Assembly (NCBI GenBank): GCA_947627365.1
Contig: CANQVT010000017.1
Location: forward strand, 1 to 47,320
DNA length: 47,320 nt
Reading direction: 5' to 3'
From: an uncultured Lachnospiraceae bacterium
GTDB lineage: Bacteria > Bacillota > Clostridia > Lachnospirales > Lachnospiraceae
The translations under genes were made by a program, and so were the position numbers. Every line of letters begins with the position of its first letter. Within the stretch, counting starts at the first letter, position 1. The notes under the pieces are model-generated. The model worked only from the letters and a program-made list of their open reading frames with translations. It made no database searches and was not told the origin of the DNA. Shown in pieces: positions 1 through 47,320 of the stretch.

Positions 1-40
1 TGACAAGAGTGAGTGCTGTGTAATCAAAACCTTTTCCCAT
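1..40 (-). CDS. 5' end of a small gene, possibly DUF378 membrane protein (partial)
   Basis: Only the first 13 codons are in the window. They start at an ATG (complement of 38-40) preceded by a strong AGGAGGG ribosome-binding site at about 48-54. The visible residues read MGKGFDYTALTLV. That resembles the start of DUF378 (YuzA-like) small membrane proteins, which open with a short charged stretch and then a hydrophobic helix of the type 'D-x-x-AL-x-LVI'. The match rests on 13 residues, so the family call is weak. The existence of a translated gene start is much better supported than its identity. It is transcribed divergently from the HlyD-like gene. Confidence 0.35.
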   Translation of the reverse strand, partial: MGKGFDYTALTLV

Positions 41-110
41 GCGCTTTTCCCTCCTTTTTCAGAATAATGATAGTTTCCCCGCAAAAATAGTTTTTATTCA
101 AAAACAAAGG

Positions 111-139
111 TTGTATCATTTCAGCAAAAATGGTAAGAT
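111..139 (+). promoter_or_regulatory. Promoter of the HlyD-like/yggS/sepF cluster
   Basis: A -35 hexamer TTGTAT (111-116) and a -10 hexamer TAAGAT (134-139) are separated by exactly 17 bp. Transcription would begin near 146, about 45 nt upstream of the preferred TTG start at 191. No other promoter-like sequence is obvious before aroB, so this may drive the whole run. Confidence 0.55.
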
Positions 140-190
140 GATAAGGATGTGATTGGCTATGGCGGAAGAGAGACATGTGGAGGCAGCTTC

Positions 191-1558
191 TTGAAAAAGA
201 TCAAGACAAAAAATAAAGTTTCAAAATATCATAAATATTCATTTTTTAATATTGGCACGCTTCTGTTCGGCACGATCTTTATTTATATGATAATTACCGC
301 GTTCATGTATCTGACGGAGAAGCATATCACCGTCTATGAGGTGATGAAGGGAACGATCACCGGCAATTATCGCTTTCAGGCGCTTTCTATGCGTACAGAG
401 GAGATCGTGAATGCTTCACAGTCCGGGAGCGTGCGCTATTTTGAGCACGAGGGCAGCAAGACTTCGGCCGGAAGTGTCGTCTGCGCGATCAATGAGAGCG
501 GAGCACAGGAGCCGGTCGTTATCGATGATTTCGCTCTGCCGTCCCAGGACGCGGCACGCCTGCGAAATACGCTCGCCAGTTTTACAATCAATTACAAGGG
601 CAGCGCATTTCAGAAGACCTACGATCTAAAGGCTGGTGTTGATGGAATTATCTCTGAAGTTGTGGAGGACAGTGCAGACAACGGCTATGTCAGTGTACGA
701 AATCAGTGCACGGCGCCAGATTCCGGTTTCGTGATCTATGAGATTGACGGCCTTGAGGATTTGTCGGAGGATCAGCTCACGGCAGAGCTGTTCGACCAGA
801 CAAAATACAACGCGCAAAATCTGCGCAGCCAGAAAAATGTGTCCGCCGGACAGCCGCTGTTCAAGCTGGTGACAGAGGAAACCTGGAGTCTGTATTTTCC
901 GATTGATCAGAAGCTGCTCACCGAGCTCGCAGACACGGAGAAGATTCGTTTTCGCTTTATGAAGGACAACGAGACCTTCAGCGCTCCGTTTTCTGTCGTG
1001 TACAACGGGGATGAAGCATTTGGCAAGATTTCCCTGGACAATTCTCTTGTGCGATATGCGACGGACCGTTTCCTTGAGATCGAGCTTGTCATGAACAAAA
1101 AGACAGGACTGAAGATTCCTTCCTCCGCGATTGTGGAGCGTTCGTTCTATAAGATACCGGAGGAATATGCGATCAAGAACCAGGACACCGACTCTGAGAT
1201 CGCTCTGAAGGTGGAAACCTTTGCGGAGGATGGCTCCTCGGAGGCAAAGTATATCACCGCAAACGTCTACGATCATGATGACAAGGACTATATGATCGAT
1301 TGCGAGCTTCTCAATCCCGGAGATTACGTGCAGATGGAGGATTCGGTCAAGCGCTTTCAGATCCGTGAGAAGGACGCTCTGACGCTGCACGGCGTTTACA
1401 ATATCAATAAGGGCTACGCGGTGTTCCGGGAGATTACGGTGATCGATGAAAATGAGGAATATTGCGTGGTGGAGAGCAACAATATTTACGGGCTTGCCGC
1501 CTATGATTATATCGTTCTGAACGCCTCTGAGGTGACGGCGGATCAGATCGTATATTAG
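191..1558 (+). CDS. HlyD-like membrane-anchored protein upstream of yggS-sepF
   Basis: The protein is 455 aa when started at TTG 191, which has GGAGG at 179-183 with a 7-nt spacer. A longer frame from ATG 149 lacks a ribosome-binding site and lies only about 3 nt from the predicted transcription start. A basic N-terminus is followed by one membrane helix (about residues 18-41). The rest is extracytoplasmic, with a beta-rich, lipoyl/barrel-sandwich-like arrangement typical of HlyD-family adaptors. No ABC transporter partner is adjacent; instead the gene heads the yggS-sepF cell-division cluster. This suggests a role at the envelope or septum rather than in efflux, but that is inference. The family call rests on overall layout, because there is no catalytic motif to check. 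Confidence 0.6.
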   Translation: MKKIKTKNKVSKYHKYSFFNIGTLLFGTIFIYMIITAFMYLTEKHITVYEVMKGTITGNYRFQALSMRTEEIVNASQSGSVRYFEHEGSKTSAGSVVCAINESGAQEPVVIDDFALPSQDAARLRNTLASFTINYKGSAFQKTYDLKAGVDGIISEVVEDSADNGYVSVRNQCTAPDSGFVIYEIDGLEDLSEDQLTAELFDQTKYNAQNLRSQKNVSAGQPLFKLVTEETWSLYFPIDQKLLTELADTEKIRFRFMKDNETFSAPFSVVYNGDEAFGKISLDNSLVRYATDRFLEIELVMNKKTGLKIPSSAIVERSFYKIPEEYAIKNQDTDSEIALKVETFAEDGSSEAKYITANVYDHDDKDYMIDCELLNPGDYVQMEDSVKRFQIREKDALTLHGVYNINKGYAVFREITVIDENEEYCVVESNNIYGLAAYDYIVLNASEVTADQIVY

Positions 1559-1579
1559 TGTCGAGGGGGATATAAGAAA

Positions 1580-2293
1580 ATGCTAAAGGAAAATCTGGCA
1601 GCTGTGGAACAGCGCATCGCAGAGGCCTGCGCTCGCGCGGGGAGAAGCCGCGATGAGGTGACTCTGATCGCCGTGAGCAAGACTAAGCCTGTGGAAATGT
1701 TATCGGAAGCGTATGACGCTGGCACGCGCGATTTCGGGGAAAACAAACCGCAGGAGATCCGGGATAAATATCCACAGCTTCCCGAAGATATCCACTGGCA
1801 TATGATCGGGCATTTGCAGAGAAACAAGATCAAATATATTATTGACAAGGTATGTATGATCCATTCTGTCGATTCGCTTCGTCTGGCCCAGGCGATTGAT
1901 GAGGCGGCTGAAAAGCTCGGCATTGTCATGCCGGTGCTCGTCGAGGTAAATGTGGCCGGAGAGGAGAGCAAGGATGGGATCCGGCCGGAGGAGACGGAGG
2001 ATTTCGTCCGGGAGATCAGTGTTTTGCCACATATCCATGTGGAAGGACTGATGACGATCGCCCCTTATACAGAGAATCCGGAGGAAAATCGTCCATACTT
2101 TCGAAAATTGAGCAAATTATGTGTTGACATAAGGGAAAAAAACATTGATAATGTGAGTATGTATAGTCTCAGTATGGGAATGACCGGTGACTATGAGATT
2201 GCGATTGAGGAAGGCGCCACAATGGTGCGCGTCGGAACAGGAATTTTCGGGGAGCGATTCTATCCCCGTGCTGAGGCAGATGGGAGAGTATAA
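1580..2293 (+). CDS. yggS: YggS/YlmE-family pyridoxal phosphate homeostasis protein
   Basis: The 237-aa protein has the usual length and fold signature of the PLP-binding YggS/PROSC family, which has no known catalytic activity and keeps free PLP and amino-acid pools in balance. The PLP lysine is K34 in AVSKTKP. Other family blocks are FGENKPQE, HMIGHLQRNK, the VNVAGEESK stretch and SMGMTGDYEIAIEEG near the C-terminus, which contacts the cofactor phosphate. The start at ATG 1580 follows a GAGGGGGA site. The gene sits 21 bp after the HlyD-like gene and 2 bp before sepF, so it is in the same transcript. The yggS-sepF pairing is conserved in Gram-positive bacteria (ylmE-sepF in Bacillus). Confidence 0.95.
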   Translation: MLKENLAAVEQRIAEACARAGRSRDEVTLIAVSKTKPVEMLSEAYDAGTRDFGENKPQEIRDKYPQLPEDIHWHMIGHLQRNKIKYIIDKVCMIHSVDSLRLAQAIDEAAEKLGIVMPVLVEVNVAGEESKDGIRPEETEDFVREISVLPHIHVEGLMTIAPYTENPEENRPYFRKLSKLCVDIREKNIDNVSMYSLSMGMTGDYEIAIEEGATMVRVGTGIFGERFYPRAEADGRV

Positions 2294-2295
2294 TT

Positions 2296-2871
2296 ATGAG
2301 TGCTTTGGACAAGTTTTTGAATTTTATGAAAGTAAATGACGACGAGGGCTTCGGCGACGATTACCTCGATGACGACTATGACGACTACGACGACTATGAG
2401 GAGGATCGCCCCAGGAAGCGCATCCTGCCGAAGAATTCAAGGGATGATTTTGACGAGCCGGTCAGCGCTCCCGCAGAAAGAATTCCGGCACAGGCAGACC
2501 GACAGGCAGCTGCGCGCACAAAGGCAAAACCTGTGAGGCAGACAAAGATTTCTCCTATGCGCAGCCCCAAGCGGGGCGGCGGCATGGAGGTGTGTGTGAT
2601 CCGGCCGAAGAGCATGGAGGACGCCCGGGAGATTACCGAGACATTGCTCGACGAGTGCACAGTCGTTCTGAATATGGAAGGACTGGATCTCGATATCGCG
2701 CAGCGTATTATTGATTTTGCTTCCGGATCCTGTTATGCGATTCATGGCAATCTGCAGAAGATCAGCAACTACATTTTCATCATCACACCGGAGAGCGTGG
2801 ATATCTCCGGGGATTTTCAGGAGATCCTGAGCGGTGCCTTTGACGTGCCGTCGTTTGGGACAAAGTTCTGA
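2296..2871 (+). CDS. sepF: Cell division protein SepF
   Basis: SepF is an FtsZ-binding membrane anchor that forms rings and helps align the septal FtsZ polymer. The 191-aa protein has the expected three parts: a short amphipathic N-terminus (MSALDKFLNFMKVN) for membrane binding; a long disordered linker with an unusually dense Asp/Tyr run (about residues 20-37) followed by basic and proline/alanine-rich sequence; and a C-terminal SepF domain (about residues 90-175) with the block VCVIRPKSMEDAREITETLL and the glycine-containing dimer region GSCYAIHG. It starts 2 bp after yggS and its stop is followed after 1 bp by ylmH, so expression is coupled. The Asp-rich linker is longer and more acidic than in Bacillus. 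Confidence 0.93.
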   Translation: MSALDKFLNFMKVNDDEGFGDDYLDDDYDDYDDYEEDRPRKRILPKNSRDDFDEPVSAPAERIPAQADRQAAARTKAKPVRQTKISPMRSPKRGGGMEVCVIRPKSMEDAREITETLLDECTVVLNMEGLDLDIAQRIIDFASGSCYAIHGNLQKISNYIFIITPESVDISGDFQEILSGAFDVPSFGTKF

Positions 2872-2872
2872 T

Positions 2873-3643
2873 ATGGAGAAGGATGAGCTGCTGGTGAAGC
2901 GGATCCAGGAGCTTGCAAAGCTCGCGGATCGCAGGGACTGTGTCACATTTACCGATTTTCTGAATTTGAACGAACAGAATATATTGCATCAGACCACACA
3001 AAAGTTTTCCTGGATCAAAGGGGAAACTTTTGGCGGTTATACGGGAGCGGAGCGTCAGATAGCGGCATTTGTACCTGATGCTCCTGCTTATGCGCAGACA
3101 TGTGTGGAAAAAACAGAATATCCGATCTCGTGCGTGCACATTGCACCGCTGAACACGCGCTTTGCCGAGCCGCTTACGCATCGGGATATTCTTGGCACTT
3201 TGATGAGCCTCGGGATCGACCGTGCAAAGACAGGAGACATTGTTCTGTGGGAAGATCGGTGGTATCTGTTCTGCCATAGCACGTTTGCACCGATGATCTG
3301 TGAGGAGCTGACGCGCATTCGCCATACATCCGTGAAATGTACGGCGTGCAGCTTCACGGAATTTTCATATAAGCCGAAGACGGAGACGCTGCGTGGCAGT
3401 GTGGCCTCCGTCCGTCTGGACAACGTGATAGCGCTTGCCTTTCATGCGTCCAGGAGCAGCCTGCTTGCGCTGATCGAGGGGGAAAAGGTCTTTGTCAACG
3501 GGAAGCTGATCACGACAAACGCGTACACGCTGAGAGAGGGAGATATTATCTCTGTGCGCGGACTTGGAAAATTCTGCTATAAAGAAGTGGTCGGGCAGAC
3601 GAAGAAGGGCCGCTGTATGGTCGAAATTGAGAAGTATGTTTGA
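2873..3643 (+). CDS. ylmH: YlmH-family RNA-binding protein with S4 domain
   Basis: The 256-aa protein carries a C-terminal S4 RNA-binding domain (about residues 180-245, including SLLALIEGEKVFVNG). The N-terminal part matches the YlmH family, with the block FGGYTGAERQIAAF and a central GDI-containing region. YlmH is linked in Bacillus and Streptococcus to cell division and to rescue of peptidyl-tRNA on split 50S subunits. I start at ATG 2873, one base after the sepF stop, rather than at the upstream ATG 2834 inside sepF. A strong ribosome-binding site is absent, so translation is probably coupled to sepF. YlmG, normally between sepF and ylmH in Bacillus, is not present. Confidence 0.9.
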   Translation: MEKDELLVKRIQELAKLADRRDCVTFTDFLNLNEQNILHQTTQKFSWIKGETFGGYTGAERQIAAFVPDAPAYAQTCVEKTEYPISCVHIAPLNTRFAEPLTHRDILGTLMSLGIDRAKTGDIVLWEDRWYLFCHSTFAPMICEELTRIRHTSVKCTACSFTEFSYKPKTETLRGSVASVRLDNVIALAFHASRSSLLALIEGEKVFVNGKLITTNAYTLREGDIISVRGLGKFCYKEVVGQTKKGRCMVEIEKYV

Positions 3644-3665
3644 ACACATTGTGGAGGGATCACAA

Positions 3666-4778
3666 ATGAAAACTCAGATGATAGAAGACGTGCTTAAGGT
3701 TAAGACGGAGGGAAATGAGCCATACGCTATCGTGCTGAAGGAGTCGTTCGCCGATTTGTCGGCTTGCCTGCGTGAAATCGGCTGTGAGGGACGAAGAGCC
3801 TGTATTGTGACAGATTCAAATGTTGCGCCGCTCTATCTGGATGAGGTAGAAGGTCTTGTAAAAGGTTGCTGCGCGCAGGTAGAAACGTATGTGCTGGAGG
3901 CTGGAGAGGAGCATAAGACGCTCGACGCGATCCGCGGAATTTATGTGAAGCTGATTGAGTCGGGATTTGACCGCAAGGATTTCCTGATCGCGCTCGGCGG
4001 CGGCGTCGTCGGCGATATGACCGGCTTTGCCGCGGCGACGTTCCTTCGCGGCATCCGTTTCATCCAACTTCCCACGACGCTGCTTTCGCAGATTGACAGC
4101 AGCATCGGCGGTAAGACAGGGGTGGATTTTGATCAGTATAAAAATATGGTCGGCGCGTTTCATCAGCCGTGTCTGGTCTACAGCAATGTCTCTGCGCTGA
4201 AGACGCTTTCGGACGAGCAGTTCGCGAGCGGTATGGGCGAGAGCCTGAAGCATGGTCTGATCCTTGACGCCGGCTTCTATGAATGGCAGATCGAACATAT
4301 GGAGGAGATCGGGGAGCGGGACGCCGTGACGCTTCTGGAGCTTGTAAACCGCAACTGTCAGATCAAGCGCTATATTGTGGAGAAGGATCCGAAGGAGAAG
4401 GGCGACCGCGCATTGCTCAATTTCGGTCACACGCTCGGACATGCGCTGGAGAAATGCAAGGAGTTTCAGATGCTGCACGGGGAGTGCGTCGCGATCGGCT
4501 TTGTTGCCGCCGCGTATATTTCCTGGCAGCGCGGGCTGATCGACGAGGACGAATTCTATGAGATCCGCGATATGAACGTCGGCTTCGGCCTGCCGATTAC
4601 ATTTGACGGCGTTGCTTCGCAGGCCATTGTAGACGCTGTAAAGAAGGATAAGAAGATGGATGCGGGAAAGATCCGCTTTGTGTTGCTGAAAAAGCTCGGA
4701 CGGGCCTGCCTCGATACGAGCGTGACCGAGCAGGAGATGCTTGAGGCGCTCCGGCTGCTGAACGCAGATGAATTATAG
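3666..4778 (+). CDS. aroB: 3-dehydroquinate synthase
   Basis: The 370-aa protein is of normal AroB length. It converts DAHP to 3-dehydroquinate in the shikimate pathway, using NAD and a divalent metal. Visible family blocks are the NAD-binding LIALGGGVVGDMTGF, the substrate-binding QLPTTLLSQIDSSIGGKTG, and the metal ligands in E-S-L-K-H (GMGESLKHG), FGHTLGHALE and HGECVAIG. The start is ATG 3666 with GGAGGG at 3653-3658; the longer frame from 3564 would overlap ylmH. The gene stands where divIVA usually lies in this cluster, 22 bp after ylmH and 18 bp before lspA. No other aro gene is near. Confidence 0.95.
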   Translation: MKTQMIEDVLKVKTEGNEPYAIVLKESFADLSACLREIGCEGRRACIVTDSNVAPLYLDEVEGLVKGCCAQVETYVLEAGEEHKTLDAIRGIYVKLIESGFDRKDFLIALGGGVVGDMTGFAAATFLRGIRFIQLPTTLLSQIDSSIGGKTGVDFDQYKNMVGAFHQPCLVYSNVSALKTLSDEQFASGMGESLKHGLILDAGFYEWQIEHMEEIGERDAVTLLELVNRNCQIKRYIVEKDPKEKGDRALLNFGHTLGHALEKCKEFQMLHGECVAIGFVAAAYISWQRGLIDEDEFYEIRDMNVGFGLPITFDGVASQAIVDAVKKDKKMDAGKIRFVLLKKLGRACLDTSVTEQEMLEALRLLNADEL

Positions 4779-4796
4779 AATAAAGGAAGGATTTCG

Positions 4797-5333
4797 ATGA
4801 AAAGGAAGAATCCAGCCTTGCTTTTTTGCGGTATTCTCTGGTTTGCAGTGCTGGTCGGACTCGATCAGCTCACGAAATACCTGGCGGTCGCCAGACTGGC
4901 GGGAGAAAAAGGCGTTCCGGTGATTCCGGGCGTTTTTGAATTGTTTTATCTGGAGAACCGAGGCGCGGCCTTCGGGATGTTGACGAACCGCCAGTGGTTC
5001 TTTGCGGCTGTCGCGCTTGTGATGGTCATTGCAGCCGTGTACGTGTATCTGAGGCTGCCGGAGGGTCGTCGTTACCATTTTCTGCGAGTGATCTGTGTTC
5101 TGATTGCCGCCGGCGCAGTCGGAAATATGCTGGATCGGCTGTTCCGCCATTATGTCGTCGACTTTCTGTATGTCTCAGCGATCGATTTTCCTGTGTTCAA
5201 CGTCGCGGACTGTTATGTGTGTGTCGGAACCGGACTGGCGTTACTCGCGCTTTTTACCGTATATCGTGAAGAGGACTTCTCTTTTCTGTTCCCGAGGAAG
5301 AAGGCAGGGGATGAAAACGTGCACAAAGTTTAA
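4797..5333 (+). CDS. lspA: Lipoprotein signal peptidase (signal peptidase II)
   Basis: The 178-aa membrane aspartyl protease cleaves the signal peptide from diacylglyceryl-modified prolipoproteins. Four hydrophobic helices are visible. The catalytic aspartates are D113 in GNMLDRL and D138 in FNVADCYV. The family blocks LDQLTKY (with D23) and LENRGAAFGML are intact. A Cys replaces the more usual Ser after the second catalytic Asp, which should not abolish activity. The start ATG 4797 follows AAGGAAGGA. It lies 18 bp downstream of aroB and 18 bp upstream of the rluD-like gene, the standard lspA-rluD pairing in Firmicutes. Confidence 0.95.
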   Translation: MKRKNPALLFCGILWFAVLVGLDQLTKYLAVARLAGEKGVPVIPGVFELFYLENRGAAFGMLTNRQWFFAAVALVMVIAAVYVYLRLPEGRRYHFLRVICVLIAAGAVGNMLDRLFRHYVVDFLYVSAIDFPVFNVADCYVCVGTGLALLALFTVYREEDFSFLFPRKKAGDENVHKV

Positions 5334-5351
5334 AATATTGGATGACGTTTT

Positions 5352-6290
5352 ATGTGTGAGATGAGGCTTGATGGACAAACGGAATATTTTGCTGTCGCCG
5401 CAGGGGAGACAGGGGAACGACTGGATCGCGTCCTTGCGGACAGATTCCCTGACTTTACGCGCTCATATTTTCAGAAATTGATCCAAGATGGAGCTGTCTC
5501 TGTCAACGAAAAACCTGCAAAGGCAGGCGTGCGTCTGGCGTGCAAAGACAGGGTGGCAGTTTCCTTTCCGGAACCGGAGATCCTTGATGTAAAGCCGGAG
5601 CCGATCCCGCTCGATATCCTGTATGAGGACGACGATCTGATCATTGTCAACAAGCCGAAAGGAATGGTGGTGCACCCGGCGCCGGGACATTACAGCAGCA
5701 CTCTTGTCAACGCGCTGCTATACCATTGCCGGGACAGTCTCTCCGGGATCAACGGAGTGCTGCGGCCCGGCATCGTCCATCGGATCGATCAGAACACGAC
5801 CGGATCTCTGGTTGTCTGCAAGAACGACGCCGCGCACAGAAGCCTCGCAGAGCAGCTGCAGGAGCACTCCATCACACGTGCTTACCGCGCGATTGTACAC
5901 GGAAGAATTTCACAGGACGGAACGATCCATACGACGATCGGACGCCACCCGCAGCGCCGCAAGGAGATGGCGGTCAACGTGTCAAACGGGCGGGACGCGG
6001 TGACTCATTATCATGTGCTGGAACAGTTTGATAAATTCACTTATGTGGAATGCCGGCTGGAAACCGGCCGGACGCATCAGATTCGCGTGCACATGAAGAG
6101 CATCGGCCATCCGGTTCTGGGTGACGATGTCTACGGCCCTTCCAAATGTCCGATTTCTGGACTGGAGGGACAGACGCTTCACGCGATGACGATCGGCTTT
6201 CGGCACCCGTCCACCAGAGAGTATCTGGAAGTGTCGGCGCCTCTGCCGGAGTATTTTGAAGAACTGTTGAGAAAACTGCGCAGAGAATGA
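5352..6290 (+). CDS. rluD: RluD-family 23S rRNA pseudouridine synthase
   Basis: The 312-aa protein has an N-terminal S4 domain (about residues 15-80) followed by the RluA-type catalytic domain. The catalytic aspartate is D146 in HRIDQNTTG, and YEDDDLIIVNKPKGMVVHP, GRTHQIRVH and the C-terminal HAMTIGFRHP blocks are all present. RluD-type enzymes make pseudouridines in helix 69 of 23S rRNA; the exact site specificity of this copy cannot be read from sequence. Starts at ATG 5352 or 5361 are both possible, with only a weak GGATGA site. It ends 14 bp from the convergent ttcA-like gene and no obvious terminator hairpin is seen between them. Confidence 0.9.
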   Translation: MCEMRLDGQTEYFAVAAGETGERLDRVLADRFPDFTRSYFQKLIQDGAVSVNEKPAKAGVRLACKDRVAVSFPEPEILDVKPEPIPLDILYEDDDLIIVNKPKGMVVHPAPGHYSSTLVNALLYHCRDSLSGINGVLRPGIVHRIDQNTTGSLVVCKNDAAHRSLAEQLQEHSITRAYRAIVHGRISQDGTIHTTIGRHPQRRKEMAVNVSNGRDAVTHYHVLEQFDKFTYVECRLETGRTHQIRVHMKSIGHPVLGDDVYGPSKCPISGLEGQTLHAMTIGFRHPSTREYLEVSAPLPEYFEELLRKLRRE

Positions 6291-6303
6291 AAATATGCCT
6301 ATA

Positions 6304-7068
6304 TCATGATCGTGGATCGCTTTTCGAGCGATTCTTCTTGGGGACGCGATCTCTCCACGCCGGGAGATCGCCGTTTAAGACCGCGGTGAAAATGCGTTCC
6401 TTTGTGCCCGGATGCTCATGATTCAGCCGTGCGACAAGCTCCTTTGCGTATTCACGCTGTGTGTAGCCGTCCGCCGGACAGGGATTCTTCACAACCGGGA
6501 GCTGGTATTTGTTTTGAAATCCTTTGACGTCCGCCTCATCTACGTAGATCAGAGGCCGGATCAACGTCAGGTCCATGCGATCCAGGTACGTCACGGGAGA
6601 GAAGGTGTGGATGCGTCCCTCCAGGATCAGCGACATCAGCAGCGTTTCGACGACGTCGTCCTTGTGATGCGCGTAGGCAAGCTTGTTGCAGCCGAGCGCC
6701 TTCGCCTTCTCATTGAAAGCTCCTTTTCGCATCTTGGCGCAGAGCGAGCAGGGATTGTCCTCTTTTCGCTCCTCAAAGATGATCTGCGCGATGTCGGTGT
6801 CCACAACGGTATACGGCACTTCCAGCGTTTCGCAGAGCGCATGGATCGGGGCAAGCGCGCGGTCAAAGCCCTCATATCCGAGGCTCACCGTGATCGCCTC
6901 GAGGGAGAATGGAGCAGGGTAGAAGCGCCTCAGCCCGCTCAGCGCATAGAGCAGTGTCAGACTGTCCTTTCCGCCGGAGATTCCGACGGCAATCTTATCG
7001 TTTGGCTGTATCATCTGAAATTCGTCGACCGCTTTTCTGGTCAGGCTCATCAATTTCTGTAGTTTCAT
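6304..7068 (-). CDS. TtcA-like PP-loop ATPase, tRNA thiolation family
   Basis: The 254-aa protein has the PP-loop SGGKDS at residues 31-36, which adenylates a tRNA base before sulfur transfer. A C-x-x-C pair (C107, C110, in NPCSLC) and a later Cys in NPCPADG are the three cysteines that bind a [4Fe-4S] cluster in TtcA/TtuA proteins. YAHHKDDVVETLLM matches the family H-H-x-D-D block. E. coli TtcA makes 2-thiocytidine at tRNA position 32; whether this shorter Firmicutes form has the same target is not known. It is encoded alone, convergent with rluD, behind its own promoter. Its plus-strand composition stays G-rich (6541-6600: 19 G, 15 C) although the gene is on the minus strand, unlike minus-strand genes further right. 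Confidence 0.82.
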   Translation of the reverse strand: MKLQKLMSLTRKAVDEFQMIQPNDKIAVGISGGKDSLTLLYALSGLRRFYPAPFSLEAITVSLGYEGFDRALAPIHALCETLEVPYTVVDTDIAQIIFEERKEDNPCSLCAKMRKGAFNEKAKALGCNKLAYAHHKDDVVETLLMSLILEGRIHTFSPVTYLDRMDLTLIRPLIYVDEADVKGFQNKYQLPVVKNPCPADGYTQREYAKELVARLNHEHPGTKERIFTAVLNGDLPAWRDRVPKKNRSKSDPRS

Positions 7069-7156
7069 AAGCTGCCTTTCGTAAGCTGACTTTCATTTTC
7101 AGCTTTTCATGATCGGATTTTCGCTTTTTGCCTTTCAGTTTCTGTATTCTGTATTT

Positions 7157-7185
7157 ATCATACCCGAATTTCTAAAAAGTGGCAA
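7157..7185 (-). promoter_or_regulatory. Promoter of the ttcA-like gene
   Basis: Read on the minus strand, TTGCCA (7180-7185) and TATGAT (7157-7162) are spaced by 17 bp. Transcription would start about 80 nt upstream of the ttcA-like ATG at 7068. Confidence 0.55.
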
Positions 7186-7237
7186 CTCCAAATGATACAA
7201 TTTCTTTTTCATCTTATGAGTTTCTATAAAATATTAT

Positions 7238-7323
7238 GGTTTACATAAGTATGTTATGTAGCCTATTTTAAATTGAAGGGTGAAAAAGTCATCATAAATT
7301 TACATAAATTAATTATGTCAACT
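7238..7323. repeat. Two dif-like inverted repeats in an AT-rich gap
   Basis: Two sites share ACATAA-N5-TTATGT: 7243-7259 (spacer GTATG) and 7302-7318 (spacer ATTAA), with centres 59 bp apart. Extended to 11-bp arms, the right arm of the second site is TTATGTCAACT, 10 of 11 matches to the right arm of Bacillus subtilis dif as I recall it. The left arm of the first is GGTTTACATAA, 8 of 11 to the left arm of E. coli dif. The centre is 5 bp rather than the usual 6. They could be dif-type recombination sites or a pair of operators for the dtd promoter at 7337-7365. The rest of the 364-bp gap 7069-7432 holds two promoters and nothing else I can recognise. Confidence 0.45.
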
Positions 7324-7336
7324 AGTGTGCTTTTCA

Positions 7337-7365
7337 TTTACATTTCTGAAAGAAAATGGTATACT
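7337..7365 (+). promoter_or_regulatory. Promoter of dtd
   Basis: TTTACA (7337-7342), a 17-bp spacer and TATACT (7360-7365), with an extended -10 (TGG before TATACT). The dtd ATG lies 67 nt downstream of the -10. The second dif-like inverted repeat ends 14 bp upstream of the -35. Confidence 0.7.
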
Positions 7366-7432
7366 TTGTGCTGAGTTACGGGGTACCCTGTGGGTATCAA
7401 AGAAAAGAAAAGGAATAGAGGGGAGCATTCGA

Positions 7433-7882
7433 ATGAAACTTGTGATTCAGCGCGTGACAGAGGCTTCCGTCGAGGTGGAAGGAAAGATCATCGGCTCGAT
7501 TGGCAGGGGATTTCTGGTGCTGATCGGCGTCGGCGCGGGCGATACAAAAGAAATAGCGGATTTTTATCTACGCAAGATGCTCGGACTGCGCATCTTTGAA
7601 GATGAAAACGGAAAGACAAATCTGGCTCTGAAGGATGTGGATGGACAGCTTCTTCTGGTGTCACAGTTCACCTTGTACGCCAACTGCCGAAAGGGAAACC
7701 GCCCGAGCTTCATTGAGGCAGGAGATCCGACAAAGGCCGAGGCGCTGTACGATTATATGGTTCAGGAGTGCAAAAAACAGGTTCCTGTGGTGCAGACCGG
7801 CGAGTTCGGGGCGGAGATGAAGGTAAAACTCTGCAACGACGGACCTTTTACGATCATTCTTGATGAAAGCCTGCGTAGCTGA
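7433..7882 (+). CDS. dtd: D-aminoacyl-tRNA deacylase
   Basis: The 149-aa protein is the standard Dtd length. It hydrolyses D-amino acids (and glycine on tRNA-Ala) from mischarged tRNA, acting as a cytosolic homodimer. The catalytic block SQFTLYA is at residues 77-83 with T80. The Gly-cis-Pro region near the C-terminus reads NDGPFT, with Phe where most relatives have Val. ATG 7433 is chosen because GAGGGGAG lies 8 bases upstream; the frame stays open to 7325 but without a ribosome-binding site. The glycosyltransferase gene follows 65 bp later and may share the transcript. Confidence 0.95.
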
Positions 7883-7947
7883 CCTGAATGATCAAGGCAG
7901 GAAGATGGAGAAAACCTGAGATAAATCCAGGAAAGAGGAATAGAGAA

Positions 7948-9444
7948 ATGAAAACTTCTTCTCATAAGCGAGAATGCGGCCTCGTGCTATTGATGCTTGC
8001 GGCCGCGGCAATTTTTTTAGGGATATGCAGCAAATGTTCTCCGCTGTATCCGATGAACGATTGGGTAGATGTGAACTGTTTCCGCACCATTGCCAAGTCC
8101 ATGGTTGACGCGGGCAAGGTTCTGTACCGCGACATCTTTGACCATAAAGGACCCTACCTGTATTGGATTTACTGCATAGGGTACCTGATCAGCCCAAATT
8201 CTTTTCTCGGCGTCTATCTGCTGGAAATTCTGTGTCTCGGGATCAGTATGTATTTCTGCAGGAAGATTTTAAAGATGTATCTGGAAAACGACCGCGTGGT
8301 CATGATCCTGGTCGTGTTTTATGCTTTTATCGTTGCAAGCTCCAGGGCATTCGCGCACGGCGCCAGCTGCGAGGAGCTTTGTCTGCCGATATTGACCTAT
8401 TCGCTGTATTATTTTCTGCGATTGATCCGTGCAGACGAAGATCAGGGCATGGGGATCGCGCTACATATAATTCACGGGTTATGCATGGGCGTACTGTTTT
8501 TTACCAAATTTACGATTCTGGCGTACCACATAGGCGCGTATCTTTTTCTGTTCGTGCTGTTTATCCGGCAAAAACGTCTGAAGAGCATACCCGGGATCGT
8601 CGGCTATACAACGATCGGTTTTTTACTCAGTTTTATTCCCGTAGCATTATATTTCGGGGTCAATCGGGCGTTTGGCGATCTGTGGACCGTATATTTTTAC
8701 AACAATATATTTGCGTATACGGATGAGCATGCGCCCGCTGAGAGACTGTATAAGCTGATCCGTATTCTCGCCGAGATGTTTTATAAAAATAAGCTGTTTA
8801 CGCTTGTGTGCTTTGCGGGATTTCTGCGGCTGATCCGAAAAAGAGAAAGCGAATGGCTGTTTTTTATATTTAGTACGGCTTTTACGGCACTGGTGATCTA
8901 TGTGGGAGTCAGGCGGTATGTCTATTACTTTTTAATCCTGTTTCCCAACATGACCTTCGGGCTCATCGCAATCGGCAGTTGTCTTCAAAAATGGAGCAAA
9001 AACAGTACAACAGCAGTTTACGTTCTATGTGTCTGTCTGGAAGTGTGTCTTTTCTGCGTGGGAAGTTATTTCATCAGTGTTAATACTTACATGCTGGGCC
9101 GCAAAAAGTCCGACATGGCGCAATTTCAGTTTGCCGACACGATTCGTTCCGTCGAAAACGCTTCCCTGCTGAACTACGGATTTTTGGACGGAGGCTTTTA
9201 TTTTGCCTCAGGGGTCATTCCGCAAAATAAGTACTTTTTTAAGCCGAACATAGAGACTCCTGAGATCATGCAGGAGCAGGACGAGCTTGTGGAAAGGAAA
9301 GCAGTTGATTTCGTAGTTACCAAAAATATGAGACTGGAAAAGCACATCGATATTGAATCGAAATATGTCTGTATCGCGAAAGCGACGCAGCCCTATGAGG
9401 GATATTCATACACATTTCGTCTGTATGCGGCATGTGAAGACTGA
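7948..9444 (+). CDS. Multi-spanning GT-C-like glycosyltransferase
   Basis: The 498-aa protein has about ten hydrophobic helices. After the first helix comes an extracytoplasmic loop with MNDWVDVNCF and YRDIFDHKGPYLYWI. An acidic residue near the first loop followed by Y-R-D-x-F-x-x-K-G-P is the signature of PMT/ArnT-like GT-C transferases, which move sugars from polyprenyl phosphate onto cell-surface acceptors. The acceptor is unknown. The start ATG 7948 follows AAGAGGAA. No other surface-polymer genes are adjacent, so this is an orphan transferase behind dtd. Its GC content is lower than its neighbours and TTT/AAA-rich codons are more common, which would fit later acquisition. Confidence 0.7.
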   Translation: MKTSSHKRECGLVLLMLAAAAIFLGICSKCSPLYPMNDWVDVNCFRTIAKSMVDAGKVLYRDIFDHKGPYLYWIYCIGYLISPNSFLGVYLLEILCLGISMYFCRKILKMYLENDRVVMILVVFYAFIVASSRAFAHGASCEELCLPILTYSLYYFLRLIRADEDQGMGIALHIIHGLCMGVLFFTKFTILAYHIGAYLFLFVLFIRQKRLKSIPGIVGYTTIGFLLSFIPVALYFGVNRAFGDLWTVYFYNNIFAYTDEHAPAERLYKLIRILAEMFYKNKLFTLVCFAGFLRLIRKRESEWLFFIFSTAFTALVIYVGVRRYVYYFLILFPNMTFGLIAIGSCLQKWSKNSTTAVYVLCVCLEVCLFCVGSYFISVNTYMLGRKKSDMAQFQFADTIRSVENASLLNYGFLDGGFYFASGVIPQNKYFFKPNIETPEIMQEQDELVERKAVDFVVTKNMRLEKHIDIESKYVCIAKATQPYEGYSYTFRLYAACED

Positions 9445-9454
9445 CTCAGCATGT

Positions 9455-9534
9455 GCAGACGAAATTCAGCCCTCATGCGATCAATTAAGCTCTAAATGTA
9501 TTTTTGCGGATGAATATCAGCCTTCGCGCAATTT
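9455..9534. repeat. Imperfect direct repeat at the 3' end of the recombinase gene
   Basis: About 30 bp at 9455-9486 resemble 9506-9534: both read GC-R-GA-Y-GAA followed by TCAGCC and then a GCG-containing stretch ending in CAATT. The second copy contains the stop codon of the recombinase gene on the minus strand. The first lies in the 72-bp gap before the convergent glycosyltransferase. It may be a partial tandem duplication of the gene end. Confidence 0.35.
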
Positions 9535-10572
9535 GACTGCGGAGGCGGCTCGTCTTCGCCGATCCTCGTCCATAGCCGCGTAATGTTTTCGCGTCGTATT
9601 GACGTCCTTATGCCCGAGGACGTCCGCAACCAGGTAGATATCGCCGGTTTCCTTGTATAGCGTCGTGCCGTAGGTGCTGCGCAACTTGTGAGGCGTGATC
9701 TTTTTCGTCGTCGTGATCTCGCGGGCGTATTTTTTTACCATATTCTCGACTGCCTGTACGCCGATCCGTTTGCGCTGGGTAGAGTAGAAGAGGGCGTTTT
9801 CGTGGCCAGCGATCGGGGTGACGGACTCACGTATCTCCAGGTAATCGAGAAGCGCTTTTTCTACCTCTTCGCCGAAATAGACGATCATTTCCGAACCGCC
9901 TTTTCGCACAACACGAATTCCGCCGTTTTTGAAATCGATATCCGACACATCGAGCCCGACGCATTCCGACACACGGATCCCCGTGCCAAGCAGCAATGTG
10001 ATGATCGCCAGGTCGCGGTATTTTGTCTTTTCGTAGTAGACTTTTTTCTGGCCGGTCAGGTGATCCCCGCAATGCTCAATATAGTCCAGCAGCTCGGCCG
10101 TCTCATCCGGATCCAGACGTATGATTTCCTTGTCGTGAAGCTTTGGCATATCGACGAGAAGCGTCGGGTTTGTCTTGATCATTTCACGCTTGTAATAATA
10201 GGCGTAAAAGCTTCGAAGAGCGGACATTTTGCGCTTCAGGCCGCGTTCCCCGTTTGTTAAAAGTTTGTCATCATTGGAATAAACCTTCAGATATTCCTGA
10301 TATTCCTCGATATCGACCGCCTGGAGCTGATCCAGCACGTCGACGGTGATATCGGCGGCTGTCTTTCCTTTAAAAGCAGGATTTTCATTCAAAATAAACT
10401 GAAAAAAGATTCGGATGTCATATGCGTAGGAAATACGCGTGCGCGTGCTTGTCGTTGGCTCAATGGCGCGGAAATAATCCTTTGCAAACGCAGGCAGCGT
10501 CTTCAGAACCTCACGCAGCTTCAATACATTGTCGATGTTAACTTGTTCGTGGTACGTAATTGTTTTCTCCAT
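9517..10572 (-). CDS. XerS-like tyrosine recombinase
   Basis: The protein is 351 aa when started at MEKTITYHEQ. An N-terminal SAM-like DNA-binding domain (about 1-150) precedes a catalytic domain with all the tyrosine recombinase residues: R in GTGIRVSE, K in VRKGGSE, H-x-x-R in PHKLRST, H in LGHKD and the nucleophile Y in TRKHYAAMDE. Length and N-terminal layout are closer to the single-protein XerS of streptococci than to XerC/XerD, which are about 300 aa. It has no excisionase, integrase-adjacent tRNA or phage gene beside it. Together with the strand-composition switch here it is best read as the chromosome-dimer resolvase, which is inference. An integrase of an extinct element is the alternative. 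The upstream frame to 10659 is not used because the -10 lies at 10650. Confidence 0.75.
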   Translation of the reverse strand: MEKTITYHEQVNIDNVLKLREVLKTLPAFAKDYFRAIEPTTSTRTRISYAYDIRIFFQFILNENPAFKGKTAADITVDVLDQLQAVDIEEYQEYLKVYSNDDKLLTNGERGLKRKMSALRSFYAYYYKREMIKTNPTLLVDMPKLHDKEIIRLDPDETAELLDYIEHCGDHLTGQKKVYYEKTKYRDLAIITLLLGTGIRVSECVGLDVSDIDFKNGGIRVVRKGGSEMIVYFGEEVEKALLDYLEIRESVTPIAGHENALFYSTQRKRIGVQAVENMVKKYAREITTTKKITPHKLRSTYGTTLYKETGDIYLVADVLGHKDVNTTRKHYAAMDEDRRRRAASAVKLREG

Positions 10573-10649
10573 GATGATTGTCCATTCCTTTACCAGAGCT
10601 TGATCTATTTGAAAAACATGTGTTTGTCGTATAGATGTATTATGGAAAT

Positions 10650-10678
10650 AACATACCATCTTCTTCGCAGATTGTCAA
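10650..10678 (-). promoter_or_regulatory. Promoter of the XerS-like gene
   Basis: On the minus strand a consensus -35 TTGACA (10673-10678), a 17-bp spacer and TATGTT (10650-10655). The transcript would start near 10643 with a leader of about 70 nt. Confidence 0.65.
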
Positions 10679-10717
10679 GCATTTTGGAAATTTAAAGGAA
10701 TTTTGGCTATATTTGAA

Positions 10718-10747
10718 AGGGACCGCCGGATCACTCCGCCAGTCCCT
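10718..10747 (-). terminator. Hairpin terminator after the DUF1002 gene
   Basis: Outer arms AGGGAC (10718-10723) and GTCCCT (10742-10747) plus inner CGGA/TCCG arms form a 12-13-bp stem with one internal mismatch. It lies about 55 bp past the stop of the minus-strand DUF1002 gene. The U-rich tail is short (CCCTTTC) on the minus strand, with a T-run on the plus side as well. Confidence 0.5.
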
Positions 10748-10800
10748 GTGTTGTTTTTCGAAATCTGTTTCTTTCTTTTTGGTCTTTCTTTGCCTATTAT

Positions 10801-12795
10801 TTACTTGATCTCAAGCTCATAATTGATCGTGTTGAGCAGCGTTCCGGCCTCATCGTAGAACGACACCTGGAAGCTGGTCTTGCCCGCTGCGTTGAGCGTG
10901 GCGGCAAAACTGCCCGAGGCTGTGAATTCGCCCTGATCAAAGCTGATCATTGCTGGATCTGCCTGTTCGATATAGGCAACCGAAGCTGCTGAGTTATCCA
11001 TCATAACCTGCCCGGACACCGTGCTTCCTGCCGTCGGTTCTATGTCCTTATCGATGCAGAAGCCATATTCGGAGGTCTGAATCTGCCAGGTCTGGTCGTC
11101 TTCAACCGCCGCGGTCATTGCGGAGCCGTCCGCAGACGTGAACGCATTCTCCGTCATCGTCACATAGCAAAATGCCATCTGTGCGATCGGGTCCTTCAGT
11201 TTGATCGTGGCTTTACAGCCGGTGCTCCATCCCAGATCAGCAAGTGCCTCAGCGTCGAGCGGGCTGATGGCAACCTTCTCGGTATCGTTCGCCTGGATCG
11301 TCTCGATCACGGAGCTGTCAAAACCGTTCATAAGGCTGATTGAACCTGTCCCTGCCAGGATATCCTCTCTCTGGAAGCAAATCGTAAGCTCATTGATACC
11401 GGCCGGAAGAAGCTCTTTCTTCTCCTCATCGTACAAAGGAGCCAATTCCATCTCCTCTGCAGGAATCATTGTGAGTACGGGAGCCGTCGGCTCATCCGGA
11501 ACCTCGAACATCGGATCTTCGAGCTCAGGCATCATCGTATCAATGCCGTATTCATCCGACTGCTCCTGCTGCGCATCCGGGTTTGCCTCAGTCTGCTCCG
11601 GAACAACGTCTCCATCCACCTGAATGTTGCCCTGGTCAGATTCTGTGTCCGGAACGACGGGAGCTTCGGTCTGCTCCGCATTGGTCTCGCTGCCTGTGCC
11701 TCCATCCGGAGCCTGTTCTGCGGAATCCGTATACTCATCGGAGGTGGTTATCTGAATATCGTCGCCGGAAGGCATTGTCTCAGGCTGCGGCGCTTCTGTC
11801 TGCTCCGGAGCCAGCGTTGAATCTGTCACAACGGAATCTCCGAGCGCTTCAGGATCCGCATTGCCCAAAATGCTGTCTTCCGGAAGGGTCTCAGGGGTTT
11901 CCGTCTGATCTGTGCCTGTATCTGCATCCGAGGCCGGCACTGCAGTCTGATCCACGTCTATATTAGCTGCAGGAGCTGGAGCTCCGCTCTCTGACTGCTG
12001 CGTCTGCTGGCTCATCAGTGTATCCATATTCTGCTCTACACGCTCCAGAGTCTCTTTCATATCCTCGTAGTCATAGTCCTGCTCCGCGATCTGTTTCATG
12101 AGGTCCCTGAGCAGCTCACGGTCGGACTCGGAAAGCTCTATGGACTCCTCTTCTGCCACATCGTCGATGATGATATCGATATCATTCTCACTGACGACAT
12201 TTCCCTGAATCACCTGCATCTTAGCTTCATTGACGATGTCGGTAGCTTCAGCCTGTCCGATGTTGTTGGCGATCGTCGTCGTTGTGATAAGCTCCTGTGT
12301 GGCTACTTCCTTCTTTGATGAGTCAAGCTCCGTGCCGACTGCCGACTCATAGGCCATCAGAATACCTGTCAAAGCGCCCGTGCCGGAAACCGCAAACGGG
12401 GACGCCGCAAGCACCTCGCAGTTCACCACGCCCGATGTAGAAAGCGTCGTCGCAATCATATTGCTGGTGACCCATGTGAGGTTCGCAGTCCTGACCTGAA
12501 TGCCGCCCGAATTGGTCGGATTGACGAGCGCGCTGCTGTAGGTATGCGTGCCGATCTGCTCCAGCGGAACATAGGCGCCAAGATGATCTCTCTCATCCTG
12601 ATTCGTGATCGTAAGCGTCCTGATGCTCTGCCCTGCAATGCCAAAATAGCGCAACAGCGCCTGCTTCTGGTCTTCGGTCAGATCCGCGCCGAGCGTGACA
12701 ACCTTCTCTCCGTCGGCGAACGCCGGCACAGAAGGTATCGCCGATGCGATACAGAGAGCGCTCATGACAACAGCAAGCAATTTCCTTTTTCTCAT
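10801..12795 (-). CDS. Secreted DUF1002 protein with acidic Thr/Glu/Gln-rich stalk
   Basis: The protein is 664 aa from MRKRKLLAVV, with AGGAGA just upstream. A signal peptide (about 1-25, ending A-F-A-D) is followed by a DUF1002 domain (about 30-210) of unknown function, with TLTITNQDERDHLGAY and the YESAVGTELDSSKKEVATQE region. Residues of roughly 215-450 are a low-complexity acidic linker with repeated EQTEAP-type motifs. The last part (about 450-664) looks like two beta-sandwich modules. No LPxTG sorting motif or C-terminal helix is seen, so it is probably released or held by other contacts. DUF1002 proteins are common in Clostridia and Bacilli (YpuA in Bacillus); the stalk and C-terminal modules make this one far longer than the usual approximately 300 aa. 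It is divergent from lexA. Confidence 0.8.
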   Translation of the reverse strand: MRKRKLLAVVMSALCIASAIPSVPAFADGEKVVTLGADLTEDQKQALLRYFGIAGQSIRTLTITNQDERDHLGAYVPLEQIGTHTYSSALVNPTNSGGIQVRTANLTWVTSNMIATTLSTSGVVNCEVLAASPFAVSGTGALTGILMAYESAVGTELDSSKKEVATQELITTTTIANNIGQAEATDIVNEAKMQVIQGNVVSENDIDIIIDDVAEEESIELSESDRELLRDLMKQIAEQDYDYEDMKETLERVEQNMDTLMSQQTQQSESGAPAPAANIDVDQTAVPASDADTGTDQTETPETLPEDSILGNADPEALGDSVVTDSTLAPEQTEAPQPETMPSGDDIQITTSDEYTDSAEQAPDGGTGSETNAEQTEAPVVPDTESDQGNIQVDGDVVPEQTEANPDAQQEQSDEYGIDTMMPELEDPMFEVPDEPTAPVLTMIPAEEMELAPLYDEEKKELLPAGINELTICFQREDILAGTGSISLMNGFDSSVIETIQANDTEKVAISPLDAEALADLGWSTGCKATIKLKDPIAQMAFCYVTMTENAFTSADGSAMTAAVEDDQTWQIQTSEYGFCIDKDIEPTAGSTVSGQVMMDNSAASVAYIEQADPAMISFDQGEFTASGSFAATLNAAGKTSFQVSFYDEAGTLLNTINYELEIK

Positions 12796-12829
12796 ATCTA
12801 TTCTCCTCACTTTCCGTTTTTTTGTTAAA

Positions 12830-12858
12830 ATTATAGCATTGAAACTCCAACAAAACAA
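12830..12858 (-). promoter_or_regulatory. Promoter of the DUF1002 gene
   Basis: On the minus strand TTGTTT (12853-12858), 17 bp, and a perfect TATAAT (12830-12835) with an extended -10 (TGC before it). The leader to ATG 12795 is about 28 nt. Confidence 0.65.
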
Positions 12859-12915
12859 GAAAACAAAATGAATGTATTTATTAAACTTTTTTAAAGAAAC
12901 CAGGGAAACATTTGT

Positions 12916-12944
12916 TTGCTTTTTTAGAACATATGTGCTATACT
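12916..12944 (+). promoter_or_regulatory. lexA promoter with LexA (SOS) box
   Basis: TTGCTT (12916-12921), a 17-bp spacer and TATACT (12939-12944). The spacer contains GAACATATGTGC (12927-12938), one mismatch from the Firmicutes LexA half-sites GAAC-N4-GTTC, immediately before the -10. Binding there would block RNA polymerase, so lexA should repress itself. Confidence 0.75.
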
Positions 12945-13011
12945 GAAAAAAATGATATATTTTCACATGGAACGGACAGAACGAAAAGCATAGATACGGG
13001 AGGGATATATT

Positions 13012-13623
13012 ATGCCAGGAAGGATCACAAACAAGCAGGAGGAAATTCTCAATTATATCAAGGATGAGATTCTGAAGCGCGGCTTCCCCCCGACTGTGCG
13101 GGAGATCTGCCAGACGGTAGGACTGAAATCCACCTCTTCCGTCCACTCTCATCTCGAGTCTCTTGAGAAGAACGGCTATATCCGCCGGGATCCGACAAAG
13201 CCCCGCGCGATCGAGATCCTGGACGATTCTTTCAATATGCTGCGCAGAGAGATGGTAAATGTTCCGGTCGTCGGCACGGTCGCAGCCGGACAGCCGATCC
13301 TTGCCGAGCAGAATATCGACAGCTATTTCCCCATTCCGGCAGAATATATGCCGAACGAGCAGTCATTCATCCTGCGTGTCAAGGGCGAGAGTATGATGAA
13401 TGCCGGGATCATGGATGGAGATCAGGTGATCGTGCGCCAGCAGTCTACCGCCCGCAACGGCGACATTGTCGTCGCCCTGGTTGATGACTCCGCCACCGTG
13501 AAGACCTTTTACAAGGAGAACGGTCATTATCGCTTGCAGCCGGAGAACGATTCCATGGATCCGATCATCGTGGACGATCTTCAGATCCTCGGAAAAGTTT
13601 TTGGCGTTTTCCGCTTCTTCTGA
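13012..13623 (+). CDS. lexA: SOS repressor LexA
   Basis: The 203-aa protein has an N-terminal winged helix (about 1-70; [20 protein letters not shown] holds the recognition helix) and a C-terminal S24 self-cleavage domain. The cleaved bond is A92-G93 in GTVAAGQPI, the nucleophile is S127 in KGESMMNAG and the general base is K164 in DDSATVKTF. RecA filaments trigger cleavage after DNA damage, releasing SOS genes. The start ATG 13012 follows GGGAGGGA. A LexA box overlaps its promoter. It is monocistronic, closed by a strong hairpin. Its plus strand is C-rich (13441-13500: 16 G, 23 C), the reverse of plus-strand genes left of 9 kb. Confidence 0.96.
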
Positions 13624-13629
13624 AAGCAA

Positions 13630-13677
13630 AGGAGCCTGTTATGGAAACGTAGTCCGACAGGCTCCTCTCTTTTTTTA
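13630..13677. terminator. Bidirectional terminator between lexA and the sseB-like gene
   Basis: Arms AGGAGCCTGT (13630-13639) and ACAGGCTCCT (13657-13666) pair perfectly over 10 bp around a 17-nt loop and are followed by CTCTTTTTTT on the plus strand. It lies between two convergent genes and can serve both. Confidence 0.85.
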
Positions 13678-13686
13678 TTCGTCTTC

Positions 13687-14514
13687 CTAGGTTTCCCCGC
13701 TCTGCTGTCTTTCCTCCGGTCTGAAGCGCTTCAGAAGGCCTTCGATCAATTCCTTTGGCATTGCGATATGAAATCCTGCCGGGTTGAGTACAAAACCCTT
13801 GGAATCCTTTACAAGAATTCTGGAGAGCTGCCCGAACGGGATCACCAGCGCTTTGAACGGATTCCCCTTATTGAATTTGGACAGCTCCGGCATATCTGTG
13901 AAAAGCGGCTGCAGAATATCGCCGTTTTTATTCTTTAATATAGGAATCCGGTATTTCCGATTCTTGAGCTTGTCTGCGTCGCTCTCCGGGCCCGGAAGCA
14001 GCTCTACGGGCAGAATGTACCTGCTCTTCACCAGATTCACCGCAAGCTCCTCCTCCAGATCCTGCAGCCCTGATTTCTCTTCGATTGGAACCGGACGAGA
14101 CATCTCCTGCATGAAATACAGCCCTGTAAGCTGAAGCTGCGGATTGAATATCGGCCGCTTCTCCGCCGGGAGCTCTGAGTAATCCGGCTTTTTGACCAGC
14201 TCTTCAAGCTCCAGCGATTGCCGGCCGGCCTGATTCACAAAGATAAGCTCATTCACTCCGATCGTGTAAAGCAAAGAGAAAAAGCCAAGGAAATCCTTGT
14301 TCAGATATTTGATTCCCCTGAGCAGAATCTTCTTCTCCGTGAAGGGCTTCGCGAACTCCTGAAGCAGCTCTTCCGTGTCGAAGATCCACACCTGATCGTT
14401 AAAAGTGTCCGGATCGCACTGGACAAACGGCATATTTGTATATCCGCAGTACGCCACAATCAATTCACTTTTTCGCTGAATACTTTTTATAAAAAACGAT
14501 TTGTCTATCGCCAT
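13687..14514 (-). CDS. SseB-family protein
   Basis: The 275-aa protein starts at MAIDKSFF (AGGGGT upstream). The N-terminal half has the SseB-like fold signature, including MPFVQCDPDTFNDQVWIFDTEELL. The C-terminal half repeats the pattern with YRIPILKNKNGDILQPLFTD and ALVIPFGQLSRILVKDSKGFVLNPAGFHI, typical of SseB/LcrR-like domains. E. coli SseB affects serine sensitivity by an unknown route, and Firmicutes copies are uncharacterised. It is the last gene of the rplU-obgE-nadD operon, 31 bp after rsfS, so it is probably expressed with translation genes. Hydrophilic, no membrane segment. Confidence 0.6.
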   Translation of the reverse strand: MAIDKSFFIKSIQRKSELIVAYCGYTNMPFVQCDPDTFNDQVWIFDTEELLQEFAKPFTEKKILLRGIKYLNKDFLGFFSLLYTIGVNELIFVNQAGRQSLELEELVKKPDYSELPAEKRPIFNPQLQLTGLYFMQEMSRPVPIEEKSGLQDLEEELAVNLVKSRYILPVELLPGPESDADKLKNRKYRIPILKNKNGDILQPLFTDMPELSKFNKGNPFKALVIPFGQLSRILVKDSKGFVLNPAGFHIAMPKELIEGLLKRFRPEERQQSGET

Positions 14515-14545
14515 TTTACTGACCCCTGTATGATGTGTTTTTGTC

Positions 14546-14905
14546 TCACGCCAGATCGTCCCTTGAGATCGTCTTGCCGTCGCACCAGATCCGTTCCAGA
14601 TCATAGAACAGACGATTTTCCGCGTCAAACACATGAACGATAATATCGCCGTAGTCCATAAGGATCCAATTTGCCGTGCGGTAACCCTCGGACTGTCTCA
14701 TCGGATAGCCTGCCTTGAGAAGCTGCTCTTCTACATTGTCGGCGAGCGCCTGGATTTGATTGTGGTTTGTGCCTGACGCAATGATGAAATAATCAGCTAC
14801 CACAGAGATTTCCCCGATATCGATGACCGTAATATCGACGGCCTTCTTGTCCTCCAGAGCGTCGTATGCAAGTCTGGCCATTGTCTTTGCCGTATTGTCT
14901 GCCAT
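14546..14905 (-). CDS. rsfS: Ribosomal silencing factor RsfS
   Basis: The 119-aa protein is the typical Iojap/RsfS size. It binds L14 on the 50S subunit and blocks subunit joining when nutrients are short. Family blocks are DYFIIASGTNHNQIQALADN, EGYRTANWILMDYGDIIVHVF and YDLERIW. The start codon follows the yqeK stop directly (TAA then ATG) with GGGAGGAAA inside the end of yqeK, so translation is coupled. The nadD-yqeK-rsfS order is conserved across Firmicutes. Confidence 0.95.
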   Translation of the reverse strand: MADNTAKTMARLAYDALEDKKAVDITVIDIGEISVVADYFIIASGTNHNQIQALADNVEEQLLKAGYPMRQSEGYRTANWILMDYGDIIVHVFDAENRLFYDLERIWCDGKTISRDDLA

Positions 14906-15499
14906 TTATGTTTCCTCCCTCCCGTGAATGAGTTCTTTGTAATAATTATACGCGACAACCGTCTGATTATCAAGAGACGCATTTTCACGCTTCAAATATT
15001 GCAGAGTGTCCCGCATTGTGATATATACTGCCTTATCCAGATCCTGAAAAGCCAGGCGGCGTACCTCGGCAAGATTTTCCGCTTTCGAACGCAGCGGCTC
15101 GATATAGTCCGAGATAAAGATGATCTTTTCGAGCAGCGTCATGTCCGGTTTGCCGGTCGTATGGCACTCGATCGCGCTTAGAATCTCCGGATCCTCGATA
15201 TGATATTTCTCACGGGCGATATATGCGCCCAGCTTTGCGTGGAGCAGATACGGAGCCTTGCGTTCCGCCTCAGAGACACCAATGTTGTTCTGCCGGCAAA
15301 GCTTCAGCTTCTTGGAATTCGGAATGCACTTTGCGCTGTCGTGCAGAAGGCCGGCCACCTGCGCTCTTTCAATGTCCGCCCCGTGGCACATGGCAAGAGA
15401 AGCCGCCGTGTACATAACGCCAAGCGTGTGCACGTAACGTGCCTCATCTATGTATTTTTTCAATTTCTTCTGCATTTTATAAATGTTATAGCCGCCCAT
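14906..15499 (-). CDS. yqeK: YqeK-family HD-domain hydrolase
   Basis: The 197-aa HD-domain protein belongs to the YqeK family, shown in other Firmicutes to cut diadenosine tetraphosphate symmetrically into two ADP. Metal ligands are the H in RYVHTLGV, the HD pair in AGLLHDSAK, the H in LLHAKLGA and IECHTTGKPDM, and the D in IFISDYIEP. The start at 15499 is favoured by GGGATGAG four bases upstream; a second ATG lies eight codons later. It lies between nadD (60 bp upstream) and rsfS (no gap). Confidence 0.9.
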   Translation of the reverse strand: MGGYNIYKMQKKLKKYIDEARYVHTLGVMYTAASLAMCHGADIERAQVAGLLHDSAKCIPNSKKLKLCRQNNIGVSEAERKAPYLLHAKLGAYIAREKYHIEDPEILSAIECHTTGKPDMTLLEKIIFISDYIEPLRSKAENLAEVRRLAFQDLDKAVYITMRDTLQYLKRENASLDNQTVVAYNYYKELIHGREET

Positions 15500-15559
15500 T
15501 TTTTCTCATCCCTGCCGTAAACTTACCATGAAAACCGACCGTCTGCCCTGCTTAGGAGG

Positions 15560-16192
15560 TCACAAAACCACTCCGCTGTAGATACCTTTCTGTCTGATAT
15601 ATTCTCTCACGTCGTCGGGAACGTAGTAACGCAGCGAATGTCCCTCCTGCCGGAGACGCCGCAGCTCTGTCGAGGATATGTCAATATTCGGAGTGTTAAG
15701 AAGACAGATCCTTGCTTTATAGCGCTCCCGCAGCTCGTCCATCTTCTCTTCTATCACAGAGTCGGAAATCTGATCCCGGCCTGCCGCAAGCAGCACACAA
15801 TTCCTGCTGATAACCTCCGGCTCACGCCAGCTGTCAAACGAAAGCAGAGAGTCTGCGCCGATGATAAAATAATAGTCCGTATCGGGATTCTGCTTCCGAA
15901 GCGCTACGAGCGTGTCGCTTGTGTAGGAAAAACCGCTTCGGCGCATCTCCTCCGCGTCAAGCAGAAAATGCGGGTTGTCACGGATCGCGAGCGATACCAT
16001 CTCCAGCCGTTCTTCATCCGTCGCGCCGTCCGCGCGGTCCGCTTTGTGCGGTGGATTGCCGGAGGGTAAAAACTGAACAGCATCCAGTTGAAATTGCTCA
16101 TATGCGCATTCGGCAAGGATCAGATGTCCGATATGGATCGGATCAAAGGTCCCGCCCATAATGCCGACACGACGCCTCGTTTTATCGCTCAT
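15560..16192 (-). CDS. nadD: Nicotinate-nucleotide adenylyltransferase
   Basis: The 210-aa enzyme adenylates nicotinate mononucleotide to deamido-NAD. The nucleotidyltransferase motif GGTFDPIHIGH near the N-terminus binds ATP, the central PSGNPPHK block and the C-terminal ISSTELRR complete the active site. GGAAAGGAACGATCA precedes ATG 16192. The gene is 35 bp downstream of yhbY in the operon. No other NAD synthesis genes are nearby, which is usual for this locus. Confidence 0.96.
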   Translation of the reverse strand: MSDKTRRRVGIMGGTFDPIHIGHLILAECAYEQFQLDAVQFLPSGNPPHKADRADGATDEERLEMVSLAIRDNPHFLLDAEEMRRSGFSYTSDTLVALRKQNPDTDYYFIIGADSLLSFDSWREPEVISRNCVLLAAGRDQISDSVIEEKMDELRERYKARICLLNTPNIDISSTELRRLRQEGHSLRYYVPDDVREYIRQKGIYSGVVL

Positions 16193-16227
16193 TGATCGTT
16201 CCTTTCTGCATTGATAGCGCCGGAGCT

Positions 16228-16542
16228 TTAGCCGCGCTGTTTCCTGGAAGCCTTCGGAAGCTCGATCTTCTTCTTTCCTTCCTTGCCCTCTTTGTAGAGA
16301 ACGATCTTTTTGCCAATCACCTGTACGACCTGCGAGCGCGTGCGTTCCGCAACAATCCCCGCTAGCTCATGCGGGTCGTCCATGCAGTTCTGCAGCACGC
16401 TGATCTTGATGAGCTCCCGCTTCTCCAAGGCCTCTCCTACCGCCGCGGTGAGTTCCGGCGTCAGGCTGCTCTTGCCGATCTGAAAAATCGGCTCCATGGT
16501 CATGGCAAGTCCCTTTAAATAAGCACGTTGTTTGCTTGTCAT
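16228..16542 (-). CDS. yhbY: YhbY-family CRM RNA-binding protein
   Basis: The 104-aa CRM-domain protein associates with pre-50S ribosomes in E. coli. The fold signature is LTSKQRAYLKGLA-like at the N-terminus, PIFQIGKSSLTPEL and the RNA-binding loop. The usual GxxG loop motif reads VIGKKIVLYK here. A basic tail of about 20 residues follows. AAGGAGAGC precedes the ATG. An 87-bp gap separates it from obgE, holding a GC-rich 6-bp hairpin (16607-16630) next to the obgE stop that might slow or process the transcript. Confidence 0.9.
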   Translation of the reverse strand: MTSKQRAYLKGLAMTMEPIFQIGKSSLTPELTAAVGEALEKRELIKISVLQNCMDDPHELAGIVAERTRSQVVQVIGKKIVLYKEGKEGKKKIELPKASRKQRG

Positions 16543-16629
16543 ATGCTCTCCTTATTCATTAAATCCGTACAGTTCGTTTACATAGTTTTTTCAGACATGG
16601 CTGACGACCGCCGCTCTATCGGCGGGCGG

Positions 16630-17979
<1,350 letters not shown>

Positions 17980-18270
17980 TTATTCTTCTGCTGCAACCGG
18001 AATGATAGAAACCTGTTTCTTATCTCTTCCCTTTCTCTCAAACCGCACAATACCGTCTGCCTTCGCGTACAGGGTATCGTCGCCGCCGCGTCCCACATTC
18101 ACGCCCGGGTGAATCTTCGTGCCGCGCTGCCTGTAAAGAATGTTGCCGGCTTTTACAAACTGTCCATCCGCTCTCTTCGCGCCAAGTCTCTTTGACTCGG
18201 AGTCTCTGCCGTTCTTGGTAGAACCGACACCCTTCTTGTGAGCGAATAACTGAAGGTTCATCTTCAACAT
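17980..18270 (-). CDS. rpmA: 50S ribosomal protein L27 with cleavable N-terminus
   Basis: The 96-aa ribosomal protein reaches into the peptidyl transferase centre with its N-terminus. The first residues [14 protein letters not shown] carry the Firmicutes extension that must be removed before HKKG can enter the ribosome; the cleavage motif is [10 protein letters not shown], cut after F. The protease Prp is encoded 2 bp upstream. The rest ([30 protein letters not shown]) is standard L27. Confidence 0.97.
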
Positions 18271-18272
18271 AA

Positions 18273-18599
18273 TTACACCTCCTGAACTTCTAAGGTAATG
18301 TATTCCTTTCCGTAACCCGCCTCTATGCTCCCTATTCCGAGCACAAGGCTGTCCATCAGCAAGGCTGCTCTCTCACCGGGCGTTTCGGAAAAACTCATCC
18401 GCAGATACCCGCCGTCCTCAGTCTGCTCCAGTTCAAACGCATCTTCAGTGAATTCCTCAATAGAATTTACCGCATTGATCGCGAGAGCAGACACCGCCGA
18501 ACAGATAATGTCCTCACCGGACTGCGCGTAACCCGCGTGTCCCCGGCTTTCAAAGCCCCTGTACTGATCTCCTGACTTCCACACTGTAAATCGGATCAT
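18273..18599 (-). CDS. prp: Ribosomal-processing cysteine protease Prp
   Basis: The 108-aa protein removes the N-terminal extension of L27. The catalytic pair is H21 in GHAGYA and C33 in EDIICSAVS, with the spacing of the Staphylococcus enzyme (H22, C34). I start at ATG 18599. A TTG three codons earlier, overlapping the rplU stop, is an alternative; neither has a clear ribosome-binding site, so translation is likely coupled to rplU. The position between rplU and rpmA is conserved in Firmicutes (ysxB). Confidence 0.93.
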
Positions 18600-18604
18600 A
18601 CCGG

Positions 18605-18910
18605 TCAACCGTTGATCTTTTCGATCTTGACCTGTGTGTACTGCTGTCTGTGACCATTCTTCTTGTGGTATCCGGACTTTCTCTTGTACTTGTAAACGAT
18701 GACCTTTTTCGCCTTGCCGTTCTTCACGACCGTAGCGGTAACCGTCGCGCCGGCAACATCAGCGCCGACCTTCAGTCCGTCATTGCTTACTGCAAGCACC
18801 TGATCAAACGTAACAACCTCGCCGGCTTCCACACCAAGCTTTTCTACGTTAATGATATCGCCTTCGGCTACTTTGTACTGTTTACCACCTGTTGCAATAA
18901 TCGCGTACAT
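18605..18910 (-). CDS. rplU: 50S ribosomal protein L21
   Basis: The 101-aa protein is of normal size, starting [14 protein letters not shown] and ending with the conserved basic [21 protein letters not shown]. It binds 23S rRNA and L20. The ATG at 18910 has GGGAGGTGCC upstream; the longer frame is the leader. It is the first gene of the ribosome-assembly operon and is preceded by an L21-type leader and a good promoter. Confidence 0.97.
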
Positions 18911-18983
18911 ATGGCACCTCCCGTTATCATTACTCGCCAAATTCGGTGGCCCGCAGGCACTTATACCTCTTTGTGCGGCATAC
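18911..18983 (-). ncRNA. L21 leader of rplU (cis-regulatory RNA)
   Basis: Between the predicted transcription start near 18983 and the rplU ATG lies a 73-nt leader with GCCGCAC, AGAGGTATAAGTGCCTGCGG and GGGCCACCGAATTTGGCGAG on the minus strand. CCGCA pairs with TGCGG around an AGAGGUAUAAGUG loop. This matches my memory of the Firmicutes L21 leader, through which L21 is thought to repress its own operon. No database search was possible. Confidence 0.7.
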
Positions 18984-18989
18984 TTAAAC

Positions 18990-19018
18990 AAAATAGCATA
19001 TTTTCCGGGCAGAGTCAA
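18990..19018 (-). promoter_or_regulatory. Promoter of the rplU operon
   Basis: On the minus strand TTGACT (19013-19018), 17 bp, TATTTT (18990-18995). It drives rplU through at least rsfS and the sseB-like gene, since gaps downstream are short. Confidence 0.65.
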
Positions 19019-19113
19019 CTGTTTTTTCCGGTTTCCGAACCATTTTTACCACTGCTTTTATCATTTCTTCTGTAAGTATGATTTCCCCTGTATGGTGCGG
19101 ATATTCTACCCTT

Positions 19114-19830
19114 CTACCAGATCAGCGCGTACACGACCGGACCCAGCAGAGCCGGGAGCATGTTTCCGACCCGGAATTTCTTTCCGAAGGCGACGTTTAC
19201 GCCCACACAGAAGATCAACGCGGAACCGATAAAGGAGAGATTCGCGATCAGCGCTTCGCTGATAAAATTGCCGACAAAATGGGCGATCAAGGTCAGCGCG
19301 CCCTCGTAGACCAGGATCGCGAGCGCCGAACACATCACTCCGACACCGTAGGTAGACGCCAGCACGATCACGATCGCAAAGTCAAGCACGGCCTTCGCGG
19401 TGAGCATCGTCGCGTCGCCGCTCAAGCCGTCCTGGATCGAGCCGACGATCGCCATCGCCCCGACACAGATGATCAGGGACGTATTGACGAAGCCTTCCAC
19501 GAAGCGCGCGTCTTTCTCCGCGTGGAACATGCTCTTCAGCTTCTCTCCGACCGTGTCCATGCGTTTCTCGATATCCACAAGCTCGCCGAAGAGTCCGCCG
19601 AGCACAAGGGAAAAGATCAATAGCATGCTGCCCTTTGTCTGAATGCTCCCGTCCACGATCTCGATCATGCCCTGCAGCACGCCCGCCGTCCCGATGAAGA
19701 TCGTCGCGACGCCGCAGCCGGCCATCAAAGCATCCTGCAGCTTTTGCTTCATTCCCTTGCGCAGCAGGATTCCGATGGCGCTGCCCGCCACGACCCCTGC
19801 GGTATTGATCAAAGTCCCCAGTCCGAACAT
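19114..19830 (-). CDS. DUF554-family membrane protein
   Basis: The 238-aa protein has about seven hydrophobic helices and matches DUF554 (YdfK/YqgA family): MFGLGTLINTAGVVAGSAIG at the start, GGLFGELVDIEKRMDTVG after the second helix, and the STYGVGVMCSALAILVYEGAL block. Its function is unknown; a transport role is likely from topology only. The ATG 19830 lies one base after the HAD gene stop, with AGGGGG inside the end of that gene, so the two are translated together. The 95 bp between its stop and the rplU promoter show no strong terminator. Confidence 0.85.
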   Translation of the reverse strand: MFGLGTLINTAGVVAGSAIGILLRKGMKQKLQDALMAGCGVATIFIGTAGVLQGMIEIVDGSIQTKGSMLLIFSLVLGGLFGELVDIEKRMDTVGEKLKSMFHAEKDARFVEGFVNTSLIICVGAMAIVGSIQDGLSGDATMLTAKAVLDFAIVIVLASTYGVGVMCSALAILVYEGALTLIAHFVGNFISEALIANLSFIGSALIFCVGVNVAFGKKFRVGNMLPALLGPVVYALIW

Positions 19831-19831
19831 A

Positions 19832-20665
19832 TCAGATATCCCCCTGCTCTTCAAGAATGTGAAAGATTTCCCGCGCGACGCCGTCCTCATCGTTAGACAG
19901 TGTGATCCGGTCCGCGGCTGCCTTGCAGGCATCAGACGCGTTCGCCACCGCGATTCCAATCCCGGCATATTCGAGCATATGCGCGTCGTTGTCGCCATCT
20001 CCAAACGCCGCGAGCGATTCGCGCGGGAGACCGAGCTGCTCCAATACAAACTGAACTCCGGAATGCTTGCCGCAGTCTTTATAGGAAACCTCCAGAAGCT
20101 GTCCGACCGAGGATGTGATATAGACGTCTGACAGCTTCTCCTCAAACAGCTTCCATAATCTGGCTTTCAATCCCGGATCGTCGATCACAAGATCCATACA
20201 ATCCAGCCTTGAGGCATTCTGCAGTATGAAATCCGGAAAGTCTGCCACAGGCGTCCGCGTGTTCTGCACATACGAGATGGATTTTGTGCCATAGCGAAGA
20301 GGATCTGCGACATAGTCTGCCTGCGCGAAAGGTTTTCCGTCGATAAAAACTTCAAAAGCGGCGTGCACTCCCCTTGTGAGCCGCAGGATCTCACGCACAG
20401 ACTGTTCTGTCAGCTTGTATTGCTTCAGACAGGCATTTGTGCAAAGATCATAGACTGCCGCGCCATTTGAAGTCACGGCGTAGCGGATACCGTCAAGCGT
20501 TCGGATCTCTTCCGGAAGAGAGTTTAGCGCTCTTCCGCTTGCGACGACGATATGGACGCCTTTCCCGATCGCATATGCAAGTGCCTGCCGCGTGTATGTA
20601 CTTAAATGCCCCTGGCTGTTCAAGGTTGTGTAGTCCAAGTCCAGGGCGATGCAGCGTATGTTCAT
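19832..20665 (-). CDS. Cof-type HAD-IIB phosphatase
   Basis: The 277-aa protein is a haloacid-dehalogenase phosphatase of the Cof/YidA class, probably acting on sugar or cofactor phosphates. Motif I is DLDYTTLN (nucleophile D and acid D two residues later), motif II is VASGR, and motifs III/IV are the K of CGKHSGV and FGDGDNDAHML. The cap domain lies between. Motif I has Tyr where most relatives have Gly (DxDGT), which is within family variation. GGAGG precedes ATG 20665. A perfect 30-bp palindrome lies 26 bp upstream of the start codon. Confidence 0.88.
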   Translation of the reverse strand: MNIRCIALDLDYTTLNSQGHLSTYTRQALAYAIGKGVHIVVASGRALNSLPEEIRTLDGIRYAVTSNGAAVYDLCTNACLKQYKLTEQSVREILRLTRGVHAAFEVFIDGKPFAQADYVADPLRYGTKSISYVQNTRTPVADFPDFILQNASRLDCMDLVIDDPGLKARLWKLFEEKLSDVYITSSVGQLLEVSYKDCGKHSGVQFVLEQLGLPRESLAAFGDGDNDAHMLEYAGIGIAVANASDACKAAADRITLSNDEDGVAREIFHILEEQGDI

Positions 20666-20690
20666 TGTTGCCTCCAAAGGATTCTGCATA

Positions 20691-20720
20691 TCTTCGTGTA
20701 TAGTTCACTATACACGAAGA
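20691..20720. promoter_or_regulatory. Perfect 30-bp palindrome, likely operator
   Basis: Arms TCTTCGTGTATAGT (20691-20704) and ACTATACACGAAGA (20707-20720) are exact reverse complements around a 2-bp centre. The site lies between the HAD gene start and the divergent ferritin-like gene. It includes TATAGT- and TATACA-like -10 sequences, so a bound dimer could block either promoter. There is no T-run on either side, which argues against a terminator. Confidence 0.6.
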
Positions 20721-20757
20721 GTATATCATAGATTCTCATAATATGCCACCAGGCAGG

Positions 20758-20786
20758 TTGTCGTTTTGCAAAAATTCGCGTATAGC
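20758..20786 (+). promoter_or_regulatory. Possible promoter of the ferritin-like gene
   Basis: TTGTCG (20758-20763), 17 bp, TATAGC (20781-20786). The -10 is imperfect. The start codon is about 55 nt downstream. Confidence 0.4.
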
Positions 20787-20842
20787 ATTCCGGAAATCGG
20801 AACAGACTAGCATTGTACAAAGTCGAACGAAAGGAGTATATT

Positions 20843-21277
20843 ATGGGCAATCAAGACACGATACATCTATTGAAAGAATGCGATTCCGGCACGAAAATGG
20901 CGGTGGCCTCTTTTGACGAAGTGCTGGATCGCATCAGTGACTCGGACATGAAGCAGCTGCTGATCGACAGCAAAGAGCATCACGAGAAGCTCGGGAATGA
21001 GATTCATGGACTGTTAAGCCAGTATCAGAGTGAAGAAAAGGATCCGAATCCGATGGCAAAAGGGATGTCCTGGCTTAAGACAAACGTAAAAATGGGCATG
21101 GACAAGAGCGATGCCACTGTCGCGGATCTGATCACAGACGGCTGCAACATGGGCGTAAAATCACTGCACAAATATTTGAATCAGTATCCGACTGCCGACG
21201 ACACCTCAAAAGAGATCTGCCGCAGACTGGCGTCCATGGAAGACCAGCTCTGCAAGGATCTGCGCAGTTATCTGTAA
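20843..21277 (+). CDS. Ferritin-like four-helix protein (DUF2383/PA2169-like)
   Basis: The 144-aa, fully helical protein has repeated heptad-like helices and several acidic/histidine positions (SFDEVLDRI, SKEHHEKLGNEI, two E/D-rich helices later). It resembles the small DUF2383/PA2169 ferritin-like group of unknown function. The complete E-x-x-H ferritin metal set is not clearly conserved, so iron or oxidative-stress roles are only a guess. The start ATG 20843 follows AAAGGAG. It is monocistronic with a strong terminator shared with tRNA-Thr. Confidence 0.55.
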   Translation: MGNQDTIHLLKECDSGTKMAVASFDEVLDRISDSDMKQLLIDSKEHHEKLGNEIHGLLSQYQSEEKDPNPMAKGMSWLKTNVKMGMDKSDATVADLITDGCNMGVKSLHKYLNQYPTADDTSKEICRRLASMEDQLCKDLRSYL

Positions 21278-21340
21278 GCGTCAAAATGAGAGTGCGCGAA
21301 CATGCCAGGGCATACAGACAAACTATCGTCAGGTAATGAA

Positions 21341-21370
21341 AAAAGTCCCGCATCCACGGGACTTTTCTGA
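21341..21370. terminator. Bidirectional terminator between the ferritin-like gene and tRNA-Thr
   Basis: AAAAGTCCCG (21341-21350) and CGGGACTTTT (21357-21366) are perfect 10-bp arms around a 6-nt loop. A-tracts and T-tracts on both sides make it usable from either strand. Confidence 0.9.
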
Positions 21371-21372
21371 TA

Positions 21373-21445
<73 letters not shown>

Positions 21446-21448
21446 ATC

Positions 21449-21468
21449 TCGGCTGGCTTCCCAGCCGA
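21449..21468 (-). other. Hairpin in the 5' leader of tRNA-Thr
   Basis: TCGGCTGG (21449-21456) and CCAGCCGA (21461-21468) pair perfectly around a 4-nt loop. It sits 3 bp upstream of the mature tRNA 5' end, inside the transcript from the promoter at 21476-21504. On the plus strand it is followed by CTTTTGTATT, so it could also stop transcription from that side. Confidence 0.5.
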
Positions 21469-21475
21469 CTTTTGT

Positions 21476-21504
21476 ATTATATATAATTTCCATTCATTTT
21501 GCAA
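21476..21504 (-). promoter_or_regulatory. Promoter of tRNA-Thr
   Basis: On the minus strand TTGCAA (21499-21504), 17 bp, and a perfect TATAAT (21476-21481). Transcription would start near 21469, just before the leader hairpin. Confidence 0.7.
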
Positions 21505-21533
21505 GTCTTTTTTTCAGGAGTTTCACGACGCCA

Positions 21534-22298
21534 TTATGTATCCTGTCCCGCCCTGAGAAGCTTCAGCTCTTCAATGATCGCCGGCAGCGCAACCTTCGCC
21601 TGCTCACTGATAAAATAGTCCGCGTCCTGATCGCCGCGCGCAGACCCGGAATGAATGAGGATCACGCTGTGGCCCTTGTAATATTTCAGGAACTGCTGGG
21701 CCATCTCGGATTTCATGTAGGCGCCGGCGAGAAGCAGCGTATCAGCCTTGGATACCTCCTCGGCAGCCTTTGTCATCCGGCCGATGTTGATCATCTCTCC
21801 CACCAACGTCACGCCCGGGTGGATCGGGATCCGGCACTTTTCACAGAGCGGCACTTTTTTCGCGTCGCGCAGGTATTCCATCGGGTACTCTCTGCCGCAG
21901 CGCGGGCAATGATTCTTCTCATAGATATTTCCATGAAGATCGTAGACGTTCTGACATCCGGCGCGCTTCGGGAAATCAAAGAGCTGCCGGCTGATCGTGG
22001 CCTTCAGCACGCCCATGCGCTCCAGCTCGGCAAGCGCCTGAAACGAGATGCCGGGATCCTCCTTCGCCTGATTCAGAACCTCATTCTGGTAAAACTCGTA
22101 GAACTTCTCAACACGTGTGCTGAAAAACTGCGCGCTGAACAGCTCCTCCGGAGAATAGTCGTATTTCGTCTCAATCGAATAGGCCGTCTCCATATTTCGC
22201 ATGGAAGAGATTCCGTCCTCCACGATCATCTCACGGCCGGAGAGACACACGACATAGCTGCTCTTCTGTAAAATTTCTGCGATCTGTCTGTAAATCAT
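21534..22298 (-). CDS. Sir2-like protein with altered NAD motifs
   Basis: The 254-aa protein starts at MIYRQIAEIL; the frame is open to 22382 but without a ribosome-binding site. It has the sirtuin order: an NAD motif, a catalytic loop, DLHGN with the catalytic His, a four-Cys zinc knuckle (CPRC and CEKC), and GVTLVGEM. However, the usual GAGIS is GREMI here (residues 21-25), and the TQNID loop reads S-R-Q-L-F, losing the Asn and Asp that bind the NAD ribose. The Arg that normally follows is kept. It may be a non-deacetylase relative with changed NAD chemistry, or a binding protein. It follows the CsoR-type gene with a gap of under 90 bp. Confidence 0.7.
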   Translation of the reverse strand: MIYRQIAEILQKSSYVVCLSGREMIVEDGISSMRNMETAYSIETKYDYSPEELFSAQFFSTRVEKFYEFYQNEVLNQAKEDPGISFQALAELERMGVLKATISRQLFDFPKRAGCQNVYDLHGNIYEKNHCPRCGREYPMEYLRDAKKVPLCEKCRIPIHPGVTLVGEMINIGRMTKAAEEVSKADTLLLAGAYMKSEMAQQFLKYYKGHSVILIHSGSARGDQDADYFISEQAKVALPAIIEELKLLRAGQDT

Positions 22299-22385
22299 AC
22301 CCTCACCCCCGATGCTGCCGTCCTTCCGTGACCGGCAGCGTTTCTGACCAGTCGACGCCTCGCCTGCAAAAAAGATCTTCATAGT

Positions 22386-22844
22386 TTACTTGATAAAGCG
22401 GTCGATCGCATTGCTGAGTTCCTCTATCTCCTGCATGTCGCCCGATTCGATCGCGTCGACAAGACAGTGCTTAATATGATCCTGAAGGATCACCTTGCCG
22501 GTATTGTTGATGGCAGCTTTCACCGCGGAAAGCTGGATCAGCACCTCACTGCAGTCCCTTCCGTCCTCGACCATGCGCTTGATGGACTGCATGTGTCCGA
22601 TCACCTTAGAAAGACGGTTCAATACGGCTTTCGTGTTCTCATGCGTGTGTGTGTGCTCATGCCCGTGTCCGGCGGCTCCCACATGTGTGTGCGTGTGCTC
22701 ATAGACTACGCCGTCGCTGCCTACATGCGTATGGGTGTGCTCGTAGGCAACGCCGTTCTCATCTGTGTGCGTATGCGTATGCGCAAGCGTGTGACCGCTG
22801 GCCTCTGCGGCAGCATGAACATTTTGTTCGTCAGAATTTGCCAT
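22386..22844 (-). CDS. CsoR/FrmR-family metal sensor with His-rich N-terminal repeats
   Basis: The 152-aa protein has a C-terminal CsoR domain (about 70-152), an all-helical DNA-binding repressor that releases DNA when it binds metal. C98, H123 and C127 fit the C-x24-H-x3-C spacing of copper-sensing CsoR exactly. The first 69 residues hold 16 histidines in four repeats built on H-T-H-T-H, two of them as YEHTHTHVG. Such tails are unusual for this roughly 90-aa family and could store or recruit Cu, Zn or Ni. GGGAGA precedes the ATG. No copA-like exporter or copper chaperone is next to it; its neighbours are glgB (36 bp upstream) and the Sir2-like gene. Confidence 0.88.
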   Translation of the reverse strand: MANSDEQNVHAAAEASGHTLAHTHTHTDENGVAYEHTHTHVGSDGVVYEHTHTHVGAAGHGHEHTHTHENTKAVLNRLSKVIGHMQSIKRMVEDGRDCSEVLIQLSAVKAAINNTGKVILQDHIKHCLVDAIESGDMQEIEELSNAIDRFIK

Positions 22845-22880
22845 ATAAATCTCCCGTTTCCGTCCTGTTGGTTCCGATAT

Positions 22881-25223
22881 CTATTTTGTACCGCCGGATT
22901 TCTTCGTCCGGCCACGTTTCACAGCCGGCTTAGCAGCCTGAACATCGGCTTCCGGCGCAGCTTTCTTTTTCGCTTTGGCCGGTTCAGAAGCTTTGGCAGC
23001 CTTTGCCGAATCCGTCTCCTCAATCCTGGTGCACTTGAAGACAGAAATCCCCATCGGCGGTACAAGCACCTCAATTGAATTCTCTCTGTCGTCGCAGGGG
23101 CTCTTTTTGGACGCCTTGACGCGCGGATTGATGTTTCCCTCCCCGCCGAACACGGTGCTGTCGCTGTTAAAGATTTCCTTGAACTTTCCGTTATAAGGTA
23201 CACCGATCTTATGCTTCGCATAGGCAAGCGGCGAGAAGTTACAGACGATGAGCAGGTCGTCCTCCTGCCGATTTCCTCTCCGCATAAACACGAGCATATT
23301 CTCATTCGCGGATATGTTGTTGATCCACTCGAAGCCAAACGGATCGTAATCTCTGCAGTACAAGGCCGGCTGTTCCTTGTAAAGCCGGATCAGCGCCTGG
23401 ACATAGTTTTTGAAGTTCTTATGGTCGTCGTACTCCAGCAGGTTCCATTCGACGGCACGCTCCTCGCTCCACTCTGTGAACTGCGCGATGTCCTGCCCCA
23501 TGAACAGAAGCTTCTTGCCGGGATGGGTCAGCATGTAGCCGTAGGCTGCGCGAAGGTTCGCGAATTTGGATTGGCGCTTGCCCGGCATCTTGCCGATCAT
23601 CGAGCTCTTTCCATGCACGACCTCGTCATGTGACAGCGTCAGGATAAAGTCCTCGCTGTACGCGTAGATCATGCTGAAGGTGAGCTCGCCATGATGATGG
23701 GAGCGGAAAAACGGGTCAAGCTGCATATAGCCGAGAAAATCATTCATCCAGCCCATGTTCCACTTATAGTCAAAACCGAGTCCGTCCGCTTCCACCGGAG
23801 TCGTGATTTTCGGCCATGCCGAGGATTCCTCCGCGATGAGCAGAGCCCCGTCCTGATCCTTTTTGAAGATTGAATTCAGATGCTTGAAAAACTCAACAGC
23901 TTCCAGATTTTCATTGCCGCCGTACATGTTCGCAACCCACTCGCCGTCGTTCCTGCCATAATCGAGGTAGAGCATCGACGCGACCGCGTCCATGCGGATT
24001 CCATCCGCGTGATAGACATTCTTCCAGAACAGCGCGTTAGCAATCAGGAAGTTGGAGACCTCAGGGCGACCGTAATTGTAGATCAAAGTACCCCAGTGCG
24101 GGTGCGTCCCTTGTCTTGGATCCAGATGCTCGTACAGACAGGTGCCGTCAAAGCCGCACAGCCCATGCGTGTCGCGCGGAAAATGTGCCGGCACCCAGTC
24201 GAGGATCACACCGATCCCCTGCCCGTGCATATAGTCGATAAAGTACATGAAATCCTGCGGCGTCCCGTAGCGGGCAGTCGGCGCGTAATATCCGGTCACC
24301 TGATACCCCCAGGACTCATCCAGAGGATGTTCCATCACCGGAAGCAGCTCGATGTGAGTATAGCCCATCTCTTTCACATAGTCCGCGATCATCGGCGCCA
24401 GCTCGCGGTAATTGTAAAAATACCGGCCGTCCTCCGGCTTCGCGAACGAGCCGAGATGTACCTCATACACAAACATCGGCTTGTCCTTGGTATCAAGTCC
24501 TCTGCGCTGCTCCATCCACTTCTGATCGCTCCAGCTGAAATCGCTCAGATCCGCCACGATCGAGGCAGTATTCGGGCGCAGCTCCGCCGCATTGCCGTAA
24601 GGGTCGGCCTTCAGGTATGTGAGACCGCCCCTCGCCTTGATCTCGTACTTGTACAGCGTGCCTGCCTCCAGTCCCGGCACAAAGAGGTCAAAAATGCCGG
24701 AATTCCAGAGCCTGCGCATCGGAAGCCGCCGGCCGTCCCAGAGGTTGAAATCTCCGACGACACTGACGCGCATCGCATTCGGCGCCCACACGGCAAAATA
24801 GACCCCCGGCGTCCCGTCGATCGTCATCGGATGCGCGCCGAGCTTCTCATAGATATTATAGCAGATCCCTGCGTTGAATTTCTTCGTGTCCTTTTCTGTG
24901 ATCTGCGGCGCAAACGCATACGGATCCCTGAGCTCCTGCTTTTTGCCGTCTGTATAGGTCACGAGATAGCTGTATTCCGGGATCTTTTTCCCAGGGAGAA
25001 GCACGGCGAAATATCCGGCTTCGTCCTCCTGATCCATCTGGTACGGCGTCTTGCGCCCGGCCGTCTTTACCGCTACAGATTTCGCGTCCGGGAAGAACGC
25101 CTGGATCATGATCCCTTCCTCTGTCTGATGCGGTCCGAGGTATTTCTCCGGGTGATCTTCTTCAGAATAGACGATCGCTTCTACGCCCGCCCAGTCCATC
25201 ATATCATATAACTTTTCATCCAT
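22881..25223 (-). CDS. glgB: 1,4-alpha-glucan branching enzyme with Lys/Ala-rich C-terminal tail
   Basis: The 780-aa protein adds alpha-1,6 branches to glycogen. It has an N-terminal CBM48-like region (about 20-220), GH13 catalytic (beta/alpha)8 barrel and C-terminal beta domain. GH13 motifs are ILDWVPAHF, GIRMDAVAS (nucleophile D), LIAEESS (acid/base E) and LSHDEVVHGK. The last about 45 residues are a low-complexity tail of A, K, P and E ending in K-R-G-R-T-K-K-S-G-G-T-K, not seen in most GlgB proteins. Other glycogen genes are absent from the window. GGAGG precedes the ATG and a sigma-A promoter lies 40 bp upstream. It may be co-transcribed with the CsoR-type and Sir2-like genes. Confidence 0.96.
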   Translation of the reverse strand: MDEKLYDMMDWAGVEAIVYSEEDHPEKYLGPHQTEEGIMIQAFFPDAKSVAVKTAGRKTPYQMDQEDEAGYFAVLLPGKKIPEYSYLVTYTDGKKQELRDPYAFAPQITEKDTKKFNAGICYNIYEKLGAHPMTIDGTPGVYFAVWAPNAMRVSVVGDFNLWDGRRLPMRRLWNSGIFDLFVPGLEAGTLYKYEIKARGGLTYLKADPYGNAAELRPNTASIVADLSDFSWSDQKWMEQRRGLDTKDKPMFVYEVHLGSFAKPEDGRYFYNYRELAPMIADYVKEMGYTHIELLPVMEHPLDESWGYQVTGYYAPTARYGTPQDFMYFIDYMHGQGIGVILDWVPAHFPRDTHGLCGFDGTCLYEHLDPRQGTHPHWGTLIYNYGRPEVSNFLIANALFWKNVYHADGIRMDAVASMLYLDYGRNDGEWVANMYGGNENLEAVEFFKHLNSIFKKDQDGALLIAEESSAWPKITTPVEADGLGFDYKWNMGWMNDFLGYMQLDPFFRSHHHGELTFSMIYAYSEDFILTLSHDEVVHGKSSMIGKMPGKRQSKFANLRAAYGYMLTHPGKKLLFMGQDIAQFTEWSEERAVEWNLLEYDDHKNFKNYVQALIRLYKEQPALYCRDYDPFGFEWINNISANENMLVFMRRGNRQEDDLLIVCNFSPLAYAKHKIGVPYNGKFKEIFNSDSTVFGGEGNINPRVKASKKSPCDDRENSIEVLVPPMGISVFKCTRIEETDSAKAAKASEPAKAKKKAAPEADVQAAKPAVKRGRTKKSGGTK

Positions 25224-25263
25224 AGCAATACCTCCAGACCTGAATTGTTTATCGATATTTATT

Positions 25264-25292
25264 ATTTTAACACCTATTCAGAATAAACTCAA
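25264..25292 (-). promoter_or_regulatory. Promoter of glgB
   Basis: On the minus strand TTGAGT (25287-25292), 17 bp, TAAAAT (25264-25269). The leader is about 35 nt. Confidence 0.55.
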
Positions 25293-25350
25293 GGAGAGAT
25301 TCCGATTCGTTGTACAAATCAGGCAATGGAAAAAGTAGCACATTTCGAAT

Positions 25351-26589
25351 TTACCGCTCAATTTCGTGGATGAACAATCCGCTTCTCAGCTTCGGTTCAA
25401 ACCAGGTGGATTTCGGCGGCATCAGGCTTCCGGCGTCCGCGACCGCAAAGAGTTCCGCAATCGAAGTCGGATACATGGCAAACGCCACCGCGCAGTCCGT
25501 ATGTACCCTTCTCTCCAGCTCCGCAAGGCCGCGGATTCCCCCGATGAAATCGATCCGGGGATCCTCCTTCGGATTGCCGATTCCAAGCACCAGGCTCAGC
25601 AGTTCATTTTGTAAGATCGATACGTCGAGGCCCTGCACCGGATCATCACATTTGAATTTTTCATGAACCCTCAGGCAATACCACTGATGGCCGAGGTACA
25701 TCGAGAAGCTTCCCTTTTCCTGTGGGCTTTGCGCTTTGTCGCAGGGAGTCACTTCGAATTTCTCCCGCAGCTTTTTCAAAAAGCTTTCTTCCGATAAGCC
25801 GTTCAGATCTTTGACGACGCGGTTATAGTCCATAATCATCAGATCCTCGTCCGGGAACAGAATGGATAGAAAATAGTTGAACTCTTCCTCGCCGGTATAG
25901 TTTGGGTGCTCCTCCCTGCGCTTCAGGCCGACACGGACCGCGGACGCGGCCCTGTGGTGACCGTCCGCGATATAGACTCTCTCAATTCCAGCGAAGACTT
26001 CACAGATTGCACGGATGTCAGCTGCGTCGGTAATCTGCCAGCCACGGTGGCGTATCCCATCCTCAGAGGTAAAATCAAACAGCGCATTCCCATGCTTCAC
26101 TCTCTGTGTGATCGTCTGGATACGATCGTTTTTCCGGTAAGCAAGAAAGATCGGCCCCGTCTGGGCACTGCATACATCTACATGACGAATGCGGTCGGCT
26201 TCTTTTTCTGCCCGTGTGTTCTCATGGCAGCGGATGGTTCCTTTCAGGTAATCGTCGATCGAAGCGCAGGCGACCAGACCTGTCTGCACTCTCCCATCCA
26301 TCGTCTGCTCGTACAGATAAAAGCTGTCTGTTTCGTCCTGGCGAAAGATTCCCTTCGCGATGCGCTCCTGCAGCAGCTCGTCCGCCTTCCGGTATACCTC
26401 TGTCGCATACATATCGATTTCTTCTGCAAATTGCGTCTCCGGACGGTCGATATTCAAAAAGGACAATCGATCCTTCGCTGCCTGAACATAGGCCTCCTTG
26501 CGGCTATATACGTCATACGGAAGCGCAGCCACACGCGACGCGTATTCTTTTGCCGGGCGGATTCCCCGGAATGGTCTGATGTTTACCAT
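25351..26589 (-). CDS. DUF1015-family protein
   Basis: The 412-aa protein starts at MVNIRPFRGIRP (GAGGAA upstream). DUF1015 hallmarks are AALPYDVYSRKEA near the N-terminus, HENTRAEKEADR, YIADGHHRAASAV in the middle and the C-terminal FIGGIRGLAELERRV region. The H-H-R motif and buried acids suggest an enzyme, but no activity is established to my knowledge. In many Clostridia the gene follows serC-serA, as here, suggesting a link to serine or phosphoserine metabolism. A terminator-like hairpin lies between serA and this gene, so readthrough would be needed for co-transcription. Confidence 0.82.
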   Translation of the reverse strand: MVNIRPFRGIRPAKEYASRVAALPYDVYSRKEAYVQAAKDRLSFLNIDRPETQFAEEIDMYATEVYRKADELLQERIAKGIFRQDETDSFYLYEQTMDGRVQTGLVACASIDDYLKGTIRCHENTRAEKEADRIRHVDVCSAQTGPIFLAYRKNDRIQTITQRVKHGNALFDFTSEDGIRHRGWQITDAADIRAICEVFAGIERVYIADGHHRAASAVRVGLKRREEHPNYTGEEEFNYFLSILFPDEDLMIMDYNRVVKDLNGLSEESFLKKLREKFEVTPCDKAQSPQEKGSFSMYLGHQWYCLRVHEKFKCDDPVQGLDVSILQNELLSLVLGIGNPKEDPRIDFIGGIRGLAELERRVHTDCAVAFAMYPTSIAELFAVADAGSLMPPKSTWFEPKLRSGLFIHEIER

Positions 26590-26643
26590 ATAGTTTTCCT
26601 CTCGCTTATATAATTTTAAGAGCAACGAGCCATGCAAAACCGG

Positions 26644-26685
26644 AAAAGGGCGGCGCAGGTCTTTCTCATGTGACCTGTACCGCCC
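26644..26685 (-). terminator. Terminator after serA
   Basis: On the minus strand GGGCGG-TA-CAGGTC, a 10-nt loop, GACCTG-CG-CCGCCC and then TTTTCC. It lies 43 bp past the serA stop. The next gene, DUF1015, begins about 55 bp further on. Confidence 0.75.
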
Positions 26686-26728
26686 GTCACGCACTCATTT
26701 TTCCATGTATAAGTTTTAACTATTTAAC

Positions 26729-27892
26729 TTAATTTGATTTGATTACCCGAACCCTGAGTACGCCGTCGATCGCGCGAAGCTCCTCTATCACTTCATCGGA
26801 AACCGTTGCGTCCAGATCCAGCAGCGTGTAGGCGTAGTCGCCCTTGCTCGTATTGCTCATGTTCTGAATATTTGTATCCGAAAGCAACTCTGTAAATCGG
26901 CTGATCATCTTCTTGACGTTTCTGTGGTAGATCGCGATGCGCGACGCAGCCTCGCACTGACCCAGATCGCAGTTCGGATAATTCACGGAATTTCGGATAT
27001 TGCCGTTCTCCAGGAAATTAGCCAGCTCCTTGACGGCCATCACCGCACAGTTATCCTCCGACTCCGAGGTGGACGCGCCGAGGTGCGGCGTGAGAATGAT
27101 GCCCTGTCTGCCGACCGTCAGCGTGTTCGGGAAATCCGAGATATACCGGCGCATGCGTCCCTCATCCAGAGCCTCGATTACGGCCTCCTCGTCCACGAGC
27201 AGATCGCGTGCAAAATTCAGAAGCACTACGTTCGGCTTCATCAACGCGATCGCGTCGCGGTTGATCATCTTCCGGGTGGAATCCATAAGCGGCACATGGA
27301 TCGTGATGTAATCGCATTCCCGGTAGATATCCTCCACATCGTAGGTGTGGCGGATGCTCCTCGAAAGATTCCACGCCGCGTCCACGGAGATGTAGGGATC
27401 GTAGCCGTAGACCTCCATCCCGAGATGCGTAGCCGCGTTCGCCACCTGCACGCCGATCGCTCCAAGTCCGATGATGCCGAGCTTTTTATCCTGCAGCTCG
27501 CTCCCGGCAAATTTCTTTTTCTCCTTCTCAGTCACTGCAGCGATGTCCGGGTTCCAGGTCTGGCTCTGCACCCAGTTGGCGCCGCCGATGATATCGCGCG
27601 CCGCGAGCAGCATACCCGCGAAGACAAGCTCCTTGACGCCGTTCGCATTCGCTCCCGGGGTGTTGAAGACAACGATTCCCTGCTCTGCGCAGCGGTCCAG
27701 CGGAATATTGTTCACACCCGCTCCGGCCCGGGCGATCGCCAGCAGCGAATCCGGCAGCTCCATGTCGTGCATTTTCGCGCTGCGGACGAGAACCGCATCG
27801 GCTTCTTTGATGTCATCCACCTGTTCGTATTCCTCCGAGAAGCGCTTCAGTCCGACCTCGGCAATCGGATTCAGACATTTATATTGGTACAT
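26729..27892 (-). CDS. serA: D-3-phosphoglycerate dehydrogenase
   Basis: The 387-aa protein carries out the first step of serine synthesis. Substrate- and NAD-binding domains are in the usual order: RAGAGVNNIPLD, the Rossmann motif GIIGLGAIGVQVA, HVPLMDSTRKMI, NFARDLLVDEEAV and the catalytic His in LTPHLGASTSE with Arg in the preceding block. A short C-terminal ACT domain (about 315-387) follows, likely for serine feedback. There is no ASB domain. The start is ATG 27892, one base after the serC stop, with AAGGAG 9 bases upstream; the earlier ATG 27901 is too close to that site. serC-serA translation is coupled. Confidence 0.95.
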   Translation of the reverse strand: MYQYKCLNPIAEVGLKRFSEEYEQVDDIKEADAVLVRSAKMHDMELPDSLLAIARAGAGVNNIPLDRCAEQGIVVFNTPGANANGVKELVFAGMLLAARDIIGGANWVQSQTWNPDIAAVTEKEKKKFAGSELQDKKLGIIGLGAIGVQVANAATHLGMEVYGYDPYISVDAAWNLSRSIRHTYDVEDIYRECDYITIHVPLMDSTRKMINRDAIALMKPNVVLLNFARDLLVDEEAVIEALDEGRMRRYISDFPNTLTVGRQGIILTPHLGASTSESEDNCAVMAVKELANFLENGNIRNSVNYPNCDLGQCEAASRIAIYHRNVKKMISRFTELLSDTNIQNMSNTSKGDYAYTLLDLDATVSDEVIEELRAIDGVLRVRVIKSN

Positions 27893-27893
27893 T

Positions 27894-28976
27894 TCAGCCA
27901 TTCTCCTTTTCAAAGTTCTTCATGAACGCCACGAGTGCGTCAACACCCTCTGCAGGCATTGCGTTGTAGATGCTCGCGCGCATGCCGCCGACGCTGCGAT
28001 GTCCCTTGAGGTTGACAAAGCCTGCCGCCTCGGCCTCCTTCACGAATTTCGCGTCCAGCTCCTTGTCTCCGGTCACGAACGGAACGTTCATCAGCGAGCG
28101 GTCTTCCTTTACGACCGTACCCTTAAACATCTCGCTCTGATCGAGGAAATCGTACAGCACCTTCGCCTTCGCCTCGTTGCGCTCCTTCATCACGGAGAGA
28201 CCGCCCATCTTCAGCAGCCATTTGAACACCAGGCCGCACATATAGATGCAGTAGCAGTTCGGGGTATTGTACATGGAGCCCGCGTCCGCGTGCGTCTTGA
28301 ATTTCATCATGGTCGGAGTAAATTCCATCACGTCGTCCGTGATCAGATCCTCGCGGATAATGGAGATCACCATGCCGGCCGGGCCGATATTCTTCTGCAC
28401 GCCGCCGTAGATGATGCCGTAGTCGGAGACGTTCACCGGCTCGGAAAGGAAGCAGGACGAGACGTCGGACACCAGAAGCTTGCCCTTCGTGTTCGGGAGC
28501 TTCTTGTACTTCGTGCCATAGATCGTGTTGTTCTCGCAGATGTAGACATAGTCGGCGTCCGGGCTGATCGGCAGATCGGAGCAGTCCGGAATGTAGGAGA
28601 ACGTCTTGTCCTCGCTGGACGCGACCGCGTTCGCCTGCCCGTACTTTCTCGCCTCCTGCCATGCCTTCTTTGCCCACTGTCCCGTGATGATGTAGTCCGC
28701 CACGCGGTTCTTCATCAGGTTCATCGGGATCATCGAGAACTGCAGACTTGCGCCGCCCTGCAGAAACAGCACCTTGTAATTGTCCGGGATCTGCATCAGC
28801 TTGCGCAGATCCGCCTCCGTCTCGTGGATCAGGTCGTCGAAGACTTTGGAGCGATGGCTCATCTCCATCACCGACTGTCCGCAGCCGTGATAGTCCAGCA
28901 TCTCCGCCTGCGCCGTCTTCAGGACCTCTTCCGGCAGAACCGCCGGCCCCGCCGAAAAATTATACACTCTTCCCAT
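27894..28976 (-). CDS. serC: Phosphoserine aminotransferase
   Basis: The 360-aa PLP enzyme makes phosphoserine from 3-phosphohydroxypyruvate. Family blocks are YNFSAGPAVLPEEVL, FLQGGASLQFSMIPMNL (phosphate of PLP), SDVSSCFLSEPVNVSDYG and the PLP lysine in YGGVQKNIGPAGM, then HRSVGGMRASIYNAMP. GAGGAGG precedes ATG 28976. It is first in the serC-serA unit. I see no T-box or other long leader upstream; the predicted leader is about 45 nt. Confidence 0.96.
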   Translation of the reverse strand: MGRVYNFSAGPAVLPEEVLKTAQAEMLDYHGCGQSVMEMSHRSKVFDDLIHETEADLRKLMQIPDNYKVLFLQGGASLQFSMIPMNLMKNRVADYIITGQWAKKAWQEARKYGQANAVASSEDKTFSYIPDCSDLPISPDADYVYICENNTIYGTKYKKLPNTKGKLLVSDVSSCFLSEPVNVSDYGIIYGGVQKNIGPAGMVISIIREDLITDDVMEFTPTMMKFKTHADAGSMYNTPNCYCIYMCGLVFKWLLKMGGLSVMKERNEAKAKVLYDFLDQSEMFKGTVVKEDRSLMNVPFVTGDKELDAKFVKEAEAAGFVNLKGHRSVGGMRASIYNAMPAEGVDALVAFMKNFEKENG

Positions 28977-29025
28977 TTTTTCATATCCTCCTCATCTCTT
29001 ATCGCAGAGATCATATTTATCAATG

Positions 29026-29054
29026 ATTATATAAATAATCCGATTATGCACCAA
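29026..29054 (-). promoter_or_regulatory. Promoter of serC-serA
   Basis: On the minus strand TTGGTG (29049-29054), 17 bp, a perfect TATAAT (29026-29031). A stronger -35-like TTGACA further upstream has no well-placed -10. Confidence 0.5.
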
Positions 29055-29128
29055 AGGGTAAACCCTGCATTTTGTCAATTCTCAATCCGGAGAGAACGCG
29101 CTTATCATAAAATCATAGCGTCGCAGAT

Positions 29129-30808
29129 TCAGCTCTCCTTCAAGTCGTCCTGGTCGAACGCCGTCTCGATCGGCTTTCCTGCCGGCACCATCGGAAACAC
29201 CTTGTCGTCGCAGTCAATGATGCAGTCGAGTACGATCGGTTTTCCGAGCGATAACGCCTTCTCAAAGGCGGGAGCGAACTCCTCCTTCTTCGTCACGCGG
29301 ATGCCCTCTGCGCCCATCGCCTCGGCAAGCTTCACAAAGTCGACCGCGTCGTTCAAGACCGTCTGCGAATAGCGCTTTCCGTAAAACAAGGTCTGCCACT
29401 GGCGGACCATACCCAGAACATGGTTGTTGACGACAACCTGAATAACCGGGATATTGTAGCGCGCCGCGGTCGCGATCTCATTCATATTCATGCGGAAGCA
29501 GCCGTCGCCCGCGATGTTGACGACGATCTTGTCCGGATTCGCCACCTTCGCGCCGATCGACGCGCCGAGACCGTAGCCCATCGTGCCGAGACCGCCGGAG
29601 GTGATCAGCGTACGCGGCTTCGAATATTTGTAATACTGCGCCGCCCACATCTGATGCTGTCCGACCTCCGTGACGATGATCGCATCGCCCTTCGTCAGGC
29701 GGTAGATCTCTTCAATGATATACGGCCCAGTCAGCCCTTCAGTATTATATTTCAGCGGATATTTCGTCTTCAGCTCCGTGACGGACGCATCCCACTCGTC
29801 GTGGCGATGCTCCTCGATGCGCGCGTTCAGCCGCTTCAGGACTTCCTTTACATCCCCGATGATCGAGGCGTCCACGGTGATGTTCTTGTTGATCTCCGCC
29901 GGATCCACATCGATGTGGATAATCTTCGCGTGTCTTGCGAAGCTCTTCGCGCTGCCAATCACACGGTCGCTGAAGCGCGCGCCGATCGCGATCAGCAGGT
30001 CGCAGCCGGTCACGCCGAGGTTGGACGCCTTAGTCCCGTGCATACCGAGCATTCCGCAGTACAGCTCGTTGTGTCCGTTGTACGCGCCCTTGCCCATCAG
30101 GGAATCCGCAACCGGAGCGTGCACCTTGTTTACGAACTCCTCCAGCTCTTCCTGTGCGCCGGAGATCACGGCTCCGCCTCCGACGAAGATAAACGGCTTC
30201 TTCGCCTTGTTGATGAGCTTCACCGCCTGTTCAAGGTCGTCCTCGCGGATGTATTCGCTGCTTCGCACAATCGGCTCCGGCTTCATCGGCTCGTAGTCCG
30301 TCGTGGCCGCGGTCACATCCTTCGTGATGTCGACAAGCACCGGGCCGGGCCGCCCTTCCTGCGCGATCTGGAATGCCCAGCGGATCGTGTCCGCGAGCTT
30401 CGTGATATCCTTCACGATAAAGCTGTGTTTTGTGATCGGCATTGTGACGCCCGCGATGTCAATCTCCTGAAAGCTGTCCCGGCCGAGCATCGTCACTGCC
30501 ACATTCGCCGTGATTGCCACAACCGGCACCGAATCCATGTACGCGGTCGCGATACCGGTGACAAGATTCGTCGCGCCGGGGCCAGAAGTCGCCATGCAGA
30601 CGCCAACCTTTCCGGTAGAACGCGCGTAGCCGTCCGCCGCATGCGCCGCGCCCTGCTCGTGCGAGGTCAGGATATGACGGATCTCGCCGCTATGCTTGTA
30701 TAATTCGTCATAAATATTGAGAATCGTGCCTCCCGGATAGCCGAACACGGTGTCCACGCCCTGCTCTTTCAGGCACTCGATCACGATCTCCGAACCGTTC
30801 AATTTCAT
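29129..30808 (-). CDS. ilvB: Acetolactate synthase large subunit
   Basis: The 559-aa thiamine-diphosphate enzyme condenses pyruvate to acetolactate or with 2-ketobutyrate for branched-chain amino acids. The catalytic Glu is in SHEQGAAHAADGYAR, the FAD-binding region is central, and GDGCFRMNMNEIATA is the ThDP/Mg motif. No small regulatory subunit gene (ilvN) and no ilvC are in the window. The gene is the last of leuB-ilvD-ilvB and is separated from ilvD by 165 bp that hold a copy of the structured repeat. A weak AAAGGA site lies upstream of the ATG. Confidence 0.95.
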   Translation of the reverse strand: MKLNGSEIVIECLKEQGVDTVFGYPGGTILNIYDELYKHSGEIRHILTSHEQGAAHAADGYARSTGKVGVCMATSGPGATNLVTGIATAYMDSVPVVAITANVAVTMLGRDSFQEIDIAGVTMPITKHSFIVKDITKLADTIRWAFQIAQEGRPGPVLVDITKDVTAATTDYEPMKPEPIVRSSEYIREDDLEQAVKLINKAKKPFIFVGGGAVISGAQEELEEFVNKVHAPVADSLMGKGAYNGHNELYCGMLGMHGTKASNLGVTGCDLLIAIGARFSDRVIGSAKSFARHAKIIHIDVDPAEINKNITVDASIIGDVKEVLKRLNARIEEHRHDEWDASVTELKTKYPLKYNTEGLTGPYIIEEIYRLTKGDAIIVTEVGQHQMWAAQYYKYSKPRTLITSGGLGTMGYGLGASIGAKVANPDKIVVNIAGDGCFRMNMNEIATAARYNIPVIQVVVNNHVLGMVRQWQTLFYGKRYSQTVLNDAVDFVKLAEAMGAEGIRVTKKEEFAPAFEKALSLGKPIVLDCIIDCDDKVFPMVPAGKPIETAFDQDDLKES

Positions 30809-30854
30809 CCTGTATCTATCCTTTCTCTTCTATGTTCAAAATGTTTACACAATA

Positions 30855-30980
30855 GGCCGTGCACCTCGAAAAGCCTGCGGCTTTCCTCGGTCGCGGGCGT
30901 TCGCCCTATAAAGATGTTGTCCCGTGAAATTGCCTGCAAGCAGGCATTTCCCGCTTCAACATCTTTGCACGGCTCATTGC
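30855..30980 (-). repeat. Structured repeat copy A between ilvD and ilvB
   Basis: Read on the minus strand (the transcribed strand), the element opens with GCAATGAGCCGTGCA, whose GCCGTGCA pairs with TGCACGGC at its far end. Inside are a nested hairpin (outer arms of 10 bp at 30910-30919 and 30957-30966; inner GAAAT-GCCTGC-TT-GCAGGC-A-ATTTC with one bulged A), then GGGC-GAAC-GCCC, then a hairpin with AAAGCC/GGCTTT arms. Length is about 125 bp, close to the first copy at 41075-41205. The stop codon of ilvD lies within its first 10 bases. Confidence 0.75.
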
Positions 30981-32656
30981 TTTCGCGAATTCAGCGGATT
31001 GATCAGCACCGCGCCCTTATTTCCGGAGGTCACGAGCGACGCATAGCGTGCCAGATAACCGGTCTTGATCTTTGGCTCGCGCGGCTGCCACTTCGCGCGG
31101 CGCGCCGCCATCTCCTCGTCGCTGATCGCAAGCTCGAGCTTACACTCCGGAATGTTGATACGGATTGTGTCGCCCTCCTCGACAAGCGCGATCGGTCCGC
31201 CGACTGCGGCCTCCGGGGAGACATGTCCGATGGAAGCGCCTCTGGAAGCCCCGCTGAAACGACCGTCCGTGATCAGGGCAACAGAGGAACCGAGACCCAT
31301 GCCAGCGATCGCTGACGTCGGATTCAGCATCTCGCGCATGCCCGGGCCGCCCTTCGGACCCTCATAGCGGATCACGACGACGTCGCCTGCGACGATCTTA
31401 CCACCGAGGATTGCGGCGATCGCGTCCTCCTCACAGTCGAACACACGCGCCGGACCCTCGTGTACCATCATCTCCGGCACCACTGCGGAGCGCTTCACAA
31501 CGCCGGAGTCCGGGGCAAGGTTGCCCTTGAGGATCGCCAGTCCGCCGGTCTCGCTGTACGGATTGTCGATCGGACGGATGACCTCCGGGTTCTTGTTCGT
31601 ACAACCCTCTATGTTCTCTCCAACTGTCTTGCCTGTGACTGTCATGCAGTCCAGGTTCAGCAGGTTCTTCTTCGTCAATTCATTCATGACCGCGTACACG
31701 CCGCCGGCCTCGTTCAGATCCTCGATGTAGGTCGGACCTGCCGGGGCGAGGTGGCAGAGATTCGGCGTCCTTGCGCTGATCTCGTTCGCGATGTCGACGT
31801 CGAGCTCGACGCCTGCCTCATGCGCGATCGCCGGGAGATGCAGCATGCTGTTCGTCGAGCAGCCGAGCGCCATGTCGACCGTCAGCGCGTTCATGAAAGC
31901 CTTCTCGGTCATGATGTCACGCGGGCGGATATCCTTCTTCAGAAGCTCCATGATCTGCATGCCCGCCATCTTGGCCAGACGGATACGCTCAGAGTAGACG
32001 GCTGGGATCGTGCCATTGCCCTTTAAGCCCATGCCGAGCACCTCGGTCAGGCAGTTCATACTATTCGCCGTGTACATACCAGAACAGGAACCGCAGGTTG
32101 GGCAGACCTTCTCCTCGTATTCCGCGACTTCCTCCGCGGTCATCTTGCCCGCGGTGTGCTCTCCGACTGCCTCGAACATGCTGGAGAGGCTTCTCTTGCG
32201 CCCCTTCAGATGCCCGGCAAGCATCGGGCCGCCGCTGACAAAGATCGTCGGGATATTCAATCTGGCCGCTGCCATCAGCAGACCCGGGACGTTCTTGTCG
32301 CAGTTCGGAATCATGACAAGCGCGTCAAACTGATGTGCGATCGCCATACACTCGGTGGAATCCGCGATCAGGTCGCGCGTCACGAGCGAATATTTCATGC
32401 CGACATGTCCCATCGCGATGCCATCGCAGACCGCGATCGCCGGGAACTCCCTCGGCACGCCGCCCGCCATCGCGACGCCGAGCTTGACCGCCTCTGTGAT
32501 CTTGTCCAGGTTCATATGACCCGGCACGACTTCATTGTAGGAATTGACAATACCGATCAGCGGGCGCTTCATCTCCTCCTCCGTCAGTCCCAGCGCGTGG
32601 AACAGGGAACGGTGCGGCGCCTGCTGAATGCCCTTTTTCACTGCATCACTCTTCAT
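30974..32656 (-). CDS. ilvD: Dihydroxy-acid dehydratase
   Basis: The 560-aa iron-sulfur enzyme makes 2-keto acids for valine, isoleucine and leucine. The cluster cysteines are in [23 protein letters not shown] and an earlier Cys; other blocks are the GNGTIPA region and [19 protein letters not shown] near the C-terminus. GAGGAGG precedes ATG 32656. It is 117 bp downstream of leuB. The final codons and stop (C-A-A-T-G-A) overlap the start of repeat copy A, so the insertion may have supplied the present stop codon; the C-terminus still has the expected length. Confidence 0.96.
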
Positions 32657-32773
32657 GATCGATCCTCCTCATGATTCGTCTGCCAAATCATTCTGACGTA
32701 TGACATAGCAGACATCATCAAATTCATATTATCTGTACGGCCTGCTCTTTGCACATAGCCGTTTTTCTCTTTC

Positions 32774-33856
32774 TCACACGCGCGCTGCGATCAGATCACC
32801 CATTTCTACGGTGCCGACCTGCTTGCAGCCCTCGGACATAATGTCGCCGGTGCGGTAGCCTTCCTTCAGCACCTGCTTCACCGCAGCCTCGACCGCGTCC
32901 GCCGCCTCATCGAGATCCAGCGAATAGCGCAGCATCATCGCCGCGGACAGGATCGTCGCAATCGGATTCGCGATGCCTTTTCCTGCAATATCCGGCGCAG
33001 AGCCGTGGCTCGGCTCATAGAGGCCGAACTTCGTCTCGTTGAGCGACGCAGACGAGAGCATCCCGATTGAACCGGTCACCATGCTCGCTTCGTCGGAGAG
33101 GATGTCACCGAACATGTTCTCCGTCAGGATCACGTCGAACTGTTTCGGATCTTTCACGAGCTGCATCGCGCAGTTGTCCACAAGCATATGAGAAAGCTCG
33201 ACATCCGGATAGTCCTTTGCAACTTCTTCAACGACCGTCCTCCACAGGCGCGAGGAATCCAACACGTTCGCCTTGTCGACGCTGCAGACCTTTCTGCGGC
33301 GCTTGCGCGCAATATCAAAACCTTTGATCGCGATCCTGCGGATCTCGTTCTCATTATATACCAGCGTATCCTTCGCCCTGCGCACGCCATTCTCTTCCAC
33401 GGTCTCGCGCTCGCCGAAGTAAAGCCCACCGGTCAGCTCGCGCATGATCATCATGTCGAAGCCGTCCCCGATGATCTCGTCGCGCAGCGGACAGGCAGCT
33501 CTCAGCTCATCATACAAATATGCCGGGCGCAGATTTGCGAACAGATTTAGCGACTTACGGATCTTCAGAAGTCCGGCTTCCGGACGAAGCTGCGGATCCA
33601 GCTGATACCATGGGGATGTCTTCGCGTCCCCGCCGATGGAACCCATCAGCACTGCCTCGCTTGACTTTGCCTCTGCGATCGTCTCATCCGTGAGCGGTAC
33701 TCCGTGCACGTCGATCGACGCGCCGCCCATCAAGAGCTTCTTGTATTCCAGTTCAAATCCGTATTTCGCCGCGGCTTTATCCAGAACCTTGCAAGCCTCC
33801 GTGACGATCTCCGGGCCGATCCCATCTCCCGGGATCAGCGCAATCCTGTGTTTCAT
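32774..33856 (-). CDS. leuB: 3-isopropylmalate dehydrogenase
   Basis: The 360-aa NAD-dependent enzyme oxidises and decarboxylates 3-isopropylmalate in leucine synthesis. Family blocks are [40 protein letters not shown] (with the catalytic Tyr), DKANVL (catalytic Lys), [14 protein letters not shown] (metal Asps) and the NAD loop [18 protein letters not shown] start at ATG 33856 with AAGGATGAG upstream; an ATG four codons earlier is too close to that site. leuA, leuC and leuD are not in the window. It heads leuB-ilvD-ilvB. Confidence 0.96.
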
Positions 33857-33907
33857 TGTTGTTCTCATCCTTTCCCATATAGATGCTTCAAAAAAGCCTT
33901 AACCAAT

Positions 33908-33936
33908 ATAATAATGTATTTCCTTTTTTATTTCAA
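33908..33936 (-). promoter_or_regulatory. Promoter of leuB-ilvD-ilvB
   Basis: On the minus strand TTGAAA (33931-33936), 17 bp, TATTAT (33908-33913). The leader is only about 45 nt, too short for a T-box. Upstream, AAATCGA and TCGATTT arms about 18 bp apart (33985-34020) could be an operator. Confidence 0.6.
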
Positions 33937-34058
33937 CTGTTTAATGATACAAATTCAGGCAAAAAATCTCCCGGAATCGTTCAAATCGACCAATATACAA
34001 TTGAATTTCGATTTTCGTAGAATGCCGCTGAGAAAATACGCTACATCATAGTTCCATC

Positions 34059-34087
34059 TTGACATACGTGTTTGCACGTATTATAAT
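34059..34087 (+). promoter_or_regulatory. hicAB promoter with operator in the spacer
   Basis: A consensus promoter: TTGACA (34059-34064), 17 bp, TATAAT (34082-34087). The spacer is itself an inverted repeat, ATACGTG (34064-34070) and CACGTAT (34075-34081) around TTTG. A HicB dimer bound there would cover the promoter, the standard autoregulation of this system. Confidence 0.85.
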
Positions 34088-34109
34088 CTTTTCAAAGAAA
34101 GGAGAAAAT

Positions 34110-34295
34110 ATGAAAACGCAGGAATTAATCAAACTGCTAAAGAGAAACAAGTGTCATATCGTACGGAGCGGCAGTCGGCATGATATCTGGTATAGTGAAA
34201 TTACTGGGAAACAATTTTCCGTTCCGCGACACAAAACAGAGATTCCGATCGGAACACTCAAAAATATACAAAAGGATGCAGGACTCAATCTTTAA
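34110..34295 (+). CDS. hicA: HicA mRNA interferase toxin
   Basis: The 61-aa dsRBD-like toxin cuts mRNA and tmRNA independent of ribosomes. The catalytic H24 (SGSRHDIWY) and the tail H-K-T-E-I-P-I-G-T-L-K-N-I-Q-K-D-A-G match the family; the length is typical. AAAGGAG precedes ATG 34110. It is followed 34 bp later by hicB. The pair is AT-rich and its plus strand is G-rich (34141-34200: 18 G, 9 C), opposite to flanking genes, pointing to recent arrival. Confidence 0.93.
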   Translation: MKTQELIKLLKRNKCHIVRSGSRHDIWYSEITGKQFSVPRHKTEIPIGTLKNIQKDAGLNL

Positions 34296-34329
34296 TCTTG
34301 CTTTATGATTTATGCGGAGGAATATAAAT

Positions 34330-34725
34330 ATGGCAAAATATGTTTATCCGGCAATTTTCACGCCAGAGGGAAACGGAGCGTTTTCTATTACTTTTCCTGA
34401 TTTGGAAGGATGCTATACTTGCGGAGATAACCTGGAGGACAGTCTTGAGATGGCGGAGGATGCACTTGCCCTTGTTTTGTATGGATATGAAAAAGATAAG
34501 CGCAAGATTCCAGCTCCGTCAAAGCGTAATGAATTAAAAGTTTCAGGGGATGAATTCGTAAATTACATTTCCTGTGATACAATGGCTTATCGAAAAAGAT
34601 TCAATAATAAGGCAATTAAAAAAACTCTTACGATTCCTGAATGGATGAATGAAGAAGCGGTCGCGCTGGGATTGAATTTTTCTCAAATTCTGCAGGATGC
34701 CTTACTTCAAAAAATGCATATTTAA
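34330..34725 (+). CDS. hicB: HicB antitoxin
   Basis: The 131-aa antitoxin has an N-terminal partial RNase H-like fold that covers HicA (YPAIFTPEGNGAFSITFPDLEGC, EDSLEMAEDALAL) and a C-terminal ribbon-helix-helix domain (about 95-131: KKTLTIPEWMNEEAVALGL followed by a second helix) for DNA binding. The likely operator is the inverted repeat in the hicAB promoter. GGAGGAA precedes ATG 34330. The diacylglycerol kinase-like gene follows 52 bp later without a clear promoter, so it may be read from here. Confidence 0.93.
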   Translation: MAKYVYPAIFTPEGNGAFSITFPDLEGCYTCGDNLEDSLEMAEDALALVLYGYEKDKRKIPAPSKRNELKVSGDEFVNYISCDTMAYRKRFNNKAIKKTLTIPEWMNEEAVALGLNFSQILQDALLQKMHI

Positions 34726-34777
34726 AATATATTATCGAATTCAAGTATGATGATATGGAAATGGCAGGAAAAAACAG

Positions 34778-35704
34778 ATGTACCATGTGATTGTTAATCC
34801 GGCGTCCCGTTCCGGAAAAGGACTCAGGATCTGGCAGGAACAGATCGAACCTGTGCTGAAGAGGGAAAAGATTTCTCACGACGCACACTTTTCGAAAGAG
34901 AAAGGCGACGTCACAAGGATCGCGGCAGAACTTTGCCGCCATGGAGATAAGCCGCTTTCCCTGATCATTCTGGGCGGCGACGGCACGATGAACGAGGCCG
35001 TTCAGGCTCTCCCGCCCGACGGTTCGGTGACGCTTGGCTATATTCCCACCGGTTCAAGCAACGATCTCGCCAGAGATCTTGGGATTCCAAAGGATCCTGC
35101 GGAGGCTTTGAATGTGATCCTGCATACCGGGAAGCCGCGCCCGATGGATCTCGGTCTTCTCGCCTGTGAGGAGTATGGGGAACGGCGCTTTTGTGTCAGC
35201 TGTGGTCTTGGCTACGACGCGGCTGTCTGCGAGGAGGTACAGCGCTCTCGGCTCAAGACATTCTTCAATCGGATCGGGCTTGGGAAGCTGTCCTATCTCG
35301 GAATCGCTTTAAAACAGTTATTCTCGACGAAGGCGATATCCGGCAGGCTGATCCTGGACGGAGGTACGACCGCTGACATCGGCACCATGCTGTTTGTCGC
35401 AGGCATGATCCACCGTTTCGAAGGCGGCGGGTTCATGTTCTGTCCGAACGCAGACGACTCCGACGGACTGCTGGATCTTTGCGCTGTAGGAGATCTTACG
35501 AAATTACTCGTGTTGTTTGCCCTGCCGACCGCTTTTCACGGAAAACACTATCGTTTTGAAGGCATCACGCCTTATCGCGCCGGACAGTTTATTCTGGAAG
35601 CGGACGCGCCCCTCTGGGTACATACAGACGGCGAGGTGAGCTGCAGATCCCAGAAGATCACGGTATCCTGCCTGCGCCATGCCGTGCAGATCATAAGACC
35701 ATGA
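34778..35704 (+). CDS. Diacylglycerol kinase-family lipid kinase (YegS/BmrU-like)
   Basis: The 308-aa protein has the DAGK catalytic domain at the N-terminus: VNPASRSGKG (residues 6-15), GGDGTMNE (66-73) with the nucleotide-binding glycines, and PTGSSNDLARDLG. The C-terminal beta domain follows. Such enzymes phosphorylate diacylglycerol or other lipids; soluble, unlike DgkA. Which lipid is used cannot be told. CAGGAA precedes the ATG. Its plus strand is C-rich (35041-35100: 13 G, 18 C) though it is a plus-strand gene. Confidence 0.87.
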   Translation: MYHVIVNPASRSGKGLRIWQEQIEPVLKREKISHDAHFSKEKGDVTRIAAELCRHGDKPLSLIILGGDGTMNEAVQALPPDGSVTLGYIPTGSSNDLARDLGIPKDPAEALNVILHTGKPRPMDLGLLACEEYGERRFCVSCGLGYDAAVCEEVQRSRLKTFFNRIGLGKLSYLGIALKQLFSTKAISGRLILDGGTTADIGTMLFVAGMIHRFEGGGFMFCPNADDSDGLLDLCAVGDLTKLLVLFALPTAFHGKHYRFEGITPYRAGQFILEADAPLWVHTDGEVSCRSQKITVSCLRHAVQIIRP

Positions 35705-35712
35705 AAAATGAA

Positions 35713-35739
35713 AGAGGCGCCAGATCTTCTGACGTCTCT
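35713..35739. terminator. Bidirectional terminator between the DAGK-like gene and yajC
   Basis: AGAGGCGCCAGA and TCTGACGTCTCT pair over 12 positions with one wobble and one mismatch around a 3-nt loop. T-rich sequence follows on both strands, stronger on the minus side (TTTCATTTTTC). Confidence 0.7.
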
Positions 35740-35754
35740 TCTCATGCTATCATA

Positions 35755-36096
35755 TCACTCCTGCCCGGCCTTCTCCACCTCGGCGATCGCGGTCTTGCGC
35801 ATCGGAATGCGGCAGTTCTTGTTGCTGCCGAACTCGACGATGCAATCCTCATCTGTGATGTCGATCACGACTCCGTAGAAGCCGCTCGTCGTCACAACCG
35901 TATCTCCAACTTCCATTGAAGCAAGAAGCGCCTGCATTCTCTTCTGTTCCTTTTTCTGCGGGCGGATCGCGAAGAAATACATCGCCGCGCCGATCACCAC
36001 AATGTACAGGATCATCAGCATCATTCCGCCGCCTGCAGCGCCGGCAGCTCCTGCTGCGTTTGTCGCCGCAGCGCCTTCACCCATCAAATTTAACAT
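35755..36096 (-). CDS. yajC: Preprotein translocase accessory subunit YajC
   Basis: The 113-aa protein has an Ala/Gly-rich N-terminus, one membrane helix (about 24-46), FFAIRPQKKEQKRMQ directly after it, and the cytosolic domain with MEVGDTVVTTSGFYGVV. YajC associates with SecDF. Start ATG 36096 has AAAGGAGG 8 bases upstream; the ATG two codons earlier is too close. secD and secF are not adjacent, and tgt, its usual neighbour, is 3.6 kb upstream on the same strand with the GH2 gene between, which suggests that the GH2 gene was inserted into a tgt-yajC pair. Confidence 0.93.
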   Translation of the reverse strand: MLNLMGEGAAATNAAGAAGAAGGGMMLMILYIVVIGAAMYFFAIRPQKKEQKRMQALLASMEVGDTVVTTSGFYGVVIDITDEDCIVEFGSNKNCRIPMRKTAIAEVEKAGQE

Positions 36097-36186
36097 ATGC
36101 ATGTCCTCCTTTAGTCCACCGGCTGCCTCGCCGATTGATGCAATTCGTTCTGCTGTTTTACCTTCTGATTTGCAGCTATCTTTACC

Positions 36187-36215
36187 ATAATACACAATTC
36201 ATGTAGGTAAATCAA
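36187..36215 (-). promoter_or_regulatory. Promoter of yajC
   Basis: On the minus strand TTGATT (36210-36215), 17 bp, TATTAT (36187-36192). The leader is about 85 nt. Confidence 0.55.
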
Positions 36216-36253
36216 GCTGTTTTTCCGAAAAGTTTGCCCTTCCCGTATCCGGC

Positions 36254-39200
36254 TCATTCTTCGTCCGCCGCAAAACGGAACCATGAAAAGTCGAAATTTG
36301 AGCCCGGGAGGAAGACAAAGCGCACCGTACCCTTACCACAGAGCCGTTCAATTGTGAAGGTCTGTTCCCCGTCTCCCTTTGCGAATTCCAGCATCTGCCG
36401 TTTCTCATGCCCGTCGCATGAGAAATTGAGGATGATCGTATTCTTCTCCAGCGGCGTGTGCCCACAGATCGTAATCCGGCCGGCTCCTGACGCTCCGAAA
36501 TCCATCTGTGCAAATTCGATCGTCACGTTGTTGCCGATGCCGCAGATCCGCTCTGCTTCTTTCCGGAAGCTGTCTCCGTAGACCGCGTCGCACTCCGCGG
36601 CGTTGTGTCTTTCATACGCATAGTTCTGTTTAAAATAGAAGCCCTTCATATGGATCTTTTTCTCCGTCATGAAGCTGATGCTCGTCACGCCCTTCAATTT
36701 CCTGTTCAGACGGTATGTCGCCTCCTGATACACATTCCAGATAGAAGGCTTCTGGTAGATCACATCGCCGATCAGCTCTGCGCCCTCTTCGTCCGCCATT
36801 CCTTCATAAATACGGATACGGTACGGTTCATCATTCAGCGCAAAGATCGGCAGACAGATCTCATCCGAACCGTGAGGGCCGAAGTCGATCCCGTGATAGC
36901 CGAACAGTCCGTTTCTGTCGGACGGTGTGGCCACGCCACGCTCGTTTCCGTTTCCCACGTCTCCACGGCTGTAGTCGTAAAGGCCGCCGGTAATGAAGCC
37001 GTAAGGATCCAGAAACGTCTGCCCGACTCCCTGAATGCTGAATTCCAGCTGAGATATGATGCGCACCTTGTCTGTACCGCAGCGGGACATACAGCGCAGG
37101 CGAAACGCTCCGTCGCCTTTTGCAGTCACATGCGCAGTCAGCCCGTCCGCTTTCACCTCGACGATCGAAAGCGGAATCCCCTTGTCGTCTACCGCGCACC
37201 AGCTTACTTCACGGTCGCTCGCATTCTCCGGGCACAGACGCGCCGTCACCGTTACCTCCCGGTTGTCCGCGTTCAATTGCCGGCTTCCGCTGCAGCTCAG
37301 CAAAATATTACGCACCGGGATATCCTCCCTGTGGCCTTCCTTCTGATCAGTCGTCCGCTCGCAGGAATCTGTGAGCATATTCGCCCGTCCGCTTTGCGAC
37401 GCGAGATACGCCAGCGGACTGCTTCCTTCCTTTTTCGAGGCTTCTGATACCGGAATCGAAAGGACCGCATCCTCCAGGCCGTCGGACGATACTTTGATCT
37501 GCAAAGTCCCCGGCTCTTCTCCCGCCTTAAATACGGCCAGCAGCTTACCGCCAAACAAGCGCCGGCATCCGCATTTCCAGGACTCTGTATCCGTGCTGTC
37601 GCCATTGTCCGTCCCCACGAGAGCCCCGGCTCCATCCGCCTTCACTGTCACCCGGCTGTTTGCGTTTTCCACGGGATATCCGTCCGCATCCTCCATGGAA
37701 ATCTCCACAAAGAGCAGATCCTCCCCGTCGGCAAGCAGGCTGCTTTTCTCCGGCTTCAGCACGATCCTGCGCGCATCCCCGAAAGAATGCCGCGCATGGC
37801 GCGCCACTTCATTTCCGTTCTCATCGCGGGCCACCGCGATCAGCTCGCCCGGCGCATAAGGGATCTGCCAGTGTCCCGCGAGCTCCTGCCCATGCGCATG
37901 ATCGATCGTGCGCACCCCCATACTCTCGCCGTTGAAAAACAGTTCCACGGACGGCGCGTTCGTGCACGCCCGTACATCAATCAATTGACCGATATTGAAA
38001 TCCCAGTACGGAAACAGATGTACCATCGGTTTTGTGTGATAATCCGTCCAGTTCGACTGGTAGATGTAGTAGGAATCCTTTGGAAACCCGGCGGTATCGA
38101 TCTGCCCGAAATAAGAATTTCTTGTATGGTAGGGCGTCGGCTCGCCGATGTAATCGAAACCGGTCCACAAAAACTGCCCGCAGGAAAAAGGATGGTCACG
38201 CTCGGCAATGATACAGAACTCCGGTGATTTCGCGCCCCAGCTGGTAGTTGAATTTCCAAGCGAGGAGCACTGCTCGTCCTCATCTGCCAGGACCTCCTCC
38301 CGGTACGGGAAGTGATAAATGCCGCGGCTTTGCACCACGGAAGCCGTCTCGCTGCCGTAGATGATCCAGTCCGGATGAGCCTCATGATGCGCGTCATAAT
38401 ACCGTTCCGCGTAGTTATAGCCGATCAGCTTCAGCACATCCGCACACTTTTGCGTGTTTTCCCACGGCATATAATTTGATCCGATGGTAGGACGCGCATT
38501 GCCCTTCGGGTCGTGCTTCTGCACCTCGGCCAGAAGCTTTTTCATGCACGCAAGGCCATGCGGGCCGTCATGGGTGTCGTAAATTTCATTTCCCATACTC
38601 CACATAATGACGCAGGGGTGATTCCGGTCGCGGCGTACCCAGCTTGCCACATCCCGCTGATACCATTCCGGGAAAAAGCGCGCATAGTCGAATTCCGTCT
38701 TCGGCATCTCCCACATATCAAACGCCTCGTCGTCGATCAAAAGGCCCATCTCGTCCGCAAGATCCAGAAGCTCCGTCGCCGGCATATTATGCGAGGTGCG
38801 GATGGCGTTTACGCCCATCTCCTTCAGAATGCGGAATTTTCTGCGCATCGCCTGCTCATGGAACGCGCTGCCGAGGCAGCCAAGATCATGATGCTCACAG
38901 ACGCCGTTCAGCTTCACCTTACGCCCGTTCAGAAGGAAACCTTCTTCCGGTGAGAACGAAATCGTGCGGAATCCCACATTCTGCTCCGCTGTATCAAGCG
39001 TCTCCTCTCCTCTGTGCAGCGTCGTCCGCAGCCGGTAGACATACGGGTTCTCTATATCCCAGCAGACCGGATTCTCTATCTGCGCAAGGAAGCGGTGCCG
39101 GCAATTTCCATCCGTGTGGACGCATTCCCGGCGGACATTGAGCAGAGGCACTTCCACGCCCTTCGCAAGCAGCGTGTAGTCCAGCTCCGCATGGCCGCCT

Positions 39201-39721
39201 TCCACCTCTGTCTCGATGTCGATATCCCAGAGATTTCCCTCTGCCTGCTGTGCGTGAAAATAGACGCCGTCCGCCGTCAGATGGCAGAATGGCACTTTCT
39301 TAAGCCACACATTCCGGAAAATCCCGGCGCCGGAATACCAGCGGCTGTTGGGGCTCTGGAAATCGACCGATACCAGGATTTCGTTCTCTCCTTCCTGCAG
39401 GAAGGGCGTCAGCTCCACCTCAAACGCAGAATAGCCGTACTTCCACTCGCCGACCTGCCTGCCGTTCACAAAGACCCGGCTGTCCATATAGACGCCGTCA
39501 AAGCGCAGGAAAACCAGTGTTTCTTCCTCCTTTGCCTCCAGGAAAAGAACCCGGCGGTACCATCCGGTGCCGTCCTCGTACAGATGATCCGCGTCGTAGA
39601 TCAGCCAGTCGTGGGGAAGCCCTACCGGCGCAAAATCTTCTTTCCTGTCTTGCATCTCTGCAAGGCCTGTGTGCAGCGGCTGCAGGCTGAATTCCCAGCC
39701 GTCATTCAACAGTCTTCTCAT
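36254..39721 (-). CDS. Large GH2-family beta-galactosidase-like glycosidase
   Basis: The 1155-aa protein has the GH2 order: sugar-binding domain (about 1-170, PHDWLIYDADHLYEDG and GWYRRVLFL), Ig-like domain, and (beta/alpha)8 barrel (about 280-600). The acid/base is E379 in WSMGNEI and the nucleophile E458 in YGSETAS. Beyond the barrel are a DUF4982-like domain, further beta domains and a C-terminal carbohydrate-binding-like module, giving a length well above E. coli LacZ. No signal peptide is seen, so it is probably cytosolic and works on imported sugars. Beta-galactosidase is the best guess; related GH2 enzymes act on glucuronides. The strong GAGGAGGAG site fixes the start at 39721, 27 bp after tgt. 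Confidence 0.85.
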   Translation of the reverse strand: MRRLLNDGWEFSLQPLHTGLAEMQDRKEDFAPVGLPHDWLIYDADHLYEDGTGWYRRVLFLEAKEEETLVFLRFDGVYMDSRVFVNGRQVGEWKYGYSAFEVELTPFLQEGENEILVSVDFQSPNSRWYSGAGIFRNVWLKKVPFCHLTADGVYFHAQQAEGNLWDIDIETEVEGGHAELDYTLLAKGVEVPLLNVRRECVHTDGNCRHRFLAQIENPVCWDIENPYVYRLRTTLHRGEETLDTAEQNVGFRTISFSPEEGFLLNGRKVKLNGVCEHHDLGCLGSAFHEQAMRRKFRILKEMGVNAIRTSHNMPATELLDLADEMGLLIDDEAFDMWEMPKTEFDYARFFPEWYQRDVASWVRRDRNHPCVIMWSMGNEIYDTHDGPHGLACMKKLLAEVQKHDPKGNARPTIGSNYMPWENTQKCADVLKLIGYNYAERYYDAHHEAHPDWIIYGSETASVVQSRGIYHFPYREEVLADEDEQCSSLGNSTTSWGAKSPEFCIIAERDHPFSCGQFLWTGFDYIGEPTPYHTRNSYFGQIDTAGFPKDSYYIYQSNWTDYHTKPMVHLFPYWDFNIGQLIDVRACTNAPSVELFFNGESMGVRTIDHAHGQELAGHWQIPYAPGELIAVARDENGNEVARHARHSFGDARRIVLKPEKSSLLADGEDLLFVEISMEDADGYPVENANSRVTVKADGAGALVGTDNGDSTDTESWKCGCRRLFGGKLLAVFKAGEEPGTLQIKVSSDGLEDAVLSIPVSEASKKEGSSPLAYLASQSGRANMLTDSCERTTDQKEGHREDIPVRNILLSCSGSRQLNADNREVTVTARLCPENASDREVSWCAVDDKGIPLSIVEVKADGLTAHVTAKGDGAFRLRCMSRCGTDKVRIISQLEFSIQGVGQTFLDPYGFITGGLYDYSRGDVGNGNERGVATPSDRNGLFGYHGIDFGPHGSDEICLPIFALNDEPYRIRIYEGMADEEGAELIGDVIYQKPSIWNVYQEATYRLNRKLKGVTSISFMTEKKIHMKGFYFKQNYAYERHNAAECDAVYGDSFRKEAERICGIGNNVTIEFAQMDFGASGAGRITICGHTPLEKNTIILNFSCDGHEKRQMLEFAKGDGEQTFTIERLCGKGTVRFVFLPGSNFDFSWFRFAADEE

Positions 39722-39748
39722 CTTTTTGCTCCTCCTCTTCGATTTCAT

Positions 39749-40891
39749 TCACGACATCTCTGTCTTTCCTTTCGTATACCGCTCAATTTTTTGCTTCTTG
39801 TACTGCTGATAGCGTCCCTGCTCGATCGCGTCTCGTATCTCCTCCATCATATGGTTGTAAAAATACAGATTGTGCAGGACACAGAGCCGCATGCCGAGCA
39901 TCTCCTTCGCCTTGAGCAGGTGACGGATATAGGCGCGGCTGTAGCTTCGGCAGGCCGGACAGCCGCAGCCCTCCTCGATCGGGCGGTCGTCCAGCTCGTA
40001 CTTCGCGTTAAACAGATTCAGCTTGCCATCGTTCGTGTAGACATGTCCGTGGCGACCGTTGCGGCTCGGGTAGACGCAGTCAAAGAAATCGACGCCTCGG
40101 TCCACGGCCTCCAGAATATTGACCGGCGTGCCCACTCCCATAAGATAAGTTGGCTTGTCCTCCGGCAGCTCCGGTACAACCGCGTCCAGAATACGATACA
40201 TCTCCTCGTGCGTCTCGCCGACCGCCAGTCCGCCGATCGCGTAGCCGTCCAGTTCCAGTTCAGAGATCTGCCGCGCATGCTCAATGCGGATATCGTCATA
40301 GATCGCGCCCTGATTGATCCCGAAAAGCAGCTGATGCGGGTTGATCGTATCCTCCAGATTATTCAGACGGCGCAGCTCTTCCTTGCAGCGCATGAGCCAG
40401 CGCGTCGTCCGATCCACCGAATGCTGCACGTAATCGCGCTCCGCCACGCTCGACGGGCACTCATCAAACGCCATCGCGATCGTCGAGGCCAGGTTCGACT
40501 GAATCTGCATGCTCTGCTCCGGCCCCATGAAGATCTTCCTCCCGTCGATATGCGACTGAAAGTAGACGCCTTCCTCCCTGATCTTTCGCAGACTTGCGAG
40601 CGAAAACACCTGAAATCCGCCCGAATCCGTCAGGATCGGCCGGTCCCAGTTCATGAAACGGTGCAATCCGCCCAGCTTCTTCACGATATGATCGCCCGGC
40701 CGCACATGCAGATGGTACGTGTTCGAGAGCTCCACCTGTGTCCCGATCTCCTTTAAGTCCGTCGTCGCCACAGCGCCCTTGATCGCAGCTACCGTTCCCA
40801 CATTCATAAACAGCGGCGTCTGCACCGTGCCGTGCACTGTTTGAAACTCCGCCCGCTTTGCTCTGCCGTCCTTCTTCAATATCCGATACAT
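39749..40891 (-). CDS. tgt: Queuine tRNA-ribosyltransferase (tRNA-guanine transglycosylase)
   Basis: The 380-aa enzyme swaps guanine 34 of GUN-anticodon tRNAs for preQ1. Family blocks are LSNTYHLHVRPG, ILTDSGGFQVFSL (catalytic Asp), MAFDECPS, GGLAVGE, DFFDCVYPSRNGRHG (nucleophile Asp) and the zinc site C-x-C-x2-C...H in GCGCPACRSYSRAYIRHL. AAGGAGAGA precedes ATG 40891; the frame runs further up through the repeat array, which is not coding. In many bacteria tgt is followed by yajC; here the GH2 gene lies between them. Confidence 0.96.
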   Translation of the reverse strand: MYRILKKDGRAKRAEFQTVHGTVQTPLFMNVGTVAAIKGAVATTDLKEIGTQVELSNTYHLHVRPGDHIVKKLGGLHRFMNWDRPILTDSGGFQVFSLASLRKIREEGVYFQSHIDGRKIFMGPEQSMQIQSNLASTIAMAFDECPSSVAERDYVQHSVDRTTRWLMRCKEELRRLNNLEDTINPHQLLFGINQGAIYDDIRIEHARQISELELDGYAIGGLAVGETHEEMYRILDAVVPELPEDKPTYLMGVGTPVNILEAVDRGVDFFDCVYPSRNGRHGHVYTNDGKLNLFNAKYELDDRPIEEGCGCPACRSYSRAYIRHLLKAKEMLGMRLCVLHNLYFYNHMMEEIRDAIEQGRYQQYKKQKIERYTKGKTEMS

Positions 40892-41011
40892 GCTGTCTCT
40901 CCTTTTTGCCTCTTCGCATCCAAGCCTGCGATCATCACACAAAATCCCGATATAAAATATAAAGAAAACAGGCAATTTGGTTTTTTCATACAACTCTTCA
41001 TTTGGAATATA

Positions 41012-41040
41012 AGTATAAATGGAAATTTTTAATCTTGCAA
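41012..41040 (-). promoter_or_regulatory. Promoter of tgt
   Basis: On the minus strand TTGCAA (41035-41040), 17 bp, TATACT (41012-41017). The -35 is palindromic and is also the -35 of the divergent activase promoter. The leader is about 115 nt. Confidence 0.5.
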
Positions 41041-41064
41041 GCACTAAGATAAATGTCGTATAAT
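41035..41064 (+). promoter_or_regulatory. Promoter of the activase gene
   Basis: TTGCAA (41035-41040), 18 bp, a perfect TATAAT (41059-41064). Transcription would begin near 41071, just before the first repeat copy, giving a leader of about 360 nt made almost entirely of the repeat array. Confidence 0.55.
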
Positions 41065-41074
41065 GTCCGCGTAA

Positions 41075-41205
41075 GCAATGAGCCATGCCAGGATGGCGGA
41101 AGACAAAGTGCCTGCTTGCAGGCAACTTTGTCAGACGACAGACTTGTAGGGCGAATGCCCGTGATCGAGCCGGAGCAAAGCGAAGGCGAGATCGGCATGG
41201 CTCAT
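41075..41205 (+). repeat. Structured repeat, array copy 1
   Basis: The copy is closed by a perfect 12-bp inverted repeat, ATGAGCCATGCC (41078-41089) and GGCATGGCTCAT (41194-41205). Inside are hairpin 1 (41102-41132: GACAAAGT-GCCTGC-TT-GCAGGC-A-ACTTTGTC, one bulged A), hairpin 2 (41149-41160: GGGC-GAAT-GCCC) and hairpin 3 (41163-41193), closed by GATC/GATC with GCC/GGC inside and G-A pairs between. It is about 128 bp. Copies 1-3 fill most of the 541-bp gene-free stretch 40892-41432, which otherwise holds the two promoters. Confidence 0.8.
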
Positions 41206-41265
41206 GAGCCGGGCGAATGCCCGTGACCGAGAAAGCCGAAGGCTTTCGAGGGCAGGCACGGCTCA
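41204..41265 (+). repeat. Structured repeat, array copy 2 (short form)
   Basis: TGAGCC (41205-41210) pairs with GGCTCA (41260-41265). Hairpin 1 is missing. Hairpin 2 is GGGC-GAAT-GCCC (41211-41222). Hairpin 3 has AAAGCC (41232-41237) and GGCTTT (41241-41246) around GAA, a different sequence from copy 1 at the same place. Confidence 0.75.
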
Positions 41266-41391
41266 GAGCCCGTAACGTCTGCTCGCAGACAGTTTCACGG
41301 GACGGTGGATTTATAGGGCGAATGCCCGTGATCGAGCCGGAGCAAAGCGAAGGCGAGATCAGCACGGCTCAGATCCGGGCGGATGCCCGCA
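41266..41391 (+). repeat. Structured repeat, array copy 3 plus trailing fragment
   Basis: GAGCC (41266-41270) pairs with GGCTC (41366-41370). Hairpin 1 (41269-41301) has CCCGT/ACGGG and AAC-GTCTGC-TC-GCAGAC-A-GTT, with the same bulged A but a changed stem. Hairpins 2 and 3 follow as in copy 1. A trailing hairpin 2, CGGGC-GGAT-GCCCG (41376-41389), ends the array 42 bp before the activase start. Confidence 0.75.
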
Positions 41392-41432
41392 TTTATTTCT
41401 TTATCTGCGCATTTTATAAGGAGGCATTTATT

Positions 41433-44400
41433 TTGTCTACAAATACATCAGCAGCAAATTCCATCCACACACTCGGAATCGACATCGGCTCCACGACGGT
41501 CAAGGTGGCTGTGCTAAGCCCTTCCCGGGAGCTCTTGTTCTCTGACTATAAGCGTCATTTCGCGAACATCCGCGAGACGCTGTCCGAGTTGATCAGTGAG
41601 GCAGCGAAGCTGCTCGGCGATGTTCGGGTATCCCCCGTCATCACCGGCTCCGGCGGACTCGCGCTTGCCAACCATCTGGAAATCCCATTCGTTCAGGAGG
41701 TGATCGCGGTCGCGTCCTCTCTGGAGCAGTACATACCCCAGACGGACGTAGCGATCGAGCTGGGCGGCGAGGACGCCAAGATCATCTACTTTGAGAACGG
41801 CAACGTCGAACAGCGCATGAACGGCATCTGCGCGGGCGGCACCGGCTCCTTCATCGACCAGATGGCCTCGCTCCTGCAGACGGACGCGGCCGGGCTGAAC
41901 GAGTACGCGAAGAACTATTCTTCCCTGTATTCGATCGCGGCGCGCTGCGGCGTGTTTGCGAAATCCGATATCCAGCCGCTGATCAACGACGGCGCGACGA
42001 AGGAAGACCTCTCCGCCTCCATTTTCCAGGCGGTCGTGAATCAGACGATCAGCGGTCTTGCCTGCGGCAAACCGATCCGCGGACATGTCACGTTCCTCGG
42101 CGGTCCGCTCCACTTCCTGTCCGAGCTGCGGCAGGCATTCATCCGCACGCTTCATCTCGACAGTGAGCACGCGATTGAGCCGGAAAATTCCCACCTGTTT
42201 GCCGCGATTGGTTCCGCGCTGAACGCAAAGCCGGAAGTGAACACGACGCTCAGCGCGCTGCAGGAGAAGCTCTCCGGACCGATCCACATGGAATTTGAGG
42301 TCGCGCGCATGGAGCCGCTGTTCGCCTCCCAGGAGGATTACGACCACTTTATCGCGCGCCAGAGCTGCCACCGCGTGGCGACCGGAAGCCTTGCCGAGTA
42401 CAAGGGCAACTGCTATCTCGGCATCGACGCAGGCTCCACGACGACGAAGGCCGCGCTCGTCAGCGAGGACGGCACGCTTTTGTACTCTTTCTACAGCAAC
42501 AACAACGGCAATCCACTGCGCACGACGATCACGGCGGTTCAGGACATCTACCGACAGCTGCCAAAGGACGCGCGGATCGCCTGGTCCTGCTCGACGGGCT
42601 ACGGCGAGGCGCTCATCAAGGCCGCGCTCCTGCTCGACGAGGGCGAGGTTGAGACAGTCTCGCACTACTACGCCGCTTCGTTCTTTGATCCGGAAGTCGA
42701 CTGCATCCTCGACATCGGCGGTCAGGACATGAAGTGCATCAAGATCAAAAATCACACGGTTGACAGCGTTCAGCTCAACGAGGCCTGCTCCTCGGGCTGC
42801 GGCTCCTTCATCGAGACATTCGCAAAGTCCCTAAACTATTCTGTGCAGGATTTCGCGAAAGCGGCGCTTTTCGCAAAGCATCCGATCGATCTCGGCACGC
42901 GCTGCACCGTGTTCATGAATTCCAAGGTGAAACAGGCCCAGAAGGAAGGCGCGGAGGTGTCCGACATCTCGGCCGGGCTTGCCTATTCCGTGATTAAAAA
43001 CGCATTATATAAAGTCATCAAGGTGTCCGACGCCTCCGAGCTCGGACGCCACATTGTCGTGCAGGGCGGCACCTTCTACAACGACGGCGTCCTGCGAAGC
43101 TTCGAGCGCATCGCGGGCTGCGAAGCGATCCGCCCGGACATCGCCGGCATCATGGGCGCGTTTGGCGCGGCTCTGATCGCGCGCGAACGCTACAAGGAGG
43201 ATGCTCAGACAACGATGCTTTCCAGCGAGCGCATTGACGCGCTGCAGTACACGACGACGATGGCGAAGTGCAAGGGCTGCACGAACCAGTGCCGCCTTAC
43301 GATCAACCGTTTCTCCGGCGGCCGCCAGTACGTCAGCGGCAACCGCTGCGAGCGAGGCATTGGCAAGGAGCGCAACAAGGATCATGTGCCGAACCTGTTT
43401 GAGTTCAAGAACAAGCTGCTCTTCTCCTACGAACCGCTTCCGGAGGACGAGGCGGAGCGCGGCATCGTCGGCATCCCGCGTGTCCTGAACATGTACGAGA
43501 ACTACCCGTTCTGGTTCCGCTTCTTCACGGAGCTGAAGTACCGGGTGATCCTCTCGCCGCCGAGCACGCGCAAGATTTACGAGCTCGGCATCGAGTCCAT
43601 CCCGAGCGAGTCGGAGTGTTACCCGGCGAAGCTCGCGCACGGTCATGTGGAGTGGCTGCTGCGCAAGGGCATCAAGTACATATTCTATCCGTGCATCCCG
43701 TATGAGCGCACGGAGTTCGCGGACGCGCCGAACCACTACAACTGCCCGATCGTCACCTCGTACGCGGAGAACATCAAGAACAATGTGGAAGGACTGCGCG
43801 ATCCGTCCATCCGTTTCGAGAACCCGTTTATCGCGTTCACGAATCTGGATACGGTGACAAACCGCTTAAAGGACGCGTTCCCGGACATTCCGGCAAACGA
43901 GGTCATCGCTGCGGCGAAGGCCGGCTGGGAGGAGCTTGCCCACACGCGCGAGGCAATGTATCAGAAAGGTCAGGAGACCTTGAAATATCTTGAGGAGACC
44001 GGACGCCACGGGATCGTGCTCGCGGGCCGCCCCTACCATATCGACGGCGAGATCAACCACGGCATCCCGGAGCTGATCAATTCCTTCGGCATGGCGGTGT
44101 TGACCGAGGACTCGATCTCCAATCTGAGCCCGGTGGAGCGCCCGTTGATGGTGCTCGATCAGTGGATGTACCACAGCCGTCTCTACGCGGCGGCAAACTT
44201 TGTCAAAACACGCGAAGATCTTGACCTGATCCAGCTGAATTCCTTTGGCTGCGGGCTGGACGCGGTCACGACGGACGAAGTCAACGATATCCTCTCGAAT
44301 TCTGGCAAAATCTACACCTGCCTGAAGATCGACGAGGTCAATAATCTGGGCGCCGCGAAGATCCGCATACGCTCCCTGATCGCCGCGATCCGCGTGCGCA

Positions 44401-45734
44401 CACAGCATGACCTGGAACCGCGCAGGATCGTCCCGGCGAACATCAACCGTGTCATCTTCACGAAAGAGATGCGCAAGGAGTACACAATCCTCTGCCCGCA
44501 GATGTCCCCGATCCACTTCCGCATGCTGGAGGCGGCGATGAACGCGAGCGGATATCATATCGAACTGCTCAGAAACGATAACCGCAAGGCGATCGATACG
44601 GGATTGAAGTACGTCAACAACGACGCCTGCTATCCGTCCCTGATGGTGGTCGGACAGGTGATGGACGCCCTGCTCTCCGGGAAATATGACCTGAGCCGAA
44701 CGGCCGTGATCATGACGCAGACCGGCGGCGGCTGCCGCGCGTCGAACTACGTCGGTTTCATTCGCCGCGCATTGCAGAAAGCCGGCATCCCAAACGTCCC
44801 GGTCATCTCGCTGAACCTGAGCAGTCTCGAGAGCAATCCCGGCTTCACACTCAGCTACCAGCTCATTAAGCGCTGCATGTTCGCGCTTGTGTTCGGCGAC
44901 ATTTTCATGCGCTGCCTCTACCGCATGCGCCCGTATGAGAAAGAGCCGGGCTCTGCGAACGCGCTCTTCCATCGCTGGGAGGACCGCTGCTGCGAGTTTG
45001 TCTCCGGCAAGCCGTCCTACACCGCGTTTAAAAAAATGTGCCGTGAAATCATCCACGATTTTGACACTCTTCCGATCACCGACGAGCAGAAGCCGAAGGT
45101 CGGCGTGGTCGGCGAGATCCTCGTGAAATTTATGCCGGCGGCAAACAACCATCTGGTCGATCTTCTGGAGTCAGAGGGCGCGCAGGCAGTCGTCCCAGAC
45201 CTGATGGACTTCCTGCTCTACTGCTTCTACAATCAGAACTTTAAGAGCGAATACCTCGGAACAAAGAAAAAATCCGCAATGATCGCGAACTTCGGAATTT
45301 ATGTCCTTGAAAAGCTTCGCTCCGCGGCCGCGTCAGAGCTGGAAAAAAGCATTCACTTCGACCCGCCCACCCAGATCTGGCGTCTGGGCGACATGGCGAA
45401 GGACATCGTCTCGCTCGGCAATCAGACCGGCGAGGGCTGGTTCCTGACCGGCGAGATGCTCGAGTTGATCCACTCCGGCGTCAACAATATCGTCTGCACG
45501 CAGCCGTTCGCCTGCCTGCCGAACCATGTGGTCGGCAAAGGCGTCATCAAAGAATTGCGCCGCCAGTACCCGCTTTCGAATATCGTCGCGATTGACTACG
45601 ATCCGGGCGCCAGCGAAGTCAACCAGCTCAACCGCATCAAGCTGATGCTCTCCACCGCGCAGAAGCGGCTAAAAGAAGCAGACACAGCGACAGGCTCAGA
45701 AGCGAAAGCTGAAGCCGCAGCGTCGAACTCATAA
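41433..45734 (+). CDS. 2-hydroxyacyl-CoA dehydratase activase, fused multidomain form
   Basis: The 1433-aa protein starts at TTG 41433 with AAGGAGG 8 bases upstream; the frame upstream crosses the repeat array. Two ASKHA ATPase (BcrA/BadF/HgdC-like) domains lie in tandem: GIDIGSTT at residues 15-22 with [14 protein letters not shown], and [13 protein letters not shown] at about 328 with [10 protein letters not shown] and [15 protein letters not shown] Cys-rich link (CKGCTNQC, about 613) leads to a DUF2229 domain and an HgdB-like C-terminal region with [13 protein letters not shown] and further cysteines. Small HgdC proteins drive ATP-dependent electron transfer to radical dehydratases; these fused forms are common in Clostridia but their substrate is unknown. 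No dehydratase subunits or CoA-transferase are adjacent. C-rich on the plus strand (42481-42540: 12 G, 20 C). Confidence 0.88.
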
Positions 45735-45746
45735 CCAGATACAACA

Positions 45747-45782
45747 CACCCGGAACCGATTTTTCTCAATCAGCTCCGGGTG
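45747..45782 (+). terminator. Hairpin after the activase gene
   Basis: CACCCGGA (45747-45754) and TCCGGGTG (45775-45782) pair perfectly, with inner GATT/AATC pairs extending the stem. It is 12 bp past the stop. The T-run lies in the loop rather than after the stem, so termination may be weak. Confidence 0.5.
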
Positions 45783-45796
45783 CGTCACATTCGCTC

Positions 45797-45879
45797 CTAT
45801 TCCGGCCAGTTCAATGCAAGCTCTTCCTGAGTCATTCCGTTCGCTTTCCGTAATCCTACTATTTTTCAGATAACTTCAT
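45797..45879 (-). pseudogene. Remnant of an XRE-family HTH regulator
   Basis: A GGAGGTG ribosome-binding site precedes an ATG at 45879. The first frame reads MKLSEK and then a stop (TAG). One base further along, a second frame reads VGLRKANGMTQEELALNWPE and then a stop. Joined, they form the start of a typical Cro/C1 (XRE) helix-turn-helix, MKLSEK-(I)-VGLRKANGMTQEELA. A single lost A in the A-run at 45861-45866 would explain the frame change. The helices after the turn and the rest of the protein are gone. Confidence 0.6.
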
Positions 45880-45989
45880 AAAAGTCCACCTCCGTCCTGC
45901 TGATCTTATTGTACAAAACCTTAGACTTTTTCGCCACCAATTTCAAAGTTCTTTTCCGCAACCTGTCGTTGACAAATTTTTCCTAAAAT

Positions 45990-46514
45990 TTACTTTATAT
46001 GTTTCGATAAGTACAATACAAGGTCATCGTCATTACAGCAATCACGATACGGCTCACAGATCTGATCTTTATACCAGACGCCGCTCCCGTCCGGAATGTA
46101 TCCTCGCTTGACATACATTCTCTGGGCGCTTCCGTATCCGCTGTGCAGTCCCACTCCGAGGTATATCACGTCCGAATAAGAGAATGCAATCTGTTCCGCA
46201 AGATCCATAAGTTTGCCGCCAATTCCTCTGCGCCTGTATTTCTCCAGAACACTGAAGTCAACAATCTCCGCATAGCCCCGATTCGCGTACGCGCCGCTCT
46301 TGGCATCTGGATAGACATTAATATACCCGGCAATGTTACCATTCCATTCGGCAACCAGTGCGATCGCTTTGCCCTCGGCCTGGTGTTTCAGCCGCATTTC
46401 GTATTTGTCTATTGTCGCATCCCAGCCCTGCGCAATTTCTTCATCTGTAATGATTTGGGCATCGCTCTGCTGCAAATCTCGAATTACAATTCCATTTTTA
46501 TCATAATAAACCAT
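45990..46514 (-). CDS. GNAT-family N-acetyltransferase
   Basis: The 174-aa protein has the GNAT fold: IRDLQQSDAQIITDEE at the start, the beta-hairpin with ALVAEWNGNIAGYINV, the acetyl-CoA pyrophosphate loop YRRRGIGGKLMDLAE, and a final RGYIPDGSG strand. The substrate is unknown; the closing Cys-Cys and Asp run (RDCCNDDDLVLYL) is a feature of a common but uncharacterised clade in Clostridia. AAGGAGATAAGG precedes the ATG. It is monocistronic with its own promoter. Confidence 0.85.
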   Translation of the reverse strand: MVYYDKNGIVIRDLQQSDAQIITDEEIAQGWDATIDKYEMRLKHQAEGKAIALVAEWNGNIAGYINVYPDAKSGAYANRGYAEIVDFSVLEKYRRRGIGGKLMDLAEQIAFSYSDVIYLGVGLHSGYGSAQRMYVKRGYIPDGSGVWYKDQICEPYRDCCNDDDLVLYLSKHIK

Positions 46515-46548
46515 GCCCTTATCTCCTTAATTTACGATTTTTACTTTG

Positions 46549-46576
46549 AATATATCAAAAATGTTCCTGCTTTCAA
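46549..46576 (-). promoter_or_regulatory. Promoter of the GNAT gene
   Basis: On the minus strand TTGAAA (46571-46576), 16 bp, TATATT (46549-46554). The 158-bp gap to the esterase gene holds nothing else I can recognise. Confidence 0.5.
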
Positions 46577-46672
46577 CCGTACAAATGCAATCGACATTCT
46601 CATTAATTTTCCGCAGTTTTATTCACGCTGGGGAACCTCCGGCTGCAAACATATTAGCCAAAAAAGCATGTA

Positions 46673-47302
46673 CTATATCTTTCTCTCCATCACCCAGGCA
46701 AACGCTTTCGCCATTCTCCATTCCGGATCCCTGAAATGATTTCCCGGATTCCATTCCAGTGTGCAGTCTGTGCCGCGCTCTTTCAGCAGGCCGTAAGCCT
46801 GGCGGATCTTTTCTCCTACAGAAGCCATAACATGATTCCGCGTTTTTTCCTCTTTATCCCCAAGGCTGAAATAAACAGCGGGACATTTGATTTCATGGTC
46901 TTTCATATATTCAGTAAATTTCGGGAACCAGATAGATGGAGATGCCGCGGCCACTCCCTGAAAGAAATCTGTCTGATACGCGGCCCACAGCGCAAAAAGT
47001 CCGGCCAGCGAATAACCGCCGATATAATATTTCCTGTTCTGGTCCGCGCAGTATTTTCGCACCGCAGAGAGTGTGTTCAAAGCGCCTTCTCCAAACCCCT
47101 CTTTGCCGAAAACGGCAGGCGCTTCCCATGGGGAAAGGTCCCTGCTCCAATTGTCAGCCTTCATGGCTATCAGTCTGAATTCTTTCTCTGTATTTTCTTT
47201 GATGCTATCATATTCATTTTTTATTGTTCCGATATCGTGATCGCCCGCCATCTGTATCAAAACGGTTTCTGCTATTGGATTTCCATACCCAATCACATCC
47301 AT
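46673..47302 (-). CDS. Alpha/beta-hydrolase, putative esterase
   Basis: The 209-aa protein has an esterase-D/enterochelin-esterase-like core: nucleophile Ser in IGGYSLAGLFALWAA, acid Asp in YFSLGDKEE and catalytic His in WNPGNHFRDPEW. The first strand region (TVLIQMAGDHDI) is short, and there is no signal peptide, so it probably acts in the cytosol on small acyl esters. The ATG 47302 follows AAGGGAAGGG; only 18 bases remain to the window edge, so its promoter and upstream neighbour are unseen. It is transcribed toward the GNAT gene. Confidence 0.8.
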   Translation of the reverse strand: MDVIGYGNPIAETVLIQMAGDHDIGTIKNEYDSIKENTEKEFRLIAMKADNWSRDLSPWEAPAVFGKEGFGEGALNTLSAVRKYCADQNRKYYIGGYSLAGLFALWAAYQTDFFQGVAAASPSIWFPKFTEYMKDHEIKCPAVYFSLGDKEEKTRNHVMASVGEKIRQAYGLLKERGTDCTLEWNPGNHFRDPEWRMAKAFAWVMERKI

Positions 47303-47320
47303 GATAGATTCCCTTCCCTT

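Follow-up and report, generated by a model that had tools for sequence, protein, structure and literature searches.

The window analysed here is a stretch of 47,320 nucleotides from an uncultured Lachnospiraceae bacterium (GenBank assembly GCA_947627365.1, contig CANQVT010000017.1, positions 1 to 47,320 of the forward strand), in which copies of one foldable element lie at two places (Table 1). Ahead of an hgdC-like gene, a full copy (copy A) begins 5 nt behind a TATAAT and is followed by a short unit, a truncated copy and a remnant hairpin; at the ilvD-ilvB junction, one full copy provides the ilvD stop codon (...NSRKQ*). Genes were called with a hexamer-trained caller, which replaced a longest-ORF caller that gave doubtful antisense genes, and the homology check of the calls covered four genes of the window. 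Copies were searched for with R1, a covariance model of the element comprising 46 pairs.

Table 1. Positions of the element copies, their parts and the adjoining genes in the window
Feature	Position	Strand	Evidence
ilvB, acetolactate synthase large subunit, downstream gene	29129..30808	-	TIGR00118 742 bits
Full element copy between ilvD and ilvB	30852..30985	-	R1 139.6 bits
ilvD, dihydroxy-acid dehydratase, upstream gene, 3' end overlaps element	30974..32656	-	TIGR00110 801 bits
hgdC promoter-like site	41035..41064	+	-35-like TTGCAA 41035-41040, 18 nt, TATAAT 41059-41064
Full element copy A, four-way junction, predicted first part of hgdC leader	41070..41205	+	R1 140.3 bits, E 1.4e-33
Arm 1 of copy A, long variable hairpin, cap CTGCTTGCAG, G.A/A.G mismatches	41089..41145	+	Alignment columns 20-76
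Arm 2 of copy A, GGGC-GAAT-GCCC	41149..41160	+	Alignment columns 80-91
Arm 3 of copy A, with a GA/GA internal loop between its lower stem and upper hairpin	41163..41193	+	Columns 94-124, hand-placed
Short unit in tandem, with closing stem and arms 2 and 3 but without arm 1	41204..41265	+	Repeat comparison, fold
Third copy, truncated, shortened arm 1	41266..41372	+	R1 match 41237-41372, 56.2 bits (rearranged/truncated)
Arm-2-like remnant hairpin CGGGCGGATGCCCG, between last copy and hgdC start	41376..41389	+	Sequence
Downstream gene, hgdC-like, acyl-CoA dehydratase activase	41433..45734	+	TIGR00241 229.7 bits; 1433 codons, TTG start

The initial annotation had described four nested-hairpin repeats here, and all four are present; they show the listed stems, a bulged A and both versions of arm 3. 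Its closing arms GAGCC/GGCTC do not hold for the copy at 30855, which closes with GGCC instead of GGCTC, and its third copy, drawn to 41391, ends at about 41372 and has a shortened arm 1. When each was compared with 200 dinucleotide shuffles, fold z-scores were -7.2 for 41075-41205, -6.3 for 30855-30980 and -3.9 for the short unit at 41204-41265, which gave no separate R1 match in the window. The third copy (41266-41371), with its shortened arm 1, folds weakly (z -2.2, with 7 of the 200 shuffles as good).

From 11 full copies, the element was resolved as a cloverleaf of about 136 nt, with a closing stem P1 and three arms set round a four-way junction. Arm 1 is long and variable with a CUUG-type cap, and arm 2 is short (GGGC-GAAN-GCCC); arm 3, which was added to the RNAalifold structure by hand, carries a GA/GA loop in 68 of the 113 copies tested, many of the remainder being paired through. 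In some far copies arm 1 looks terminator-like by eye. Changes on both sides were present in 17 of the 34 RNAalifold pairs of these 11 copies.

The proposal that covariation reflects selection on structure found support in larger copy sets, where covariation was strong by shuffle and slide controls, used in place of R-scape. Both alignments were fitted to R1, hence lean towards the structure, and gave standard pairs in 92.8% of pair cells for 88 distinct model-aligned copies and in 90.3% for 91 distinct copies from named genomes. Cells altered on both sides numbered 584 against a shuffle mean of 168 in the former and 1058 against 310 in the latter; neither these counts nor the covariation scores were reached by any of 500 shuffles, and the covariation signal was lost when the partner was slid by 1-3 columns. 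Two other measures stood out less in the 91-copy set, namely the number of pairs showing change (2 of 500 shuffles) and the number of pair types (16 of 500). In the named set, which for the arm-1 and orientation counts includes some genomes of the window's own genus, many arm 1s are less than 70% identical to any other and are still long hairpins. Template-switch correction of quasi-palindromes could yield paired changes without selection.

For wobble counts, arm 1 was realigned with strand-symmetric scoring in 154 of the 166 non-identical copies assembled below. Read on the sense strand, its mismatches comprised 36 G.T and 15 A.C in 91 genus copies and 44 and 10 in 63 named-set copies (overall 80 and 25). 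Summed over helices, the model-fitted alignments gave G.T:A.C ratios of 147:39 and 112:23, with the excess of G.T present in P1, in arm 1 and in arms 2/3 of both. Such an excess is as predicted if selection acts on the sense strand, whether this works as RNA or as a folded single strand; strand-biased deamination is an alternative, since C-to-T change on the non-template strand could favour G.T over A.C. Arm 1 further contains 463 G.A and 2 C.T mismatches, because a G.A/A.G step is conserved.

The search for further copies that had been suggested recovered many more. In the window's own genome (G000), R1 marked 29 places at E<=1e-3; the matches number 33, but 4 only echo another match on the reverse strand. 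The genus and order surveys, like that of RF01699 below, used stricter filters by which weak matches were lost: R1 matched 36 of 47 genus genomes and gave no match under these filters in the other 11, and it matched 91 of the 294 genomes of the order, in 51 of 144 genera. Carriers among the matches listed include Claveliimonas bilis and records of Lachnospira, Mediterraneibacter, Anaerotignum, Butyrivibrio and Parablautia. A pattern scan of named carriers gave at least 80 loci among 114 stretches seen; its pattern fixes GGGC/GCCC, and arm 2 therefore could not vary in that scan. Neither an exact pattern search of IMG/VR nor a BLAST search of copy A against phage and plasmid collections gave a match, both being searches that would miss distant copies.

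For analysis of placement, 185 copies were assembled (80 of 93 and 80 of 90 matches from two scans and 25 of 45 own-genome matches), leaving out second matches in the same locus from the two scans and tandem, reverse-strand or weak matches from the own genome. Removal of 19 with an identical element sequence left 166 copies, corresponding to 115 loci distinct by flank. A TATAAT-like hexamer lies exactly 5 nt upstream in 49 of the 162 copies used for the offset test (40/115 loci), the mean for each of the other offsets from 6 to 60 nt being 0.84 loci, and 3 nt upstream in a further class of 10/115 loci. Matches of four or more of six positions to a -35 element were found in 36 of 64 cases, compared with 8.9 expected from shuffles. 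With the promoter classes assigned ahead of the stop class, the left end of the element falls at an upstream stop codon in 35/115 loci and directly behind a T-run in 12/115, and no placement class fits 18/115. In L057, L062, L151 and L298, all of the promoter class, the element is at a stop codon as well, and the hexamer may therefore be there by chance. Counted by copy, a co-oriented upstream stop lies within -11 to +13 nt in 57/166. The copies share a left border, TTYCR before CGAAAGC, which stands out behind T-runs and in the 5-nt promoter class and is fainter at stop codons. Runs of C (CCCC) were noted immediately ahead of the promoter-placed L129, L131, L159, L115, L098 and L013, a recurrence that may be due to chance. 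In one T-run locus, ahead of a leuA-like gene, a T-box match precedes the element by about 30 nt, and tRNA-like 3' ends closely precede four copies by eye (L096, L385, L390, L404).

Neighbouring genes, identified by eye from their ends, include ilvB, leuA, aspS, asnS, valS, glnA, tuf, gapA-pgk-tpi, rpsJ-rplC, smpB, rbfA and more, and the functions downstream, also assigned by eye, are varied (amino-acid synthesis, tRNA synthetases, glycolysis, transport, secretion and others). In L145, L119 and L114, elements lie between gapA and pgk, and in some genomes also before tpiA (gene names by eye). A classical riboswitch or pathway-specific leader was rejected, as the downstream genes are not of one pathway. 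T-box and other leader regulators share with the cloverleaf family a structured 5' leader; the family is unlike T-box-type leaders in having no common pathway and in its additional occurrence downstream of stop codons and of tRNA-like ends.

Where the genes on both sides run the same way, 74 plain copies are sense and 7 antisense, or 51:3 by locus. Outside the 166-copy set, 40 further far-genus loci gave 25 sense and 4 antisense between co-directional genes, less strict than 51:3. Extended inverted repeats are present in 23 of the 166 copies, and 22 of these 23 come from the window's genus; they occur in both directions (5 sense and 8 antisense loci between co-directional genes), and 6 of the 23 have TTCGTGTTTAG/CTAAACACGAA-like ends on both sides. 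The features of a MITE, namely terminal inverted repeats and orientation-free insertion, are found in this subfamily, not in the plain form. It is very improbable that the whole family is an ordinary MITE- or REP-like palindromic DNA repeat with an RNA-like fold as by-product. The subfamily with its extended inverted repeats would fit such a repeat, as would other repeat elements with TTCGTGTTTAG/CTAAACACGAA-like ends in the same genome; the sense orientation of plain copies at 51 of 54 loci, which the inverted-repeat subfamily does not share, and the strand-specific preference for G.A over C.T and G.T over A.C in arm 1 argue against it. The initial annotation had named a palindromic mobile element with by-product folding as the result that would count against it, and this survives in part, for the inverted-repeat copies; it is countered by the common plain form, mostly sense, with conserved G.A mismatches and, read in sense, G.T far above A.C. 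The family appears to combine mobility with selection for structure.

Signs of copying include an inverted-repeat pair in G023 (L259/L247, 99.3% identical) and a plain pair between G000 and G060 (L024/L242, 97.8%), each with unrelated flanks; the best plain pairs with unrelated flanks within one genome are about 90% identical. An empty-site search by flanks gave, besides ilvB and hgdC, many tandem-repeat self-matches; candidate sites were too diverged, and no exact target duplication could be read from them.

At hgdC, the element is present in 7 of 30 genus loci, and GTCGTATAAT is kept without it in 7 of the other 23 (by eye). Since this promoter is kept without the element in relatives, the element most simply reached an existing start site, by gain rather than loss. 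Among five carriers, the seven pairs listed above a 78% identity cut, below which fell three pairs with the window copy, have 60-nt upstream flanks that are 97-100% identical and elements that are 81-94% identical, arms 1 and 3 differing between carriers as paired modules. Either rapid paired evolution or exchange among copies could account for these changed arms.

At ilvD-ilvB, 30 genus loci were compared, and an intact element was found in the window's genome only; of the other 29, 2 hold weak, internally deleted remnants of a decayed element, 2 a different foldable insert and 25 none. Being intact in one locus and a weak remnant in two, the element is dispensable there. The other foldable insert (L194 in G009 and L198 in G060) has the left end TTCGTG and lies at the gene junction that the cloverleaf occupies in the window's genome.

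It is possible, though rather unlikely, that the family is a selfish element from which the host gains nothing, its folded sense strand (as ssDNA or RNA) being the substrate of a putative trans-acting enzyme and the fold being selected at the transposition step. Its targets would be DNA opened by transcription, that is, promoter bubbles, terminator pauses and the uncovered non-template strand after stop codons, which explains placement and orientation as well as an RNA module does; presence, absence and decay at hgdC and ilvB, the fixed distance to the TATAAT-like hexamer, the shared left border and the copying of one subfamily in both directions would also follow. Against such an element, the hgdC promoter of 7 genomes holds copies in which the fold is kept and the arms are changed, and the mover that it needs was not found in a search for Y1 transposase (PF01797) in 47 genomes and in 30 Y1 loci; inspection by eye of three elements with TTCGTGTTTAG ends revealed no target duplication either. 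PF01797 matched in 25 of the 47 genus genomes. None occurred in the element-rich G023, G017, G060, G003 and G016 (40, 29, 22, 21 and 18 element matches), and 1 to 3 occurred in each of G000, G005, G012 and G061 (33, 21, 19 and 19), that of G000 being partial. A repeat mobilised by IS200/IS605 or RAYT (PATE/REPIN) was not supported, as five of the richest genomes lack Y1 and the 30 Y1 loci searched lack the element.

The remark that no named RNA motif is known to fit was borne out in Rfam 15, where no family reached the gathering score at the elements of the window and 17 element loci; matches away from them were a tRNA in the window and a T-box and another tRNA in the 17 loci. A 421-base stretch around copy A gave no Rfam match even at E<=5, and the literature search found no paper that looks like a description of the family. 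The closest known family is Clostridiales-1 (RF01699), which shares the four-way plan, a similar size, a variable long arm 1 with a GCUUGC-type cap, several copies per genome and the same order. RF01699 differs in its P1 (UGAUACC/GGUAUCA) and in its own consensus for arm 2 (AUGAG/CGAAU) and arm 3, to which the cloverleaf family does not conform. In the table of Weinberg et al. 2010 (PMC2864571), RF01699 was rated probably an RNA and probably not cis-regulatory.

RF01699 matched in 91 of 294 order genomes, in 77 over the cut-off. At 28 RF01699 loci, no single hexamer offset stands out, with a TATAAT-like hexamer within 13 nt in 10, and 6 start at a co-oriented stop codon. The RF01699 model gave no match at its 48-bit cut-off in the window or 17 element loci and none at E<=0.5 in 20 own-genome and 13 far element loci, and in the reverse test 30 RF01699 loci held no significant R1 match, the best having an E of 0.1. 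Six RF01699 matches were found in the own genome, five over the cut-off and one being L448 (G000:C26:8905-9071), all at places other than those of R1. One far copy, L104, gave a full-length RF01699 match of 41.7 bits, below the cut-off (E 3.9e-8 in a 261-base search); microRNA models also match L104, and the match may therefore rest on its long perfect hairpin. That the elements are a true subgroup of RF01699 is improbable: the shared plan and cap and the match at L104 favour it, and the failure of each search among the other family's loci speaks against it. Since, L104 apart, the models do not find each other's members, the family was not filed as RF01699; it is probably a separate class related to it.

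BOX, RUP, ERIC/CREE and REP/REPIN are dispersed, modular, foldable intergenic repeats able to enter transcripts. The present family has a covarying cloverleaf, placed mostly in sense and at transcription start points, features that those repeats are not known to share.

With slightly better than even confidence, we read the elements as a mobile RNA module of 5' leaders and intercistronic regions, spread across the order, whose fold is selected on the transcribed strand. The promoter-like sites suggest that the elements are transcribed: promoter copies would become the very 5' end of an mRNA, and operon-internal copies an intercistronic leader. A stable fold there could serve as a structural module of mRNA ends that guards against 5'-to-3' decay, defines processing and separates neighbouring cistrons; a ligand-specific riboswitch is not proposed because the neighbouring genes share no pathway. 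The family would spread as copies are made at further transcript boundaries and as existing copies undergo exchange or gene conversion; the inverted-repeat subfamily, almost all of whose examined copies are from the window's genus, would move in either direction. The great diversity of neighbour genes counts against the RNA module, being what a selfish element too would give.

Tentatively, the family may represent a kind of mobile element whose cloverleaf sense strand, oriented with transcription, inserts precisely where transcription starts or where transcripts or reading frames end, and becomes the first nucleotides of host mRNAs, its arms then being rewritten by exchange among copies with the fold held. 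To our knowledge, no mobile element of such a kind has been described in bacteria. The family is of interest as an apparently mobile module, selected for its shape, that would turn itself into the start of many mRNAs; it occurs in almost a third of the order genomes surveyed, yet the tested loci gave no Rfam 15 match reaching the cut-off, and it links to a motif listed in 2010. Its single-nucleotide registration to -10-like boxes makes it testable how a repeat finds a start site and whether the host uses the resulting 5' cloverleaf.

Several minor observations concern other repeats and composite copies. Exact TTCGTGTTTAG sites number 18 in the own genome, compared with 1 for the reversed control, and opposed TTCGTGTTTAG-type ends span 326, 512 and 475 bp in L225, L235 and L238, respectively. 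A palindrome of the window, TTCGTGTATAGTTCACTATACACGAA at 20693-20718 (and 20775-20785), resembles a minimal version of a second repeat class, whose ends are TTCGTGTTTAGTTCAC/GTGAACTAAACACGAA. Insert modules that are variants of one sequence recur inside arm 2 of L057, L058 and L300, and another insert recurs inside arm 3 of L061, L062 and L157, as if elements nest. Short units (arm 2, arm 3 and closing stem) stand in tandem behind a full unit in L088, L099, L100, L129 and L135, and such tandem short units sometimes preserve an open reading frame of repeated peptides.
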